DNA from: Pseudobacter ginsenosidimutans
GTDB lineage: Bacteria > Bacteroidota > Bacteroidia > Chitinophagales > Chitinophagaceae
DNA: 64,000 nt
Reading direction: 5' to 3'
NCBI RefSeq assembly: GCF_007970185.1
Contig: NZ_CP042431.1
Span: 1,426,001 to 1,490,000, forward strand
Of the stretch, positions 1-64,000 are shown piece after piece. Within the stretch, counting starts at the first letter, position 1. Each line of letters begins with the position of its first letter. The notes beneath the pieces are model-generated. The model made no database searches and was not told the DNA's origin. It saw only the letters and a program-made list of their open reading frames with translations. The position numbers and the translations under genes are program-made.

Positions 1-2
1 CC

Positions 3-1325
3 AACAAAGCTTACGGACTGGATTATGCGAAAAAAGAAGACAGACCTGAATATTCCCAGGAATCCCTCATGGCGCTTTGCGCTCCTTCACATGTGGAAGC
101 AGACAAGGCAAACATGATTGCGATCCTGGAAAAATGGAAAGCGAAACAGAACAGCCCAAAACCTGTGATGTTCATCATCAACACCAGCGGAGGCGGCAAC
201 CGCAGCGCCACTTTTACTATGAACGTGCTGCAAAGGCTAGACAGTCTTAGCGGTGGCGATCTGATGAAGAAAACATTTCTCATCACCGGCGCTTCAGGCG
301 GCATGCTTGGCGCAGCATATTTCCGTGAACTGGAAAAAGAAAAGAGGAATGGCAAAACCATCAATCTGCAGAACAGGCAGTATGTGGACGATATTTCCAG
401 CGACCTGCTGAATTCCCTCTTCACTTCTTTTGTAGCACGTGATCTGGCTGCTCCTGCGCAGCGATTCTCTGTGGGAACTTTCGAATATGTGAAAGACCGC
501 GGATACGCTTTCGAGGAAAAGCTCAACAGTAATACCAGGGGACTGCTCAACAAACAGCTCAAAGAGCAATATAACGATGAAGTACAAGCGAAAATGCCAC
601 TGATGCTGTTCAATTCCGTGATCACCCGCGATGGCAGGAAGATGATCATCTGTACGCAACCCGTGAGCTTCCTCATGCGCCCCTGCTACGATACATTGCG
701 CGATGCAGATGTAGACATTGATGGCGTGGACTACCAGGCATTGTTTTCCAAACAGGATCCGCTGAACCTGCGCATGCTCACTGCCCTGCGCATGAATGCC
801 ACTTTCCCTTACGTGCTCCCTAACGTCTGGTTACCCAGCACACCTGTAATTGATGTGATGGATGCAGGCCTCCGCGATAATTTCGGACAGGAAACCGCCA
901 CCCGCTTCGTACAGGTTTTCGACGACTGGATCAAGGCCAATACCAGCGCTGTAGTGCTGCTCCAGATCCGCGACCGCAAAACAGGCGGATGGGACCATCC
1001 CTACGAATCCGGCGCCATCACCGATATAGCTACCAAACCCATGCTGCTGCTGCAATACAATTGGTTCAAGATGCAGGAGTACGGCCAAAATGAAATGATG
1101 AGCCTTACACAGGAATTGCTTGGCGGGCATTTTCATCGCCTCACTTTTCAATACATACCCAAAAAGGAAGATGCAGCCGCCGCATTGAATTTCCGTCTCT
1201 CCAAGCGCGAAAAGCAAGACATCAGTGAAGCGATGATGAGCAGTGTGAACGCAGGCAGCTTCGATCAGTTCACTCAATATGCCAACGGTTCACATCCGCA
1301 TTCGATCACTAAAAAGGATGAATAA
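3..1325 (+). CDS. Patatin-like phospholipase family protein (5' end outside window)
   Basis: The reading frame is open from base 3, so the true start lies left of the window; the first ATG inside is at 69. Seen: an oxyanion-type SGGGNR motif, then the nucleophile elbow GASGG (GxSxG form) about 30 residues later, and near the middle a DAGLRDN stretch that can supply the Asp of the patatin Ser-Asp dyad. These are the family hallmarks of patatin-like lipid acyl hydrolases, which cleave acyl chains from phospholipids. Substrate and location cannot be read here; the N-terminus that would show a signal peptide or membrane segment is missing. The last 17 bases overlap the convergent lipid kinase gene. 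Family call is firm, specificity unknown. Confidence 0.8.
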   Translation, partial: NKAYGLDYAKKEDRPEYSQESLMALCAPSHVEADKANMIAILEKWKAKQNSPKPVMFIINTSGGGNRSATFTMNVLQRLDSLSGGDLMKKTFLITGASGGMLGAAYFRELEKEKRNGKTINLQNRQYVDDISSDLLNSLFTSFVARDLAAPAQRFSVGTFEYVKDRGYAFEEKLNSNTRGLLNKQLKEQYNDEVQAKMPLMLFNSVITRDGRKMIICTQPVSFLMRPCYDTLRDADVDIDGVDYQALFSKQDPLNLRMLTALRMNATFPYVLPNVWLPSTPVIDVMDAGLRDNFGQETATRFVQVFDDWIKANTSAVVLLQIRDRKTGGWDHPYESGAITDIATKPMLLLQYNWFKMQEYGQNEMMSLTQELLGGHFHRLTFQYIPKKEDAAAALNFRLSKREKQDISEAMMSSVNAGSFDQFTQYANGSHPHSITKKDE

Positions 1326-2205
1326 GCCTGAAATAATGCGGGAGCACTTTGATGGATAGACTCTTCAGGGTTTCCCTCGGTTCGCCGTCGATATGCAATG
1401 GCGCTTCCGCTGTATTTTCAATCACCAGCTCTTCCGTTTGAAAATAGATCACAGGAGAACGAAGAGAGTTCTCAACCCTTTTGATCTTGCCGGCCATTAC
1501 CTGCTTCAGTACAGTGAGCAGCAGCAAAGGCTTTGCGATTTTTTTCACCACCACCACATCCAGCATACCATCAGAAAGTACAGCCTGCGGCGCAATGGTG
1601 AAATTATTACCGAACTGGTTACTGTTGGCGATGCTGATAAAGAATGCATCTGTGGAGAATACCAGTCCGTTCGCTTTTATTTTGAAAGGCCAGGTCTTTG
1701 CAGAAAAGAAATTACGGGTAGTTAACGATGCGTAAGTAGCAAGTCCTCTTTTCGGTTGCTCCGCAAATTCATGCGCCACTTTTGCATCGAAGCCGAGTCC
1801 GCAGAGCATGCAGGCAAACTGGTTGTTCACGAGGAACGCATCTGTAGGCCGGGCCACGCCATCGAACACGATGTCCAGCGCTTTGCTGCTGTTCTTTGGG
1901 ATACCTGCAGCATAGGCCAGTCCGTTTCCCGATCCCATCGGAACAATGCCGAAGTTCACCTGTGTATCTGCAAGGGAATTGACTGCCGCATTCACGGAGC
2001 CATCGCCACCACAGACAACGATATCGGTGATGCCATCATCCTTGATCTTTGATTTCAGGAAGCGGTAATCGCCATCGATCATGGTGGGCAGCACTTCAAA
2101 TGGGATTTTCCGCTCTTTGGTTTTGCTGACCACCAGTTCCTTCAGTGAGGATTTACCCCGGGTTCCGGAAATAGGATTGATAAGATAGATGATCTTTCTT
2201 CGCAT
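1309..2205 (-). CDS. Diacylglycerol kinase family lipid kinase (YegS/DagK type)
   Basis: About 298 residues, the usual length for soluble YegS/DagK/LCB5-type lipid kinases. Seen: N-terminal NPISG, the nucleotide-binding GGDGSVN motif near residue 68 and GSGNGLA near residue 95, then a beta-rich C-terminal domain. The family phosphorylates diacylglycerol or related lipids using ATP. The frame also opens at a TTG at 2214, but the ATG at 2205 directly precedes the conserved RRKIIYLINP strand and is preferred. It is divergent from polyphosphate kinase with under 30 bases between the two starts, so the promoters must overlap. Its 3' end overlaps the patatin gene. The lipid substrate is not determined. 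Confidence 0.88.
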   Translation of the reverse strand: MRRKIIYLINPISGTRGKSSLKELVVSKTKERKIPFEVLPTMIDGDYRFLKSKIKDDGITDIVVCGGDGSVNAAVNSLADTQVNFGIVPMGSGNGLAYAAGIPKNSSKALDIVFDGVARPTDAFLVNNQFACMLCGLGFDAKVAHEFAEQPKRGLATYASLTTRNFFSAKTWPFKIKANGLVFSTDAFFISIANSNQFGNNFTIAPQAVLSDGMLDVVVVKKIAKPLLLLTVLKQVMAGKIKRVENSLRSPVIYFQTEELVIENTAEAPLHIDGEPRETLKSLSIKVLPHYFRLIHPF

Positions 2206-2220
2206 GCGTGGCAAAATTAT

Positions 2221-2228
2221 TAGTTTTG
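2221..2228 (+). promoter_or_regulatory. -7 box TAGTTTTG of ppk1
   Basis: Matches the Bacteroidota -7 consensus TAnnTTTG exactly and ends four bases before the ppk1 ATG at 2233. Transcription would then begin at or almost at the start codon, giving a leaderless or nearly leaderless message. I do not see a clear TTG at the -33 distance. Confidence 0.5.
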
Positions 2229-2232
2229 AACC

Positions 2233-4287
2233 ATGAGTGAAGCCTTATTTTTCGACCGGGACCTGAGTTGGTTATCATTTAACGAAAGGGTATTACAGGA
2301 AGCTGGCAACATAAGGGTGCCATTGTTGGAAAGGATCAGATTCCTCAGTATCTATTCTTCCAACTCCGACGAGTTCTATCGTGTGCGGATGCCGGCCCTG
2401 ATGGCGCTGGAAAGGATTCACCAGAAGTCCCCGCGCAAGGGGCTTCCGCCCTTTACTCATGTACAGGAAGCCAATCAGCGCATCCACCTGCAGCAACAGC
2501 TGTTCGGCAATATCCTTCGCGGCATCATTCCGGAGCTGAAGGAAACGATCAACTCCGAGCTGGTGTTCAATCGCCCCATTCCCGAAGCAGTGCAGGCGGC
2601 AGCAACAGAATATTTCTTTACACAGGTGCTGGCCTTTCTTCAGCCACAATATCTTTCCGACCGGCAGTCCACCCTGTTTCCAGAAAACAACAAGATCTAC
2701 CTGGCCGCCATCGGCAGCAGCAAAAGCAAAAGCCAGGAACTGATCATCGTGAATGTGCCTTCAGACGCGCTTCCCCGCTTCTATACTATCAGGCATGAAC
2801 AGACGCAATACATCCTTTTCCTGGAAGATATCATCCGTTACAACCTCCAACTGGTAATGCCGCAGGTGACCATCGAATCCTGCTACAGTTTCAAAGTTAC
2901 CCGCGATGCCGCCCTTGAACTGGCCGATGAATATGAAGGCGATCTTGCGGAAAAAATAGAAAGGCAGATCGCCAAACGCGATTTTGGATTCGCCACCCGC
3001 CTGCTTTACGGTGCGGGCACACCTCCGGAATGTCTGCAGGCGCTCATCAATCTTTTCAACCTGGAAAAGGCCAGCATTATGGAAGGCGGCGTATACCATA
3101 ACCTGAAAGACCTGGCCCATCTTCCCATCAGGAACGATTTACTGGAATATCCCCATTGGCCGGTACTCACGCATCGCATGAACAACCTGCGCGGTTCCCT
3201 TCTGGAAGAGATTTCACAAAAAGATATTATTCTGCATGCGCCTTATCAGTCGTTCAATACGGTACTGCGCTTCTTCAACGAAGCTGCCCTCGATCCTTCC
3301 GTTGAAGAGATCTACGTAACCCTGTACCGCATTGCCAGCGACTCCCGCATTGCCACTGCATTGATCAGCGCTGCCCGTAACGGCAAAAAAGTAGTGGTAT
3401 TTGTTGAGCTCAAAGCCCGTTTCGATGAAGCCAATAATCTCCGCTGGTCCAGGAAATTAAAAGACGCGGGAGTAAGGATCATTTACAGCATCCCTACACT
3501 CAAGGTACACGCAAAAGTAGCGCTGGTAAAAAGGATGATCAACAACAGGCCGCAACACGCTGGACTCCTCGCAACCGGTAACCTCAACGAAAGCACGGCC
3601 CGCTTTTACACCGATCATATCCTGCTAACCGCCCATATGGGCATGCTGGCTGAGCTGGAACAACTCTTCCTTTTCCTCTCCGAACGAAAAAAACCACTCA
3701 CGCCCGGCCTGCTGCCTTTCGCTCACCTGCTGATTGCGCAATTCAACCTGCTGGACCGATTCATCCACCTCATCGACCGTGAAATCGATAATGCCCGCAA
3801 TGGTCTCCCTGCCGGCATCATCATTAAGCTGAACAACCTCGAAGAAAAAGTTCTTATAAATAAGCTCTATGAAGCTTCCAATGCCGGAGTTCGCATACAG
3901 ATGATTGTTAGAAGTATCTGCTGCCTTATCCCGGGTATTCCCGGCATGAGTGAGAATATCACCATCAGGCGTATTGTTGACCGCTACCTGGAGCACGGCC
4001 GCGTTTTCATTTTCAAGAACAACAACGATCCCCAGCTTTTCATGGGCTCATCCGACTGGATGAACCGCAATATCTACCGCCGCATTGAAGTCTGTTTCCC
4101 CGTCTACAACCCCGTGATCAAAACCGAGATCATGGAACTCATCAACCTTCAACTAAAAGACAATGTACAAGCTGTTCAGCTCAACAGCGAAATTCAAAAC
4201 ATCCCCATTCAACCATCAGCCCCTCCGATCCGCTCCCAGCAGGCTATCAGCGAATTACTCAATGAGCGTTACGGCTCCCATGAATAA
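2233..4287 (+). CDS. ppk1: Polyphosphate kinase 1
   Basis: 684 residues, typical for PPK1, which reversibly polymerises the gamma phosphate of ATP into polyphosphate. Seen: the N-terminal signature FDRDLSWLSFNERVLQEA, the head domain ending near residue 300, and two phospholipase D-like C-terminal domains. The autophosphorylated histidine is expected in LKVHAKVALV (equivalent to E. coli His435) and the second conserved histidine in YLEHGRVFIF (equivalent to His592). Start at 2233 begins directly with the family N-terminus. It stands alone on this strand, divergent from the lipid kinase. A short low-complexity tail (IQPSAPPIRSQQ) follows the last domain. Confidence 0.96.
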   Translation: MSEALFFDRDLSWLSFNERVLQEAGNIRVPLLERIRFLSIYSSNSDEFYRVRMPALMALERIHQKSPRKGLPPFTHVQEANQRIHLQQQLFGNILRGIIPELKETINSELVFNRPIPEAVQAAATEYFFTQVLAFLQPQYLSDRQSTLFPENNKIYLAAIGSSKSKSQELIIVNVPSDALPRFYTIRHEQTQYILFLEDIIRYNLQLVMPQVTIESCYSFKVTRDAALELADEYEGDLAEKIERQIAKRDFGFATRLLYGAGTPPECLQALINLFNLEKASIMEGGVYHNLKDLAHLPIRNDLLEYPHWPVLTHRMNNLRGSLLEEISQKDIILHAPYQSFNTVLRFFNEAALDPSVEEIYVTLYRIASDSRIATALISAARNGKKVVVFVELKARFDEANNLRWSRKLKDAGVRIIYSIPTLKVHAKVALVKRMINNRPQHAGLLATGNLNESTARFYTDHILLTAHMGMLAELEQLFLFLSERKKPLTPGLLPFAHLLIAQFNLLDRFIHLIDREIDNARNGLPAGIIIKLNNLEEKVLINKLYEASNAGVRIQMIVRSICCLIPGIPGMSENITIRRIVDRYLEHGRVFIFKNNNDPQLFMGSSDWMNRNIYRRIEVCFPVYNPVIKTEIMELINLQLKDNVQAVQLNSEIQNIPIQPSAPPIRSQQAISELLNERYGSHE

Positions 4288-4621
4288 CAATAGAAAGTCT
4301 TATTGCAACAGTGAGCTGAGCAAGAGTGATGAAATGATGTATATAACAGCAATGGGAAACCGAATAATCGCAAAAAGTGGTAAGTGGTGTGAAAAGTGGA
4401 GATTATGAGTAGTAACCGGTAAAGACCTGAAAAATAAACGCGGAAAAAGCACTCTTTCGGTGCCCATGCGAGCGGGGATTGCAAAAATCCGGCCTTGAAA
4501 ACAAAAGCTCAGCAGCCCGGCTTATGCGCTACTGTTCAACCCAACCTATCTACAGTCCCATTCAACATCCTCCCGCGCCGGTTTCTTTTCCAGACGGTAT
4601 TTTTGTAACCCCGTGAGCCCC
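4288..4621. other. 334-base non-coding gap between ppk1 and fabH
   Basis: The gap lies between the convergent 3' ends of ppk1 and fabH. The short open frames here continue from or overlap the ppk1 end out of frame and have no recognisable product. I see no convincing hairpin plus T-run terminator, tRNA or repeat. A TATTTTTG sequence near 4598 on the plus strand looks like a -7 box but points antisense into fabH. Confidence 0.5.
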
Positions 4622-5671
4622 TTACCAGCGAAGCAACGCACTTGCCCACGTAAACCCGCTTCCAAACGCCGCCAGGCAAACAAGATCACCTTTATTGATC
4701 TTTCCAGCCTCCCATGCTTCGCAAAGCGCGATCGGCACAGACGCCGCCGTTGTATTCCCGTATTTCTGGATATTATTATAAACCTGATCATCCCTAAGCC
4801 CCAGTTTCTGTTGCACGAACTGCGCAATGCGGAGATTGGCCTGGTGAGGAATGAGCATCGTTAGGTCGGAAGGTTTGTAGTTGTTTTTGTTCAATGCTTC
4901 CATGATCACTTCCGGGAATTTGACCACAGCTTTTTTGAATACGGATGGGCCATCCATGAAAGGATAGTTCTGAGCTTTATCGATCATTTCATGACTCATG
5001 AACATTTCCCCGATCTCAGCATCATCAAAGTCGGCGAGCTTTTGTTCCATCCAATGATTGGCATGTGTACCCGGATTATACATGGCCAGTATCTCAGCGC
5101 TTTCTCCATCTGAATGAAGATGCGTGCTGAGCAGGCCGCGGTTCTCATCGGTAGAGGGTTGCAGCACCACAGCGCCGGCGCCGTCTCCAAAGATCACGCT
5201 GATGGCGCGACCTCGTGTACTGAAGTCCAGCCCGAAACTATGCTTCTCACTTCCGATCACAAGAACGTTCTTGTACATACCCGAGCGGATGAACTGGTCA
5301 GCCACACTGATAGCATATACGAAGCCGCTGCATTGGTTGCGTACGTCGAGGGCGCCGATCTCTTTCATCTTCATGGCGCGTTGCACCAGTACACCGCAGC
5401 CGGGGAAATAATAATCCGGGCTGAGGGTGGCGAAGACGATGAAGTCTATATCCTGTGGAGTGATGCCCGCTCTTTCGATGGCGATCTCAGCGGCTTTCAC
5501 GCCCATGGTGGTAGTGGTTTCTTCTGTGCGGTGGGCATAGCGGCGTTCCCTGATACCTGTTCTTTCCTGGATCCATTCATCACTGGTTTCCATGTAACGG
5601 GTGAGGTCCTGGTTGGTGACAACATTTTCTGGAACATACTTGCCGATGCCGGCAATTACTGATCGGATCAT
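4622..5671 (-). CDS. fabH: 3-oxoacyl-ACP synthase III (KAS III)
   Basis: 349 residues. FabH condenses acetyl-CoA (or branched acyl-CoA) with malonyl-ACP to start fatty acid synthesis. Seen: the KAS III N-terminus SVIAGIGKYVPENVVTNQDL, TSDEWIQERTGIRERR, the nucleophile Cys in RNQCSGF, the His in IPHQANLRI, the Asn in YGNTTAASVP, and the characteristic C-terminal GSGFTWASALLRW. All three catalytic residues are present. Members near this length and with the NQCSGF motif occur as extra FabH copies in Bacteroidota, so it may be a paralogue rather than the main housekeeping enzyme. The alpha/beta hydrolase lies 74 bases upstream on the same strand and may be co-transcribed. Confidence 0.93.
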   Translation of the reverse strand: MIRSVIAGIGKYVPENVVTNQDLTRYMETSDEWIQERTGIRERRYAHRTEETTTTMGVKAAEIAIERAGITPQDIDFIVFATLSPDYYFPGCGVLVQRAMKMKEIGALDVRNQCSGFVYAISVADQFIRSGMYKNVLVIGSEKHSFGLDFSTRGRAISVIFGDGAGAVVLQPSTDENRGLLSTHLHSDGESAEILAMYNPGTHANHWMEQKLADFDDAEIGEMFMSHEMIDKAQNYPFMDGPSVFKKAVVKFPEVIMEALNKNNYKPSDLTMLIPHQANLRIAQFVQQKLGLRDDQVYNNIQKYGNTTAASVPIALCEAWEAGKINKGDLVCLAAFGSGFTWASALLRW

Positions 5672-5745
5672 ATAGCAAACACATTTTGATCCGGTAAATT
5701 ACGGAAAGAATAATTGCAGGGGAAATGAAACTATTGCAAATGGAA

Positions 5746-6744
5746 CTATTGTTTGGGGAGCTGCAGTACTTCGGAAAGGAACTTCGCAGTTTCTTTTTCC
5801 ACGCTTTCCACATCTTTTGATTTGATCCAGCTTCCGATCACGTGGTTACCCGCATTGGGAATAGCGATGGCTCGTTTTTTATCGGCGGGCGTTCCCAGAT
5901 CTTCATACATTTTTTTGATGGCGCTTACGCGGACCACACTGTCGCGCTGCACATCATTCTTATAATAATACATCACCAGTGTTGGTTGATCTACGCGGTG
6001 GAAAGTGGAAGGCGTCATGGAGGTTTCCAGCAGTTCTTCCAGCGCTACGGCTGCTTCCAGCCTGTACCTGGGCTGCCAGTACTGGAGATAAACCGGACGT
6101 GTATCCGATTTCGAATCGTTGAATTTACTTCCTTTCACCAGTCTGGCGATCTGTAGCCCCCAGGGGTTGTTGAGCAGCCAGGCATTGGGATCATCGATCT
6201 CGATATTGGGGCTCATGAGTACGAGCGCGTATACGTCAGGGTATTCAGCAGCCAGTTTCAATGCCAGGGTACCGCCGGTGGAAGTGCCCATGAGTATCAC
6301 TTTTTCTCCCAGTTTCCGCCCGATGGCCAGAGCTTCTTTTGCGGATTCCCAGTATTTGTCGGCTGTAAGATTGGCCATGGCTTCCGTGGTATCGATGCCA
6401 TGTTCGGCGAGCCTGCTGAGATAAAGATTACATCCGAATTGTTTAGCAATATTTTCATGCACCGGGGCACCTTCTTCCTGCGAAGCGGAGAACCCGTGAA
6501 GATAAACGATGGAAACCGGTGTTACATTTTTGGAAGAGTCGTTGAACCAGATGATGCGGGCCTCGTTATCTTTTTTCAGTTTATGGGCCTTTTCATCGTT
6601 GTGAACATAAGTGATGAGAGCTTCTGCATCGGAGGGCACCACAGGCATATCGCTGGAATAGACAGGGGCTTTAGGCTTGGGGCCCAGCAGGTAAACGATC
6701 AGGAGGAGCAGGGGAATAATTAAAAGCCAGTTCCTTTTCCGCAT
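5746..6744 (-). CDS. Membrane-anchored alpha/beta hydrolase (serine esterase-like)
   Basis: 332 residues. An N-terminal hydrophobic stretch (WLLIIPLLLLIVYLLG) looks like an uncleaved anchor, placing the domain outside the cytoplasm. Seen: VYLHGFSAS (oxyanion region), the nucleophile elbow GTSTGG near residue 153, and a C-terminal NAGNHVIGS that supplies the catalytic His. A carboxylesterase or lysophospholipase is most likely, but the substrate cannot be read. It precedes fabH on the same strand and is divergent from the DUF2905 gene with a 41-base gap. Confidence 0.8.
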   Translation of the reverse strand: MRKRNWLLIIPLLLLIVYLLGPKPKAPVYSSDMPVVPSDAEALITYVHNDEKAHKLKKDNEARIIWFNDSSKNVTPVSIVYLHGFSASQEEGAPVHENIAKQFGCNLYLSRLAEHGIDTTEAMANLTADKYWESAKEALAIGRKLGEKVILMGTSTGGTLALKLAAEYPDVYALVLMSPNIEIDDPNAWLLNNPWGLQIARLVKGSKFNDSKSDTRPVYLQYWQPRYRLEAAVALEELLETSMTPSTFHRVDQPTLVMYYYKNDVQRDSVVRVSAIKKMYEDLGTPADKKRAIAIPNAGNHVIGSWIKSKDVESVEKETAKFLSEVLQLPKQ

Positions 6745-6785
6745 GCAGTAAATTTGAATATGAAATTAACGGATTTCCGGAAACC

Positions 6786-7007
6786 ATGAATGCGGAAACA
6801 GGTAAATACATAATGATAACAGGAGTGCTGATCCTCGTGATCGGTGCGGTCATCTATTTTTTTCACGATAAACTTCACTGGATCGGAAGGTTGCCAGGGG
6901 ATATCAGGGTGGAGCGCGAGAACTTCAGGTTTTACTTCCCCATCACTACGATGATACTTCTTGGCCTTCTGGCAAGCCTGGTGATCCGGATATTTCGTAA
7001 ATATTAA
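6786..7007 (+). CDS. DUF2905 family small membrane protein
   Basis: 73 residues with two transmembrane segments (residues about 7-26 and 51-68) separated by the conserved loop GRLPGDIRVERENFRFYFP, which is the hallmark of DUF2905. The family has no assigned function. It lies divergent from the alpha/beta hydrolase and about 190 bases before typA, which has its own promoter. Confidence 0.85.
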   Translation: MNAETGKYIMITGVLILVIGAVIYFFHDKLHWIGRLPGDIRVERENFRFYFPITTMILLGLLASLVIRIFRKY

Positions 7008-7099
7008 CCTTGCCTTCAGGCAACAGGCTGGTTATCAAAGTGCTGCGTATCACACCCTTATACCCCTCTTTACCAAAATAATAAGTTTGGCCCATACCC

Positions 7100-7129
7100 T
7101 TGCCCTCCCGTTGAATTAACGTACCTTTG
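7100..7129 (+). promoter_or_regulatory. Promoter of typA (TTG-N19-TACCTTTG)
   Basis: TTG at 7100-7102, a 19-base spacer, then TACCTTTG at 7122-7129 gives an exact match to the Bacteroidota -33/-7 promoter layout. Expected transcription start is near 7135, about 65 bases before the typA ATG. Confidence 0.65.
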
Positions 7130-7201
7130 CGCCTCAAAAAAATGGTGATGCCGGAAGGCTGAAAAAGCACTTAACACACCGGCAGAACAACACTCACGAT
7201 T

Positions 7202-9007
7202 ATGAATATTCGCAACATAGCGATCATCGCGCACGTAGACCACGGAAAAACAACGCTTGTAGACAAGATCCTGCACGCCACAAAAGTATTCCGTGACAAC
7301 CAGGAAACAGGTGAACTGATCATGGACAGTAACGATCTCGAAAGAGAACGTGGTATCACCATCTTCAGTAAGAATGCCGCCGTAACCTACAAAGATGTTA
7401 AGATCAATGTGATCGATACCCCCGGCCACGCCGACTTTGGTGGTGAGGTAGAACGTGTATTGAAAATGGCCGATGGTGTGTGCCTGCTGGTAGACGCCTT
7501 TGAAGGACCTATGCCTCAAACAAGGTTCGTACTCCAGAAAGCGCTTCAGCTCAACCTGAAACCAATTGTGATCATCAATAAAGTGGATAAGCCCAACTGC
7601 CGCCCTGATGAAGTGCATGACGCAGTATTCGAGCTTTTCTTCAACCTCGACGCTACTGAAGAGCAGCTCGACTTCCCTACCTACTATGGTTCAGGTAAGA
7701 ACGGCTGGTTCAATGATTCTCTCACACAAAGCGAGGATATCACTCCTCTCCTGGATGGTATCATCAAGCATGTACCAGCTCCCAAAGTGAGCGAGGGCCC
7801 GCTGCAAATGCAGATCACTTCTCTCGATTACTCTTCTTTCCTTGGCCGTATCGCTATCGGTAAGGTATCAAGAGGCTCTATCAAAGAGAACCAGCCTATT
7901 GCCCTGATGCAGGCCGATGGCTCCATCAAAAAATCAAGGGTGAAAGAGCTCTATGTGTTCGAAGGAATGGGTAAGAAGAAAGTAAGTGAAGTAATTGCCG
8001 GCGACCTCTGTGCAGTGGTAGGTCTGGAAGATTTCAATATCGGCGACACAGTAGCTGATGCTGAAAATCCTGAAGCACTGCCGATCATCAGTGTTGATGA
8101 GCCAACCATGAACATGTTGTTCTCCGTAAACAACTCTCCTTTCTTCGGAAGAGATGGTAAATTCGTTACCAGCCGTCACCTCCGCGACCGCCTGATGAAA
8201 GAAACTGAAAAGAACCTGGCGCTGAAAGTTACTGATAGTGAAGAAGGCGATAGCCTGGTAGTATACGGCCGTGGTATCCTCCACCTCGGTGTACTCATTG
8301 AAACCATGCGTCGTGAAGGATATGAGCTCACTGTGGGTCAGCCGCAGGTGATCGTGAAAGAGATCGATGGAAAGAAATGCGAGCCTTACGAAACGCTGGT
8401 AGTAGACGTTCCCCAGGAATTCGCATCCAAAGTGATCGACCTCGTTACCCGTCGCAAAGGTGAAATGCTGGTGATGGAAACAAAAGGAGAAATGCAACAC
8501 CTGGAATTCGATATTCCTTCAAGAGGTCTGATCGGACTCCGTACGCAGATGCTCACCGCTACAACCGGTGAAGCTGTGATGGCGCATCGCTTCAGCGAAT
8601 ACAAACCCTGGAAAGGTGTTATCCCCGGAAGGAACAATGGTGTACTGCTCTCCAAGAACACTGAAAAAACAACCGGTTATTCTATCGATAAACTGCAGGA
8701 CCGCGGAACCTTCTTCGTTGATCCGGGTGAAGATGTTTATGCAGGCATGATCATTGCCGAGCACATCAAACCAGGCGACCTGGTAGTAAATGCTACTGAA
8801 GGCAAGAAACTCACCAACCACCGCGCAAGCGGTAGCGATGATGCAACACGCATCGCTCCCAAAACCCTGATGACACTCGAAGAGTGCATGGAATATATCC
8901 AGCACGATGAATGCATCGAGGTTACTCCAAACTACATCCGTATGCGTAAAACCATCCTGGATGAGGAAGAAAGAAAGAAAGTAGCCAAGAGCATGGCCAC
9001 CTCTTAA
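7202..9007 (+). CDS. typA: Ribosome-associated translational GTPase TypA/BipA
   Basis: 601 residues, standard length. A ribosome-binding GTPase of the EF-G family involved in ribosome assembly and stress adaptation. All G motifs are visible: AHVDHGKTT (G1), RGITI (G2), [14 protein letters not shown] (G3), NKVDK (G4), followed by EF-Tu-like domain 2 and the family-specific C-terminal domain ([17 protein letters not shown]). The start sits behind a good promoter, and a strong terminator follows the stop, so it is a single-gene transcript. Confidence 0.97.
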
Positions 9008-9039
9008 TAAGGTTTGCCCTCTGGTCTGAATAAATGCGA

Positions 9040-9067
9040 AGGCTGTCTGTAACAAGACAGCTTTTTT
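9040..9067 (+). terminator. Intrinsic terminator after typA
   Basis: GGCTGTCT pairs with AGACAGCT around a short loop, and the stem is followed by TTTTTT at 9062-9067. It sits 33 bases after the typA stop. Confidence 0.85.
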
Positions 9068-9135
9068 GCATTATTTAGGAACTATGTAAGATTCAATTAT
9101 CTTAGCTTCCAAAGGCAATCACCCGAAACCTTATT

Positions 9136-10002
9136 ATGAAAAATCTGAAGATTGTAGCCATTGCTCTGATACCCCTCACCCTGATCGCTTATTTGTTCGT
9201 GTGGGACTTTGGGGTTCAGCGCTATTTCTATACCCTGCTTTCTGAATCAGGTTACAGGCCCAAAAGTTGGACTGAATTATTCAAATACTTCATAGCACAG
9301 GTTATAGGTCTATTTGAGATAGTGGGACCTGTTGTGTATTTCCTCACTACCAGCCAGGCAATCAAAATCAAGATCTATTCCCTGCTCCGTTACATGGCAG
9401 TAATGGGTTTGCTGTTTTCGATCCCTTCGCTTTTCTGGCACTTGACCCAGAACCATGATTTTGATCTGAAGATTCTCAGCATATACATCTATTACCTGAT
9501 CAGTATTTTTATTGCAGTCGTTCTCTGGTTGGTCAAACCAGAGGACGATGTTGACTTTGTTAGCCTGGCAGATTATGAAATGGTTGCTTACTCTTCCGCA
9601 GGCCAGAGACTACTCAATTATTTTGTGGATACAGTCTATTTCAGCACCATCAATTTTAGCTGGCTGATATATTATGATCCCGAAATCTATAATACATCGT
9701 CAGGCGTGTGGCTGAACCTGGCTGGCACTTCCATCAATTTCATTCTTTATTATTTCTTTGCTGAATTACTGTTCAGACGCACCATCGGGAAGATCCTCAC
9801 AAATACATGTGTAGTGGCCACTCATGGAAAAATGGGACCGGCACGCATACTCGGCAGGTCGCTGGCCAGGCTTATCCCCTTCGATGTTCTTTCTTTCCTT
9901 TGGAATGGCAACTGGCATGATAAAGTATCCGGCACAACGGTAGTGCATGCACATAGCTGGGAGGATATCGTTTTTGAAGGAGAAGAAAAAGAGGCAAATT
10001 GA
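9136..10002 (+). CDS. RDD family membrane protein, copy 1
   Basis: 288 residues. The N-terminal half has about four hydrophobic segments (starting at residues 6, 50, 85 and 120). The C-terminal half is an RDD-type domain: AGQRLLNYFVDT, two membrane spans, LFRRTIGKI, then ARLIPFDVLSFLWNGNWHDKVSGT. RDD proteins are poorly characterised; some act in ion transport. The stop TGA (10000-10002) overlaps the TTG start of the next, homologous gene by two bases, so the two are translated as a coupled pair. Function unknown. Confidence 0.8.
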   Translation: MKNLKIVAIALIPLTLIAYLFVWDFGVQRYFYTLLSESGYRPKSWTELFKYFIAQVIGLFEIVGPVVYFLTTSQAIKIKIYSLLRYMAVMGLLFSIPSLFWHLTQNHDFDLKILSIYIYYLISIFIAVVLWLVKPEDDVDFVSLADYEMVAYSSAGQRLLNYFVDTVYFSTINFSWLIYYDPEIYNTSSGVWLNLAGTSINFILYYFFAELLFRRTIGKILTNTCVVATHGKMGPARILGRSLARLIPFDVLSFLWNGNWHDKVSGTTVVHAHSWEDIVFEGEEKEAN

Positions 10003-10862
10003 AGACACTGCTACCATTTGCGATTGGACTGATCCCGGTATCTATTATCGGGCTGAACAGCATTTGGGATTTCCCTGTTGAACGTTATCTCATTTCTTTC
10101 CTCGATCATAATACATACTTCAGTTCCACCAACCCGTTTTTCGTAGCCAAATTGTTCATGCACGAAATTGTTACGGCATTTTATATTATCGCGTCTGTAA
10201 GCTATTTCATCAGTCCTTATCCTGCCTGGAAAGAAAGGGTCTATTATATATTAAGGACTGCCTTTTGCATCAACTTCCTGTTCAGCGCACCCAATTTCTT
10301 TTATTCTTTGGACAGTTTCACTCCGGACTGGAATAACACGGCGGGCTATTTCGCCATCCTTCGCTTCTTCATCAATCTATTCATCAGCCTGGTCCTTTTC
10401 AGTGCCCAGACATACCCACCCATTCCTCGAATCAATATTTCAGGGTTCACAATAGTGGAGCATGCTCCCAAAGGAGCGAGGCTTATGCATCATATTGCAG
10501 ACCTGTTCTTTCTCATTGCCATTACAGACAGCTGGTATTTAATAGTCAACTCCACGCTCTCCTTCTCAACTGATACCGCTCTGTTGTTCCTGGCTAACAT
10601 AATAAGTTATTTCCTGTATTTTTTTCTTTCCGAAACATTATTCCGCCAAACGCCCGGACAGGCAATCATGGATTCCTGTGTAGCGGGCATCAACCGGAAA
10701 ATTGGCCCCAAAAAGGCTTTGCTCAGAAGCTTTGGCAGACTGATCCCCTTCGACCGTTACTCCTTCTTATGGGGCGGCAACTGGCACGACAAGGTTTCCA
10801 ACACCACTGTGGTGCGCAAAAACAGCTGGAGAGACCTGGTCTTCGATGCCGAACGGCAATAA
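9999..10862 (+). CDS. RDD family membrane protein, copy 2
   Basis: 287 residues, clearly a paralogue of the preceding gene along its whole length: MKTLLPFAIGLIP versus MKNLKIVAIALIP at the N-terminus, WDFPVERY versus WDFGVQRY, LFRQTPGQA versus LFRRTIGKI, and RLIPFDRYSFLWGGNWHDKVSNTTVV versus the matching block near the C-terminus. The start codon is TTG at 9999. The equal N-terminal length of the two paralogues supports it strongly. Its overlap with the upstream TGA suggests termination-reinitiation coupling and fixed stoichiometry. Function unknown. Confidence 0.8.
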   Translation: MKTLLPFAIGLIPVSIIGLNSIWDFPVERYLISFLDHNTYFSSTNPFFVAKLFMHEIVTAFYIIASVSYFISPYPAWKERVYYILRTAFCINFLFSAPNFFYSLDSFTPDWNNTAGYFAILRFFINLFISLVLFSAQTYPPIPRINISGFTIVEHAPKGARLMHHIADLFFLIAITDSWYLIVNSTLSFSTDTALLFLANIISYFLYFFLSETLFRQTPGQAIMDSCVAGINRKIGPKKALLRSFGRLIPFDRYSFLWGGNWHDKVSNTTVVRKNSWRDLVFDAERQ

Positions 10863-11018
10863 TCCTGTATGACCGGATTCAATTGTTAAACTGAAAAAAT
10901 GATGCAACCATTCTGTAACAAAGAAGAAAGTGCTGCGTCTTATTAAGTATACAAGCAAACGCGCAAATGCTTCAGGGAAACCAACAAACAATTAAAACAT
11001 CTTTCTAAAAATATTACC

Positions 11019-11465
11019 ATGAAAAAGTTATTCATCGTTGCAATGATTCTTCTGACAGGATTAAGCGCAACCTTCGCCAACTCACGTGAAACAGTAAACG
11101 AAAAAGTATCTAAAGCCTTCACCAAAGATTTCGCCGGTGCACAGGATGTAAAATGGGAGAACAAAGAGAATTTCGCCAAAGCCACTTTCACTCTCGGAAG
11201 CCAGGTGATGTTCGCCTTCTACTCTCAGGATGGAGATCTGCTGGGCGTTACAAGGAATATCGTTTCTTCACAGCTGCCTATCAACCTGCTCTCCGATCTG
11301 AAAAAAGGATACAGCAACTACTGGATCTCCGACCTCTTTGAAATGGGCCATCATAACAATACAACCTATTATGTTACCCTTGAGAACAGCACTCACACTG
11401 TAGTACTGAAATCAACCGGAACTGAAGGCTGGAGCGTGTTCAGCCGCACAAAGAAACCTGCATAA
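11019..11465 (+). CDS. Secreted PepSY-like / DUF2874-type protein
   Basis: 148 residues with a clean signal peptide (MKKLFIVAMILLTGLSATFA). The rest resembles the periplasmic PepSY-like beta-lactamase-inhibitor fold common in Chitinophagaceae: VSKAFTKDFAGAQDVKWE, then FYSQDGDLLGVTRN and a C-terminal TYYVTLENSTHTVVLKST strand pair. These proteins have no established role in the group. It is a single gene followed by a strong terminator. Confidence 0.7.
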   Translation: MKKLFIVAMILLTGLSATFANSRETVNEKVSKAFTKDFAGAQDVKWENKENFAKATFTLGSQVMFAFYSQDGDLLGVTRNIVSSQLPINLLSDLKKGYSNYWISDLFEMGHHNNTTYYVTLENSTHTVVLKSTGTEGWSVFSRTKKPA

Positions 11466-11503
11466 CAAAATTCAGGATCGTAATAAAGTATAGCCAGAAA
11501 AAC

Positions 11504-11535
11504 AAAATGGTGTATCGGAATGATACACCATTTTT
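11504..11535. terminator. Bidirectional terminator between convergent genes
   Basis: AAAATGGTGTATC pairs with GATACACCATTTT around a five-base loop. The stem carries A-runs on the left and T-runs on the right, so it can stop transcripts from both the PepSY-like gene and the convergent lipoprotein gene. Confidence 0.9.
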
Positions 11536-11554
11536 CTTTATTGCTATTACCATT

Positions 11555-13402
11555 CTATTCTTTCACTTTCAGCAGTACGCCGCTGTAAGAATTATTATCG
11601 AGGGTATTGAAACCAGGACTGCTGCTGGTTCCTGCCAGCCAGTAAGCATTGTTGGCGGCCAAATGGATACCAGCCGCCTGATCGAACCTGGAACCACCTG
11701 CTGTTTGCTGCCAGAGCTTGTTACCGCTGGCATCGATCTTCAACAACCACATATCGTAGCTCCCCTTGTTTCCTGCAACATCGCCATCATTGCTTTCCGT
11801 ATAGCCACCAATCATGAAATTACCGTCATGCGCAGCAATGATCGATGTGGCATGATCGATCCTGCTTCCTCCGTAAACATGGGTCCAGCTGATAGATCCA
11901 TCCGATTCCAGTTTAGTTACAAAAACATTTTCATCGTTCATACCCACTCCGGGAATGGTATTGTCCATCTGCCGCTTGCCACAAACGATGAAACCTGTTC
12001 CACTATTTATCATTCCTCCTGCAATGGCAAACCGGTTATGATTGATGGTTGTTTGCCAGACCAGGATACCCTTATCATCAGTTTTGATGAGCCAGGGTTT
12101 GCCGATTGTATTGGGATTGCCGGCTGCATCGCCGTCGATGCTGGTAACTGATCCTGCCAGCAGGTAGCCCCCATCGTTAGTGTTGAGGATATTCGTTCCA
12201 TACTCAGTATTGGCGCCGCCATAGAGGCGAACCCAGGAAACAACGCCACTGCTATTGGCTTTGAGGAAGAAAAGATTCTTATTGCCTGCTCCGGCAAAAT
12301 CACCATCGGTACTGCCTGCTTTACCGGTGAGCACGAAACCGCCGTCCGTGGTAGCCAATATGCAATTGCCTTCATCCCAGCCAGTGCCGCCATAGGTTTT
12401 CTGCCAGAGCAGATTACCATTCACATCAGTTTTGAACACCCAGGCATCATCGTTTCCTTTGAGCCCGCTTACATCTCCATTGTTACTGCGCGTAACGCCG
12501 GCTACCAGAATTCCGCCATCGGAAGCAACCGTTACGCTCCTGGCTTCATCCTGGCCAGACCCGCCAAATGCTTTCTGCCAGAGTTTCTTACCATTGGCAT
12601 CTGTTTTGGCCAGCAAAATATCTCCCAGTCCATGATTGGCCGCGAGGTCGCCATCCATACTCTCTGTATTACCAGCCAGTACAAGACTTCCATCAGTTGC
12701 CTTCGCGGAAGCAATGATCTCATCAAAGCTGCTGCCTCCATAACAACGGCTCCAGGGCCCCTGCTTCACATTGATCACATGTGCTGGAATACTGCTTAGT
12801 GCAGGCGTCACCGTTATAGTACCGGTCAACTCAACACCGGAGAAATTATCTGCCTTATTGATGATCTCAATTTTTGCATTGTTGCTGCCCGTAGTTGTGC
12901 CCAGCGTTAACCAGCTTGCCGTGGTAGTAATGGTCCATCCTATATTTGAACTGATCCTGAAAGAATCCAGTTCCTGCTCTATGCCAGCAATCAGCATGTC
13001 TGACTTATTCACAGAAAAACTACCGGCCTTACTTTGTTGTTTTACTGTAACCGGTTCCAGCTTTGAAGGCATTGATCCTCCATTCATACCCATGGGAATA
13101 ATGGTGAATGTAGCTGTCCGTTCCGCATCAAAATTATCAGAACTGGTAGTGATCTGAATTTCATGATGGCCGGCAGCGCCTTCACTGACGTTGAACGTAA
13201 GCCAGGTAACAGATGGTGATATGGATAATGTCCAGTCCATGGTTGCATGTAAAGTGACGGTGGCTTTTTCGCCTTTTGAACCGCCCAGCGTAATGGAATT
13301 GGGTGTTACAGTTAGTTCCTGCTTTGCGGGAGGATTGCCTGACTTGCCGCAGGAAATGGAAAAAGAGATAAGGATCGCATACAGGAAAGTCTGCCGGTTC
13401 AT
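11555..13402 (-). CDS. Lipoprotein with two BACON-like domains and a repeat (propeller-like) domain
   Basis: 615 residues. The signal peptide ends in a lipobox (FSISC), so it is a lipoprotein. Residues about 30-120 and 130-215 are two all-beta modules ending in VKQ, with TVTPNSITLGGSKGEKATVTL and SWLT motifs as in BACON domains. From about residue 220 on, roughly seven copies of a 50-60 residue unit follow, each with YGGSxxDEa, xDGGxxLaGxTxSxDGD and DAwlxKtDxxGnxLWQ, which is typical of a beta-propeller-like surface domain. BACON domains are linked to carbohydrate or mucin binding in Bacteroidota; the function here is inferred only as a surface binding protein. Confidence 0.75.
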   Translation of the reverse strand: MNRQTFLYAILISFSISCGKSGNPPAKQELTVTPNSITLGGSKGEKATVTLHATMDWTLSISPSVTWLTFNVSEGAAGHHEIQITTSSDNFDAERTATFTIIPMGMNGGSMPSKLEPVTVKQQSKAGSFSVNKSDMLIAGIEQELDSFRISSNIGWTITTTASWLTLGTTTGSNNAKIEIINKADNFSGVELTGTITVTPALSSIPAHVINVKQGPWSRCYGGSSFDEIIASAKATDGSLVLAGNTESMDGDLAANHGLGDILLAKTDANGKKLWQKAFGGSGQDEARSVTVASDGGILVAGVTRSNNGDVSGLKGNDDAWVFKTDVNGNLLWQKTYGGTGWDEGNCILATTDGGFVLTGKAGSTDGDFAGAGNKNLFFLKANSSGVVSWVRLYGGANTEYGTNILNTNDGGYLLAGSVTSIDGDAAGNPNTIGKPWLIKTDDKGILVWQTTINHNRFAIAGGMINSGTGFIVCGKRQMDNTIPGVGMNDENVFVTKLESDGSISWTHVYGGSRIDHATSIIAAHDGNFMIGGYTESNDGDVAGNKGSYDMWLLKIDASGNKLWQQTAGGSRFDQAAGIHLAANNAYWLAGTSSSPGFNTLDNNSYSGVLLKVKE

Positions 13403-13485
13403 AGTCTGCTTAGCGGTTTTAATAAAATAATAGTGATCTCATCCTATGTAGTACGTAGCGGGGCAGGATCAATTCATCCTGATCA

Positions 13486-13493
13486 CAAACATA
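13486..13493 (-). promoter_or_regulatory. Candidate -7 box TATGTTTG of the BACON lipoprotein gene
   Basis: On the minus strand the sequence reads TATGTTTG, an exact TAnnTTTG match about 85 bases before the ATG at 13402. No TTG is seen at the ideal -33 distance. Confidence 0.35.
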
Positions 13494-13613
13494 ATTATCA
13501 GGTAGTGAAAAGTGGAAATAAATGCGACCAATACCTATAGAATCCCCAAATTCCTTTCTCAATGGTAATTTTTACCGGTTGCAAATACTATGTCTACAAA
13601 TGGAATTGAGTTG

Positions 13614-13621
13614 TATTTTTG
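13614..13621 (+). promoter_or_regulatory. -7 box TATTTTTG of the 72-residue membrane protein gene
   Basis: Exact TAnnTTTG match 21 bases before the ATG at 13643. It shows that an upstream TTG at 13619, in the same frame, cannot be the start. Confidence 0.5.
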
Positions 13622-13642
13622 CATACCAATAATTCCAGGATC

Positions 13643-13861
13643 ATGAAAACGTGGCGTAAGATCATCTTCATATTAGGTTTGGTTGTTATCTCAGCAGCAA
13701 CCGCAACTGCGCAATGTTCTATCTGCACAAAAACCGCGCAGCAACTGGGTGAGAAGCCGGCCAAGGCTTTGAATACCGGTATCGTTTACCTGGCATTCAC
13801 GCCGATTGCCATCATTGGTATTGTAGCATACAGGTGGTACAAGGGAAATAAAGCGGCATAA
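13643..13861 (+). CDS. Small secreted/membrane protein with CSIC motif
   Basis: 72 residues: a signal-like hydrophobic N-terminus (WRKIIFILGLVVISAATATA), then QCSICTKTAQQLGEKPAKALNTG and a second hydrophobic segment (IVYLAFTPIAIIGIVAYRWY) with a short basic tail. The two cysteines three apart could bind a metal or form a disulfide. I do not recognise a named family. ATG 13643 was chosen because a -7 promoter box lies just upstream and the signal-like segment then begins correctly. Confidence 0.6.
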   Translation: MKTWRKIIFILGLVVISAATATAQCSICTKTAQQLGEKPAKALNTGIVYLAFTPIAIIGIVAYRWYKGNKAA

Positions 13862-13953
13862 TTCGGAGAACTCATTCAAAGCTTCAACACATTTTTCAAT
13901 TCATCTTTGCAGGATGCGCCGTTGGGAATATCTCCCGGCAGGCAGTGAACCAA

Positions 13954-14844
13954 TCAGAGCCAGGATTGCACAAAACGGTAGAGATTGAAATGCCCTTGTT
14001 GCAAAGCCGCTTCCACAGCTTCTTTCAATTGGTCTTTACTGAGTCCTTTCATTTTGTATTGTTGTATCAGGAACCAGGCGCGCTCCGTGAGCAGCCAGGG
14101 CTTTTTTGATTCGTGCACAGGATGCTGCAGGAAATTGGTGATCTTTTCGAAAAGCTTGTCCACCCCTTCTTTCTGCGAAGCCACTGTTTTCACCACAGCA
14201 ATTTCATACTGATGGGTGGTGAATACAGGCGCCAGCATAAGGCGCAGGTTCTTCACAAAAAGATCAGCACCGGGACGATCGGCTTTGTTCACAACAAAAA
14301 TATCGGCGATCTCCATGAGACCTGCTTTCATGGTTTGCACTTCGTCGCCGGCTTCAGGCACAACAACCACAACGGTGATATCAGCGAGACCAACAATTTC
14401 CACTTCGCTTTGTCCTACACCAACCGTTTCCACTATTACATAATCGAAGTCTGCGGCCTTCATCAGTTCTGTGATCTCGATGATCCTTGGATGCAGTCCA
14501 CCCAGTGAGCCGCGGGTGGCGAGTGAGCGGATATAAACGCCGGGATGGTCGTACCACTCACTCATGCGGATGCGGTCTCCCAACAGCGCTCCAAAATTGA
14601 AAGGCGAAGACGGGTCTACACAAAGTACACCCACTTTCATTCCTTTGGCAGTGAGTACGCCGATCAGCGCATCCACGAGAGTTGACTTACCTGCTCCCGG
14701 AGGACCGGTAATGCCGATGATCTTTGTGTGTTCATTTTCCGGAAGTGAAGCCAGCAACTGGTCATAGCCTTCCACTTCATTTTCCACGTAAGAGATGGCC
14801 CTGGCCAGGCTCTTTCGGTTGCCGCCTTTGATCTTTTCCAGCAT
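13954..14844 (-). CDS. meaB: Methylmalonyl-CoA mutase-associated GTPase MeaB
   Basis: 296 residues. MeaB is a G3E-family GTPase that protects and gates cofactor loading of adenosylcobalamin-dependent methylmalonyl-CoA mutase. Seen: Walker A GPPGAGKST, the DPSSPFNFGALLGDRIRM block, LATRGSLGG, ETVGVGQSEVE and the guanine-specificity NKAD. The C-terminal part is the dimerisation arm, somewhat shorter than in MeaB proteins of about 330 residues. The frame can be extended to a TTG at 14862, but the ATG at 14844 is preferred. It lies behind two glycosyltransferase genes on the same strand with an 83-base gap. The mutase genes are not in the window. Confidence 0.9.
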   Translation of the reverse strand: MLEKIKGGNRKSLARAISYVENEVEGYDQLLASLPENEHTKIIGITGPPGAGKSTLVDALIGVLTAKGMKVGVLCVDPSSPFNFGALLGDRIRMSEWYDHPGVYIRSLATRGSLGGLHPRIIEITELMKAADFDYVIVETVGVGQSEVEIVGLADITVVVVVPEAGDEVQTMKAGLMEIADIFVVNKADRPGADLFVKNLRLMLAPVFTTHQYEIAVVKTVASQKEGVDKLFEKITNFLQHPVHESKKPWLLTERAWFLIQQYKMKGLSKDQLKEAVEAALQQGHFNLYRFVQSWL

Positions 14845-14927
14845 TGATGGCCAGTTGGTCAAGAGAGAAATATTTTATTCCGGTGAAGAAAATGATATGA
14901 TATCTTATATTCGGCTGCCCGGCAGCG

Positions 14928-15797
14928 TTAGATCGCCCTGTAATTCCTGAAATCGAAGAAACGTTTACCGGTCTTCTTCTCGATCCAATACAATACCCTT
15001 CCTTTGAAATTGAATCTTTTCCGCGAAACATCCAGATCGATCTGCCAGTTACGGCTTGCAACGCGCGGCAACATAACCGTAGGATGTGTGCCGGTAAATC
15101 TTTCCAGGGAATCGAAATCTGAGAAATCGAAAAAATCCTGCTCCTGGAATTTAGCAGCTACATCTTCCTGCTCAGACCAGTACTGCATGAGATTGCGTTT
15201 CTTGGCCATCATCTGGTGCGGGTTCTTTACCCAACCATAATGATAAACAAATGCATCGATCTGCTTCACGTTCAGCTTTTCTCCATTGCGGCGAAAGCCC
15301 TGGGCGTCTTTGTAAGACTGAATGGATTTATCATTGCGGATGATGCGTACTTCCTTGTGGTACCATTTGCGGCTGTCGCCCACATAATCGTAAGTGCCAT
15401 AAAAATGGAGATAGTTGAAGAGCAATCCCTCCACTCTTTTATCATCCTTATATCTTTCAGCGGCCTTTCTGATAGCAGCATGGTATTGTTCATGCACCAC
15501 TTCATCCCCCTGGATATAGAAAGCCCAGTCGTACTCTTCGGAGATATGGCTGAATGCGTTATTGGTTTCGATGGCAAGGATCTCCCCGCCTTTTTTGGCT
15601 TTGGGATCCCAAACAGTTTTGACGATGCGGATCTTTTCTGAAGGAATATTTTCTATCAGTTGAAGCGTATCATCTTCGCTTTCTCCAACGGCAACGATCA
15701 TCAGGTCAACTACCGGAAGGATGGAAGCGATGGCTTCCACAATGGGATAGTCGTTCATAACAGCGTTCCTGATAATGGTGAAACCGGCAATCTTCAT
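14928..15797 (-). CDS. Glycosyltransferase, family 2-like
   Basis: 289 residues. The N-terminal IAGFTIIRNAVMNDYPIVEAI, the acidic IQGDEVVHEQ in place of the usual DxD metal site, and the WYHKEVRIIRN block match a GT2-like family that transfers sugars to cell-surface glycans. No membrane segments are visible, so it acts in the cytoplasm. It is 59 bases downstream of a second glycosyltransferase and probably co-transcribed. Donor and acceptor are unknown. Confidence 0.8.
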   Translation of the reverse strand: MKIAGFTIIRNAVMNDYPIVEAIASILPVVDLMIVAVGESEDDTLQLIENIPSEKIRIVKTVWDPKAKKGGEILAIETNNAFSHISEEYDWAFYIQGDEVVHEQYHAAIRKAAERYKDDKRVEGLLFNYLHFYGTYDYVGDSRKWYHKEVRIIRNDKSIQSYKDAQGFRRNGEKLNVKQIDAFVYHYGWVKNPHQMMAKKRNLMQYWSEQEDVAAKFQEQDFFDFSDFDSLERFTGTHPTVMLPRVASRNWQIDLDVSRKRFNFKGRVLYWIEKKTGKRFFDFRNYRAI

Positions 15798-15856
15798 AAA
15801 AACGTTTGGGGGATCAATGGGTGAACAATCAACTTTCTATTGGCGAAAATAAACAA

Positions 15857-16633
15857 TCAGGCTACTGGTTTTACAGGAATGCCTTTTTGTAACGCATATA
15901 GTTTGTAATATTTCATAAAAGTTCCATGGGCAATATTCTTTGCGATCACATAGCCGGAGAAGCCGTCCAGGAAACCGAGGCGGATCAGATAGCTGTGTAC
16001 AAATGCCCAGGCAGGGTTTACCAGCATACGGAACCAGCCGGAGCGTTTGCCTTTCCTGTAATACAGTTCAGCAGAGATGGAGCTGTATTTGTTGTTTTGC
16101 GATATATGCTCTTCCAGGCTATTGTAGGAGTAATGCAGCAGGTCTCCGCTGAGATGACCGAAGCTGGCGCCTTCTTCAGCCATGGTGCTTTCATGAACAT
16201 CGTCAAGGCTCCAGCGGATCCTGCGACGGTCGAAGAGCCGCATCTTCCTGTCTGGATACCAATCCCCATGATAGATCCATTGACCACAATAATTGGTGCA
16301 ACGGTTCATGGTATAACCGCTGTGAGGAAAATCATCTTTCTTAACCCTTTCGATGGATTGTTTGAGAACCTCGCTGAGCGCTTCGTCGGCATCGAGTGAG
16401 AGAATATGATCATATGACGCCTGTTGAAGGGCAAAGTTTTTCTGCCTGCCATATCCTTCAAATGCATGCTCGATGAACCGGACATTCTTCTCCAGGCAGA
16501 TGGCTTTGGTCTTGTCTGTACTCAAAGAGTCCACTACCACCACTTCATCCGCCACTCCTTTCACGGAGTCGATGCAACGGCCGATATTCTTTTGCTCATT
16601 GAAAGTGATAATAACTACAGATAACTTTTCCAT
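15857..16633 (-). CDS. Glycosyltransferase family 2 (WaaE/KdtX-like)
   Basis: 258 residues. Seen: the GT2 opening LSVVIITFNEQKNIGRCIDSV, the metal-binding LSLDADEAL, and the WYPDRKMRLFDRRRIRW...VHE block typical of lipopolysaccharide core glucosyltransferases of the WaaE type. The C-terminus is basic and amphipathic, fitting peripheral attachment to the inner membrane. It is first in a leftward run with a second glycosyltransferase and meaB. A role in LPS core or O-glycan assembly is inferred from the family. Confidence 0.85.
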   Translation of the reverse strand: MEKLSVVIITFNEQKNIGRCIDSVKGVADEVVVVDSLSTDKTKAICLEKNVRFIEHAFEGYGRQKNFALQQASYDHILSLDADEALSEVLKQSIERVKKDDFPHSGYTMNRCTNYCGQWIYHGDWYPDRKMRLFDRRRIRWSLDDVHESTMAEEGASFGHLSGDLLHYSYNSLEEHISQNNKYSSISAELYYRKGKRSGWFRMLVNPAWAFVHSYLIRLGFLDGFSGYVIAKNIAHGTFMKYYKLYALQKGIPVKPVA

Positions 16634-16689
16634 GGGGTTTTTCGTGGCATGAAAGTAATATAAATGACCATATTATCTGATTTGGTTTT

Positions 16690-16697
16690 TATTTTTG
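16690..16697 (+). promoter_or_regulatory. -7 box TATTTTTG of the LON-domain gene
   Basis: Exact TAnnTTTG match, nine bases before the ATG at 16706. It rules out the in-frame ATG at 16664 as start, because that codon would lie upstream of the transcript. Confidence 0.5.
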
Positions 16698-16705
16698 CAG
16701 GCGAC

Positions 16706-17353
16706 ATGACAAATTTCATTCCCATATTTCCCCTGGCAGTTGTGGTTTATCCCGGCGAAGTAATGCACCTGCATATCTTCGAACCGCGGTATAAACAGTT
16801 GATCCGTGAATGCCAGGAAAGCAGCAGGCCCTTTGGCATCCCTTCCGTGGTGAACGATAAACTGCAGGATATGGGCACCCTGGTGGAAGTCACGGAAATT
16901 GTGCAGGAGTACCAAAATGGCGAACTGGACATACGGACCAAAGGCCTGAAAGTATTTCGCATTTTGGAAGTGATCAAACAGATCCCCGACAAACTGTATA
17001 GCGGCGCTATCGTGAATTACCCTCACAATGAGGATGATGCCGGCAACCGCGCACTAATGCAGAAAGTGGTATTCGGTGTGAAGGAATTACATCGAATGCT
17101 CAATGTCAGCAAGGATTTCCGCAAATCAGAAGACCAGCTGAAGAGTTACGATGTAGCTCATCATGCCGGGCTTTCACTGGAGGAGGAATATGAAGTGCTT
17201 GGCCTGATGAATGAGCTCCAGCGGCAGGAATACATAAGGAGACACCTGGAAAAAGTATTGCCCATGCTGCAGGAAATGGAGCAACTCAAAGAGAAAGTAA
17301 AACTTAATGGTCATTTCAGAAACCTCTCTGCCTTTGACCTGGATATAGAATAA
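16706..17353 (+). CDS. LON substrate-binding domain protein (no protease domain)
   Basis: 215 residues consisting only of the N-terminal domain of Lon: FIPIFPLAVVVYPGEVMHLHIFEPRYKQLI at the start, then a helical part ending in LEKVLPMLQEMEQLKEKVK. There is no AAA ATPase or Ser-Lys protease domain, and the length is normal for stand-alone LON-domain proteins. A role in protein binding or quality control is likely but unproven. It precedes coaX with a 27-base gap and probably shares its transcript. Confidence 0.85.
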   Translation: MTNFIPIFPLAVVVYPGEVMHLHIFEPRYKQLIRECQESSRPFGIPSVVNDKLQDMGTLVEVTEIVQEYQNGELDIRTKGLKVFRILEVIKQIPDKLYSGAIVNYPHNEDDAGNRALMQKVVFGVKELHRMLNVSKDFRKSEDQLKSYDVAHHAGLSLEEEYEVLGLMNELQRQEYIRRHLEKVLPMLQEMEQLKEKVKLNGHFRNLSAFDLDIE

Positions 17354-17380
17354 TATCCAACTAAAATCCCATCAGCTTTG

Positions 17381-18121
17381 ATGCCAACAACAACGCTTTG
17401 CCTTGATTTCGGAAATACCCGCCTCAAATGCGCGGTGTTCAGGAATGGGGAAATGGAAGAACTGATTGTTCTGCCCGATGATAGTGACGCCACTATCCGG
17501 GACCTCGTGAGCAGGTATCAGCCTGTCCGGTCCATCCTGTCTTCCGTTATCAATCACAATCCTTCCCTGGAAACGATCCTGGCCGAAGCAGGGCCTTTCC
17601 ACAAACTCAGCAACCAGTCCAAACTTCCTTTCACCACTCCTGTAGGCAAGCCCGAAAGCATCGGCGCAGACAGGCTGGCCCTGGTTTCAGCCGCTGTGGA
17701 CCTGTATCCCGGCAGGAATACCCTGGTGATCGCACTCGGCAGCGCCATCACATATAATTTTGTAAATAAATATAAAGAATTTGTCGGGGGCAGCATATCC
17801 CCAGGCATGGAAATGCGCTTCAAATCATTGAATGTTTTCACCGCCAAACTCCCGCTGGTAAAGAAAGATTGGAACTTCCCCCTCATGGGATATGACACCC
17901 GGACGAACATTTTAAGTGGCGTAATCCTTGGAATGGCTACTGAGATCGACGGAATCATAGAAATTTATCGACAAAAGTACCATAACTTTAACGCCGTCTT
18001 AACCGGGGGCGACGCACCGTATTTTGTCTATCATCTCAAAAACAAGATATTTGCAGACCCTAATTTAATCTATAAAGGGCTATATGCTATCTGCGAATAC
18101 AACAATAACACCGACGTATAA
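17381..18121 (+). CDS. coaX: Type III pantothenate kinase
   Basis: 246 residues. CoaX phosphorylates pantothenate in the first step of coenzyme A synthesis. Seen: LCLDFGNTRLKCAVF (ATP phosphate loop 1), the pantothenate-site GADRLALVSAA, GGSISPGMEMRFKSL and LTGGDA. The second phosphate motif reads VIALGSAITYNFV; most family members have Asp both before the GTA and after the T (D-x-GTA-x-T-x-D), and both are replaced here. The kinase call rests on the other motifs and the length. The 3' end overlaps the next gene by 38 bases in another frame. A TTG three bases before the ATG is also in frame. Confidence 0.88.
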   Translation: MPTTTLCLDFGNTRLKCAVFRNGEMEELIVLPDDSDATIRDLVSRYQPVRSILSSVINHNPSLETILAEAGPFHKLSNQSKLPFTTPVGKPESIGADRLALVSAAVDLYPGRNTLVIALGSAITYNFVNKYKEFVGGSISPGMEMRFKSLNVFTAKLPLVKKDWNFPLMGYDTRTNILSGVILGMATEIDGIIEIYRQKYHNFNAVLTGGDAPYFVYHLKNKIFADPNLIYKGLYAICEYNNNTDV

Positions 18122-19427
18122 GAAAATCGGACTGGTCTTAATTTTTTGGTGCTGTTTCATTTCCCTGGTACAGGCCCAAACTGAAAACTCTCCTTACTCA
18201 CGTTATGGTTTAGGGGACCTCGTTCCCGGTCAATCCATCGCGAGCCGTGGTATGGGTGGGCTTTCAGCCGCTTATTTCGACTACACTTCGATCAACTTTA
18301 TCAATCCCGCATCGTATTCCAAGATCAGCGCCACTACCCTCGACCTGGGTTTTGAGTTCGCTACCCGAACCATCAGGGCAGGTGAGAACACTTCCGACCC
18401 CAACAGGAAATTCAATTCATACAGCCCCAATATCTCTTATCTCCAACTGGGATTCCCACTGAAAAAGAATGGAGGATGGGGAATGAACCTTGGTCTGAAC
18501 CCGGTGAACAGGGTCAACTACAAACTCACATCCAGCTCTCAGAAAATTTTTCCGGAGTTTGCAGATACAGTAGGCATTAATACGCTGTATGAAGGTTCCG
18601 GCGGCGCTTATGAGGCGCACATAGGAACCGGCTTCAATGTATTCAAGGGCTTTAGTGTTGGTTTCAATGTTGGCTATCTTTTCGGAACCAAAGACATCGG
18701 TACCCGCACCAATGTAGTAGACACTATTTCTTATTATTATAAATCCAACCACCAGCGTAAAACCCATTATGGCGGCATTCACCTCAATGGTGGATTACAA
18801 TATATGGTGAAGCTGAATAAAGCCAACTTTCTGCGTTTAGGCGCCTACGGAAGTTTGCAGCGTAACCTCAATGCCAAAGAGGATTACACCGTTCACACAT
18901 TTGAATATGCTACCTCCGGCGCAACAGACACTTTGGATATCGCTTATTCAGAAAAAGATATTTCAGGAACCGTGAAATACCCCGCCAGTTATGGCGCCGG
19001 TATCATCTGGGACAAACCAGGAAAATTCATGGTAGGCCTGGATTATGCCACTGAAAAATGGAGCTCTTACCGCTTCTATGAAGGCAAAGACATGCTGCAG
19101 GATAGCTGGGAAATCCGCTTCGGCGCACAACTCGCTCCCAGGATCGGTAAGACCTACTGGAGCAATGTGAGCTGGCGTGCTGGCTTCACATGGGGACAGG
19201 ATTATATTTACGTGAACCAGACCGATCTCCCCAAATGGAGTGTTTCTGCCGGCGCTTCACTGCCCATGCGCAAGCCCGCCTACACCAACCAGTTCTCAGT
19301 GATCAATATCCTGTTTGAATATGGTAACCGCGGCAATAAGGATAATGCACTTCGTGAAAACTTTTTCAGATTTGGAGTTGGTCTCGCACTTACCGATATT
19401 TGGTTCCTCAAACGTAAGTACGATTAA
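18084..19427 (+). CDS. FadL-like outer-membrane beta-barrel protein
   Basis: 447 residues. After a signal peptide (IGLVLIFWCCFISLVQAQ) the mature protein starts TENSPYSRYGLGDLVPGQSIASRGMGGLS, as in Bacteroidota FadL/OmpP1-like barrels, and goes on with alternating beta strands. The C-terminus is FFRFGVGLALTDIWFLKRKYD. The start ATG lies inside coaX, which implies translational coupling. Bacteroidota often keep such a barrel between coaX and lptC. The transported substrate is unknown. Confidence 0.75.
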   Translation: MLSANTTITPTYKKIGLVLIFWCCFISLVQAQTENSPYSRYGLGDLVPGQSIASRGMGGLSAAYFDYTSINFINPASYSKISATTLDLGFEFATRTIRAGENTSDPNRKFNSYSPNISYLQLGFPLKKNGGWGMNLGLNPVNRVNYKLTSSSQKIFPEFADTVGINTLYEGSGGAYEAHIGTGFNVFKGFSVGFNVGYLFGTKDIGTRTNVVDTISYYYKSNHQRKTHYGGIHLNGGLQYMVKLNKANFLRLGAYGSLQRNLNAKEDYTVHTFEYATSGATDTLDIAYSEKDISGTVKYPASYGAGIIWDKPGKFMVGLDYATEKWSSYRFYEGKDMLQDSWEIRFGAQLAPRIGKTYWSNVSWRAGFTWGQDYIYVNQTDLPKWSVSAGASLPMRKPAYTNQFSVINILFEYGNRGNKDNALRENFFRFGVGLALTDIWFLKRKYD

Positions 19428-19442
19428 TACGTGACCAGGTTC

Positions 19443-20117
19443 ATGTCAACATATTCTTTTTTTCGTGCAGCCCTGTTTATGGGCTGTTTTTTTCTTTTCT
19501 CCTGCGAGAACACTACCGAAGAAGTAGATGCTGCTTTCGGCAAGAAAGCGATAGCCATCGAAGAAGCCATTCAGGTAGACAGTTACATGAGCCAGGAAGG
19601 CAAGACCAAGGCCCGCCTCACTGCCCCGTACATGCTGCGACAGGTAAAAGATTCCCAATACATCGAATTCCCCCGCTCTTTGCATGTTGATTTTTACGAT
19701 ACCACCGGCGTTATCGAAACCATTCTCGATGCGAAATATGGAAAGTACCGTGAATACGAGAGCAAGGTATTGCTGAGGGATAGCGTGATTGTGATCAATA
19801 TCAAAAATGGCGATACGCTTCGCACACCCGAATTGTGGTGGGACCAGAACAAAGAACAATTCTATACAGATAAACCTTCGCATATCACTAAACGTGATGG
19901 CACCGATATCTTTTCCCGCAATGGCATGAAGGCCAAACAGGACCTGAGCTGGTATGAACTGTATGGCAATTCCGGCAAACTGCCAACGCCTGATGAAGCC
20001 GGCCCCGCTGGCGCCGACAGTCTTCGCAGGGACTCAGCCACACCAGGCAAACCTGTTCCACCACCTCCACCAACTCCTGTTCCCGCAAAACAGGAACCCG
20101 CGAAACCAGCAGCCTGA
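19443..20117 (+). CDS. lptC: LPS export protein LptC (lipoprotein form)
   Basis: About 224 residues. The signal sequence ends in FLFSC, a lipobox, so the protein is anchored as a lipoprotein rather than by the usual membrane helix. The core (IQVDSYMSQEGKTKARLTAPYMLRQ... YGKYREYESKVLLRDSVIVINIKNGDTLRTPELWWDQ) is the beta-jellyroll of LptC, which hands lipopolysaccharide from LptBFG to LptA in the periplasm. The tail is proline-rich (KPVPPPPPTPVPAKQEPAK). A GTG at 19431 is an alternative start; the ATG at 19443 was chosen. It follows the barrel gene by 15 bases in the same operon. Confidence 0.85.
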   Translation: MSTYSFFRAALFMGCFFLFSCENTTEEVDAAFGKKAIAIEEAIQVDSYMSQEGKTKARLTAPYMLRQVKDSQYIEFPRSLHVDFYDTTGVIETILDAKYGKYREYESKVLLRDSVIVINIKNGDTLRTPELWWDQNKEQFYTDKPSHITKRDGTDIFSRNGMKAKQDLSWYELYGNSGKLPTPDEAGPAGADSLRRDSATPGKPVPPPPPTPVPAKQEPAKPAA

Positions 20118-20180
20118 TCTCAACGGCAATTCTCCTCTTTCCTGCCAATCTTTTCCGTATTTTCAGTGCCTTAAAATGCA

Positions 20181-21176
20181 ATGATCATGGAATATCGCAG
20201 ACTTGGAAAATCAGGACTGGAATTGAGCGTACTGTCTTTCGGCAGCTGGGTAACCTTTCACAAACAACTGGAAGACGGACTTGCCGATGAACTGATGGGC
20301 ATCGCCTATGACAGGGGCGTCAACTTCTTCGATAACGCTGAGGTATATGCGCTGGGAGAAAGTGAAAAGATGATGGGGCGCGTTCTCAAAAAGAAAAAAT
20401 GGGACAGAACTTCCTATACAATTTCTTCCAAAGCCTATTTCGGCTGGAGAGGAAAAGATAACAAACCCAATCAGACAGGGCTCAGCCGCAAACATCTTTT
20501 TGAAGCCTGTAACGAAGCGCTGCAAAGACTTCAGCTGGACTACCTGGATCTTTTCTTCTGCCATCGTCCGGATGTGAATGTGCCGATCGAGGAAGTGGTC
20601 TGGACCATGCACAACCTAATTCAGCAGGGCAAGATCCTTTACTGGGGCACCAGCCAGTGGAGCGGAGCAGAGATCATGGAAGCGCATCGCGTGGCGCAGC
20701 AATACAATCTTATCGGGCCCGTAATGGAACAGCCGCAATACAATATGTTCGAGCGTTTCAAAATGGAGCAGGATTATCTTCCTGTATTCAAAAATGTTGG
20801 CCTGGGCACTACTATCTGGAGCCCGTTGGCAGCCGGCTTCCTCACAGGAAAATACAATGATGGCATCCCTGCGGATTCCCGCCTGGCCCTGGAAGGGTTC
20901 GACTGGCTGAAAGACCGCTGGATCCAGGATGCGAAGCTGGAGAAAGTGAAAAAACTCACAGAGCTGGCCAAACAACTCAATGTATCGCTCGCTTCGCTTG
21001 CAATTGCATGGACCATCAAAAATCCCAACGTGACCACCGCTATTCTCGGAGCCACTAAGAGATCACAACTGGATGACAACTTCAAAGCGCTCGACGTACT
21101 ACAGTTGCTCACGCCGGAAGTGTTGGCGCAAATCGAAAATATTTTGCAGAATAAACCTTCAATGGATCTTGCATAA
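20181..21176 (+). CDS. Aldo/keto reductase (Kv-beta / YghZ-like)
   Basis: 331 residues. NADPH-dependent carbonyl reductase fold. Seen: YRRLGKSGLELSVLSFGSW, the catalytic tetrad Asp and Tyr in FFDNAEVYALGESE, Lys in ISSKAYF and His in FFCHRPD, then GTSQWSGAEIMEA and the cofactor loop SPLAAGFLTGKY with C-terminal GATKRSQLDDN. This is the AKR subfamily related to potassium-channel beta subunits and YghZ. Physiological substrate unknown. ATG 20181 is used; a second ATG lies two codons later. Confidence 0.9.
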   Translation: MIMEYRRLGKSGLELSVLSFGSWVTFHKQLEDGLADELMGIAYDRGVNFFDNAEVYALGESEKMMGRVLKKKKWDRTSYTISSKAYFGWRGKDNKPNQTGLSRKHLFEACNEALQRLQLDYLDLFFCHRPDVNVPIEEVVWTMHNLIQQGKILYWGTSQWSGAEIMEAHRVAQQYNLIGPVMEQPQYNMFERFKMEQDYLPVFKNVGLGTTIWSPLAAGFLTGKYNDGIPADSRLALEGFDWLKDRWIQDAKLEKVKKLTELAKQLNVSLASLAIAWTIKNPNVTTAILGATKRSQLDDNFKALDVLQLLTPEVLAQIENILQNKPSMDLA

Positions 21177-21186
21177 CGGCCTGCCA

Positions 21187-21214
21187 CAGTCGCTCGCCTC
21201 CCGGCGAGTGACTG
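21187..21214. repeat. 12-bp perfect hairpin between convergent genes
   Basis: CAGTCGCTCGCC pairs with GGCGAGTGACTG around TCCC, with one G-T wobble. It begins 10 bases after the aldo/keto reductase stop and ends exactly at the stop codon of the convergent AhpD-like gene. There is no T-run on either side, so it is not a standard intrinsic terminator; it could protect 3' ends or help Rho-type termination. Confidence 0.7.
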
Positions 21215-21559
21215 CTACTGCGCAATCAGCTCTTCCCAGTATTCCGCGGCGCGTCGCGTATGCGGGATCACGATAGTACCACCCACAATATTCGCTACGG
21301 CAAATACTTCATACACCTGTTCAGTAGTGATACCCACTTCATGACATTTGCCAAGATGGTATTTGATACAATCATCGCAGCGCAGCACCATACTGGCTAC
21401 CAGACCCAGCATTTCTTTGGTAGCCACATCCAATGCTCCGGCTTCATAGGTATTGGTGTCCAGATTCCAGAGGCGTTTCATTACCAGGTTATTCTTGCCC
21501 AGTATCACTTCATTCATTTTGGAACGGTAGTTGTTGAATTCCTGAATCAGATTGCTCAT
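21215..21559 (-). CDS. Carboxymuconolactone decarboxylase / AhpD-like protein
   Basis: 114 residues, a single all-helical AhpD-like domain. The redox motif is present: MVLRCDDCIKYHLGKCHEVG, a CxxC with the conserved His three residues on. Such proteins act as small peroxidase or disulfide reductase partners. It is divergent from the S9 peptidase. No genetic partner is evident nearby. Confidence 0.88.
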   Translation of the reverse strand: MSNLIQEFNNYRSKMNEVILGKNNLVMKRLWNLDTNTYEAGALDVATKEMLGLVASMVLRCDDCIKYHLGKCHEVGITTEQVYEVFAVANIVGGTIVIPHTRRAAEYWEELIAQ

Positions 21560-21661
21560 GTAGAAAATTTATTAAAGCTACATTAAGAAATGCAGCCGTT
21601 GATCATTTCCTTCTTTCTCAGAAAAATTGAATTTGTACATTCATTCTCTAAATGACTGTTT

Positions 21662-23803
21662 ATGAAAAATGTCACATGGGTCCTCCTGTTTCTGTTGCAG
21701 GTGCCGGTTCTGTTTGCCCAGGAGCCTGTAAAAGTTACAGACATGCTGAAGATCAAAAGCATCAGCAGTGTAAACCTCTCCTATGACGGCAGCAAGGCCG
21801 TTTACAGCGTTACCGGCATCGAGCCTGATGGCGAAAGCAAAACCGATTACAAATATGTTTCTCAACTCTGGATGGTGGGTACCGATGGCAGTTCACAGCC
21901 AAAGCAACTCACCAGCAAAGAGAATGCAGGACAAGCCGCCTGGAGCCCCGATGGCAAAAGCATTGCCTTCGTTCGCGCAGCAGATGGTAAACCGCAGATT
22001 TTTTTGCTACGTCTCGATGGCGGCGAAGCCATTCAACTCACCAAACACAAGAACGGCGCATCTTCTCCCAAATGGAGCCCCGATGGAAAACAGATCCTCT
22101 TTGCTGCCGGTATCACCATCAAAGATCTACTCAAAGACACCATCCTCAATCCTGGTAAGATAGTTCCGGAATACACACTCGAAAGACCCGGATTCGATAA
22201 CAACAACTGGCTGAAGAATTCATCCAAAGCAGATCCTGATGGGAATATCGAAGAAGTAAGAGCCTGGCTGGATAATAATATCACAGATAAGAAAGCCACA
22301 CTACTCAATAAACTGAATTTCCAGGATGAAGCCAATATCAACGGTGGACAAGGCTTCACACATTACTGGCTGGTAAGCGCAACGCCCGGTGCCACACCTG
22401 CTCCCGTTACCAAAGGCTTTGCCAGACTGGCAATTGCGGATTTCACGCCCGATGGCTCCAAATTCATTCTGACCGGTAACACAGATATCAGCCAGAGCCC
22501 TGAACGCATCCTTGAAAATGAGATCTACATCATGGGAACTGATGGCAACAGGTTCAGAAAAGTGCTGGGAGAAAAAGGAAAATCCTTCTTCGCTCCCAAA
22601 CTCTCTCCCTCAGGAAAACTGCTGGCCTTCGCTTACGGCACTACTTCTTTCGTGAATGTACAAGCGCTGGGCATTATGCCGATCGATGGCAATGAAAAAG
22701 ATATCATCACCATTCCGTTCGACAGAACAAAAGGCGGCTTCACCTGGAGCAACGATGAAAAGTATCTCTACTTCACGGCTCAAAGCAACGGCGGCGCGCC
22801 CATCTACCGTGTTGATCTGAAAACGAGAAAAGTGGAACAGCTCACCGATTATGAAGGAGGTGTTGGCAGTTTCGATCTCGTGAACAATAAACTGGTGTAC
22901 TCCAGAACCGATATTACCAGTCCATTCGAACTGTATCTCGCCGATGGTAGCGCAAAGAATGCAAAGCGCATCACATCACTCAATACTGATTGGATCAGTA
23001 AGAAACGTATATCCTTACCCGAAAAGAAAACTTTTGTGAACGATAAGGGTCTTACTGTAGAATACTGGGTGATGAAGCCCGCCAACTATGAGCCCGGCAA
23101 GAAATATCCCCTTGTACTGGAGATCCACGGGGGCCCTTCCGCCATGTGGGGACCAGGAGAAGCCAGCATGTGGCATGAATACCAGTTCTTCTGCAGCAAA
23201 GGCTATGGTGTTGTGTACAGCAACCCCAGGGGCAGCGGTGGATACGGACAGGAATTCCTTCGCGCCAATATAGAAGACTGGGGCAAGGGGCCTACCAGTG
23301 ATGTACTCACTGCGCTGGATAAAACCGTTGCAGAAGGCTGGGCCGACACTTCCAAACTGGTAGTGACCGGAGGTTCCTATGCAGGCTACCTGGTGGCATG
23401 GATCATTTCTCATGATCAGCGATTCAAAGCTGCCTGCTCACAGCGAGGCGTATACGAACTCAATACCTTCTTTGGCGAAGGCAATGCCTGGAGACTGGTG
23501 CCTAACTATTTCGGTGGTTATCCCTGGGAGCCAAAAGCAAGAGAGATCCTCAACAGAGAATCTCCCTTCAATTATGTTGAAAATATCAGAACACCGTATA
23601 TCATATTTCACGGAGACAATGACCGCAGAACAGGTTTTGTGCAAAGCGAAATGATGTATCGTGCACTGAAAGTGCTGGGCCGTCCGGTGGAATACGTTCG
23701 TCATCCCGGAGGAACTCACGAGCTCACACGCAGTGGCGATAACCGTCAGCGTATGGACCAGATGTTACGCACCTGGGAATTCTTCGAGCGTTATATCAGG
23801 TAG
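21662..23803 (+). CDS. S9 family peptidase (prolyl oligopeptidase/acylaminoacyl peptidase-like)
   Basis: 713 residues with a signal peptide ([15 protein letters not shown]), so it is exported. Residues about 30-430 form a WD40-like propeller with [11 protein letters not shown]-type repeats; about 460-713 form the alpha/beta hydrolase catalytic domain. The triad is visible: Ser in GGSYAGY (GGSYGGY is commoner in the family), Asp in [14 protein letters not shown] and His in PGGTHELTR. It cleaves small peptides or acylated peptides in the periplasm. The stop overlaps the convergent transporter gene by eight bases. Confidence 0.92.
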
Positions 23804-25034
23804 TCTGCTGCGGCGCAACCGGATGCTTCTCTTTGTAGAGCGCCCTGTAAGCGAGCCACGCACTCAGCAATAATAAGAATGCACCCAGATAGAAAGGCGC
23901 GCCGGGTAATTGTACCGGTGCGCTTTTATGTGTAAAGTAGCTGAACAATCCTGTCATCAGCGGAGGGCCGATCATCGCCGTTACACTGATCAGGCTTGTT
24001 AATGCACCCTGCAGTTCGCCCTGTTCGTTTGCAGGCACATGATTGGAGATGGTGCCCTGAAGAGCAGGACCGCCGATACCACCAAGACAATAGATAACCG
24101 TGAACACATACATCATCCAGCCTTCTGTTGCCAGCCCGAACAGCACCATGCCCACTGCATAAAGGATCAGCCCGATGTAAATACTTTTTTCCTGCCCGAA
24201 CAGCGGGATCGTTTTGCGGATCAGCACGCCCTGCACCAGGCCAACGGTCAGTCCCACGATGCCCAGCGAAATACCGATCTCGCTTTCATGCCAGTTGAAT
24301 TTCTCGATACCATAAAAACTCCATACACTTTGAACTGCGTGCGATGCAATGTATACGATCACCAGTGAAGTAACCAGTCCGATCAATGCCGGATATTTTT
24401 TCAGGTGCATCAATGAGCCTACCGGATTGGCGCGCTTCCATTCAAACTTGCGCCTGTTCTCTTTCTTGAGAGATTCAGGAAGAATGAAGAAACCATAGAG
24501 CCAGTTCAATAATGTAAGACCAGCACCTACCAGGAATGGAACACGGGTACCGAATCCGCCCAGCAATCCGCCGATCACAGGTCCGATGATAAAGCCCATT
24601 CCAAAAGCAGCGCCTACAATGCCGAAGTTCTGTGCACGCTTTTCAGGTTCACTGATATCTGCAATATAGGCTGTGGCCGTTGTGAAGCTGGCGCCTGTGA
24701 TGCCTGCAATGATGCGGCCCAGGAAAAGCCAGCCTAACGTTGGCGCAAATGCGAGAAATATATAATCGATACCAAATCCAAATAAAGAAATAAGCAGGAT
24801 AGGTCTTCTGCCATACCTGTCGCTAAGATTACCTAACAATGGAGAGAAAAGGAATTGCATGGCGGCATAAGCAGTCACCATCCAGCCACCGATAGTGGAA
24901 GCAGTACTGATGTCTACATGCGCCAGTTCCATGATCAGTTTTGGCATTACCGGGATGATGATCCCAAATCCGATCACATCAATTAAAATGGTTACGAAGA
25001 TGAATCCTAAAGCCGCTTTCCCCGTTGATCTCAT
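23796..25034 (-). CDS. MFS efflux transporter, TetA-like
   Basis: 412 residues from the ATG at 25034 and about 12 transmembrane helices. The frame extends to 25100, but the added residues contain no family sequence. Seen: [19 protein letters not shown] at the first helix, motif [15 protein letters not shown] in the loop between helices 2 and 3, and the helix 5 motif [16 protein letters not shown], as in the TCR/Tet subfamily. Proton-driven export of a drug or metabolite is expected; tetracycline resistance cannot be claimed from sequence alone. It stands alone, convergent with the S9 peptidase. Confidence 0.88.
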
Positions 25035-25271
25035 GAGATGAAGTTTAGTTGTTGTAAGAGCTCTGCAAAGTAAGTGTATTAAGGCTTTGCAGCCATACAA
25101 TCATGCTTGTAACCGGTGAAATTTCGGCAAAAAGAGAGTGTTTTTTTTGCACATCGGGAATGATGCAGCAACATTATAATTGGAAAACATTTTGACCTCG
25201 GAAATTGTTTGGCAAATTCACCTTTTCAGGTAGAAATGCGAACAACTTTTTGAAGAGAGCTTGAGTGCAAT

Positions 25272-25299
25272 AAAAAAAGCCCCGCAGATGCGAGGCTTT
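25272..25299 (-). terminator. Intrinsic terminator of the RRM protein gene
   Basis: On the minus strand an AAAGCC/GGCTTT stem with an inner CGCA/TGCG pairing is followed by a seven-base T-run. It lies about 25 bases after the RRM gene stop. Confidence 0.75.
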
Positions 25300-25321
25300 C
25301 AGTATCGGTTATACGCACTAA

Positions 25322-25645
25322 TTAATAACGGTTGTTATAGTTATTATTGCGGGGAGCGAAAGAGCGTTTTTGACCGCCGCCGCCACCGTTGCCGCTACGC
25401 TCTTCGCGAGGACGTGCTTCAGTAACTTTGATAGCTCTTCCTTCTACAATGCCACCATCCAACTCAGTGATCGCCTTTTGAGCAGCTTCGTTATCGGGCA
25501 TTTCCACGAAACCAAAGCCACGGCTTTTGTTGGTGAATTTGTCAGTGATAACTTTGGCAGAAGTTACTTCGCCATAGTCTGCAAAAAAGTCGTTCAGATC
25601 TTCATCCGTAACGTTGTAGCTCAAATTCGAAACATAAATGTTCAT
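25322..25645 (-). CDS. RRM-type RNA-binding protein with glycine-rich tail
   Basis: 107 residues: one RNA recognition motif (residues 1-80) with RNP2 IYVSNL and RNP1 SRGFGFVEM, then a disordered tail with a GNGGGGG run, an Arg/Asn/Tyr-rich end and no second domain. Such cold-shock-like RRM proteins are common in Bacteroidota and probably remodel or stabilise mRNA. A -7 box about 130 bases upstream gives the message an unusually long leader, which may be a site of self-regulation. Confidence 0.93.
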   Translation of the reverse strand: MNIYVSNLSYNVTDEDLNDFFADYGEVTSAKVITDKFTNKSRGFGFVEMPDNEAAQKAITELDGGIVEGRAIKVTEARPREERSGNGGGGGQKRSFAPRNNNYNNRY

Positions 25646-25777
25646 ACTAAAAACTGGTTAAATTAAATAATCATCTGAGAAGTAAGCAGAGTAAAGAAGA
25701 CTTAACTAATAGCAGGGGAATTGCGTAGCAGAATTTATCGTTCACTTACTAAATGCTCAATCGCTCAAATTGCGACG

Positions 25778-25785
25778 CAAATATA
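25778..25785 (-). promoter_or_regulatory. -7 box TATATTTG of the RRM protein gene
   Basis: Exact TAnnTTTG match on the minus strand, about 133 bases before the ATG at 25645. A TTG lies 22 bases further upstream, slightly outside the usual spacing. It is back to back with the gnd -7 box. Confidence 0.45.
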
Positions 25786-25816
25786 CGGCTTTCTAAAAAT
25801 ACTACCTCAATTTACC

Positions 25817-25824
25817 TAATTTTG
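25817..25824 (+). promoter_or_regulatory. -7 box TAATTTTG of the gnd-zwf-pgl operon
   Basis: Exact TAnnTTTG match, 19 bases before the gnd ATG. No clear -33 TTG. Confidence 0.45.
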
Positions 25825-25843
25825 CTTTTCTATAAACCAAAGC

Positions 25844-27259
25844 ATGGCAGCACAACAATTCGACTTCGGTATGATCGGCCTCGGAGTAATGGGCAGAAAC
25901 CTCCTCCTGAACATGGCTGATCACGGATTTAAGGTAATCGGATTTGATAAGGACGAACAGAAGACCACCGCCTTCGAAAAAGCCGCAACCACCGGTACCA
26001 CAGTAAAAGGAGTGAGCAATCTGAAAGCTATGACAGACGGGCTTTCCCTACCACGCAGGATCATGATGCTGGTTCCCGCCGGCAAACCCGTGGACGATGT
26101 GATCGAAAGTCTTCTCCCCCTGGTTCAGCCCGGCGATATCATTATCGACGGCGGCAACTCCCACTACACAGACACGCTGAGAAGGGTGCAATACCTCGCT
26201 GAAAAAGGTATCCATTTTATGGGTGTGGGCGTATCCGGAGGAGAACAGGGCGCCAGAACAGGCCCGAGTATCATGCCCGGAGGCGACCAGGAAGCGTACC
26301 CCCATGTACAACCTATGCTGGAAGCCATTTCCGCCAAATTCAAAGGAGAGCCCTGCGTTGCACACCTCGGTAAAGGCGCAGCAGGCCACTACGTGAAAAT
26401 GGTCCACAATGGAATCGAATATGCCATCATGCAACTGATCTGCGAAGCCTATGACCTGCTTCACCGCGGAGCAGGCCTAAGCAATGATGAACTCCACCAG
26501 ACATTCGATGCGTGGAACAAAGGCGAACTGCAATCCTTCCTCATCGAGATCACTGCAGCCATCTTCAAACAAAAAGACGATAAAACAAATAATTACCTCG
26601 TTGATATGATCCTGGACAAAGCCGGAGCCAAAGGCACCGGTAAATGGACCTCCCAGGATGCCATGGACATCGGCGTTCCCATACCCACCATCGATATGGC
26701 AGTGACTATGCGCAATATCTCCGCACTGAAATCCGAAAGGACCAATTCGGCTGCATTATTTGCTCATTCCATCACTCCCGTTACAACCGATAAAGCTACA
26801 TTTGTACAGCAGGTGCATGATGCACTCTTCTTTGGTATACTCATCAGTTATACACAGGGACTGGCCATGCTGCACCGCGCTTCCACAGAGCTGGATATGC
26901 AGATCCCCATGCCTTCTGTTGTAAGAGTATGGAGAGCCGGCTGTATTATCCGTTCCACATTGCTTGACCTGTTCACGAACATTTATGATCAGAACCCTCA
27001 GCTGGAAAATTTGTTATTAGATAAACAGATTGCAAACATGCTGAAGGGCAAAGAAGCCGGAATGCGCGCCGTAGCAGCCACCGCTGTTACCAACCGCTTC
27101 CCTGCCGGCGCTCTGCTGAATGCACTCACCTACTTTGATGCTTACACCAGCGCGCAATTACCGATCAACCTGTTACAGGCTCAAAGGGATTATTTCGGGG
27201 CTCATACCTATCAGCGTATCGACCAACCCGGATCTTTCCACACTGAATGGAACCAATGA
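25844..27259 (+). CDS. gnd: 6-phosphogluconate dehydrogenase (decarboxylating)
   Basis: 471 residues, the long dimeric form. Oxidises 6-phosphogluconate to ribulose 5-phosphate and CO2 with NADP+. Seen: the Rossmann motif GMIGLGVMGRNLLLNMADHG, IIDGGNSHYTDT, the substrate-binding GVGVSGGEQGARTGPSIMPGG and the catalytic HYVKMVHNGIEYAIMQ. First gene of the oxidative pentose phosphate operon; zwf follows after 27 bases. Confidence 0.97.
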   Translation: MAAQQFDFGMIGLGVMGRNLLLNMADHGFKVIGFDKDEQKTTAFEKAATTGTTVKGVSNLKAMTDGLSLPRRIMMLVPAGKPVDDVIESLLPLVQPGDIIIDGGNSHYTDTLRRVQYLAEKGIHFMGVGVSGGEQGARTGPSIMPGGDQEAYPHVQPMLEAISAKFKGEPCVAHLGKGAAGHYVKMVHNGIEYAIMQLICEAYDLLHRGAGLSNDELHQTFDAWNKGELQSFLIEITAAIFKQKDDKTNNYLVDMILDKAGAKGTGKWTSQDAMDIGVPIPTIDMAVTMRNISALKSERTNSAALFAHSITPVTTDKATFVQQVHDALFFGILISYTQGLAMLHRASTELDMQIPMPSVVRVWRAGCIIRSTLLDLFTNIYDQNPQLENLLLDKQIANMLKGKEAGMRAVAATAVTNRFPAGALLNALTYFDAYTSAQLPINLLQAQRDYFGAHTYQRIDQPGSFHTEWNQ

Positions 27260-27286
27260 TTTTGACTACTGAATTATCTCAATACT

Positions 27287-28801
27287 ATGCAACAACATAA
27301 AAGGCCACCGGCAGCACTATTATTCATCTTCGGTGGCAGTGGCGATCTCAATCACAGAAAGCTTTCCCCGGCTCTCTTCAATCTTTTTATCGATAACTGG
27401 ATGCCCGAGAAATTCGGCATCGTAGGGATCGGAAGAAGACCCTACACTACCGAAGGTTACCATACACATCTGATGGATGGCATACGCCAGTTCTCCCGCC
27501 GCAAGGAAGAACAGAATGGTAAGTGGAATGATTTCTCTCAGCATGTATCTTACCTCCAGATGAATGCTGAAGTAGAAGAAGAGTACCAGAAGATCGCCGA
27601 GATCGTGAAACAGAAAGAAGCTGAATTTGGAGAACACCCCAATGTGATCTTCTATATGGCCGTGGCCCCGCAACTGGTGCCTGATATCGCTCAGAAACTC
27701 GGCTCCCTCAATATTTGCCATGATACCAAGTGCACCCGCATTGTGGTAGAAAAACCATTTGGTCATGATCTGGAAAGTGCAAAGGAGCTCAACAATCTGC
27801 TCTCTTCACTCTTCAACGAAGAACAGATCTACCGCATAGACCATTATCTCGGAAAAGAAACAGTTCAGAATATCCTCGCCCTGCGTTTCGCCAATGCGCT
27901 CTTCGAACCCATCTGGAACCGCAATTATATCGACCATATCCAGATCACTGCGGCTGAAACCGTAGGCGCTGAAGGTCGTGGCGATTATTACGAACGCTCC
28001 GGGGCGCTCCGCGACATGGTGCAGAACCATATCCTGCAGCTCATGTGTATGATCGCGATGGAAGCACCCGTGTCTTTCGAGGCCAATGAGATCCGTAACA
28101 AAAAAGTGGATGTTCTCAACGCCATCAGGAGATATTCTAACGATGAAGTACATGCGCATGCAGTACGCGGCCAGTACTCCGGCGGCTGGATGAAAGGACA
28201 ACAGGTTCCCGGCTATCGTCAGGAAAAAAGTGTTAGTCCTGATTCGCCCATCGACACTTTTGCCGCTGTTAAATTCTATATCGATAACTGGAGATGGCAG
28301 GATGTGCCCTTCTACGTGCGTACAGGAAAACGCATGCACGAAAAATCCACCATCATCAACATACAATTCAAGCCCGCGCCATCTTATGCCTTCCCTTCCG
28401 AAGCAGCAGATACCTGGCGCCCCAACAGGCTTACCATCAGCATTCAGCCCGAAATGGATATCCGTCTGCGCTTCCAGGCAAAACGCCCCGGACAGAGCAT
28501 GACCCTCAATCCCGTGGATATGATCTTCAATTACAAAGACGCTTATGATGGCGACGAACCGGAAGCATACGAAACGCTGCTGCTGGATGTAATGGAAGGA
28601 AACCAAACCCTTTTCATGCGCTCAGACCAGGTGGAAGCTGCCTGGAAGATCATCATGCCCATCCTCGAAACATGGGAAAGCAGATCACCCGTTGATTTCC
28701 CCAACTATGCACCAGACAGCTGGGGACCTGAAGACGCAGAAGCGCTCATCGCACGCGATGGCAAGAACTGGGTAACACTTCCTCAACCACACAAGGATTA
28801 A
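27287..28801 (+). CDS. zwf: Glucose-6-phosphate 1-dehydrogenase
   Basis: 504 residues. Catalyses the first oxidative pentose phosphate step, making 6-phosphogluconolactone and NADPH. Seen: the dinucleotide fold LFIFGGSGDLNHRKLSPALF (GGSGDL instead of the commoner GASGDL), RIVVEKPFGHDLESA and the active-site RIDHYLGKETVQN. The middle gene of the operon: two bases separate its stop from the pgl ATG. Confidence 0.97.
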   Translation: MQQHKRPPAALLFIFGGSGDLNHRKLSPALFNLFIDNWMPEKFGIVGIGRRPYTTEGYHTHLMDGIRQFSRRKEEQNGKWNDFSQHVSYLQMNAEVEEEYQKIAEIVKQKEAEFGEHPNVIFYMAVAPQLVPDIAQKLGSLNICHDTKCTRIVVEKPFGHDLESAKELNNLLSSLFNEEQIYRIDHYLGKETVQNILALRFANALFEPIWNRNYIDHIQITAAETVGAEGRGDYYERSGALRDMVQNHILQLMCMIAMEAPVSFEANEIRNKKVDVLNAIRRYSNDEVHAHAVRGQYSGGWMKGQQVPGYRQEKSVSPDSPIDTFAAVKFYIDNWRWQDVPFYVRTGKRMHEKSTIINIQFKPAPSYAFPSEAADTWRPNRLTISIQPEMDIRLRFQAKRPGQSMTLNPVDMIFNYKDAYDGDEPEAYETLLLDVMEGNQTLFMRSDQVEAAWKIIMPILETWESRSPVDFPNYAPDSWGPEDAEALIARDGKNWVTLPQPHKD

Positions 28802-28803
28802 GC

Positions 28804-29547
28804 ATGCTGCACATTTATAAAGATGCGAATGAAGTGAGTCATCAACTCGCTGAATGGATCACGAGCCTCATCGAAAGAACCCTGCAGAACCAGGATGGTT
28901 TTACCTGGGTGCTCACCGGCGGCAACTCGCCCAAGCAATTGTACGAACTGCTGTCAACAAGCCCTTACCGTGAACGCATCCAATGGGAGAAGCTGCATTT
29001 TTTCTGGGGCGATGAAAGAGCAGTGCCGTTTGAAGACAGTCGCAATAACGCACGTATGACCTTCGAAGCGCTGCTGAATAAAGTGCCTGTGAAAAAAGAA
29101 CAGGTTCATATCATGCAAACGGATCTCGCGGCAGATGCAGCAGCCTTTGCCTATGAAAAGATCCTGCATACATATTTTCCCTCAGGGAATCAAACCTTCG
29201 ATCTCGTATTGAATGGAATGGGAGATGATGCGCATACGCTCAGCCTTTTCCCCGGATCACCTGCTATCAAAGAACAGGAAGCATGGGTAACATCTTTCTG
29301 GCTTGAGGCGCAGGATATGTATCGTATCACGCTTACAGCACCGGTAGTGAACCTCGCGAAGAGCGTAGTGTTCCTGACTTTTGGGGCAAACAAAGCAAAC
29401 GCATTGCAGCATGTGCTGGAAGGACCGGAGAATATTGAGTTGTATCCTTCCCAATTGATACAACCACAGTCAGGCGAACTGCATTGGTTTGTGGATGAAG
29501 CGGCGGCAGGTGGATTGAAAGACAAAACTTCCGGGAATCAATCATAA
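28804..29547 (+). CDS. pgl: 6-phosphogluconolactonase (DevB type)
   Basis: 247 residues. Hydrolyses 6-phosphogluconolactone. Seen: WVLTGGNSPKQLYELL, the phosphate-binding FFWGDERAVPFEDSRNNARM and LNGMGDDAHTLSLFPGS, all diagnostic of the DevB/SOL family. The last gene of the operon, so the three enzymes of the oxidative branch are made together. A strong terminator follows. Confidence 0.95.
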   Translation: MLHIYKDANEVSHQLAEWITSLIERTLQNQDGFTWVLTGGNSPKQLYELLSTSPYRERIQWEKLHFFWGDERAVPFEDSRNNARMTFEALLNKVPVKKEQVHIMQTDLAADAAAFAYEKILHTYFPSGNQTFDLVLNGMGDDAHTLSLFPGSPAIKEQEAWVTSFWLEAQDMYRITLTAPVVNLAKSVVFLTFGANKANALQHVLEGPENIELYPSQLIQPQSGELHWFVDEAAAGGLKDKTSGNQS

Positions 29548-29574
29548 TATCAGGGTCGACACATAACTTTATAG

Positions 29575-29606
29575 AGCGTCTGTGCAACGTTGTACAGACG
29601 CTTTTT
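29575..29606 (+). terminator. Intrinsic terminator after pgl
   Basis: AGCGTCTGT pairs with ACAGACGCT, the inner CAAC/GTTG extends the palindrome, and TTTTT follows. It lies 27 bases after the pgl stop. Confidence 0.88.
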
Positions 29607-29726
29607 CTTTAGTGTAGATGCTATAAAAGAAACTTAATCTAAGCTTGAACTTATATTCATAAATTGTATCTACTTAAAAGAGAGAAGTGGTTGCTATTAA
29701 TTCCAATAGAAAATTCTGTTATCGGA

Positions 29727-29762
29727 TTTGCCATTTGCAAAACCTTGTAAATATTGTACAAG
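29727..29762 (+). repeat. Two adjacent short inverted repeats upstream of an orphan gene
   Basis: TTTGC at 29727-29731 with GCAAA at 29737-29741, and CTTGTA at 29744-29749 with TACAAG at 29757-29762. They sit 65-100 bases before the start at 29827 in AT-rich DNA and could be protein-binding sites; this is a guess from symmetry only. Confidence 0.3.
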
Positions 29763-29826
29763 CAGGACTTTGCACGAGGGGTCAGCCAATAAAGCCTTTT
29801 GAGCCTTTGCATCTCAATTATGAAAA

Positions 29827-30099
29827 ATGGCCAGAAGTGAACATTTTGTTGAAACAGAATTAGATTCAGAAGATACTATCAGGCTTAAAAATCTGATACA
29901 CCTTATTGATGGCTTCAGTTCAGAACTTTCCCTGGAGATTCTGGCAACTACTGATTATATATTAAAAGATAATCCTTCACTCTCGTTGGAAGGAGTAATG
30001 AACAAAATTTGGAATGAACGTAAGAAAGAGTTGTTTAAAGAAGAACATGTATCAATTGCATATAAACAACTGTTGGATTATAGTGACAAACTAGCTTAA
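29827..30099 (+). CDS. Hypothetical small protein in AT-rich pocket
   Basis: 90 residues, acidic and almost all helical: a first part (DSEDTIRLKNLIHLIDGFSSELSLEILATTDYIL) and a second ending WNERKKELFKEEHVSIAYKQLLDYSDKLA. No signal peptide and no family I recognise. Base composition of the gene and the 280 bases before it is visibly more AT-rich than that of its neighbours, which hints at recent gain. The ATG at 29827 was used because an ATG seven bases earlier runs into a stop. The stop TAA interlocks with that of the convergent amidase in a shared TTAA. Confidence 0.6.
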   Translation: MARSEHFVETELDSEDTIRLKNLIHLIDGFSSELSLEILATTDYILKDNPSLSLEGVMNKIWNERKKELFKEEHVSIAYKQLLDYSDKLA

Positions 30100-31271
30100 T
30101 CCATTGCCCTCAACCAATCCACAATTCCCCTCATAATCTTATTCGCCACATCTTCATCAAACCCTTTCTTCAGCATCCTCTTCTCTTCATCCTCATTGCT
30201 CAGGAAACCAACTTCCACCAAACAGTTCGGATATTCTGTTGGACCGCTCAATGCAAAATTGAAACCTCCAATATTTCCATAATTGTTGAAATTCAGCTCC
30301 AGCATACGTTTGAGGATCGCCTGTGTCAATGGTTGAAAACCGATATAACGGTAATAGGTACTCGTACCGCTCACAGCAGGATTGCCGGATGAATTGAAGT
30401 GGATGCTGATCAGCAGATCAGGTTCCGCTTTTCGCAACAATGCCGCACGCTCAGGTTGCGTTACATCAGCATCAGTAGTTCTGGTCATGACAACCGTTGC
30501 GCCTTTTTGATTCAACAATTTTTCAAGCGCCTTTGCATATTGAAGCGTGAGGTTCTTTTCAAGTACTTTAGAATTCTTCCCGGATGCGCCAAGATTGCTG
30601 CCTCCATGTCCTGCATCGATGGCAATCACCATATCGCGCAGACGCAGACTTTCGGGAGGACGCTTCACCTTGATCTGCAGCCTGCTTCCCAGACTATCGT
30701 ACGCAATGGAGTATCCCCAGTGAACAGGCTTACCCAACTCGATGAACACACGCATTACATCATCCTCCGGCTGCTCATACCAAACGCTGCTGATAAAAGA
30801 AGAGGTACCGCGTTGTGTGATCCAGTTGGTATTGGAGGTAACGCCATAGAGGTCCACCACGATCCGGGAAGGACTTATTTGTTGCACACTTTTATAAGGC
30901 AGCCTGTTAGGTAATGAGATCGACACCAGATCATACTTCCCTTCTCCGCTTACCATCCAGCTGCCGCTGAGGTTCTCGTTGCCGAGACGCAAACCTGAGT
31001 CAGCCGCCACATTGGCCTTGGATACATAAGCGATATGATATTTCGATAACTGTACTTTGTAATCCGTGCCTGTTGAGTCTACCACCTTCAGCACTACATT
31101 GGTATCGAGATAAGTCATTTTTGCTCCGCCCAGGCGGTCGTCCCCGGTGCCGTATTCCAGGTATGGCAATGGTCCGATGGTTTTCACCAGGAAGGGCTTT
31201 ACAGTGGAATCCTGCGCTTTACCCATTGCTCCGGCAGCAAGAATGAATAATACAATTAGCATATTTTTCAT
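30096..31271 (-). CDS. N-acetylmuramoyl-L-alanine amidase (Amidase_3, AmiC-like)
   Basis: 391 residues with a signal peptide (MLIVLFILAAGAMGKAQ). Residues about 20-200 form an N-terminal beta-rich region that resembles an AMIN-type targeting domain; about 215-391 form the zinc amidase. The zinc ligands and catalytic Glu are visible: IDAGHGG, VLEKNLTLQYA, ISIHFNSS and CLVEVGFLSN. It cuts the bond between MurNAc and the peptide stem in the periplasm, usually for daughter cell separation. Divergent from the M48 protease gene by 70 bases. Confidence 0.93.
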   Translation of the reverse strand: MKNMLIVLFILAAGAMGKAQDSTVKPFLVKTIGPLPYLEYGTGDDRLGGAKMTYLDTNVVLKVVDSTGTDYKVQLSKYHIAYVSKANVAADSGLRLGNENLSGSWMVSGEGKYDLVSISLPNRLPYKSVQQISPSRIVVDLYGVTSNTNWITQRGTSSFISSVWYEQPEDDVMRVFIELGKPVHWGYSIAYDSLGSRLQIKVKRPPESLRLRDMVIAIDAGHGGSNLGASGKNSKVLEKNLTLQYAKALEKLLNQKGATVVMTRTTDADVTQPERAALLRKAEPDLLISIHFNSSGNPAVSGTSTYYRYIGFQPLTQAILKRMLELNFNNYGNIGGFNFALSGPTEYPNCLVEVGFLSNEDEEKRMLKKGFDEDVANKIMRGIVDWLRAMD

Positions 31272-31341
31272 ATAGGAAAGATACAGTATTGCAAAAGGAT
31301 TTTATTATTTTTACCGCAACCCTAAACCTCTATCTAACCGA

Positions 31342-32778
31342 ATGAGACTGTTTTTTCTGTTGGTAATCGTATGTTCCAGCCCCCCATGCTTTTCCCAATC
31401 CATCACTTACAAACCACTTAATGACGATGCCGCCCAGATCAAATCCTGGGACGCGAATATGGCCACGCAACACAAGCAATTGCTGGATACACTCCGCAAT
31501 TACTACAAGGCCGATTTCAAAAAGATCTATGAGAACAGATATACAGATCTCAAAGAGCTCACAGCTAAAAATCGCATTCTCACAGATTCTGTTGCCAACA
31601 ATTACCTGCAACAACTGGTAAAAACCATTTTCATCAACAACCCCGTAATCTCCCAGCAAGGTTACAGGATCAGGTTCACAAGGGACTATTGGCCCAATGC
31701 CGCCAGTATGGGTGAAGGCACCATCATATTCAATATCGGGCTCTTTACCAAACTGCAAAATGAAAGCCAGGTTGCGTTCGTGCTTTGTCACGAAATTGCC
31801 CACTATCACCTTCGCCATAGTCAGAACAGCATCGAACGTTATGTGAATACTATCAACTCTAAAGAATACCAGGAAGAGCTCAGGCGCATCGTGAAGTCGG
31901 AGTACCAGCGTGGCAAGCAGCTCGAAAGCCTTGCAAAGTCTGTCACCTTCAATAACCGCCGTCACACCCGCGAACATGAATCTTCTGCAGACAGCATGGC
32001 ATTGGAGCTGTTCCGGAATACACCCTTCAAAACAGAAGAAGCGCTCAGTTGTCTGGCACTGTTGGACAGTATCGACAGAGACAAATACAATATAGCTCCG
32101 GCGCTCGATAAGATCTTCAACTTCCCGCAATATCCCTTCCAGAAAAAATGGATACAGGAAGAACAATCACTGTTCAGCGCAATGGCCGCTTCATCTAAAG
32201 AAGAAAAGAGTAAAGACAGGGACTCGCTCAAAACGCACCCCGACTGTGCTGTTCGGGTAAAGCAACTGTCAGAAAAAGTGAAACAGTACAGCACGGGAAA
32301 TAAACAAATCGCTCCGGTTGATGCGGTTTCCTTCAAACAGCTGCAGGAGCTTTTCGATTATGAGATCATTGCGCACTGCTTCAATAACGATTATGTTTCA
32401 AGAAGTTTTTATTACACGCTTCAACTGTTGCACTCCCGTCCAAATGATCCCTGGCTGATCGCCAACACCGGGCGTTGCCTGAACCGGATGTTCCAGGCAC
32501 AGAAGAATCATGAACTGAATAAGATCGTGGACCTGCCTTCACCCTGGCAGGAGGAGAAATACAATGCCGTACTCCAGTTCATTCAAAGAGTAAGGCTGAT
32601 GGACTTTGCCGCCATCAGTTATTATTTCCTGCAGCCTCATGAAAAGATGGAAAACCCGTCTGAAGACATGCTGGTGGCGCTGATCAACAGCAAGATCAAT
32701 TTCAACAAACCAGAAGAACAATCCTCTCTCATAGCCCTGTACAATAAACTTTATCCAAACGGAAAAACAAAATTTTGA
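31342..32778 (+). CDS. Secreted M48 family metallopeptidase
   Basis: 478 residues with a signal peptide (MRLFFLLVIVCSSPPCFSQ). The zinc motif HEIAHYHLRH lies near residue 150, and the third ligand is the Glu in REHESSADSMALEL, as in M48 peptidases. Unlike HtpX or Ste24 it lacks membrane helices, so it is a soluble periplasmic form related to BepA-type proteases. The C-terminal 200 residues are helical. It leads into two DUF6770 genes; the first DUF6770 ATG lies 20 bases after its stop. Confidence 0.85.
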   Translation: MRLFFLLVIVCSSPPCFSQSITYKPLNDDAAQIKSWDANMATQHKQLLDTLRNYYKADFKKIYENRYTDLKELTAKNRILTDSVANNYLQQLVKTIFINNPVISQQGYRIRFTRDYWPNAASMGEGTIIFNIGLFTKLQNESQVAFVLCHEIAHYHLRHSQNSIERYVNTINSKEYQEELRRIVKSEYQRGKQLESLAKSVTFNNRRHTREHESSADSMALELFRNTPFKTEEALSCLALLDSIDRDKYNIAPALDKIFNFPQYPFQKKWIQEEQSLFSAMAASSKEEKSKDRDSLKTHPDCAVRVKQLSEKVKQYSTGNKQIAPVDAVSFKQLQELFDYEIIAHCFNNDYVSRSFYYTLQLLHSRPNDPWLIANTGRCLNRMFQAQKNHELNKIVDLPSPWQEEKYNAVLQFIQRVRLMDFAAISYYFLQPHEKMENPSEDMLVALINSKINFNKPEEQSSLIALYNKLYPNGKTKF

Positions 32779-32798
32779 TAATAACCCTCAATCAAATC

Positions 32799-34349
32799 AT
32801 GAAAAAGATTACCGGAATGCTTGCCCTGGCCCTTACTATCGGTCAGGCCACTACTGCTCAGAAACTGAGTATCGAAAATGTAAGGACAGTATCCCTCAGA
32901 AGTACAGGAGCTATCAAAGCCCATGAAGAGGTAAAAGGCTACTTCACTTTATACCAGGGAGATAAGATCGATAAGAACACCAATGAATACGCACTCCAGA
33001 TCATGGACGAAAACCTCAATAAGGTAAAGGAGGTAAAGTTCACGGATTCCAGAAAAGTGCAATTGCTGGAATCCGCTCATAATGGAACGGATCTCATCTT
33101 CAAATTCTTCGATGAAGAGCAGAAACTGATCGACTTCCGCGTATACGGATTTGATGGAAAAAAGAAATTCAACTACCAGCGCGAAGTGGACAAAAAGACA
33201 AAACGATACATGGAACAGCTGGATGCCTACTTGAAAAATGGCGCAGAAAATAAATCCATTTTTTCTGTAGGCGACAATGGGTACATCTCGGTTATCCCTG
33301 TTCGTGATGAGGGAGACTTCACCTATGAAGTGTCTTACTATGGCAGCGGTAAGAAAAGCAGCTGGACATTCAATCCTGATGGCGAAGATTCCAAAACAGC
33401 ACAAGCACAATACCTTGGCAGTACAGACAGCGTGGCCGTATTTTCAGTGATGAAAAAAAGCAACAGGCTCACAAAAAAATCCTCTTCCTTCCTGATGGGA
33501 TTATACCTGCATAATGGAAAAATTGCTTTTGATTTCGAGACGGATAAGGACAAATTCAATTTCCTGCCAATGAATATCTCCCCGATCGTTGGCACCACCA
33601 ATTTCCTGGTGATGGGGCAATATTGCGATAAAGAAGACAATATCTCCAAAGGAAAAAGTTTGGGCCTCGGTATGTGGCTGGTAAACTCCCAGGGAAAGAT
33701 CCTCAATGCCAAATACAATTCCTGGGAATCAGAGATCGGCAAGCACCTCAGCGTAAATGCAAAAGGTCGCGTGGAAGATATTGGCTATATCTACTTCCAT
33801 AAGATCCTGCAAACTGAAGACGGTAACTTCTTTGCCGTTGGAGAAGGTTATAAGCGCCAGGCCGATGCAGTAGGAATTGCTGCCAATGTTCTGGTTGGCG
33901 GAGGTGCTGCGTCTACAACCAAGATCAAAGTAACGGACATGATGATGCTTAGCTTCGATCAGCAGTTCAATATCAAAGCCGCCACTATCTACGATAAAAC
34001 TCCCACCAATGTGGCCCTTCTGCCAGGAATGGATTTTGCCAACCTGCCTACTGTTGCCATGTGGGTGAAATATTTCTTCAACGGTTTCGACTACGCATTC
34101 ACGCAAACTGACAAAACACACTCCACTTTCACAGTTGGATATATCGATTTTGTAAAAGAAAAAGATTACAAAGGCGGCACCTTCAATGCCATCACCTACT
34201 ATAATGGCCAGTTTACGAAAGACAAGGTCAACCTTGTAAAGAATGGCAGCAAATTAAGTGTGTATGAAGGCAAGCTCGGCGCCATCATGATCGCTGAATA
34301 TTTCAAAAAAGAGAAGAAGCTGGAACTGAGACTGGAAAAAATCAACTAA
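32799..34349 (+). CDS. DUF6770 family secreted protein, copy 1
   Basis: 516 residues with a signal peptide (ITGMLALALTIGQATTAQ). The mature N-terminus KLSIENVRTVSLRSTGAIKAHEEVKGYFTLYQ is the DUF6770 hallmark, followed by beta-rich propeller-like repeats (EYALQIMDENLNKVKEVKF). The frame opens at a TTG at 32775, but the ATG at 32799 starts the signal peptide. It has a full-length tandem paralogue directly downstream. Function unknown. Confidence 0.8.
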   Translation: MKKITGMLALALTIGQATTAQKLSIENVRTVSLRSTGAIKAHEEVKGYFTLYQGDKIDKNTNEYALQIMDENLNKVKEVKFTDSRKVQLLESAHNGTDLIFKFFDEEQKLIDFRVYGFDGKKKFNYQREVDKKTKRYMEQLDAYLKNGAENKSIFSVGDNGYISVIPVRDEGDFTYEVSYYGSGKKSSWTFNPDGEDSKTAQAQYLGSTDSVAVFSVMKKSNRLTKKSSSFLMGLYLHNGKIAFDFETDKDKFNFLPMNISPIVGTTNFLVMGQYCDKEDNISKGKSLGLGMWLVNSQGKILNAKYNSWESEIGKHLSVNAKGRVEDIGYIYFHKILQTEDGNFFAVGEGYKRQADAVGIAANVLVGGGAASTTKIKVTDMMMLSFDQQFNIKAATIYDKTPTNVALLPGMDFANLPTVAMWVKYFFNGFDYAFTQTDKTHSTFTVGYIDFVKEKDYKGGTFNAITYYNGQFTKDKVNLVKNGSKLSVYEGKLGAIMIAEYFKKEKKLELRLEKIN

Positions 34350-34363
34350 TCCTGACGCAGCAC

Positions 34364-35854
34364 ATGAAATTCTCATTCATTGCAATCACCACTTTTCTCT
34401 TGTTGACCTATTCCGGTCTGGCCCAGAACAAACTGAGCATAGAGAATGTACGCACCGTTTTCCTGCGCAGCACCGGCCCCATCACCAGCAACTATGAAGT
34501 GAAGGGTTATTTTACTTTTTTCCAGTCTGATAAAGTGGACAAAAAGAATAATGAGTACACCCTCCAGCTCATGGATGAAAACCTCAATAAGGTGAAGGAT
34601 GTTCAATTCGTTGATTCTAAGAATATCATCCTGCAGGAATCTGCCTCTGATAACAAAAGCATCCTTTTCAAATTCTACAATGCAGATCAGAAGTCTTACG
34701 ACTGCAGGGTTTACGGTGTAGATGGAAAACAGAAATTCAGTTACCAGCGTGAAGTGGACAAAAAAACACTTGCTTACCTCAAAGCAATGAAAGTCCCGCC
34801 CGGTTCGGAAAGCAACAATCTTTTTGCCGTAGACAACAAAGGCTTTATCGCCGTTTACCAGCAAATGGTGGATGATATCCCTACTTTCGAGATCAACTTT
34901 TACAGCAGCACAGACAAGAGACAATGGTCTTATGTTCCTTCCGTTGTAAAGCCCGCCGGTGGCAGCTTCCTGGGTTGCAGCGAGAACGTGGCGCTGTTCA
35001 ATGTGATCAAATCTGCCGGCACACCCCTGGCTCCCAAAATAGAAACATGGATACTCGGCATCTATCTTCAATCAGGCGAACGCGCCTTCGAGATCAGAAC
35101 AGATGCACAGCAGTACAATATGACGCCAATGAGTGTGATCACTTTCAAAGGCACAGACAACTTTCTGTTGATGGGCGCCTATTTTGACAAGAATGAAAAG
35201 AATCTCAGCGGCAGAAGCCTGGGCGTAGGTCTCTGGCTGATGAACAGTTCCGGCAGGGTACTTAATTCCAAATACAATTCCTGGGAATCAGAGATCAGCA
35301 AAGTGCTCAACGTAAATGAAAAAGGAAGAGTGGAAGATTTCGGTTACGTTTTCTTCCATGATCTTATCGAAACATCCAATGGTCACTTCTTTGCTGTTTG
35401 CGAAGGCTACCGGAAGTCAGGCGCTAAGATGCTTGTAACGGATATGCTGCTGCTTCATTTCGATGAAAAGTTCAATATCAGGGAAGCGAAGATCTACGAG
35501 AAGAACAGTAATTCCCTCGATCTCCCCGCTGCTGTTGAGATGATGAACCTCGCCGCCGCAGGGAACTATATCAAATATGGCGCATACGGATTCGATTATG
35601 CTTTCACACAGATCGACAAAACACGGAGCTCTTTTTCTGTAGGTTATACGGACTACGTGAAAGACAAGGATTACAAAGGTCTTACCTTCAATGCCATTTC
35701 TTACAACAGCGGAATGCTCTCCACAGATAAGATCAACCTGAAGACTGAAGCCGGCGGCATGCGCATCTTTGCCGGAAAGCCAGGTTCAGTAATGATCCTG
35801 GAGTATTTCAAAAAGGAAAAGAAGCTGGACATGCGCCTGGAGAAGATCAACTAA
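34364..35854 (+). CDS. DUF6770 family secreted protein, copy 2
   Basis: 496 residues with a signal peptide (FIAITTFLLLTYSGLAQ). Paralogue of the preceding gene throughout: KLSIENVRTVFLRSTGPITSNYEVKGYFTFFQ at the start, NSKYNSWESEISK near residue 305, FDYAFTQIDKT, and FKKEKKLDMRLEKIN at the C-terminus against FKKEKKLELRLEKIN in copy 1. A 14-base gap separates the two. A bidirectional terminator follows. Function unknown. Confidence 0.8.
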   Translation: MKFSFIAITTFLLLTYSGLAQNKLSIENVRTVFLRSTGPITSNYEVKGYFTFFQSDKVDKKNNEYTLQLMDENLNKVKDVQFVDSKNIILQESASDNKSILFKFYNADQKSYDCRVYGVDGKQKFSYQREVDKKTLAYLKAMKVPPGSESNNLFAVDNKGFIAVYQQMVDDIPTFEINFYSSTDKRQWSYVPSVVKPAGGSFLGCSENVALFNVIKSAGTPLAPKIETWILGIYLQSGERAFEIRTDAQQYNMTPMSVITFKGTDNFLLMGAYFDKNEKNLSGRSLGVGLWLMNSSGRVLNSKYNSWESEISKVLNVNEKGRVEDFGYVFFHDLIETSNGHFFAVCEGYRKSGAKMLVTDMLLLHFDEKFNIREAKIYEKNSNSLDLPAAVEMMNLAAAGNYIKYGAYGFDYAFTQIDKTRSSFSVGYTDYVKDKDYKGLTFNAISYNSGMLSTDKINLKTEAGGMRIFAGKPGSVMILEYFKKEKKLDMRLEKIN

Positions 35855-35872
35855 AATTCATGAAGATAAAAG

Positions 35873-35914
35873 AAAGAGCCCTTCAAGCTAACCACGCTGA
35901 AGGGCTCTTTCTTT
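35873..35914. terminator. Bidirectional terminator between DUF6770 copy 2 and acyl-CoA dehydrogenase
   Basis: AAAGAGCCCTTCAAGC pairs with GCTGAAGGGCTCTTT with a single bulged A and a seven-base loop, with A-rich sequence on the left and a T-rich tract on the right, so it can serve both convergent genes. Confidence 0.9.
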
Positions 35915-35929
35915 CTGTCTGTATGGTAA

Positions 35930-37729
35930 TTATAACGGATACTTGTTCTCTCCGATCAGTCTCTTCGCGATCCTTCTTCTGGCTTCCTTGCTGTTGAAGG
36001 GGTCAGCCTTGGTGAAGCGTTTCAATCCCAGCAGCATCATGCGCTGTTCGTCACCTTCCGCAAAAGAGTTGATGGCATCTTTGCCGGCCTTGTTAATTCT
36101 GTCTGCTGCATCATAGAGATAGGTCTGCATGATATCGCTTTCGTATTGAACAGCATCAGCGCCTTTCATTTCCGACAGCTTCATCACACGAAGCAATGCG
36201 CTTTCTGCATTGAATGTTTCGATGGCCATATCAGCAATATTCATCAGGAGCTCTTGCTCATTCTCGATCTTCATCATCAGTTTCTGAACGGCAGCACCTG
36301 CTGTCATCAGGATGGCTTTCTTGAAATTGGCGATCAGCTTGCGCTCTTTTGCAAAAGGCGCTTCATCATCGGAGCCAAAATCAGGAATGCTCATCAGTTC
36401 CTTTTGAACGTTCATAGCAGGTCCCATCAGGTCCAGCTTGCCTTTCATCGCACGTTTCAGTACCATGTCAACGGTCAGCAAACGGTTGATCTCATTGGTG
36501 CCTTCGTAAATGCGGTTGATACGGCTGTCGCGATAAGCTTTGGAGATCACATATTCATCGCTGTAACCATTGCCTCCATGCACCTGCACGCCTTCATCCA
36601 CTACAAAGTCCAGCATTTCACTGCCACTCACTTTCAGGATCGCACACTCGATGGCGTATTCTTCTGCAGCGCCCAGCAGTGATTCATTGAACGGCTTGCC
36701 GGCTTTCAGCATTTCATTTTCTTTATCATCGATCCATTTGGAGGTACGATAGAGAGAGCTTTCGTTCACCCACATTTTGATAGCCATTTCAGACAGCTTG
36801 TGCTGAATAGCGCCAAAATTGGCGATGGCAGTTTTGAATTGCTCACGGGTATTCGCATACTGGATGCTGGTAGTAGCAGCGCGTTTTGCCCCACCCAGTG
36901 CAGCAGCACAGAGTTTCAAACGACCAATGTTCAGGATGTTGAACGCAATGATATGACCTCTTCCGATCTCACCCAGCACGTTCTCTACAGGCACTTTACA
37001 GTCCTGGAAATAGAGTTGTACAGTTGATGATCCCTTAATGCCCATCTTATGCTCTTCAGGCCCCTGCGTAAATCCTTCGAAACCTCTTTCAACAATGAAG
37101 CCGGTGAATTTATCGCCATCGATCTTGGCGAATACTGTGTATACATCTGCAAAACCACCGTTGGTGATCCAGCATTTTTGTCCGTTGAGTAAATAATATT
37201 TTCCGTCATCGCTGAGCTTGGCGGTGGTTTTGGCGCCGAGCGCATCCGAACCGCTGTTGGGCTCAGTGAGTCCGTATGCTCCTTTCCATTCTCCCGTTGC
37301 AAGTTTGGTGATGTATTTTTCTTTCTGTGCTTCTGTTCCGAAATACAGGATCGGCAGTGTGCCGATTCCGGTGTGCGCAGCTACAGCCACGGAAAAAGAA
37401 AATCCTCCGCCAAGCCCTTCATTCACCAGCGTGCTGGTGATGAAATCCTTGCCGAGACCGCCATATTGTTCCGGGATGGAAGTGCCGAGCAGGCCCTGTT
37501 CTCCGGCTTTTGCCACCAGAGATGGCATCAGCCCCTGTTCCAGTTTATCGATACGTTCGAGAATGGGGATCACTTCTGCATCGAGAAAGGATATACACAT
37601 ATCCTTTACCATTTTCTGCTCTTCATTGAAATCTTCCGGGATGAAGGTATCTGAAGGAGCGCTTTCCCTGATCAGCCATTCACCGCCTTTCAGAACGGTA
37701 TTTTGCTGGGTTGCTGTTGCACTGCTCAT
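35930..37729 (-). CDS. Acyl-CoA dehydrogenase (very-long-chain-like, C-terminally extended)
   Basis: 599 residues, about 200 longer than short-chain enzymes and close to VLCAD/ACAD9 organisation. The core contains YGGLGKDFITSTLVNE, the FAD-binding YGLTEPNSGSDALG and WITNGG, and the catalytic base Glu in YRDSRINRIYEGTNEINR. The extra C-terminal helical domain (residues about 440-599) is typical of the long form. It catalyses the first step of fatty acid beta-oxidation. The MarR gene 38 bases upstream is probably its co-transcribed regulator. Confidence 0.93.
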   Translation of the reverse strand: MSSATATQQNTVLKGGEWLIRESAPSDTFIPEDFNEEQKMVKDMCISFLDAEVIPILERIDKLEQGLMPSLVAKAGEQGLLGTSIPEQYGGLGKDFITSTLVNEGLGGGFSFSVAVAAHTGIGTLPILYFGTEAQKEKYITKLATGEWKGAYGLTEPNSGSDALGAKTTAKLSDDGKYYLLNGQKCWITNGGFADVYTVFAKIDGDKFTGFIVERGFEGFTQGPEEHKMGIKGSSTVQLYFQDCKVPVENVLGEIGRGHIIAFNILNIGRLKLCAAALGGAKRAATTSIQYANTREQFKTAIANFGAIQHKLSEMAIKMWVNESSLYRTSKWIDDKENEMLKAGKPFNESLLGAAEEYAIECAILKVSGSEMLDFVVDEGVQVHGGNGYSDEYVISKAYRDSRINRIYEGTNEINRLLTVDMVLKRAMKGKLDLMGPAMNVQKELMSIPDFGSDDEAPFAKERKLIANFKKAILMTAGAAVQKLMMKIENEQELLMNIADMAIETFNAESALLRVMKLSEMKGADAVQYESDIMQTYLYDAADRINKAGKDAINSFAEGDEQRMMLLGLKRFTKADPFNSKEARRRIAKRLIGENKYPL

Positions 37730-37767
37730 ATGGACAATTTTATAAAGTGAATATTATGGATGAAAGT

Positions 37768-38208
37768 CTATTTCAAATTATCGTACACGATCTGTAAAAC
37801 TTCTTTACAAATATCTACGCGGTCTGTAGGAACGCCTTCCAGCGCTTCGTTCAACGTGTGCTCTGCCAGGCTCATGGTCTCTTCCTGTAATTTCTGTGCC
37901 TGTTTGGTGAGATACACCATATTCATCCGGCGGTCAGAAGAAGAAGGAACCCTTTTCACCAGCTGCAGTTTTTCGAGATTATCCACCAGCCTCGTAATAC
38001 TGGGCTTGTCGCGAAAAGTGGCATTACACAATTCCTGCTGACTGATCCCATCCTGTTTCCACAAATGATATAACACACTCCATTGCTCGATGGTTAAATT
38101 CAATCCCGCAGCATTGAACTTTTTCTGCAATCTTCTTGCGATGGCAGTAGAAGCCTTACCTGTGATGAAACTATATAATTCTCCTTTCTTGAATTGGTTG
38201 TTTGGCAT
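37768..38208 (-). CDS. MarR family transcriptional regulator
   Basis: 146 residues, one winged helix-turn-helix domain: LTIEQWSVLYHLWKQDGISQQELC, the recognition helix KPSITRLVDNLEKLQLVKR and the wing with SSSDRRMNMVYLT. MarR dimers usually repress neighbouring genes until a small phenolic or fatty acid-type ligand binds. Position upstream of the acyl-CoA dehydrogenase suggests a lipid-related ligand, but this is inference from location. Confidence 0.9.
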   Translation of the reverse strand: MPNNQFKKGELYSFITGKASTAIARRLQKKFNAAGLNLTIEQWSVLYHLWKQDGISQQELCNATFRDKPSITRLVDNLEKLQLVKRVPSSSDRRMNMVYLTKQAQKLQEETMSLAEHTLNEALEGVPTDRVDICKEVLQIVYDNLK

Positions 38209-38211
38209 ATC

Positions 38212-38225
38212 GTTGTTTATGCAAC
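38212..38225. promoter_or_regulatory. Candidate operator GTTG-N6-CAAC upstream of marR
   Basis: An inverted repeat of four plus four bases lies four bases before the marR ATG. Its position fits autoregulation by the MarR protein; the symmetry is short and could be chance. Confidence 0.25.
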
Positions 38226-38414
38226 TAATCGAATGTAGGATTTTTAGCCGGTTCCTGCAAGTTTTCCGTTATAAATTTTTGTGTTGCCCCAATCTCCGCA
38301 GGTTCCCCGGAAATCCGCGCGGCAAGCAGGATTTTTTGTACTTTTAATTACTCCCTTCCTTTGATTTACCAGCCCTGTACGCACCCTGGAACATACCCCT
38401 AAACATCGTTCAGC

Positions 38415-39659
38415 ATGAATCGATTGCATCTGATTTGCCTGATGCTGCTGGCTGGTTGCCTGTCTGCATCTTCACAATACCGCGTTGCGGTGGTTGGCTC
38501 TTCCACTGCCGGAGGCACAGGAGCCTGGCCCCTGGACAGCTCATGGGTGAACAGGTTCAATCAATATTACAAACACAAGCTCCGGATAGTAGACAGCACT
38601 TACACACTGGCTGTTGGCGGTTACCCGGTCTACAAGGGAATGCCCAGCAGCTATGTACCGCCACCGGATCGCGACGGCCCGGACCATAGCAAGAACGTGA
38701 CCCGCGCCAATGCACAACTGGCCGGCCTTCCACTGCCTTACAACGGGATCGTGTTCATCAATTATCCATCCAACAAGTATGAGGAATACAGCATTGCTGA
38801 GATCATGATATGCCTGCAAACCATTTATGATTCGGTATTGAAGGAAGGTCATCGTTGTTATATCATCACCACACAACCCAGGAGCGGTGGCATTTGGGAC
38901 AATCCTTCGCTGAAAAGAAAACTGGCAGTGATCAAAGATTCCATCATCAATCGCTTTGGCACGCAGACAATCAATTTCTATGATGGTCTCTATAATCCTG
39001 CAGACAGCACCATCCTGACAAAATTCCACTCAGGCGATGGCATCCATTTCAATAACGAAGGGCACCGCGAGCTGTTTGAAAGAGTGCGGGCAAAGAATGT
39101 TTTCAATATTGTGTTACCGGTGAAGCTGGAGGCTTTCAACGGAGAATGCAGAAATGACAGGATATCACTGCAATGGACAGCCGAATGTACAGATCCCAAT
39201 ACAGCATTCATTGTTCAGCGAAGTGAAGACGGGAAATTGTACAACAATCTTGGGGAACTGAAGGCCACCGCTACCCAGGCCAGCTCTTACCGGTATATAG
39301 ATTCAACCCCGCTGCCGGGAAAGAATTTTTATCGCCTGCAGATTCAGGAAACGGCCCAGTCCATCTACTCCAATGCATTACTGATCAGGAATGCCAAACC
39401 AGGACTGGTACTGAACAGGCTCTACCCCAATCCCGCAAACCAGCCCATGCTGGTGGCCGAGCTCATTGCGGCGCAGAATTATCCGGGTACAGTGAATATT
39501 CTCAGCATCAGCGGCCTTTCCTTCATGAGCCGGGAAACGCACTTCAAGAAAGGGGAAATGCAGCTCTGGCTACCGGTTGAATACCTCCCCGGCGGTCAGT
39601 ATGTACTCAGTATCCGTTATGGCGACGGGCAGTCCATTCTCCGCAGCTTCAGCAAGTAG
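38415..39659 (+). CDS. SGNH/GDSL hydrolase with T9SS sorting domain
   Basis: 414 residues with a signal peptide (LHLICLMLLAGCLSASSQ). The SGNH domain (residues about 22-235) shows the nucleophile Ser in VVGSSTAGG and the Asp-His pair in GDGIHFNNEGH. Then comes a fibronectin-like spacer (LEAFNGECRNDRISLQWTAE) and a C-terminal type IX sorting domain with LYPNPANQP and GQYVLSIRYGDGQ. The protein should be exported across the outer membrane as a surface esterase. Substrate unknown; acetylated or acylated glycans are a common target of the family. Confidence 0.85.
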   Translation: MNRLHLICLMLLAGCLSASSQYRVAVVGSSTAGGTGAWPLDSSWVNRFNQYYKHKLRIVDSTYTLAVGGYPVYKGMPSSYVPPPDRDGPDHSKNVTRANAQLAGLPLPYNGIVFINYPSNKYEEYSIAEIMICLQTIYDSVLKEGHRCYIITTQPRSGGIWDNPSLKRKLAVIKDSIINRFGTQTINFYDGLYNPADSTILTKFHSGDGIHFNNEGHRELFERVRAKNVFNIVLPVKLEAFNGECRNDRISLQWTAECTDPNTAFIVQRSEDGKLYNNLGELKATATQASSYRYIDSTPLPGKNFYRLQIQETAQSIYSNALLIRNAKPGLVLNRLYPNPANQPMLVAELIAAQNYPGTVNILSISGLSFMSRETHFKKGEMQLWLPVEYLPGGQYVLSIRYGDGQSILRSFSK

Positions 39660-39672
39660 AAAAAAAGATTAG

Positions 39673-39680
39673 TAGATTTG
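39673..39680 (+). promoter_or_regulatory. -7 box TAGATTTG of an alpha/beta hydrolase gene
   Basis: Exact TAnnTTTG match 11 bases before the ATG at 39691, implying a very short leader. Confidence 0.5.
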
Positions 39681-39690
39681 GCGCTGTTCC

Positions 39691-40509
39691 ATGCAGTCAG
39701 CCATTCTATTATATAAGCAATCGTCTGTTCATTACCGGTATGGCGGTAAGGGATCTCAATTGTTGCTGTGCCTGCATGGTTATGGCGAAACCGCCAACAG
39801 CTTCGACTTCCTGGAAACTCATCTTGGTTCGGCATATTCCATCATCGCAATCGATCTGCCCTTCCATGGCCTGACGCAATGGAAGGAAGGTTTGGATTTC
39901 AAAGTGCAGGATCTTACTGTCATTGTACGAGCCATTCTTACTGCAAGAGGCTGGTCGTCCGATGCTGCATTCACGCTGATGGGTTTCAGTATGGGCGGCC
40001 GCGCTGCACTCTCGTTGCTGCAAGCCCTGCCGCAACAGGTACAACGGTTAGTATTGTTAGCTCCTGATGGTCTCAAAGTGAACCGCTGGTACTGGCTGGC
40101 CACTCAAACCCTGATCGGCAACGGACTTTTTCGTTTCACTATGCACTATCCCGGCTGGTTCTTCTTTATCCTCAACACAGGCAATAAACTGAAACTGATC
40201 AACCAGAGCATCTACAAATTCACCAGGTATTATATACATGATGCAGCTATCAGGAAAGAACTCTACAACAGGTGGATCTGCATGCGTCATATTACACCGG
40301 ACCTCAAAATTATCAGGGATGCCGTGCGACAATACAAGATCCCTGTTCGACTCTTATATGGAAAATACGATCGCATCATATTGACGCAACCTGCTGAACG
40401 CTTCCGCAAAGGCATTGAAGAATGGTGCACCATCAGCATTTTGCCCGCAGGGCACCAGGTGTTGCAGGAAAAACATATCGATGCCATTGCGGAATCACTT
40501 CGTGTTTAG
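39691..40509 (+). CDS. Alpha/beta fold hydrolase
   Basis: 272 residues with no signal peptide, so cytoplasmic. Seen: LLLCLHGYGETANSFDFLE (HG oxyanion motif), the nucleophile elbow GFSMGGRAAL near residue 97, the acid in LLYGKYDRI and the His in LPAGHQVLQEKH. This is the MhpC/BioH-like group of small hydrolases. The substrate cannot be deduced. It stands as a single gene before a glycosyltransferase. Confidence 0.85.
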   Translation: MQSAILLYKQSSVHYRYGGKGSQLLLCLHGYGETANSFDFLETHLGSAYSIIAIDLPFHGLTQWKEGLDFKVQDLTVIVRAILTARGWSSDAAFTLMGFSMGGRAALSLLQALPQQVQRLVLLAPDGLKVNRWYWLATQTLIGNGLFRFTMHYPGWFFFILNTGNKLKLINQSIYKFTRYYIHDAAIRKELYNRWICMRHITPDLKIIRDAVRQYKIPVRLLYGKYDRIILTQPAERFRKGIEEWCTISILPAGHQVLQEKHIDAIAESLRV

Positions 40510-40563
40510 TTGTGATTGCATGGATACAATCGTATATTTATCGCATCAACCAATATCGAACCG

Positions 40564-41715
40564 ATGCCCTTTTTTCTCCTGATATTTTTTCTTTTATTGA
40601 TCGGATATGCGGTATTGATCGGGTATTACCACAATGCCTGGAACAAACTACCCGTCTACACTCCGCCGGAAGATGCACCCACTGCATCTGTGACGGTGAT
40701 CATCCCCGCCCGCAACGAGGAAACTAATCTGCCGGTACTGATCGACTCTTTACGTCAGCAAGAATATCCCACCGGATTGTTTGAAGTGATCATTATTGAT
40801 GACCACTCTACGGATGATACATTCCGGTTGCTGGATGAAGCCAGCAAAAGCTGGTCTTCATTGAAAGTGATCCGTATGGCTGATCTGCCTGCCGATGAAA
40901 ATGCATCAACTGCTTTCAAGAAAAAAGCGATCCAGGCAGGCATCAGTCAGGCAAGCGGGCAACTCATTGTTACTTCAGATGCAGATTGCGTATTCGATAA
41001 AAAATGGCTGCATACCATCGCTTCCTATTATCAGCATACAGACGCTAAATTCATTGCCGCTCCGGTAGTGATCGAAGGGAAAGACAACCTGTTGAATATT
41101 TTTCAATCGCTCGACTTCCTTACACTACAGGGCATCACAGGTGCCTCCGTGTTCAAGCGCGCACACAGCATGTGCAACGGAGCTAACCTGGCCTACGAGA
41201 AATCGGCCTTTGAAGAAGTGAATGGCTTTGAAAAAATTGATCATCTTCCTTCAGGGGACGATATGTTCCTCATGCATAAGATCTTCACCCGCTATCCTGA
41301 GAAAGTATTTTACTGCAAGAGCAAAACAGCCATTGTGAGAACAGCTCCGGTGGATAGCTGGAAAGCTTTCTTCCAGCAACGTATCCGCTGGGCCAGCAAA
41401 GCAGACAGCTATGACGACAAGCGCATTTTCTGGGCGCTCCTTTTGGTGTACCTGGCTAACCTGGGATTCCTCATCCTCTTCATCATGGGATTCTGGAAGC
41501 CACTGGCATTTTTCTTCTGCATCATTTTGCTACTGGCCAAGATGCTGATCGAATTTCCTTTTGTGAATTCCGTGGCCATCTTCTTCGGGCAGCAACGGCG
41601 CATGAAATATTTCCTTGTATTGCAACCACTGCATATCCTCTATACCATCATTGCAGGCTGGCTGGGCAAATTCGGTCATTATGAATGGAAGGGCAGAAAG
41701 GTGTCGAAGCGATGA
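40564..41715 (+). CDS. Membrane glycosyltransferase family 2
   Basis: 383 residues. One N-terminal transmembrane helix (PFFLLIFFLLLIGYAVLIGYY), a cytoplasmic GT-A domain and two or three C-terminal helices. Motifs: VTVIIPARNEETNLPVL, IIDDHSTDDT, SDADCVF, SGDDMFLMHKI and the processive-type QQRIRWASK. The architecture matches synthases that polymerise or transfer sugars at the membrane, related to poly-GlcNAc and hyaluronan synthases. The frame begins at a TTG at 40516; the ATG at 40564 starts the first helix. Product unknown. Confidence 0.85.
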   Translation: MPFFLLIFFLLLIGYAVLIGYYHNAWNKLPVYTPPEDAPTASVTVIIPARNEETNLPVLIDSLRQQEYPTGLFEVIIIDDHSTDDTFRLLDEASKSWSSLKVIRMADLPADENASTAFKKKAIQAGISQASGQLIVTSDADCVFDKKWLHTIASYYQHTDAKFIAAPVVIEGKDNLLNIFQSLDFLTLQGITGASVFKRAHSMCNGANLAYEKSAFEEVNGFEKIDHLPSGDDMFLMHKIFTRYPEKVFYCKSKTAIVRTAPVDSWKAFFQQRIRWASKADSYDDKRIFWALLLVYLANLGFLILFIMGFWKPLAFFFCIILLLAKMLIEFPFVNSVAIFFGQQRRMKYFLVLQPLHILYTIIAGWLGKFGHYEWKGRKVSKR

Positions 41716-41744
41716 AATACCGGATAAAATTGTAATTTCCACAC

Positions 41745-42815
41745 ATGGCTGCAGAAGCTTCCCGAAATACATGGAGAAGATTACGAAAAAACAAAGGCGC
41801 GCTGTTTGGCATGGGCATCATCCTGCTATCTGTACTCACCGCCCTCTTTGCCTATTTCATTTCGCCGGACGGCACACCTGATGCCAACAGGATGATCGTT
41901 GAGATCGGTGGACAAAAGCCTGGATTCAAACAGCAATTTCTCCAGCTTCCCAAATCACCCGTCCCTCCCAAAGTTTCTTTTTTTCAGCGATTGCTACGCG
42001 GACAGGAAGACCAGTTCCATTTTACTCCCATCAGTTCCTATACCACTACCGGCGACAGCCTGATCATTCAGCAATATATCGATGAAGGTGTAACAGAAAG
42101 AGTAGCGTATTCCATTCATACGCCTGGCTGGAAAGTAAGCGGGCAAACATTTCACCTGGGCACAGACAAATATGGCAGAGACATTCTCAGCCGGCTGCTG
42201 GTGGGAGTTCGTGTGAGCCTTAGCGTTGGATTGGTGACTGTATTGATCTCCCTGAGCATCGGCGTACTCCTGGGTGCGCTGGCAGGTTATTTCAGGGGCA
42301 AGGTGGACGATGCCATCATGTGGTTCATCAATGTGATCTGGAGCATTCCCACCCTGCTGCTGGTATTTGCCATTACACTGATGCTTGGCAAAGGATTCTG
42401 GCAGGTGTTCATCGCCATTGGATTGACCATGTGGGTGAATGTAGCGCGGATCATTCGCGGGCAGGTGATGAGCGTGAGGGAAATGGAATACGTGGAAGCT
42501 GCCAGGGCGCTGGGTTACGTACATGGTCGGATTTTGTTCAGGCATGTTTTGCCCAATGTGATGGGCCCGGTTACAGTAGTGGCCGCCTCCAATTTTGCAT
42601 CGGCTATCGTGATCGAAGCGGGCCTCAGCTTCCTGGGCGTTGGTGTTCAGCCGCCACAACCCAGCTGGGGGCTGATGATCAAAGAGAATTATAATTTCAT
42701 CATCACCAATAATCCAATGCTGGCGCTTGCTCCGGGCTTTGCCATTATGTTACTGGTACTGGCATTCAATATGCTTGGAAATGGATTGAGAGATGCGCTC
42801 GAAGTGAGAGGATAA
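41745..42815 (+). CDS. OppC/DppC-type ABC transporter permease (orphan)
   Basis: 356 residues. The first helix (GALFGMGIILLSVLTALFAYFI) is followed by about 100 residues of insert, then the core HLGTDKYGRDILSRLLVGVRVSL and the ATPase-coupling EAARALGYVHGRILFRHVLPN, ending in GLSFLGVGVQPPQPSWGLM, all typical of dipeptide/oligopeptide permease C subunits. No OppA, OppB, OppD or OppF is adjacent, so its partners lie elsewhere. The soluble insert between helices 1 and 2 is longer than in the E. coli proteins. Confidence 0.9.
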   Translation: MAAEASRNTWRRLRKNKGALFGMGIILLSVLTALFAYFISPDGTPDANRMIVEIGGQKPGFKQQFLQLPKSPVPPKVSFFQRLLRGQEDQFHFTPISSYTTTGDSLIIQQYIDEGVTERVAYSIHTPGWKVSGQTFHLGTDKYGRDILSRLLVGVRVSLSVGLVTVLISLSIGVLLGALAGYFRGKVDDAIMWFINVIWSIPTLLLVFAITLMLGKGFWQVFIAIGLTMWVNVARIIRGQVMSVREMEYVEAARALGYVHGRILFRHVLPNVMGPVTVVAASNFASAIVIEAGLSFLGVGVQPPQPSWGLMIKENYNFIITNNPMLALAPGFAIMLLVLAFNMLGNGLRDALEVRG

Positions 42816-42819
42816 CAAC

Positions 42820-42845
42820 AAAAAAGCGCACCGTTGCGGATGCGC
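42820..42845 (-). terminator. Intrinsic terminator of the small lipoprotein gene
   Basis: On the minus strand GCGCATCCG pairs with CGGTGCGC (one bulged base) and is followed by TTTTTTG. It lies between convergent genes and may slow both transcripts. Confidence 0.75.
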
Positions 42846-42869
42846 CTGTTACAATTTTATTTGGTGCGA

Positions 42870-43295
42870 TTATTTTCTGATATAGCGGAAAGTGCCTGTC
42901 CATTTGTTGGTTGGGCAATTTTTTGAAGTAACGGTAACCTGCACTACTGCAGTGATTCCGGCAGGTGTACCGGTGATAGTAACATTGTTTACCCCTGCTG
43001 TTACAGAAGCAGGATTTGCCTCGAAGAACTGGGCATTGGTGGCATCATTCTTTGCCACCACATTGATGGTAGCGCCTGCTGCAGGAAAGCCTGCCGTAAT
43101 ATTGATAGTTACAGGAAAGGTAGCATCAACCTGTGCAGGAGCGGTAGTGTTGATCGCCGGAATGGTGGTTACTGCCAGTTTGGTTTCTGAACAAGGGTCC
43201 GGAGGTGTGGGACCGTCATCTCCGCCTTTGTCGCTACATTGAATAAAGGTCAGTGACACAAAAGCCAGTAAAACAGCAGCCAACAATTTTTTCAT
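42870..43295 (-). CDS. Small lipoprotein of unknown function
   Basis: 141 residues. The signal peptide ends in LTFIQC, a lipobox, and the mature N-terminus CSDKGGDDGP is acidic like Bacteroidota surface-export signals. The rest is one immunoglobulin-like beta domain (VTINITAGFPAAGATINVVAKN, VTITGTPAGITAVVQVTVTS). Surface location is inferred. No named family recognised. Confidence 0.7.
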   Translation of the reverse strand: MKKLLAAVLLAFVSLTFIQCSDKGGDDGPTPPDPCSETKLAVTTIPAINTTAPAQVDATFPVTINITAGFPAAGATINVVAKNDATNAQFFEANPASVTAGVNNVTITGTPAGITAVVQVTVTSKNCPTNKWTGTFRYIRK

Positions 43296-43378
43296 ACAAA
43301 GTAGATTGGGGTCTATAATAACGATCCGTCTCTAAAAATAATATTTATTCCTTCGCCGTAAAACAAATATTTCTGGAA

Positions 43379-43849
43379 TTACGATGTATATACCTGAACA
43401 TTACGACTAAAGGATTCTTCCAGCGAAATAAAGGTCTCGGTTCTTTCAATCCCTTTGATTTTCTGCAATTCATCGTGTAATACGGCACGGAGCTGATTGA
43501 TATCTTTGCAGATGATCTCGGCAAACATGCTGTAGTTGCCGGTGGTATAATTCAGGCGAATGATCTCGGGTATCTTTTGCAGTTCCCTTGCTACGGAATC
43601 ATACAGTGAGCTCTTTTCCAGGTAAATGCCGATGAAGGCGATCACATCGTAGCCGAGCTGCTTCATGTCCACATTCAATTTGGTACCTTTTACGATACCT
43701 GCTTCCTGCAGTTTTTTGATCCGCACGTGGATGGTGCCGCCCGATACAAATAATTTCTTACCCAGATCAGCATACGAAACCTCTGCATTATCGATCATTT
43801 CATGGATGATCTGAAGGTCCAGTTTGTCAAGATTCAATTTAGCAGCCAT
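43379..43849 (-). CDS. Lrp/AsnC family transcriptional regulator
   Basis: 156 residues. N-terminal helix-turn-helix (LDLQIIHEMIDNAEVSYADLGKKLFVSGGTIHVRIKKLQEAGIV) and C-terminal RAM domain (GYDVIAFIGIYLEKSSLYDSVARELQKIPEI, TTGNYSMFAEIIC). It senses amino acids or related effectors as an octameric ring. It is divergent from the candidate tRNA-like RNA, with about 150 AT-rich bases between. Confidence 0.92.
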   Translation of the reverse strand: MAAKLNLDKLDLQIIHEMIDNAEVSYADLGKKLFVSGGTIHVRIKKLQEAGIVKGTKLNVDMKQLGYDVIAFIGIYLEKSSLYDSVARELQKIPEIIRLNYTTGNYSMFAEIICKDINQLRAVLHDELQKIKGIERTETFISLEESFSRNVQVYTS

Positions 43850-44000
43850 TTTACAATCGTAATTTTATAAATTTCAAAGCAACCCTGCAAATATTTGTAT
43901 AATCTCGAAACTTTCCAAATTTGTATTGAATAATTTTCAAGTAATTGCCTATTTTCTTTAATATTGCACTGTAATTAGCTCTTAACAAAACAACAGATAC

Positions 44001-44168
44001 TGTGGAGTGATGGAATTTTGGCAGACATGCCCTCTTGTCTCGGGGTGGGGGTCACAGGATAAACGTAGTGTAATGCCGGACTGGTTCACGCTGGTTCGAC
44101 TGGGGTTGACCACCGCAGGTTGCGCTATTGCTAACTGCCCCGTGGAGGTTCGAGTCCTCCCTCTACAG
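44001..44168 (+). ncRNA. Candidate tRNA-like RNA with giant variable arm
   Basis: Acceptor TGTGGAG (44001-44007) pairs with CTCTACA (44161-44167), including one G-T wobble. The D-arm ATG/CAT (44010-44012, 44026-44028) encloses a loop with the AA and GG positions of tRNA-Leu. The T-arm is perfect: GGAGG, TTCGAGT, CCTCC (44144-44160). The anticodon-like arm at 44030-44046 pairs four of five bases; read as a normal loop it would give GTC followed by T, where a purine is expected. Between it and the T-arm lie about 97 bases closed by GGGG (44047-44050) with CCCC (44138-44141), far longer than the 10-25 bases of Leu/Ser tRNAs. The insert holds near-repeats of CTGGTTC ten bases apart and no protein. 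A 13-bp terminator begins three bases later. It could be a real structured RNA or a decayed tRNA with an insertion. Confidence 0.5.
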
Positions 44169-44170
44169 CA

Positions 44171-44202
44171 AAAACCCTTCCGGATAACCGGAAGGGTTTT
44201 TT
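44171..44202. terminator. Bidirectional terminator after the tRNA-like RNA
   Basis: AAAACCCTTCCGG pairs perfectly with CCGGAAGGGTTTT around ATAA, with T-runs in both directions. It ends the RNA on the plus strand and the MutS-like operon, which stops at 44224, on the minus strand. Confidence 0.92.
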
Positions 44203-44223
44203 ATTGGAGGCAATTGAACAGGT

Positions 44224-45537
44224 TTATGCTTGTATCATTTCAAGGATACCCTCATTACGGATGATCATCATTCCCTGACGATCTTCAGTAATCCCTTCAG
44301 CCAGCCTGTAAGTATATTTCGGCACGGAGCCTTCCAAAATAGTGGGCATGTATACGAACCTGATATTCTCTTTTCCTTTTAAAGACTCCCCTACTTCAAT
44401 GATATGGGTAGACACCACGAAAAGACATTTCCTGTATTCAGCAAATGCTTCTGTAACTGATAAAGTGCCATCGAATGCATCCTTCACATTCGTTCCTTTA
44501 AATAGTTCGTCAAACATGAGCAAGAGTCGTTTACCACTGGCCGCCGCTTCAGCCGCCTGCTTTACCCTTACCACTTCCGCATAGAAATGACTGTATCCAA
44601 GATGGATATTATCTGCCACATTGATACTGGTGTATAACCCTTCTCTAACGGAGAAACGCATACTATCTGCTGCCACGGGAAATCCCATCTGAGCCAGGTA
44701 AAGCCCGATCGCAACTGCTTTCATCAGCGTCGACTTTCCGGCCATATTGGCGCCAGTCAGAAAAAGCACATTGCTATCTTCCTGCATCCTGAGCTGATTA
44801 CCCACTGCTTTATCGATACAGGGATGTCGAAGCCCGGTAGCTTCCAGCAGATTGCTTTCCGCAGGCAACGCCTCAGCATAAGTGAAACCTTTAGCCCGCG
44901 ACACATCGCTCACAGCAATGTAAACATCCACTTCATAAATGAAATCCAGAACGTTTTCCATATCGGAAGCGAAACTGCTTTTGAGCAGGTGATCATACCG
45001 GGCAAGTGTTTGCAATGGCAGTTCTTTATAGATATCGATATTACGCAGTTTGGTGAGCGCGTGTTCAGACAGTATCCTGTGAACCTCTTGCATACGATTG
45101 GCAAAAGGCCCCGCTGTTCTCTGTGCTTCAACAAATGCGAAACATTTGTTGAGCGTAACAATGGTGGCCTGCATACCCTGCACGATCTTTTTAAAACGCT
45201 CATCACGGGTTAGCCCTGCCAGGGCTTTCTTTATGAAAACGCCCGCCAGTACCGTAATACCAGATTTGCCCGAGCCGGCATCCAGATACTCCCGCATACT
45301 GTTCACCTGCTGCACATCGAAAGGAAACCTGAGGGCAGCCTCCTGGAAATACCGGAAGATGCTGCTACGCATATTGATCTCCGTTACACTGGTGAGCGGA
45401 TCGCGGAACATACCGTCGAGCAACTGCTCCCCTCCTCTTGTTTTCACCTGGTTGAACAGATGGTACACGGATCCCTGCCGGAATTTTCCCAGCAGGTTCA
45501 ACTCATCCAGTGTTTGCCTGTCTATACTGAAACTCAT
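44224..45537 (-). CDS. Short MutS-like ATPase, copy B
   Basis: 437 residues. It has only the lever/core helices (residues about 10-240) and the ABC-type ATPase of MutS: Walker A TGANMAGKST, the FSVREGLYTSINVADNI block, Walker B LLLMFDELFKGTN and the STHIIE switch. The mismatch-recognition and connector domains of MutS and the C-terminal Smr nuclease of MutS2 are absent. Such short MutS-related proteins in Bacteroidota have no known role. It is the last gene of a four-gene leftward operon and a paralogue of the gene 18 bases upstream. Confidence 0.85.
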   Translation of the reverse strand: MSFSIDRQTLDELNLLGKFRQGSVYHLFNQVKTRGGEQLLDGMFRDPLTSVTEINMRSSIFRYFQEAALRFPFDVQQVNSMREYLDAGSGKSGITVLAGVFIKKALAGLTRDERFKKIVQGMQATIVTLNKCFAFVEAQRTAGPFANRMQEVHRILSEHALTKLRNIDIYKELPLQTLARYDHLLKSSFASDMENVLDFIYEVDVYIAVSDVSRAKGFTYAEALPAESNLLEATGLRHPCIDKAVGNQLRMQEDSNVLFLTGANMAGKSTLMKAVAIGLYLAQMGFPVAADSMRFSVREGLYTSINVADNIHLGYSHFYAEVVRVKQAAEAAASGKRLLLMFDELFKGTNVKDAFDGTLSVTEAFAEYRKCLFVVSTHIIEVGESLKGKENIRFVYMPTILEGSVPKYTYRLAEGITEDRQGMMIIRNEGILEMIQA

Positions 45538-45555
45538 GATGTTCTTTATGATTGT

Positions 45556-46845
45556 TTATTTCTTTCCATTCTGTAAAATATCCAGGATGCCTTCATTCCG
45601 GATGATGATCATCCCGTGCCTGTCTTCCGTGATGCCCCGCTCCAGCTTGTAAGTGTACTCAGGCGTATGTCCATTCATACGGGTGGGCAGAAAGAGGAAG
45701 CCTGCATTGGATTGTTGACGCAGATCTTCACCGGCTTCCACGATATGGGAAGAAATGATGAAAAGGCTGCTGGTTCTGCTGGCAAAAGACTGTGTAACGG
45801 CTACCGTGGCTTCATGAGCATCTTTCACATTGGTACCCCGGAACAGTTCATCAAATACGATGAAGAGTGATTTACCGGATTTCAATTCAGCTGCCACCTT
45901 TCTTACACGCAGTACTTCTGCGTAAAAATGACTGGCGCCGATCCCAAGATTATCCGGCAAATTGATGGTGGTATAAATGCCATCCATAACCGAAAACTCC
46001 ATGAAAGCGGCCGCTACCGGAAACCCCATATGCGCCAGGAATACTGCAGTGCTGAGCGAACGCAGGAAAGTGGACTTCCCGGCCATATTGGCGCCGGTCA
46101 AAAAGATCACACTCTGTGAAGCGTCCATCGTTACATCGTTGGTGATGGGATTTTGAACAGCCGGGTGATATACGCCTTTAATATGAATGCGTGCTGTCCC
46201 TTTTTCCAGTGCGATGGGAAAAATGAACTTCCTGGTATTGGCCACTTTGGCAATTGAGAGATACACGTCCAGGCTGTAAAGATAGCTCAGGAGTTTTTCG
46301 AGCCTGGCGGATTCACGAATGCGCAGGAGCTGGTCAAATGCCGCTACTGCGGAGTAAGGCAATTTCCCTTTCAGATTTTCCCGCATCACTGGTCCGAAAG
46401 CCGGATCGCAGAGCAGGTCTGCGATCAACTTTCGTTCATGGCTATACGCTTCGATCTTAACTACAGATGGGGATTCAATGAAGGAATGCATCAACTGCAT
46501 CAGTTCGATCACGGCAGTAACGCCGTTCTGCACATCTTTTTCACTCAGTTGCCCCTGTTCGCCCTTCCCCGGCTGATGACCGGAGTGGGCGAGATACTTC
46601 TCTGCCATGTCGAACAGGGAAGCATTGAAAGGGAAAGCAAGATCAAGCTGCGCGAACGCACGGATTACGCTGCTTCTGGTATTGATACCCTCACGATCAG
46701 ATAAGGGATGACGGAACATTTCCTGCAGGTGATTTTCGCCACCACGGGTATGGGTATGATTATAGATATCGTAGATGCCTGCTACATCGCGTTTGCTGAA
46801 GATCCGCAGGTCATCGATGGTCTGTTCGTCTGTATGTAATTTCAT
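45556..46845 (-). CDS. Short MutS-like ATPase, copy A
   Basis: 429 residues, same architecture as its downstream neighbour: helical core, Walker A TGANMAGKST, FSVMDGIYTTINLPDNLG, Walker B LFIVFDELFRGTN, and the closing ITEDRHGMIIIRNEGILDILQ against ITEDRQGMMIIRNEGILEMIQ in copy B. Core regions have diverged far more than the ATPase, as expected if the two proteins form a heterodimer with asymmetric contacts. It starts 11 bases after the GldFG stop, so transcription and translation are probably coupled to the transporter. Confidence 0.85.
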   Translation of the reverse strand: MKLHTDEQTIDDLRIFSKRDVAGIYDIYNHTHTRGGENHLQEMFRHPLSDREGINTRSSVIRAFAQLDLAFPFNASLFDMAEKYLAHSGHQPGKGEQGQLSEKDVQNGVTAVIELMQLMHSFIESPSVVKIEAYSHERKLIADLLCDPAFGPVMRENLKGKLPYSAVAAFDQLLRIRESARLEKLLSYLYSLDVYLSIAKVANTRKFIFPIALEKGTARIHIKGVYHPAVQNPITNDVTMDASQSVIFLTGANMAGKSTFLRSLSTAVFLAHMGFPVAAAFMEFSVMDGIYTTINLPDNLGIGASHFYAEVLRVRKVAAELKSGKSLFIVFDELFRGTNVKDAHEATVAVTQSFASRTSSLFIISSHIVEAGEDLRQQSNAGFLFLPTRMNGHTPEYTYKLERGITEDRHGMIIIRNEGILDILQNGKK

Positions 46846-46856
46846 CTCCAGTCAAT

Positions 46857-49175
46857 TTATTGCCTTTTGCGGCGGATCAGCAATACAGTGCCACCAATCA
46901 ACAGTATGGCAGGCAATGCATAAAGCAGGGCCATTTTAAATACCAGCACTTTCGGATGGGTGAATTCCAGTTTCGCATCGTCGGGCATTGGCCACCACAC
47001 GAACAGGGGAAATTCATTGTAGTTGAGCCAGCTGTAGACTCCCTGGAAAGGATCTGCTTTAATACGTAATGCGCTAAGCCAGTCTGCATCACTCGTCACA
47101 ACAATGCGTTGTTCCTTGCCATTGATCTTGCGGCTTAATTTCAATCCTGTTACAAATGAATCAACCTTGTAATCGCCTTCGCCAGGATTGAATACAGGTG
47201 TTGCAGAATCGATCACCAGTTTTCCAGCTTTCCACCATGTCTTGTCTTTAAAAGTGACCATGATCGGTTCGATGGTAAAGGAACTGGTATCTGACCAATG
47301 CAGCAGGGAAGCACCTGGCGTCAACAGTCCCATTGTATCGCCATCGCGCTTTTTCATGTAGGTGGAGACCATGTCCGCCATGTTTGCACCGGGCCAGGTA
47401 AAGTAGCTGGCTACAAAATCAGGGGTATTGTCTTTGGAAAGTTGCACCAGTTTGCCACCCATCATCTCCACGCCGAGCTGACGAAGAACAGGATTGATGA
47501 GATCAACCTTCTCTGGCTCTGCGGTGATCAGCATATTACCACCCTTGCTTATGTAGCTGGCAATCCTTTGCTGAACCGTATCGCTGAGTTTTGTTTTAGG
47601 ATCGGCCAGTACAAGTGTTGCTGTGTTATTGGGTATATCTTTTTGATCGATAGCGATGGTATCGATATCAAATCCGTTGTTGACAAGAGAGATCCTTGAA
47701 CCTTTGGCAATTGTTTGCGAACCATATTCACGCTCCCCCATCTTTACCACAGAGCGTTCGTAGTGGCCTGTGGAATACAGCAGTTGCGGCATTTCAGGCA
47801 ACATCAGTCTTTTGAATGCTGCTGCTACCTCGGGTTCATCAGGCCATACTCTCGGATCATCATAGGTGCGGATAAATGTAGATTTTCCTTTGTAATCCAG
47901 CTTCATCACCAGCCGCTTTCCTTCCGGAGACAGATCAATGATTTTGCGGATCTCATCAGGTTTCATGAACAATTCATAATTTATATTCCTGGCATCGGCC
48001 GTCAGCTCTGCAATTTCATGAATGTTCTTACCGGGAAAGCTTTTGTACAGCATGCTATCTCCGTCCATCACATCATAATAATATACATAGTTGAATTTGA
48101 ACTCCGGTTTGAAACGTATGTACTTAGACCAAAGCGCCGCCAGGTAATTGTTTCGGCCCTGTGGCAAACCATAGTCCATGCCACCTCCGAAGAAATTGCA
48201 ATACATAGTTACTTCCACCGGATCATCACCAAGTTCCTTCACTACTTTTTGTGTTTTATAATGAAGTGTATTCACTTTGTCTTTGGTTGTATCCCAGTAA
48301 CCGATCAATACAGGGCGTGATGCAAAGTATCCGATCAACAGTCCGCATGCCACCACTGCAGTATACTTCATCGTTTTAATCCACCAGGGTTTGAGCTCTC
48401 TCGCTCCCTGTACTTTCAGGTAAGTGAAGGCAACAAACATCGAAATGATCACCAAAAAGTAAATCACATCATTGGTAGTAATGAGCCCCTGCAACATATT
48501 GGCTGTTCTTCCCCTTATAGAAAGAAAATAAGTGAGGTCGCGAATAAAATCATGCTCCTGCCAGAGCTGACCCACATAACCCAATAAGAAGAGTAACATG
48601 AATGTACCCAATGCCGAAATGATCTGATAGGTAGTGAGTGACGACATGAACATACCGATTGCAGTATAAGTACAAACCAGCAGGAAGAATCCGAGAATGG
48701 CAGACCATAACATCGCGAACTCTGCATTTTTGATACCTGCAATTCCGATACATACAAATAATGCTATCACCAGTACCAGAATTGCATTGAATGCAATGAC
48801 GGCGAGATATTTTCCTAATACTATGTCCCTCGATCTTACAGGAGAGGAATACAATAACCTGATAGTTCCATTGGTGATCTCACGGCTGATGATACCCATC
48901 GTAAGCAATGGAACAAACAGATAAAGGTTCTGCAGTGAGTTCACAAAGATGCCCATATCATTCAGAAAAACTCCACGGGTAATGGATCCCTGAAAATTTT
49001 TGAATTGTCCTCCTGAATATTTTTCCATCAAATCCTGGAATTTGGCAATCGGTTCCATTGCATTGATGAAAAAGAAAGCACACTGCACAAGGAATGCTAT
49101 GCAGAGAAACCAGGCAACCGGAGAATAAAAAAGGTTGCGGAGCTCTGTTTTTGCTATTTTAAAAATCATCTTCAT
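46857..49175 (-). CDS. GldF-GldG fusion, ABC transporter permease and substrate-binding-like protein
   Basis: 772 residues. Residues 1-240 are an ABC-2 permease with six helices (LRNLFYSPVAWFLCIAFLVQ, GIISREITNGTIRLLYSSPVRSRDIVLGKY), equal to GldF. Residues about 270-745 are the periplasmic GldG-like domain (MLITAEPEKVDLINPVLRQLGVEM, VVTSDADWLSA) and a final helix anchors the C-terminus. In gliding Flavobacteria these are separate proteins; here they form one chain. GldA lies 11 bases upstream. Chitinophagaceae often carry the set without proven gliding; the cargo is unknown. Confidence 0.9.
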   Translation of the reverse strand: MKMIFKIAKTELRNLFYSPVAWFLCIAFLVQCAFFFINAMEPIAKFQDLMEKYSGGQFKNFQGSITRGVFLNDMGIFVNSLQNLYLFVPLLTMGIISREITNGTIRLLYSSPVRSRDIVLGKYLAVIAFNAILVLVIALFVCIGIAGIKNAEFAMLWSAILGFFLLVCTYTAIGMFMSSLTTYQIISALGTFMLLFLLGYVGQLWQEHDFIRDLTYFLSIRGRTANMLQGLITTNDVIYFLVIISMFVAFTYLKVQGARELKPWWIKTMKYTAVVACGLLIGYFASRPVLIGYWDTTKDKVNTLHYKTQKVVKELGDDPVEVTMYCNFFGGGMDYGLPQGRNNYLAALWSKYIRFKPEFKFNYVYYYDVMDGDSMLYKSFPGKNIHEIAELTADARNINYELFMKPDEIRKIIDLSPEGKRLVMKLDYKGKSTFIRTYDDPRVWPDEPEVAAAFKRLMLPEMPQLLYSTGHYERSVVKMGEREYGSQTIAKGSRISLVNNGFDIDTIAIDQKDIPNNTATLVLADPKTKLSDTVQQRIASYISKGGNMLITAEPEKVDLINPVLRQLGVEMMGGKLVQLSKDNTPDFVASYFTWPGANMADMVSTYMKKRDGDTMGLLTPGASLLHWSDTSSFTIEPIMVTFKDKTWWKAGKLVIDSATPVFNPGEGDYKVDSFVTGLKLSRKINGKEQRIVVTSDADWLSALRIKADPFQGVYSWLNYNEFPLFVWWPMPDDAKLEFTHPKVLVFKMALLYALPAILLIGGTVLLIRRKRQ

Positions 49176-49186
49176 GGCTGATGGTC

Positions 49187-50113
49187 TTATTGGTGGGATT
49201 GAGTGGATAATTGCTTGAAAATATCGTCGAGATGTGTTTTGTCCAGGTTCAGTTCACGCAGGCGCCATCCATTGGTTACACATGCATTTGCAAGTCTCTC
49301 TGAAAACCCGGGGTCTTCATCAAAGTATACCCGTACCTGTTTATCGCTGAGTAATTCAGCCCTGGTAGCGCCTTTCACGTTGAGGATATCGGCAATTGCC
49401 GGCATATTCTCCAGGTGAAGCAGTATACTTTGCGGTTGTGCATAGTTGTTAAACGCATCCATGGTATCGGAGAAAATGATACGGCCTGATTCAATCATGA
49501 TGATCTCGCGACAAAGCAGGTGAATCTCTGAAAGGATATGTGAAGACAGTAACACTGTATGCTCCGAAGCAATTTCTCTGATCAGTTTGCGCGCTTCAAT
49601 CAGCTGGTTGGGATCGAGGCCGGTAGTGGGTTCGTCCATCACTACCAGTTTGGGTTTATGAATGATGGCCTGCGCAATACCAACCCTTTGACGATAGCCA
49701 CCAGAAAGGTTGCGGATCAGTCTCGTGCTGAAATGTGCAATACCACATTTCTCTTTTGCTTCACCAACTGCTGCTTTGATCTTATTCTCTGGTATTTTGC
49801 GAAGCTCTGCTGTAAAGCTGAGGTATTCATCCACAGTAAGATCCATATGCACCGGTGGTTGCTGGGGCAGAAAACCAATGTATTGTTTTGCTTCAAGAGG
49901 ATGCTTCCGGAGATCGATACCATTTATGAATACATTGCCTTCAGTTTGGTTCAACACCCCACAGAGGATATTCATCATGGTTGACTTACCGGCGCCATTG
50001 GAGCCAAGCAATCCCACTACTCCCGTTTGGTTGATCTCGAGATTTATGTCACGGACCGCCCAGGAGCTGCTGTATTTGTGCGACAGCCCTTCAATTTTAA
50101 GAATGGTATTCAT
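49187..50113 (-). CDS. ABC transporter ATP-binding protein, GldA-like
   Basis: 308 residues. Walker A GSNGAGKST, Q-loop FLPQQPP, signature LSGGYRQR, Walker B LVVMDEPTTGLDP and the H-loop SSHILSE are all present. The C-terminal 80 residues form the regulatory domain seen in GldA (LNVKGATRAELLSDKQVRVYFDED). It powers the GldFG fusion encoded immediately downstream. First gene of the operon that also holds the two MutS-like genes. Confidence 0.92.
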   Translation of the reverse strand: MNTILKIEGLSHKYSSSWAVRDINLEINQTGVVGLLGSNGAGKSTMMNILCGVLNQTEGNVFINGIDLRKHPLEAKQYIGFLPQQPPVHMDLTVDEYLSFTAELRKIPENKIKAAVGEAKEKCGIAHFSTRLIRNLSGGYRQRVGIAQAIIHKPKLVVMDEPTTGLDPNQLIEARKLIREIASEHTVLLSSHILSEIHLLCREIIMIESGRIIFSDTMDAFNNYAQPQSILLHLENMPAIADILNVKGATRAELLSDKQVRVYFDEDPGFSERLANACVTNGWRLRELNLDKTHLDDIFKQLSTQSHQ

Positions 50114-50168
50114 AATATGTTTTATGGAAAGAAAACGATAGACCTGATTTTACGTATGTGCCTCTTTG

Positions 50169-50945
50169 TTAGAAATTATAGACCCGTACCACGGCAGATG
50201 CATTCGCGCCTGTGCCATTCCTGTCGCCGGATAGCGCCATTGTATTGCATCTCCACATCCAGAAGTTGGTTTCGCCGGGTTGGTATACATCCATGTATGG
50301 CGTGGTGTAAGAGAAGATCAGGGAGCCTGTACCGGCATCACGGAATTCGAATACATAACCGGTGACGCCGGGCTTTACAGGAAGTTTGATAAAGTCCGAA
50401 ACTCCTTTATAAGCAAGAGAAGAGATGAGCGAGCCCGGTGCCTGGTCTTTGATATTGATACTCACGGGACCACTGTTAGCCAGCACATTCACAAAGCGGA
50501 AACCGCCGCTGCTGTCTGTAAGTGGAATAAACGGCACTTCATCCCTGATAAAAAGATTATCAGGTTGTTCCAGGGTACCGATCAGAAACAATGAATTGAT
50601 GGAAGCCACCGGCAGGTCAATGTTGCAGAGCAGTACCGGCTTGCTTTTATCAGTAGTGTCCGGCAGGCAGAAGAAACCAATATTCTGCGTGCCACTAACG
50701 GAGTTGAACCTGTTCTGATAATAAGTGAATGTGTTGTAATACAGAAAGGGCGCAGTAGCATAGTATGTGAGCGGTGCTGTGCCGCCGAAATTGGCCACCA
50801 TGGTTTGTGCTCCCCGTACCATATTCACAACAGTGAGAGAGGCGGTACCAGGCAGTTTCTCCTCTTTCTTACAGGAGAAGAATGTGATGCACAGCAAAAA
50901 CAGAATGGCAACACGTGAATTATTATATGTGAACATAGCATTCAT
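50169..50945 (-). CDS. DUF4397-like lipoprotein of the SusCD operon
   Basis: 258 residues. The lipobox FFSC is followed by KKEEK, an acidic/basic start typical of surface-exported Bacteroidota lipoproteins. Two immunoglobulin-like repeats follow (TASLTVVNMVRGAQTMVANFGG and SGGFRFVNVLANSGPVSINIKD), as in DUF4397. It comes 19 bases after susD and probably helps bind or capture the imported nutrient at the cell surface; the role is inferred from position. Confidence 0.7.
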   Translation of the reverse strand: MNAMFTYNNSRVAILFLLCITFFSCKKEEKLPGTASLTVVNMVRGAQTMVANFGGTAPLTYYATAPFLYYNTFTYYQNRFNSVSGTQNIGFFCLPDTTDKSKPVLLCNIDLPVASINSLFLIGTLEQPDNLFIRDEVPFIPLTDSSGGFRFVNVLANSGPVSINIKDQAPGSLISSLAYKGVSDFIKLPVKPGVTGYVFEFRDAGTGSLIFSYTTPYMDVYQPGETNFWMWRCNTMALSGDRNGTGANASAVVRVYNF

Positions 50946-50964
50946 TTGTAGGTTGAAAATTCGT

Positions 50965-52458
50965 TTACCTGTAACCGATATTCTGGATCAGTTTACTGTT
51001 GTTCTGGATCTCATTGGGTGGAATGGGGTACAGCAGTTGATAATCGCCTTCCCAGGGTTGTTTGTTTCCGATCTGCGATAATACTTCTGAGGCTTTTCCT
51101 GTTCGTTTGAGATCGAACCAGCGATGGCCCCATTCTGCAAATAATTCTGTTTGTCGTTCTTTGGCAATGGCGGCTTTAAGAGCATCTCCGTTAAGTGTTT
51201 CCGGCAGATCATCGATGCCAGCCCTGTGCCGGATCATATTGAGATCATCAATTGCAGCAGCTGCACCACCGGATGCACCGAGTGCATTGGCTTCGGCCCT
51301 GATCAAATATTGTTCGGCCAGACGGAGTGCCATATAATATTCGCCGGGCATTCCCATCACAGCATTACTCTGACCAATTTTATATTTCGACGGGTACCAG
51401 CTTAACACATCAGGAATGGAAGGATTGGTTGAATTGTTTGTACTATCGAGCCATACATCATATCTTTTGTCTCCACCTTCAAATGCATTTCTCAATACAG
51501 CTGTAATGCGTGCACCTGCTGGTCCTTTGTATGGAATGATCGGGAGCATACAATATGCTTCAGGCGTGGCATTTCTGAGCGTGGAATTTTCCTGTGTTTG
51601 TTTCAACTGCCAGATAGCTTCCCTGCTTTGATAGAGGAAAACGTTATTGAGATCAGGTTCGAGTTGAAAAATACTGTTCTGATTAATCACCTCCGTTGCT
51701 GCTTTCATCGCGTTATCATAATCGCGGGTAAATAAATAGACCCTGGCAAGCAATGCAGTAGCGGCCCATTTGTTGGGTCTTATTCTTTCACCATTACCAA
51801 CAGAATAATCAGTGGGCAGTACTGCCTGAGCATCTTTCAGGTCTGCAATGATCTGATCGTATACCTGGCGTTGAGGTGTACGTGCCATCTGCCATGTTTT
51901 ATTGAAATCAACAGTGAGCACCAATGGCACGTCTCCAAAGAAGTTGGTGAGATAGAAAAAGCTGAAGGCACGAATGAACTTTGCTTCTCCTGTAATTTGC
52001 TTACGTGTACTATCGCGCAGGTCTTTGGATGTGGAAGCAGCTATTCCTTCTATTACAGCATTAGCTGCATAGATAATTTTATAAGCGCTGCTCCAGAGTT
52101 CAGCAGTACCAGTGCTGGTTATGATCATTAACTTGTTCTGTTCTATTTCCCTTGCAGAAGTAATTCCAGACACCTGGGTCATTTCATCGGAACTCATTCC
52201 TCCAAGCAGTGTTGAAAGGCCGCCGGCAAATGCTTTATAAGGAGTGTTAATGAACATTGACATGCCTTCTCCATTGATCATCCTTGAATAGATACCCGTG
52301 AGGGCTCCTTCCGCATGTTTATCCGAACTGAAGATCTGAACGGTGGAGATGGTATCCAGTGGAGGATCTATTTCCAGCATCTTTTTACAGGAAGTACTGA
52401 TCGTTACCAGGATGCAGGCCGGCAGCAGTGTTTTGGTGATTATGTGTAAGTAGCGCAT
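50965..52458 (-). CDS. SusD/RagB family nutrient-binding lipoprotein
   Basis: 497 residues. The signal ends in TISTSC, a lipobox, followed by KKMLEIDPPLDTISTVQIFSSD, the standard SusD start. TPR-like helices (GEAKFIRAFSFFYLTNFFGDVPLV), the RPNKWAATALLARVYLFTRDYDNAM unit and the C-terminal FAEWGHRWFDLKRTGKASEVL...YPIPPNEIQNN are diagnostic. It forms the lid of the SusC transporter. The frame extends to 52584, into susC, but the ATG at 52458, 10 bases after the susC stop, gives the signal peptide. Confidence 0.95.
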   Translation of the reverse strand: MRYLHIITKTLLPACILVTISTSCKKMLEIDPPLDTISTVQIFSSDKHAEGALTGIYSRMINGEGMSMFINTPYKAFAGGLSTLLGGMSSDEMTQVSGITSAREIEQNKLMIITSTGTAELWSSAYKIIYAANAVIEGIAASTSKDLRDSTRKQITGEAKFIRAFSFFYLTNFFGDVPLVLTVDFNKTWQMARTPQRQVYDQIIADLKDAQAVLPTDYSVGNGERIRPNKWAATALLARVYLFTRDYDNAMKAATEVINQNSIFQLEPDLNNVFLYQSREAIWQLKQTQENSTLRNATPEAYCMLPIIPYKGPAGARITAVLRNAFEGGDKRYDVWLDSTNNSTNPSIPDVLSWYPSKYKIGQSNAVMGMPGEYYMALRLAEQYLIRAEANALGASGGAAAAIDDLNMIRHRAGIDDLPETLNGDALKAAIAKERQTELFAEWGHRWFDLKRTGKASEVLSQIGNKQPWEGDYQLLYPIPPNEIQNNSKLIQNIGYR

Positions 52459-52468
52459 AACGCTGAAT

Positions 52469-55400
52469 TTAGAAGTTGATGGAAATATTGGTGGTAATGA
52501 TCCTTGGGTTGGGAACATTGGACAGGTTTTGAATCTCCGGGTCCAGCCCTTTGTAGCGCGATATGAAGAACAGGTTCTGCGCATCGATGGAAATCATACA
52601 TCCTTTCATTCCTGTTTTCTTAAGCAGTTTGTCCGTAAATGAATAACTGATGGAGGCATTGGTAAGGCGCACAAAAGATGCATCGGTAAAAGAGCCATCG
52701 GATGTATAAATATTGGATCCCCCTCCGGTGGTGTATCGCTGGTACTGACTGTTATCGCCAGGCTTTTGCCAGTGATTCCTGATCAGCTCCTCTGGCAGGA
52801 ACATATTCACCATCCTTCCCACAGATTCCCCGGCAAGTGCATTCAATCCATACTGCTTCCGGAATTGAAAGTTCATGCGGAAGTTGATATTCTTATAATA
52901 AACCGAGGGAACAAAACCACCATAGAACGTTGGATTTCGATCCCTTTCTATATAACGGTCATCATCATTTGTTCCTGCCACTGTATTCAGGTTGATCTTG
53001 GCAACACCATCTTTATTGTAATCATAGAATGCATATTCTCCTGTAAGCGGATCAACACCTATCAAATGCAGCAAGTATTCTGTTGAGAGGGATTTACCCA
53101 CTTTGAAACGGGTAGCATAGGGAGAGTTCTCGATATTCGGATATGAAACCAGCTTATTACGATTGGCTGATATATTGAACCCGAGATTAACGTTCCAGTC
53201 TTTCTTTTCAATCAGTTTATAAGTAAAAGACGCTTCCAGACCTGTATTACGCACTTTCGCATCCCAGTTGCCGATCACACTGGGGAAGCCGGTCAGGATC
53301 GCGGTGGGGATATCAGTCAACTGGTTGCTGGTCTCTTTTATATAGTATTCAACATTTACAGTGAGCCTGTCTTTCCAGAAACCCATAGTAGTTGCCAGGT
53401 TGATCTGTTTGTTGGATTGCCAGTGGTATTGGTCGTTCACTGCCTGTATGGGAAGATAGCTTTGAATGCCACCATAGGCCCATACGGGCATCTGGTATTC
53501 GGCAGGGTCTGTTACACTCCAGCGAGAAAGATAGCGATAGTCCTGCCCCAGGTCTGAACCTGTAATTCCATAGCTTCCGTTGAATTTGAGGAAGCTGAAC
53601 CATTCAGGCAACAAATTTCTCATCCAGGGCTCATCGGATGAGATCCAGCCCAGGCCAACTGATCCGAACTGACCGAATTGCTTGCCCGGCGCAAATCGGG
53701 AAGAGCCATCACGTGCGGCACTGAGGTTAATGATGTATTTGTTATCCCAGTTATAGTTGAGTAAAGTGCGGAGCGAAACGAATTTGTTTTCACCAAAATT
53801 CTCCACTGTAATTTTTATGGGAGCATTATTGATGGTATTAAGCATGTTGTCGTTGGTATAACCCATGCCCCAGTTGGTCAATCCACGCATTGTTGAATAT
53901 TGGTAATTGCCCATCAGCTGCGCAGTTAACCTTCCTCTTCCTATCATTGTGTTATAGGTGATCTGAGGATCCAATACCATGTTAGTGCCTTTGGTGGTTC
54001 CGAACATGGCTTCGGGCATTGCATACCCAAGTGGGTCTAATGATGTTGAAGGAACAAGGCGCTGGTTGTTGTTGAGTGAATTATTAATACTTGCCCTCGT
54101 TCCCACTGTAAGGCCGGGTAACAATTCATAGGTGATATTGATATTACCACTGAACTGATTGGTTTTGGAGATTATCGGCTGCAATAAATAACCGAAAGCG
54201 AACTTTTGCATCACACCATATCCGATCCTCCAGCCATCAAAGTTCAGCTTGCCATCTTCTTTATAAATTGGAGGGGCATTGGGCGGTAAATTATAGATAT
54301 TGGAAGTGTACGTTACAGCATCCACTTTGGTAGTGCCGTAATTGAGGATGGCTTCCACCGTCAGTTTTTCATCCGGGCTGCGATGTCTGAAATTGAAAGC
54401 AAAAGCGCCACGCTGTGTGGAACCAGAAGTGGCCATCAGATCCACCACTTTGTCATAAGAAGCATTCAGGCGAAAGGTATTACGTGTATCGCCGCCGGAT
54501 AAGGTAACGGAAGCCAGACTGGACCTTCCTGTTCCCAGTACCTGCTTTTGCCAGTCCGTTTGCCGGGTACTGTCCCACAACAACAGATCAGGTGCTGCCT
54601 CCAGGGAAGGATTATAGATGCCGTCATTCTTAAAAGCTTCTCTCCGGATTGCCAGGTATTCTGGTGTGCTCAGCATTTTCACATGACGGGCAGGCATTAC
54701 CAATCCATCCGTGTAGGATAGATCCAGTTTGGTTTTACCTGGCCTGCCTTTTTTGGTATTGACCAGTATCACGCCATTGGCAGCCCTGGAGCCATAGATA
54801 GCCGTAGCATCGGCATCTTTCAATATTTCAATACTTTCAATATCGCGTGGATTAATGGCAAATAGCGGGCTCTGTCCTTTCAGATAAGCAGCGCCTGCCT
54901 GCTCAACACCATAAGAAACGCCGTCCTGAACAGCGCCCTGTAAATTCACCTGGTTGATGGGAATGCCATCGATCACATACAATGGATCTGTCAGTTGCAA
55001 AGGGTCGATGGAATTCCTTCCCCTGATCTCGATCTTAACCGGAGAACTTGAATTGCCGGAGGTAGGTGTCATCACAAGACCAGGCACCCGGCCCTGCAAA
55101 GCCAGCAGTGGGTTCATCACTGGTTGCCTTTCGATCTCTTCTGCTGTTACGCGGGCAATGCTGCCCGTATTCAGTCTTTTGCTGGTTACGCCGTATGCTT
55201 TCACTACGGCCTGGTCAAGTTCATTGGTAGCGAGTTTCATTCTAACAGATATACTAGATTCCAGGTCTTTCGCCAGCAGTGTCATGGATTCATACCCGAT
55301 GAAAGTAAAGGTGATCTTATCTGTTTCTTCCACTTTCCTGAGCGTGAAAGCACCGCGTTCATTGGTTTGTGTGCCCCTGGAAGCGCCTGCCACCAGGATA

Positions 55401-55876
55401 CTCACAAACGCAAGTGGCTGATTGGACTTACTATCGTATACATTTCCGGTAATGTCCCGGGGCGCCACCACAAACATGGCACCCCCGTCTGCATTTCCGG
55501 TTCCAGATGTAGCTTGTTTCTTAGCCACAACAATGGTTGTTCCTACAATGCTGTACACAAGTGGTGTATTGTTCAGGATAGTACGCATGAATTCTTCCAG
55601 TGGCTGATCTTTTACATTCACTGTGGCAGTGATGGAACTGTCCAGTATTTTGGGATTGAACACCACCACGTAGCTGGTTTGTTTTTTGATCTCTTTGAAC
55701 AGCTTCTGGAGAGGCACTTTCTTTCCGCTATAAGTTATCTTCTGTGCACTAACGGTGAGGGGTATTTGAAACAGGACCAGCAGCAGCACAGTCAGTAATA
55801 CACTGAATCTCCGTCGTTTTTCTAAGGGCAGATATTTTTTGCTGGTAACAGCAGGCCAGGAGTTCAAATTAAGCAT
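52469..55876 (-). CDS. SusC/RagA TonB-dependent outer-membrane transporter with STN domain
   Basis: 1135 residues. Signal peptide to about residue 45, then an STN domain (GKKVPLQKLFKEIKKQTSYVVVF, residues 48-118) that signals to an anti-sigma factor, a carboxypeptidase-like domain (ITGNVYDSKSNQPLAFVSILVAGASRGTQTNERGAFTL in two blocks), the plug (LALQGRVPGLVM, YVIDGIPI, DADATAIYGSRAANGVILVNTKKG) and the 22-strand barrel ending in IITTNISINF. With SusD it imports a bulky nutrient. The STN domain links it to the upstream FecR/sigma pair. No glycoside hydrolase is adjacent, so the substrate is unknown. Confidence 0.96.
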   Translation of the reverse strand: MLNLNSWPAVTSKKYLPLEKRRRFSVLLTVLLLVLFQIPLTVSAQKITYSGKKVPLQKLFKEIKKQTSYVVVFNPKILDSSITATVNVKDQPLEEFMRTILNNTPLVYSIVGTTIVVAKKQATSGTGNADGGAMFVVAPRDITGNVYDSKSNQPLAFVSILVAGASRGTQTNERGAFTLRKVEETDKITFTFIGYESMTLLAKDLESSISVRMKLATNELDQAVVKAYGVTSKRLNTGSIARVTAEEIERQPVMNPLLALQGRVPGLVMTPTSGNSSSPVKIEIRGRNSIDPLQLTDPLYVIDGIPINQVNLQGAVQDGVSYGVEQAGAAYLKGQSPLFAINPRDIESIEILKDADATAIYGSRAANGVILVNTKKGRPGKTKLDLSYTDGLVMPARHVKMLSTPEYLAIRREAFKNDGIYNPSLEAAPDLLLWDSTRQTDWQKQVLGTGRSSLASVTLSGGDTRNTFRLNASYDKVVDLMATSGSTQRGAFAFNFRHRSPDEKLTVEAILNYGTTKVDAVTYTSNIYNLPPNAPPIYKEDGKLNFDGWRIGYGVMQKFAFGYLLQPIISKTNQFSGNINITYELLPGLTVGTRASINNSLNNNQRLVPSTSLDPLGYAMPEAMFGTTKGTNMVLDPQITYNTMIGRGRLTAQLMGNYQYSTMRGLTNWGMGYTNDNMLNTINNAPIKITVENFGENKFVSLRTLLNYNWDNKYIINLSAARDGSSRFAPGKQFGQFGSVGLGWISSDEPWMRNLLPEWFSFLKFNGSYGITGSDLGQDYRYLSRWSVTDPAEYQMPVWAYGGIQSYLPIQAVNDQYHWQSNKQINLATTMGFWKDRLTVNVEYYIKETSNQLTDIPTAILTGFPSVIGNWDAKVRNTGLEASFTYKLIEKKDWNVNLGFNISANRNKLVSYPNIENSPYATRFKVGKSLSTEYLLHLIGVDPLTGEYAFYDYNKDGVAKINLNTVAGTNDDDRYIERDRNPTFYGGFVPSVYYKNINFRMNFQFRKQYGLNALAGESVGRMVNMFLPEELIRNHWQKPGDNSQYQRYTTGGGSNIYTSDGSFTDASFVRLTNASISYSFTDKLLKKTGMKGCMISIDAQNLFFISRYKGLDPEIQNLSNVPNPRIITTNISINF

Positions 55877-55990
55877 AGTCTTGGTTTTGAGAATAATGAA
55901 CGGTTACATTCAAGGCAATACGATCTCATTTGCTTTTCAGCATTACGCGTTGTATTGCAATAAAGAATTCAGGAAAAGTTTAAACGATGT

Positions 55991-57183
55991 CTAAGGCTTA
56001 ATGGTCAGGCGTCTTTCTTCCAGCGTGAAATGTACGCCCATTTTTTCCAGTACAATCATTGCCTGCAATAAGGTAAGATTGCGGTTCACTTCGCCGGTGA
56101 ACAAGATATCAGGATCATTTTGTTCTATCACCACCTCCACATCGTACCATCTTGCAAATTGACGCAACACATCATTGATTGGCGAATTCTCAAACCGGAA
56201 CAAGCCATTCTTCCAGGCAAGAACGAGGTCTGTATCGGCATCTTTCAACACATTCATGCCCTTTGTGCTGATCCTTGCCTGCTGACCCGGGGAAAGAACA
56301 GCAGTTTGTTGTCTGTCGATCATTTTGATAGCGCCCTCGGTCAAGGTTGTTGCAATATATGGTTCATCAGTATAGGCATTGATATTGAAATGCGTGCCCA
56401 ACACTTCCACGGCTGCTTTTCCATCGATATCCACTTTAAAAGGCTGGTCTTTCTTTTGAGCAACTTCAAAATAAGCTTCACCACTTATTTTCACTTTGCG
56501 TTCTCCTGTAGCAAAACTGTTAGGGAATGTGATGGACGATGCTGCATTGAGCCACACTTCTGTGCCATCAGGCAGTTTCAGGTTATATTGTCCACCACGC
56601 GGAGTAGTTAAGGTATGCCATTCAACTTTGCTGCTGACCCCATCGTATTCCAGTTTTCCTTTTTGATTGTTCACGCTCAGATCTCCGCTGTGCAGAATCT
56701 GTTTGGTATTACTATCCAGCAGAATTGTTTTTCCATCTGCCAGCAGCAGTACCGCTTTATCGGATCCTGATGGAATATTTCAGCGGCAACCACCGGAAGG
56801 GTGTTTTCCTTTTTATGATCCTTACTGATCAGTAGCCAGGCAAGCAGAGAAACAGAAAGCACCAATACAGCAGCCGCTGCATATCTGAACCAGGCTATGT
56901 TCAACAAATGAACCCGGTGAACAGGCGCAGGATATTTTTCACTCAGTTGCTGTTGAATGGATCTCAGCAAGCGTTGCAGTACCCGCTTCGCTGCTTCCTT
57001 CGACATCGGGGCTGCATTTGAAGATTGCAAATACACCTGCTGGAGTACATTCTCAAATTCAGGATCCTTTTCTGCAGCGCCACTTTGCATATACGCAGAT
57101 AATGCATAACTTTCCTCTTCAGTGATCGTCCCGTCCAGAAACTTCCACAGCAACGCTATTTCCTGATTTTTTTGAGAACCCAT
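55991..57183 (-). pseudogene. FecR-type anti-sigma factor, split by a frameshift
   Basis: Two frames together encode one FecR of about 397 residues. The N-part (57183 to about 56775) has the DUF4880-like start and the membrane helix FRYAAAAVLVLSVSLLAWLLI. After AAEI the frame changes by one base: the other frame continues without stop as PSGSDKAVLLLADGKTILLD, through SGDLSV, to the FecR core (TPRGGQYNLKLPDGTEVWLNAASSITFP) and the C-terminal STN-like domain (YDVEVVIEQNDPDILFTGEVN). One base is missing at about 56773-56778 on the plus strand. No slippery heptamer is evident. It is either a real mutation or a sequencing error. The product normally holds the ECF sigma factor at the membrane. Confidence 0.85.
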
Positions 57184-57231
57184 ATTATTAAGACTAATGA
57201 GATTAAAAAAAGGGTGGACGCGAAAAAAAAT

Positions 57232-57858
57232 TTAATTGAAAGCCACCAGGATCATCAGCAGAGAGATGTTCCCATGCTCCAGCAAATACTCTTTGATCGA
57301 TTTCACAGACAGTTGCAAATGTTGTTTCAAAGTATTCTTTGAAATGTTCATGATAATAGCAGCTTCTTCATATGTTTTGCCCTGCTGCCTGCAGAGGATG
57401 AAAGCTTCTTTCCGTTGGGGAGGCAAACTGTTGATGGCTTTTTCCAGTAACTCTTCATATTCCCTCGCTTCCACTTTGTTCATCAGGTGACGCGGATGCA
57501 GTTCCAGTTCTGCATTGCTCAGCATCTCATCACGGATGGCATCATATAAAGACATCCGGTTGAGTTGTGTGATCACAGTGTTCCTGGCCAGGCCGAACAG
57601 GTAAGCGCTGAAGGAGGTTTTTATGTCTACCCGTTCGCGGGCATCCCATATTTTGAGGAAGATATCGTGCAGCAGGTCTTCTGCCAGCGTTGGATTTTTT
57701 GTGAACTTGAGAAGGTAATTATAGATGAGTGAATGATACTGTCCGTATATAGAGGCAAATGCTTGCTGATCTCCCTGTGAAAAGCGCTGGAGTAAGGCGG
57801 GGTCGGTATTAAAAAGTGAAAAATCGATCAATGCAAAAACATTTGAAGGGCAGTTCAA
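57232..57858 (-). CDS. ECF-type RNA polymerase sigma factor
   Basis: About 208 residues. Region 2 (FASIYGQYHSLIYNYLLKFTKNPTLAEDLLHDIFLKIWDARE) and region 4 (INSLPPQRKEAFILCRQQGKTYEEAAIIMNISKNTLKQHL) are clear. No ATG lies near the N-terminus; the start is TTG at 57858 or possibly TTG at 57831. It heads the sigma-fecR-susC-susD operon and should direct its transcription when substrate occupies SusC. Confidence 0.9.
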   Translation of the reverse strand: MNCPSNVFALIDFSLFNTDPALLQRFSQGDQQAFASIYGQYHSLIYNYLLKFTKNPTLAEDLLHDIFLKIWDARERVDIKTSFSAYLFGLARNTVITQLNRMSLYDAIRDEMLSNAELELHPRHLMNKVEAREYEELLEKAINSLPPQRKEAFILCRQQGKTYEEAAIIMNISKNTLKQHLQLSVKSIKEYLLEHGNISLLMILVAFN

Positions 57859-58025
57859 AAACCTAAGTTAGGGGTAATTGCGCAACATCGGTCCGGGAGC
57901 TTATTAAAATCTGTTTTTGCAGCTATGATTTTACCTTGTACAGCCGCCGTGGAAGCCAGCTTTGCTGCTCGTGAGCGATAGCCATACAGCCTTGTTTTGA
58001 ATGTCGGTAAAACGATTGTTTGTTC

Positions 58026-58033
58026 TACATTTG
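58026..58033 (+). promoter_or_regulatory. -7 box TACATTTG of trmB
   Basis: Exact TAnnTTTG match seven bases before the trmB ATG at 58041, implying a nearly leaderless message. It also excludes the upstream in-frame TTG at 58020 as start. Confidence 0.5.
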
Positions 58034-58040
58034 CAGGATA

Positions 58041-58760
58041 ATGGGACAGAAAAAATTAGTTCGTTTCGCTGAATTGCTCACTTTTCCGAATGTATTACAA
58101 AACCCCGAAGGAATGCCGGGGAAATGGCATGAATTCTTTCACAATGATCATCCTATCACTCTGGAGCTGGCCTGCGGCAAAGGAGAATACGCAGTTGGAC
58201 TCGGCAGGCTTTACCCTGAACGCAATTTCCTGGGAATTGACCTGAAAGGAAACCGCATTTGGGTAGGCGCTAAAAAAGCGCTGAATGAGAAACTCGTGAA
58301 CGTAGGTTTTCTCCGCACACATATCGATCGAATTGCGATGCATTTCCAGCAAGGTGAAGTGAGCGAGATCTGGATCACATTCCCCGATCCGCAGTTGCGC
58401 ACTTCCCGTGCAAAAAAGCGACTGACCCATCCGAGATTCCTCAGACTTTATCAGCAGATCCTCTCGCCCAATGGCATCATACATCTTAAAACAGATTCGC
58501 CTGCTTTATATCGCTTCACCAAATGGGTGATCGATCTGCACGATCTGGAAGTGATAGATGACAGGGACGATGTGTATTCCGCTGGCGAAACAGCCATTAC
58601 AGATGAGTTGAAGATCAAAACGCATTATGAAAGCCTGGACATTGCCGGCAGCAGCCGTATCCATTACCTGAGCTTCAGATTGCCTGATACACCGCTGACC
58701 GATAAGGATGCAGCGCTAAAAGAAATGCTCCGTGAAGAAGAATCTGATAGAAGGAATTGA
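58041..58760 (+). CDS. trmB: tRNA (guanine-N7-)-methyltransferase
   Basis: 239 residues. Forms m7G46 in tRNA variable loops using S-adenosylmethionine. Seen: ITLELACGKGEYAVGLGRLYPERNFLGIDLKGNRIWVGAKKA (SAM site), EIWITFPDPQLRTSRAKKRLTHPRFL (catalytic and tRNA-binding), and IHLKTDSPALYRFT. The start at 58041 is set by the promoter box. It overlaps the next gene by 29 bases. Confidence 0.95.
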   Translation: MGQKKLVRFAELLTFPNVLQNPEGMPGKWHEFFHNDHPITLELACGKGEYAVGLGRLYPERNFLGIDLKGNRIWVGAKKALNEKLVNVGFLRTHIDRIAMHFQQGEVSEIWITFPDPQLRTSRAKKRLTHPRFLRLYQQILSPNGIIHLKTDSPALYRFTKWVIDLHDLEVIDDRDDVYSAGETAITDELKIKTHYESLDIAGSSRIHYLSFRLPDTPLTDKDAALKEMLREEESDRRN

Positions 58761-58938
58761 TTTTTATTACAACGAACAGGGTTATGTAGTGCTCACTGCC
58801 AAATTCCACCTGGACAGGGGCCGATGCTGTGGAAATGGCTGCAAACATTGCCCGTACGATTACATGAATGTACCCGAACCCCGCCGTACAGAGTTGCTCC
58901 AAAAACGTAACGATCATGGCCAAACGAACGACAACTAA
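58732..58938 (+). CDS. DUF5522 small cysteine-rich protein
   Basis: 68 residues with the family core YVVLTAKFHLDRGRCCGNGCKHCPYDY, whose four cysteines and one histidine look like a metal site. Starts with GTG at 58732 inside the trmB 3' end, and its own 3' end overlaps the next gene by 23 bases. The family has no known function. The triple overlap suggests coupled translation with trmB. Confidence 0.85.
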   Translation: MKKNLIEGIDFYYNEQGYVVLTAKFHLDRGRCCGNGCKHCPYDYMNVPEPRRTELLQKRNDHGQTNDN

Positions 58939-59467
58939 ATCAGCATCTAAAGCTGTAAAGAAACCAGCCTCTTCGGCTCCGGCAAAGAAAAAAACAACTC
59001 CGGTAGCAGTTAAAAAGAAAACCACTTCCGGAAATACCGCCAGGAAGCGAGGCAGCGGAAGCTCCGTATCATCTTCATTAAAAAAGGCTTCTGTTCAGTC
59101 TCCCTTTGCAGAAAAGCTTAACACGGTTACACCATCAGGCTACAAGGACCAAACTTTTTTTGAACAGGTTTTCGATGTGGCAAGGCAGATCCCGAAAGGG
59201 CGTGTTACTTCCTACGGGGCCATTGCGGCCAGCCTGGGCGCCAAATCATCATCGAGGTTGGTTGGCTGGGCTATGAATCTCGCGGGCAGTGCAAGGCCCA
59301 AAGTACCTGCACACCGCGTAGTGAACCGTAATGGCATGCTTAGTGGCAAACATCACTTTGCCACTCCTACCCAAATGCAGGAGTTGCTGGAGAAAGAAGG
59401 GATAAAAGTGAAAAACGATAAAGTGGTCGAATTCAGCAAACTGTTCTGGGATCCGATGGATCTCTAA
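58916..59467 (+). CDS. Alkyltransferase-like protein with lysine-rich N-terminal tail
   Basis: 183 residues. Residues 1-65 are rich in Lys, Ala, Ser and Thr (TTTKSASKAVKKPASSAPAK), like histone H1 or other DNA-compacting tails. Residues about 78-183 match the DNA-binding domain of O6-alkylguanine DNA alkyltransferase: FFEQVFDVARQIPKGRVTSYGAIAASLGA. The active-site PCHRV is replaced by PAHRVV, so it cannot accept alkyl groups; this is the mark of ATL proteins, which recognise O6-alkylguanine and pass it to nucleotide excision repair. ATG 58916 was chosen because the frame upstream lies within DUF5522. Confidence 0.88.
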   Translation: MAKRTTTKSASKAVKKPASSAPAKKKTTPVAVKKKTTSGNTARKRGSGSSVSSSLKKASVQSPFAEKLNTVTPSGYKDQTFFEQVFDVARQIPKGRVTSYGAIAASLGAKSSSRLVGWAMNLAGSARPKVPAHRVVNRNGMLSGKHHFATPTQMQELLEKEGIKVKNDKVVEFSKLFWDPMDL

Positions 59468-59475
59468 ATTGAAGA

Positions 59476-60327
59476 CTACCAGTTGATGTCGTAACCGATA
59501 GTTGCTATCAGTTCCGCATATCCGAATGCGTGTTTCGCTTTGCCTCCATCTACTGTAAGCGCATTGGTATACTTCGCATAACCTGTTTTGGCAGTTCCCT
59601 CAAAGAAGAAATTCCGGGTGATATAATATTTGATACCACCTTCCACGCTGGCCATATAGCCTGCGAGATGGAACTTATTATCCAGCCTTTTACCAAACAG
59701 CGTTACGTCTGTTTTGGGAATCATGAAGCCTGCACCCAGTTTCAACATGGGTACAAAGTAACCTGCTTTTCTGTTGGTCCTGTTCAGCGGCCAGAATTGT
59801 ACATAATTGATATGATAGAAATTGGCGCCATTGGTATGCTCGAGATGGAAGAGCCCATCTTTGGTAACGAGCGTGTCCTGATCGAAGTACTGATCTCCGA
59901 TTGTTCCTTTGATATGCAGGCGCTGATCATCGCTCACAATATATTTCGTGTGATCGAAATTGAACTCGATGGCTTTGGTCTTTTCCCTGTTCAGGTAAAA
60001 ACCGATCCGGTAATTGTATTGCGGAACGCTGACCTGAATGGGTTTCTTCCAGATCGCATCCAGATCGTTCTGATCTACACCTTTGGCATTGTAAACGGTA
60101 AAGTCGTGAGGAATACCATTCACTGCACCTTTGAAGTGAATATCACTTTTCGTATACCATTCGGTGTTATAGCCCCACTGAAGGTACATACCTTTGATGC
60201 TGAAGCGGGATTGCCCAATCGTGGCAAGGCTGTAAATGAAAAGTAAGAGAAAAAGAACGGAAAACCTTTTGATTGAATTGGCTACTCTGTTCCTGTCTGT
60301 GTCTTCAAAAAACGTTTTGTCTTGCAT
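59476..60327 (-). CDS. Outer-membrane beta-barrel protein of unknown function
   Basis: 283 residues. The signal (FSVLLFLLFIYSLATIGQ-like, residues 22-39) is preceded by a 20-residue polar extension. The mature protein alternates amphipathic strands (SIKGMYLQWGYNTEWYTKS, FYHINYVQFWPLNRTNRKAGYFVPMLKLGAGFMI) and ends in an aromatic residue (GYAELIATIGYDINW), typical of outer-membrane barrels. No family name recognised. Convergent with the ATL gene, eight bases apart. Confidence 0.65.
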   Translation of the reverse strand: MQDKTFFEDTDRNRVANSIKRFSVLFLLLFIYSLATIGQSRFSIKGMYLQWGYNTEWYTKSDIHFKGAVNGIPHDFTVYNAKGVDQNDLDAIWKKPIQVSVPQYNYRIGFYLNREKTKAIEFNFDHTKYIVSDDQRLHIKGTIGDQYFDQDTLVTKDGLFHLEHTNGANFYHINYVQFWPLNRTNRKAGYFVPMLKLGAGFMIPKTDVTLFGKRLDNKFHLAGYMASVEGGIKYYITRNFFFEGTAKTGYAKYTNALTVDGGKAKHAFGYAELIATIGYDINW

Positions 60328-60495
60328 TGGGCCTAAGATTTGTGGGGTTGCGCGCAGGGTAAAAACCGCCGCAATTTACGGTGTTATTTCCACAGTTTTA
60401 CAACCTTAACCATTCACTAACCATTTTTTGCGCTACTGCACAGAGCCCTAACCGTGAGAACTCATATAACTAGACAAGAATAAGCAAGACAATTA

Positions 60496-60927
60496 TCAAT
60501 TTTCAATAATGCGACAAACAGGATTCTTTGAAAGTCCATTTACCTTCTTCCTCCCCTTTTTCAAAATAGAGTTGTAACGGGGAGTACTGCACGCTATCGG
60601 GACATTTACAGCCAACAGTTTCTTTTCAGGGTGTGCTTCCCAGTTGCAGCCCCTGGCTGTGATATATTCAAATACAGATTCCATTTGCGTTTCATCAAAG
60701 AAATAAACCTGGATGGTGCTATTTCCGGAAGCGTCCATCACCATTTCGAAATGCAGCTCATCTTCCTCCATAACGGCAGACACAATGTCCCCTCTGGAAA
60801 CCGAAGGTGTGAACTGGGGTATACTCTCAACCTGATAACAGCTTCCGGCCTGCGATGCACGCAACCTTTCAATTTGAAAATCGCCATATTGATCCCGGAA
60901 GGTGAACACAATGTAGCAATCGCTCAT
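60496..60927 (-). CDS. DUF4265-like protein
   Basis: 143 residues from the ATG at 60927. The pattern FTFRDQYGDFQIERLRA ... YQVESIPQFTPSVSRGDIVSAVMEEDELHFEMVMDASGNSTIQVYF matches DUF4265, a small cytoplasmic beta-rich domain of unknown function. It has no signal peptide and no co-directional partner within 100 bases. The frame extends 12 codons further upstream, but that part does not match the family. Confidence 0.65.
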   Translation of the reverse strand: MSDCYIVFTFRDQYGDFQIERLRASQAGSCYQVESIPQFTPSVSRGDIVSAVMEEDELHFEMVMDASGNSTIQVYFFDETQMESVFEYITARGCNWEAHPEKKLLAVNVPIACSTPRYNSILKKGRKKVNGLSKNPVCRIIEN

Positions 60928-61033
60928 AAGGATATGTTTAGATGTAAATAAATACAGGGTCATTCAGGCATCAATAGACTTGACGCTGTTATGCTCGATG
61001 TATTCAATGGTTGGATTGCGGAAACCTGGCTTG

Positions 61034-62479
61034 TCAGAAATTGTATCCTACTCTGAATTTGAGTGGTTGGGTTTGCGGTCTTTGGGAATAACTCAGGAAA
61101 TCCCAAAGCAATTGTATCTTGGTTTTCTTGAACATTTTGCTTTTCAATGAAACTACTTTACTGATGCCTGCCAGCCCGCTCTGCTGCCAACTATCGAGAT
61201 CCCTGACAATCGACACAGAACTGAAAGGCTGCTGATAGTTGTATTCAAAACCGCCGGAAGCGAAGAAACTTCCTTTGATCTTATAATCCGCGAAGGAGCG
61301 GAAACCTACTCCCTGGCTGCTGACGCTGATATTACGGATATTCTGTCCCCAACCCACTTTGTAACTGGCGCCTACTCCGATCACACTTTTATCGTTCAAT
61401 TTATATCCTACAGATAATCCAATATCTGTAGTGGTTGGAAAGTAATTATTAGAGCGCTGGCTCTGTAGATTGGTGCCATATTCGAGCCTTTGTAAAAAAC
61501 TTTTCGTTTTCTGGTTGTTGGGTTTGAAATCCGGAAGATCTCCTTCACTGTTGCCCATTCCTCCGAGTTCATTGAGTTTATCTTTCAGACCAGATAACTG
61601 CGCCTGTGCAGCCTGAACATTCTGTTGCAGCATGGCAGTAGCATTGGGTCCTGCAGAAGCGATCCTCTCCTGTATAAGGTTCTGCACACTACTCCGGGTT
61701 TGCAAACCAGCCAGGCTGGCCGTGGACCCATAATTATCAGGTAATCTGAAGAGACTGGCCAGCTCGGAGTGCTTCTTGAAAAAATCCTGGAATGCCGGAA
61801 TCTTTTTTACCAGTTCCAGCGCTTTCTGCTCCAGTTTGGAAGGATCTTCCAACATCGCTTTGTAAGAATTGACCTGTTCCGCGTAGTAATATGCCTGTTG
61901 ATTATATTTCTTCAACTCTTTGGTGAGGCCGAAACGATTTAATTGTTCTTTGAGCATTTGCTTTCTGTCTCTTAGATATTTCTTTACATCTGCCGCCTGA
62001 TCAAATTTGCCTTCAAGTCCTTTTACTGAATTCAGCGCTTCTTTTACTTTGCCGGTCATTTCAGAACTGTTTGCAAGCAGTTCATTATTCTGAGAAAGGA
62101 AATTCAAAGATGTTTTGAGAGTATCCAGATGCGGGAGGTACTGGCCTGCTCTGCCATTCAGCTTAACGGGCTGTTGCAATTTGGATTGCAGTTGCTTATA
62201 CCGTTCCTCTACATTGCCGAAGAGTTGTTCAGCCGCTGCAGAATCATTACGCGCCAATTTCTTCTTCAGCTTCTTTTCCTGTTTGGCCAACCTTTCCAAA
62301 GCTTTTTCCGAACTGGCAACCAGCTTGTCTTCAAGCTCGGCCGATTTCTTATTTAGTTTATCGAGAAAACGAGTAGGAAAACTGGTGATCTTGCCAACCG
62401 CAGAGGTTTCATCCTGGGCTTTTGCATTGAGCCCGTTCAGCAGCATGATTAGAAACAGGAAAAGGTATTGAAGTCGCAT
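61034..62479 (-). CDS. Secreted coiled-coil protein with C-terminal outer-membrane barrel
   Basis: 481 residues. Signal peptide RLQYLFLFLIMLLNGLNAKAQ, then about 300 residues of heptad-rich helix (DKLVASSEKALERLAKQEKKLKKKLARND in two parts, LQQNVQAAQAQLSGLKDKLNELGG), then a beta-barrel-like domain (TDIGLSVGYKLNDKSVIGVGASYK) ending in PLKFRVGYNF with the C-terminal Phe of barrel proteins. A long periplasmic or surface coiled coil tethered to the outer membrane is likely. The function is not known. Start chosen at the signal peptide; two further ATGs lie upstream in frame. Confidence 0.7.
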   Translation of the reverse strand: MRLQYLFLFLIMLLNGLNAKAQDETSAVGKITSFPTRFLDKLNKKSAELEDKLVASSEKALERLAKQEKKLKKKLARNDSAAAEQLFGNVEERYKQLQSKLQQPVKLNGRAGQYLPHLDTLKTSLNFLSQNNELLANSSEMTGKVKEALNSVKGLEGKFDQAADVKKYLRDRKQMLKEQLNRFGLTKELKKYNQQAYYYAEQVNSYKAMLEDPSKLEQKALELVKKIPAFQDFFKKHSELASLFRLPDNYGSTASLAGLQTRSSVQNLIQERIASAGPNATAMLQQNVQAAQAQLSGLKDKLNELGGMGNSEGDLPDFKPNNQKTKSFLQRLEYGTNLQSQRSNNYFPTTTDIGLSVGYKLNDKSVIGVGASYKVGWGQNIRNISVSSQGVGFRSFADYKIKGSFFASGGFEYNYQQPFSSVSIVRDLDSWQQSGLAGISKVVSLKSKMFKKTKIQLLWDFLSYSQRPQTQPLKFRVGYNF

Positions 62480-62530
62480 ATTAAAGGCTTGAAGTGGCAT
62501 TCTAAAATAGTACATTTAATAATGCCTGAT

Positions 62531-62560
62531 CAAACTTACAGCTAATACCAATCATGCCAA
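62531..62560 (-). promoter_or_regulatory. Promoter TTG-N19-TAAGTTTG of the coiled-coil/barrel gene
   Basis: On the minus strand TTG (62558-62560), a 19-base spacer and TAAGTTTG (62531-62538) match the Bacteroidota layout exactly. The -33 element is part of the left arm of the hairpin at 62558-62599. Confidence 0.6.
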
Positions 62561-62599
62561 GGGGAAAAAAAACGCCATTTTACGGGTTTTTTCCCCTTG
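62558..62599. terminator. 13-bp hairpin with T-run inside the stem, between same-strand genes
   Basis: CAAGGGGAAAAAA pairs with TTTTTTCCCCTTG around a 16-base loop. It lies 26 bases after the stop of the small membrane protein gene and can terminate it, although the T-run is part of the stem. Its far arm contains the -33 element of the next gene. Confidence 0.6.
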
Positions 62600-62625
62600 T
62601 TACCTCAATAGAAATATGTATAAGG

Positions 62626-63072
62626 TTAAATCTCTTTTTCAGTCAGCCGGAGCAGTACGGCAATATTATTTTTTCGCGGCGTGAAAACCAGCAGGATCAA
62701 ACAATGTAATATAGCAAGTGCTACAAATGAATAATAGGCAGTAATTACAAACAGCGCCAGGGCAACAAGAGCAGGGAAATAGATCAGGCTCCACCAGATC
62801 ATGCAGGCAGTGAAGTATTTTCGTATGCGCATCTCCGGTAATTCCAGATTACGGGCTTCCATCATCTTTCTTTTGAAAAGATTGAATCCGACTAAAAGGC
62901 AGGCAACAGACAGGATCACTGCTACTACAGAGCCGGTCCTTTCCAGATTTTCGTTCCCGGCAATGGTAGCTGAAGCGGTATATACCAGTGCCCCTGCAAT
63001 CGCCAAAACCAACAGCACCAGGAATACCGTATGCTGGAATTTAAGTTTGCGGATAGTGCCTGCAATATTCAT
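62626..63072 (-). CDS. Small four-helix membrane protein
   Basis: 148 residues with four transmembrane segments (residues about 15-38, 47-66, 88-108 and 110-130) and basic loops. I do not recognise the family. It follows the DUF420 gene by 11 bases on the same strand, so it probably belongs to the same cytochrome oxidase accessory operon. Confidence 0.65.
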   Translation of the reverse strand: MNIAGTIRKLKFQHTVFLVLLVLAIAGALVYTASATIAGNENLERTGSVVAVILSVACLLVGFNLFKRKMMEARNLELPEMRIRKYFTACMIWWSLIYFPALVALALFVITAYYSFVALAILHCLILLVFTPRKNNIAVLLRLTEKEI

Positions 63073-63083
63073 AGAAAAACTGT

Positions 63084-63665
63084 TTAGTAATATGGGCTGA
63101 TCATCAGGTACACCAGCACACCTGTGATAGCAACATACAACCAGATGGGCCAGGTTATGCGGGCCAGTTTTTTGTGCGCCGGAAATTCGGCTACCAGTGC
63201 ACGATAGGCGGTGAAAAGGATGAAAGGAAGAATAATACCAGCCAGCGGGATATGGGTAGCAAGAATAATGTAATAGATGGTACGAAGAGAGCCGCCTGCA
63301 GCTTTCTCTTCATCACTAATGATTCCGTTTCGGTCTAGGTCCCCGAATTTAGTTTCCCCAGCAAAAAGATGGTGCGCAATATAGGAAACCAGGAAGATCA
63401 CAGACAGTATCATGGCCGCCATCATGATCTTCTTATGTAATTGGTAATTGCCTTTCTTGACGGTAACGAAACCTGCAATCAGTAAAAGTGTTACCATGAA
63501 GTTGATCACAGCATTGGCTGTAGCAAACAGGTGAGGATCGAAGCCCAGGTCAGCTTCCAGCTTCACTCTGCTGAGCAGTACCACTGCAGCAAAAACAATG
63601 AAGGAAAAAATAAGGATGAGTGTTCTCGCTTTCTTATCGTTCTTCTGTAAAACCGGAGGTAACAT
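63084..63665 (-). CDS. DUF420 family membrane protein (CtaM-like)
   Basis: 193 residues, five transmembrane segments. DUF420/CtaM proteins assist assembly of haem-copper oxidases. The conserved His-containing blocks are visible: QLHKKIMMAAMI, SYIAHHLFAGETKFG, and LATHIPLAGIILPFILFTAYRAL. Between the second and third block sits DLDRNGIISDEE, which fits an EF-hand calcium loop. The sco gene is three bases upstream. Confidence 0.88.
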   Translation of the reverse strand: MLPPVLQKNDKKARTLILIFSFIVFAAVVLLSRVKLEADLGFDPHLFATANAVINFMVTLLLIAGFVTVKKGNYQLHKKIMMAAMILSVIFLVSYIAHHLFAGETKFGDLDRNGIISDEEKAAGGSLRTIYYIILATHIPLAGIILPFILFTAYRALVAEFPAHKKLARITWPIWLYVAITGVLVYLMISPYY

Positions 63666-63668
63666 AGA

Positions 63669-64000
63669 TCAGGCATTTGTTTGAGTGCGCGGTTTGCGCG
63701 TAATACGGATAAATATTGCCAGTAGTGCCAACGCTATCAGATACACGGGCCAGAGGCCGAGCAGTTTTGCCAGAACAGGCGACTTCTCCTGTTTGTCTTT
63801 TTCAAGCATCAGCAGGGTAACGTCTTCACCGAGGCTGGACAATGAAGCGCTATCCAGGCCATTGTAGTAGCCGCGCACTACACCTTGTTTATCTATCAAT
63901 ACAAATTTCTCGGTATGTATGAATGCGGAGTCTACAGTGCCGCCGTCCTGGAGCCCAAGTTTAAGTTCCTCCAGCGCGTAATCATAGATCACTTTCTTGG
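63669..64000 (-). CDS. SCO1/SenC family protein, C-terminal part (5' end outside window)
   Basis: The frame is open through the right edge of the window; the visible 110 residues are the C-terminal end of a SCO protein: GGTVDSAFIHTEKFVLIDKQGVVRGYYNG, which carries the copper-ligand His, then a short linker and a C-terminal transmembrane helix (LLGLWPVYLIALALLAIFI). The CxxxC copper motif would lie outside. SCO delivers copper to cytochrome oxidase subunit II. Three bases separate it from DUF420. Confidence 0.85.
   Translation of the reverse strand, partial: KKVIYDYALEELKLGLQDGGTVDSAFIHTEKFVLIDKQGVVRGYYNGLDSASLSSLGEDVTLLMLEKDKQEKSPVLAKLLGLWPVYLIALALLAIFIRITRKPRTQTNA

Follow-up and report, generated by a model that had tools for sequence, protein, structure and literature searches.

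A tRNA-like RNA family of Bacteroidota with an aspartate-type anticodon loop and an asparagine-type first pair: a candidate carrier for asparagine formation

Background

In the open-licence PMC literature searched, tRNA-dependent amino-acid synthesis is known only on translating tRNAs. The excerpt of PMC4206432 used here counts 68 genera (67 in its Table 2) that possess AsnRS, GlnRS and GatCAB, and presents the amidotransferase beside both synthetases as a puzzle. Eighteen of these genera, Bacteroidetes included, lack an asparagine synthetase according to the same excerpt. In Bdellovibrio, a non-discriminating AspRS acts on tRNA-Asn (PMC4206432, excerpt).

The identity set of bacterial tRNA-Asp comprises G73, G10, G34, U35, C36 and C38 (PMC9976931, excerpt). 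Aspartyl-tRNA-Asn owes its amidation to the pair U1-A72, and in tRNA-Asp the reaction is prevented by G1-C72 and U20a; G1-C72 is given as strictly conserved in bacterial tRNA-Asp (PMC9976931, excerpt). For trimeric amidotransferases, a small D-loop counts as a determinant (PMC4027206, excerpt). The regulator AsnC of E. coli activates asnA, and asparagine abolishes the activation (PMC4482635, excerpt).

The RNA gene and its surroundings

The window, the whole stretch of 64,000 nucleotides of Pseudobacter ginsenosidimutans DNA that was analysed, holds a gene for a tRNA-like RNA of 168 nt, delimited by the sequence and by a covariance match. The features of the locus are:

43379-43849, minus strand: AsnC-type regulator gene (Lrp/AsnC), divergent from the RNA gene; Pfam AsnC_trans_reg, 61.9 bits
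43926-43940: 15-bp dyad TTGAA-N5-TTCAA, candidate AsnC operator, here an exact match
43959-43966, plus strand: TAATATTG, candidate promoter element, from the sequence
43977-43987, plus strand: AGCTCTTAACA, leader element, from the sequence; similar GTTCTT/GCTCTT leaders in many relatives
44001-44168, plus strand: tRNA-like RNA, positions 1 to 73; covariance match of 110.5 bits, E 4.5e-30, to a model built from sequences that include the window's own copy
44001-44007, plus strand: acceptor 5' strand, U1 G2 onward, 7 bp with 44161-44167
44010-44028, plus strand: tRNA-Leu-like D-arm; ATG/CAT stem, G at 18 and 19, A20a
44030-44046, plus strand: anticodon-like arm; loop TTGTCTC (44035-44041) giving G34 U35 C36 U37 C38
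44047-44141, plus strand: variable arm; helices with changes on both sides
44047-44050 with 44138-44141, plus strand: variable-arm stem GGGG/CCCC, then bulge GTCA
44055-44057 with 44135-44137, plus strand: variable-arm helix CAG/CTG, covarying
44058-44063 opposite 44130-44134, plus strand: variable-arm internal loop, GATAAA opposite GCTAA
44064-44129, plus strand: variable-arm inner domain
44065-44128, plus strand: inner Chitinophagaceae domain; closing 8-bp helix 44065-44072 with 44121-44128
44144-44160, plus strand: T-arm GGAGG-TTCGAGT-CCTCC; all pairs formed in 29/29 sequences
44168-44169, plus strand: discriminator G73 (203/203) and encoded C74 (116/116)
44170-44206, plus strand: hairpin with T-run, likely intrinsic terminator, plain in the sequence

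A preliminary description made from the letters alone had named a 7-bp acceptor, a Leu-type D-arm, a T-arm with the loop TTCGAGT, C44000 opposite G44168, and standard tRNA spacing of these elements; sequence and covariance match bear out all of them. The terminator that it placed directly downstream is likewise present, although the terminator scan returned 0, this hairpin included. The window's copy has GGGGT at 44042-44046 where the closest relatives have GGGGGT, and four clear anticodon-stem pairs are left. Upstream, we take TAATATTG to resemble the Bacteroidetes -7 element (consensus TAnnTTTG), and AGCTCTTAACA is presumably boxA-like.

ARAGORN called no tRNA in the window or at 30 related loci. 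Rfam 15 gave 0 matches in the window at gathering thresholds, the tRNA family included; at E<=5, the region 43900-44300 yielded only nine weak matches to other families and none to tRNA. The Rfam comparison proposed earlier thus assigned the RNA to no known class. The host genome encodes 48 ordinary tRNAs covering all 20 amino acids, among them five tRNA-Leu and four tRNA-Asp; its tRNA-Asn carries U1-A72.

Two apparent marks of the RNA ends were dropped. C74 is encoded in 47 of the 48 ordinary host tRNA genes as well (the full CCA in 8) and is no special mark. An 8-bp acceptor of the SelC kind was set aside: position -1 opposite G73 is C or U in 108/116 and A in 8, and because G73 never changes, the -1/73 pair shows no covariation. 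Position -4 is A in 103/116; this would agree with processing at +1 should RNase P favour A-4, as it may.

Two minus-strand genes lie downstream of the RNA. The product of 44224-45537 has a MutS domain V, with matches to mismatch-repair MutS and to KamC only below cut-offs; 45556-46845 looks similar to it by eye. Elsewhere in the host genome (L113; G000 C1:80450-82750), a tRNA gene cluster contains an atypical tRNA-Asp(GTC) ending in CCGA and other odd copies. This cluster may lie on a mobile element.

A conserved RNA family

An alignment of 29 core sequences, with the inner variable arm trimmed, was used for covariation. Standard pairs fill 97.4% of pair cells and 14 of 30 pairs show changes on both sides, among them 4 of the 7 acceptor pairs; structures slid along the same sequences pair in 48-60% of cells, and none of 500 shuffles reached any of five covariation measures. 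The comparison with relatives suggested in the preliminary description therefore found the stems conserved with compensatory changes, and it is virtually certain that the RNA represents a real, selected family.

A covariance model (R1, E<=1e-14) matched 68 of 395 Bacteroidia genomes in 19 family codes. In a sample of the phylum, 31 of 296 genomes matched, with G671 and G679 (three copies each) lying outside Bacteroidia. A DNA search at E<=0.01 matched 34 of 59 relatives, a figure that counts in some short tRNA-like and terminator matches. An exact-pattern search of genome contigs gave at least 120 stretches; taxonomy was taken from 80 of those listed. The stretches used belong, among the matches listed, to Chitinophagaceae, Saprospiraceae and relatives, Cytophagales (Dyadobacter, Cyclobacterium, Algoriphagus, Fulvivirga and others), and MAGs titled Flavobacteriales; cultured genera among them are Chitinophaga, Dyadobacter, Cyclobacterium and Algoriphagus. 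Tandem copies are common. Plasmid records gave no match, and phage records only matches of the T-arm/acceptor half to tRNA-Asn genes of eight mycobacteriophage records; carriage on mobile elements is thus unsupported.

RNA status (RNA+ or RNA-) rests on this one model, which scores real copies and variants low, and part of the RNA- assignments may be mistaken. A real copy in G023 reaches 50 bits as a partial match, and the copy of G283 scored 64.6 bits in the class-wide search and 116 when its own locus was searched. Scores of 64-68 bits were also obtained for G174 and G214. Weaker matches, mostly of 80-90 nt, were counted as probable ordinary tRNA-Leu on account of their length and score. One of them, in G115 (L274, minus strand, about 1577-1500), turned out to be a 76-nt variant of the RNA with the same acceptor and T-arm, the loop CTATCTC and no long variable arm.

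The variable region measures 38-131 nt, with a median of 80, among the 203 distinct members on which all base counts rest. The preliminary description had left two ways of closing it. The GGGG/CCCC stem, and not the alternative pairing that would compete with the anticodon stem, is supported: all four pairs form in 29/29 sequences, and for two of them both partners vary, in 10 and in 6 of the 29. Beyond the bulge, a covarying 3-bp helix is paired in 97.7% of cells (29 sequences). It leads to an asymmetric loop, GAUAAA opposite GCUAA, presumably akin to the UAA/GAN motif and topped by a lineage-specific domain. In 12 Chitinophagaceae sequences, 6 of the 8 helix pairs of this domain show changes on both sides, and the domain holds a conserved GGGTTGACCAC segment. 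L107-L109 lack parts of the variable-arm architecture. The D-loop is large and sometimes contains a hairpin; L025, L039, L099, L102 and L105 have insertions resembling small hairpins there and are otherwise normal.

As to origin, the preliminary description had offered a stable transcript whose tRNA ends serve some other function, or a tRNA that took up a short insert. The former fits the evidence from sequence comparison. The latter is contradicted: the long variable region occurs in many families together with the internal-loop motif and the odd anticodon loop, which misfits a short insert. A decayed copy of an ordinary tRNA, named there as the outcome that would undo the proposal, would agree with the likeness of the D-arm to tRNA-Leu(GAG) of the same genome; covariation and the spread over 68/395 genomes contradict it. 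Decay, invasion and chance resemblance taken together retain a practically negligible probability.

Identity bases

G34, U35, C36, C38 and G73 occur jointly in 199 of the 203 members (singly in 200, 203, 203, 202 and 203). The first pair is U1-A72 in 202/203, with A72 in all; G2-C71, the D-arm GG and A20a (not U20a) are invariant (203/203). Pair 10-25 is A-U in 152/203, and G occupies position 10 in 18; the second D-stem pair is U-A in 27 of 29 sequences and otherwise C-G. Compared with the identity lists of PMC9976931 (excerpt), the RNA joins the anticodon loop and discriminator of tRNA-Asp to a first pair of the asparagine type. A TIGR00459 match of 686.5 bits assigns the host AspRS to the bacterial type. 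Very probably, judging from these bases, AspRS would be a ligand of the RNA.

The anticodon loop has 7 nt in 203/203. The T that the preliminary description had noticed after the putative GTC is a hallmark of the family, with U37 in 190/203. A tRNA that decodes GAU/GAC and has an enlarged variable arm would account for GUC at the anticodon place in 200/203. Position 33, however, is U in only 162/203 (C in 22 and G in 19 of the 41 others), position 37 is a purine in 5/203 and lacks one in 198, and tRNA-Asp(GTC) is already encoded by four genes of the host, of which one is atypical. Since U33 is not maintained and purine 37 is so rare, efficient decoding is unlikely, and a decoding tRNA is a highly improbable description of the family.

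The AsnC-type neighbour

Gene 43379-43849 has NCBIfam AsnC (PRK11179) as its best model, at 164 bits against a cut-off of 227, and E. coli AsnC (2cg4) as its best solved structure (E 8e-34). Clustering of 945 ORFs at 177 RNA loci, some of them related to one another, placed the AsnC-type family beside the RNA in 122 and the next family in 22. By tblastn, an AsnC-type homologue is divergent from the RNA in 120/177 loci with a gap of 121-265 bp, and is not found so in 57/177. Of 116 distinct intergenic regions, 43 contain the dyad TTGAA-N5-TTCAA when one mismatch is allowed, where shuffles predict 5.1; the regions counted are also those that had suggested the pattern.

In E. coli, asnC and asnA form a divergent pair. 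In two RNA- genomes of one genus, G156 and G428, a 52%-identical AsnC gene diverges from a true asnB (940.9 and 948.7 bits; gaps of 154 and 175 bp, respectively). These are the only 2 of 18 asnB loci with AsnC within the fetched flanks. Among 22 asnA loci, AsnC was found beside 0, and an arrangement of the E. coli style was dropped for this sample. The AsnC linkage points to asparagine supply.

GatB and asparagine synthetases

Fifty-seven genomes were picked by RNA status before the GatB result: 36 RNA+ and 21 RNA-, with family f74 contributing nine of the RNA- genomes. GatB, which served as the marker of GatCAB, occurs in 36/36 RNA+ and 3/21 RNA- genomes (Fisher p 4e-12, relatedness ignored). 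AsnRS is present in 57/57 and GlnRS exceeds its cut-off in 46. Among genomes with both synthetases, GatB accompanies the RNA in 27/27 and occurs in 1/19 RNA- genomes, the exception being G440; the other two RNA- genomes with GatB, G115 and G077, have no GlnRS. RNA and GatB are jointly missing in sister genomes of families f1 (G035, G308), f60 (G097, G199, G310) and f22 (G173). At the thresholds used, G440 gave matches for GatB, GlnRS and AsnRS and none for the RNA, AsnA or TIGR01536; a divergent RNA copy may have escaped the model there, and the congener G344 has the RNA. There is a good probability that GatCAB is the partner of the RNA. In G117 and G153, the AsnRS match falls into two separated pieces inside a single open frame, as an insertion would cause.

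GatCAB could instead act on Asp-tRNA-Asn made by a non-discriminating AspRS, the RNA assisting or being co-regulated. Such an AspRS has been shown in Bdellovibrio and proposed for some Bacteroidetes (PMC4206432, excerpt), and the host tRNA-Asn has U1-A72. The RNA itself, however, bears the combined aspartate and GatCAB marks, and GatB is absent from 18/19 RNA- genomes with GlnRS. This explanation is accordingly rated as quite improbable.

True AsnB (NF006949, E<=1e-120; 49 of 50 over the model cut-off) turned up in none of the 68 RNA+ genomes and in 50 of the 327 RNA- genomes (p 7e-5), and AsnA (E<=1e-40) in 3/68 and 19/327. One or the other is present in 3/68 RNA+ and 58/327 RNA- genomes (p 0.005); 269 of the 327 RNA- genomes lack both. 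The three RNA+ genomes with AsnA are G242, whose RNA has the loop CTCTCTC, G364, with a degenerate variable arm, and G396, with normal RNAs; the loop CTCTCTC also occurs in G424, which has no AsnA.

A TIGR01536 protein is present in 32/36 RNA+ genomes, in 31 over the cut-off. B. subtilis is positive for TIGR01536 and negative for NF006949. The three RNA+ genomes scanned (G000, G269, G434) have TIGR01536 proteins below the AsnB cut-off, and the statement that RNA+ genomes possess an asparagine synthetase was not adopted from the count of 32/36; the proteins may nevertheless be real asparagine synthetases. Neither AsnA nor TIGR01536 was found, at the thresholds used, in the RNA+ genomes G354, G026, G059 and G344 and in the RNA- genomes G035 and G440.

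Proposed function

Conserved structure and bases, linkage to AsnC, and association with GatB and with the lack of a true AsnB are observed. From these we infer processing, charging, amidation, asparagine release, exclusion from the ribosome, AsnC control and the role of the variable arm. The RNA would be transcribed under the AsnC-type regulator and its ends processed as in tRNA. AspRS would recognise G34 U35 C36 C38 and G73 and load aspartate; GatCAB, guided by U1-A72, would amidate the bound aspartate to asparagine, which would then be set free or passed to another acceptor. An adaptor that bears first aspartate and then asparagine would be kept out of translation by its altered anticodon loop and its large, structured variable arm.

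We give a probability of about 0.6 to a dedicated tRNA-like carrier that AspRS loads with aspartate and GatCAB converts to the asparagine form. Asparagine supply as the purpose of the RNA is, on the same comparative grounds, favoured to a like degree. A slight preference goes to the fuller statement that the RNA is a mostly non-decoding cofactor of asparagine biosynthesis, whose variable arm blocks translation or senses asparagine, and which occupies a regulatory slot filled elsewhere by an asparagine synthetase gene. Several observations run counter to the carrier reading: G10 is mostly lost, G1-C72 is replaced and the D-loop is large; TIGR01536 proteins occur in 32/36 RNA+ genomes, AsnA and RNA coexist in 3, and G440 has GatB without the RNA; 269/327 RNA- genomes also lack AsnA and NF006949 AsnB; AsnC is absent beside the RNA in 57/177 loci and lies beside 2 of 18 asnB and 0 of 22 asnA loci; and RNA status depends on a single model.

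The same identity bases and GatB evidence fit an RNA charged with aspartate, or with asparagine after GatCAB, that passes the amino acid to an acceptor outside the ribosome, for example a lipid, a peptide or a cell-wall precursor, and most RNA+ genomes may keep another synthetase. Against such a donor, the AsnC linkage points to asparagine supply, and no acceptor enzyme recurs among the genes adjacent to the RNA in 177 loci; we consider it unlikely. A regulator, charged or not, might act as a decoy or sensor that binds AspRS and, at a level set by AsnC, tunes AspRS or asparagine metabolism. It would draw on the AspRS identity bases, the AsnC linkage and the elaborate variable arm. The near-perfect link to GatB is not predicted by a regulatory role alone, and neither are the kept U1-A72 and C74, which makes a pure regulator rather improbable.

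A dedicated carrier for asparagine formation, if true, would give RNA a new part in central metabolism. It could also account for the retention of GatCAB in many Bacteroidota despite GlnRS and AsnRS. The family is large, has no Rfam 15 match in the window, and was found without a published description in the open-licence PMC literature searched. Its presence in cultured genera makes the proposal directly testable.

Comparison with known systems

The nearest process is tRNA-dependent asparagine synthesis in Deinococcus, Thermus and Bdellovibrio, in which GatCAB is kept beside AsnRS and GlnRS (PMC4206432, excerpt), as GatB is here. Shared are U1-A72 as the GatCAB mark and the conversion of aspartate to asparagine on an RNA, as proposed here. 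The known cases use a translating tRNA-Asn and a non-discriminating AspRS (PMC4206432, excerpt), whereas the RNA has the Asp-type C36 and C38 and a large variable arm and is no normal decoding tRNA.

With tRNA-Asp, the RNA shares G34 U35 C36 C38 G73 and G2-C71. It differs in U1-A72 instead of G1-C72, the mostly missing G10, the lack of purine 37, an unfixed U33, a class II variable arm and a D-arm of tRNA-Leu type. Common to the RNA and tRNA-Asn are U1-A72, G34 U35 and G73; the RNA has C36 instead of U36, no purine 37 and a long variable arm. The D-arm and the class II layout are those of tRNA-Leu (GAG and others), from which the RNA is set apart by G73 instead of A73 (203/203), the GUC-type loop and the variable region of 38-131 nt.

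Allo-tRNA and selC-like tRNA also have a long variable arm and G73, and the anticodon is often GUC in the 8/4 group (PMC7609411, excerpt). The RNA has a 7-bp acceptor and a 5-bp T stem instead of 8/4 or 9/3, and its variable arm includes a structured internal loop. In contrast to tRNA-Ser and allo-tRNA, it has A72 and not C72; the C11-G24 of tRNA-Ser is replaced by a second D-stem pair that is mostly U-A. Like tmRNA, it places tRNA-like ends on a longer stable RNA; unlike tmRNA, it has a complete anticodon arm, and neither ARAGORN nor Rfam made a call. The asnC-asnA pair of E. coli provides the parallel of an AsnC-type gene next to an asparagine-forming function (PMC4482635, excerpt). In the locus described here, an RNA gene stands in the place of the synthetase gene.
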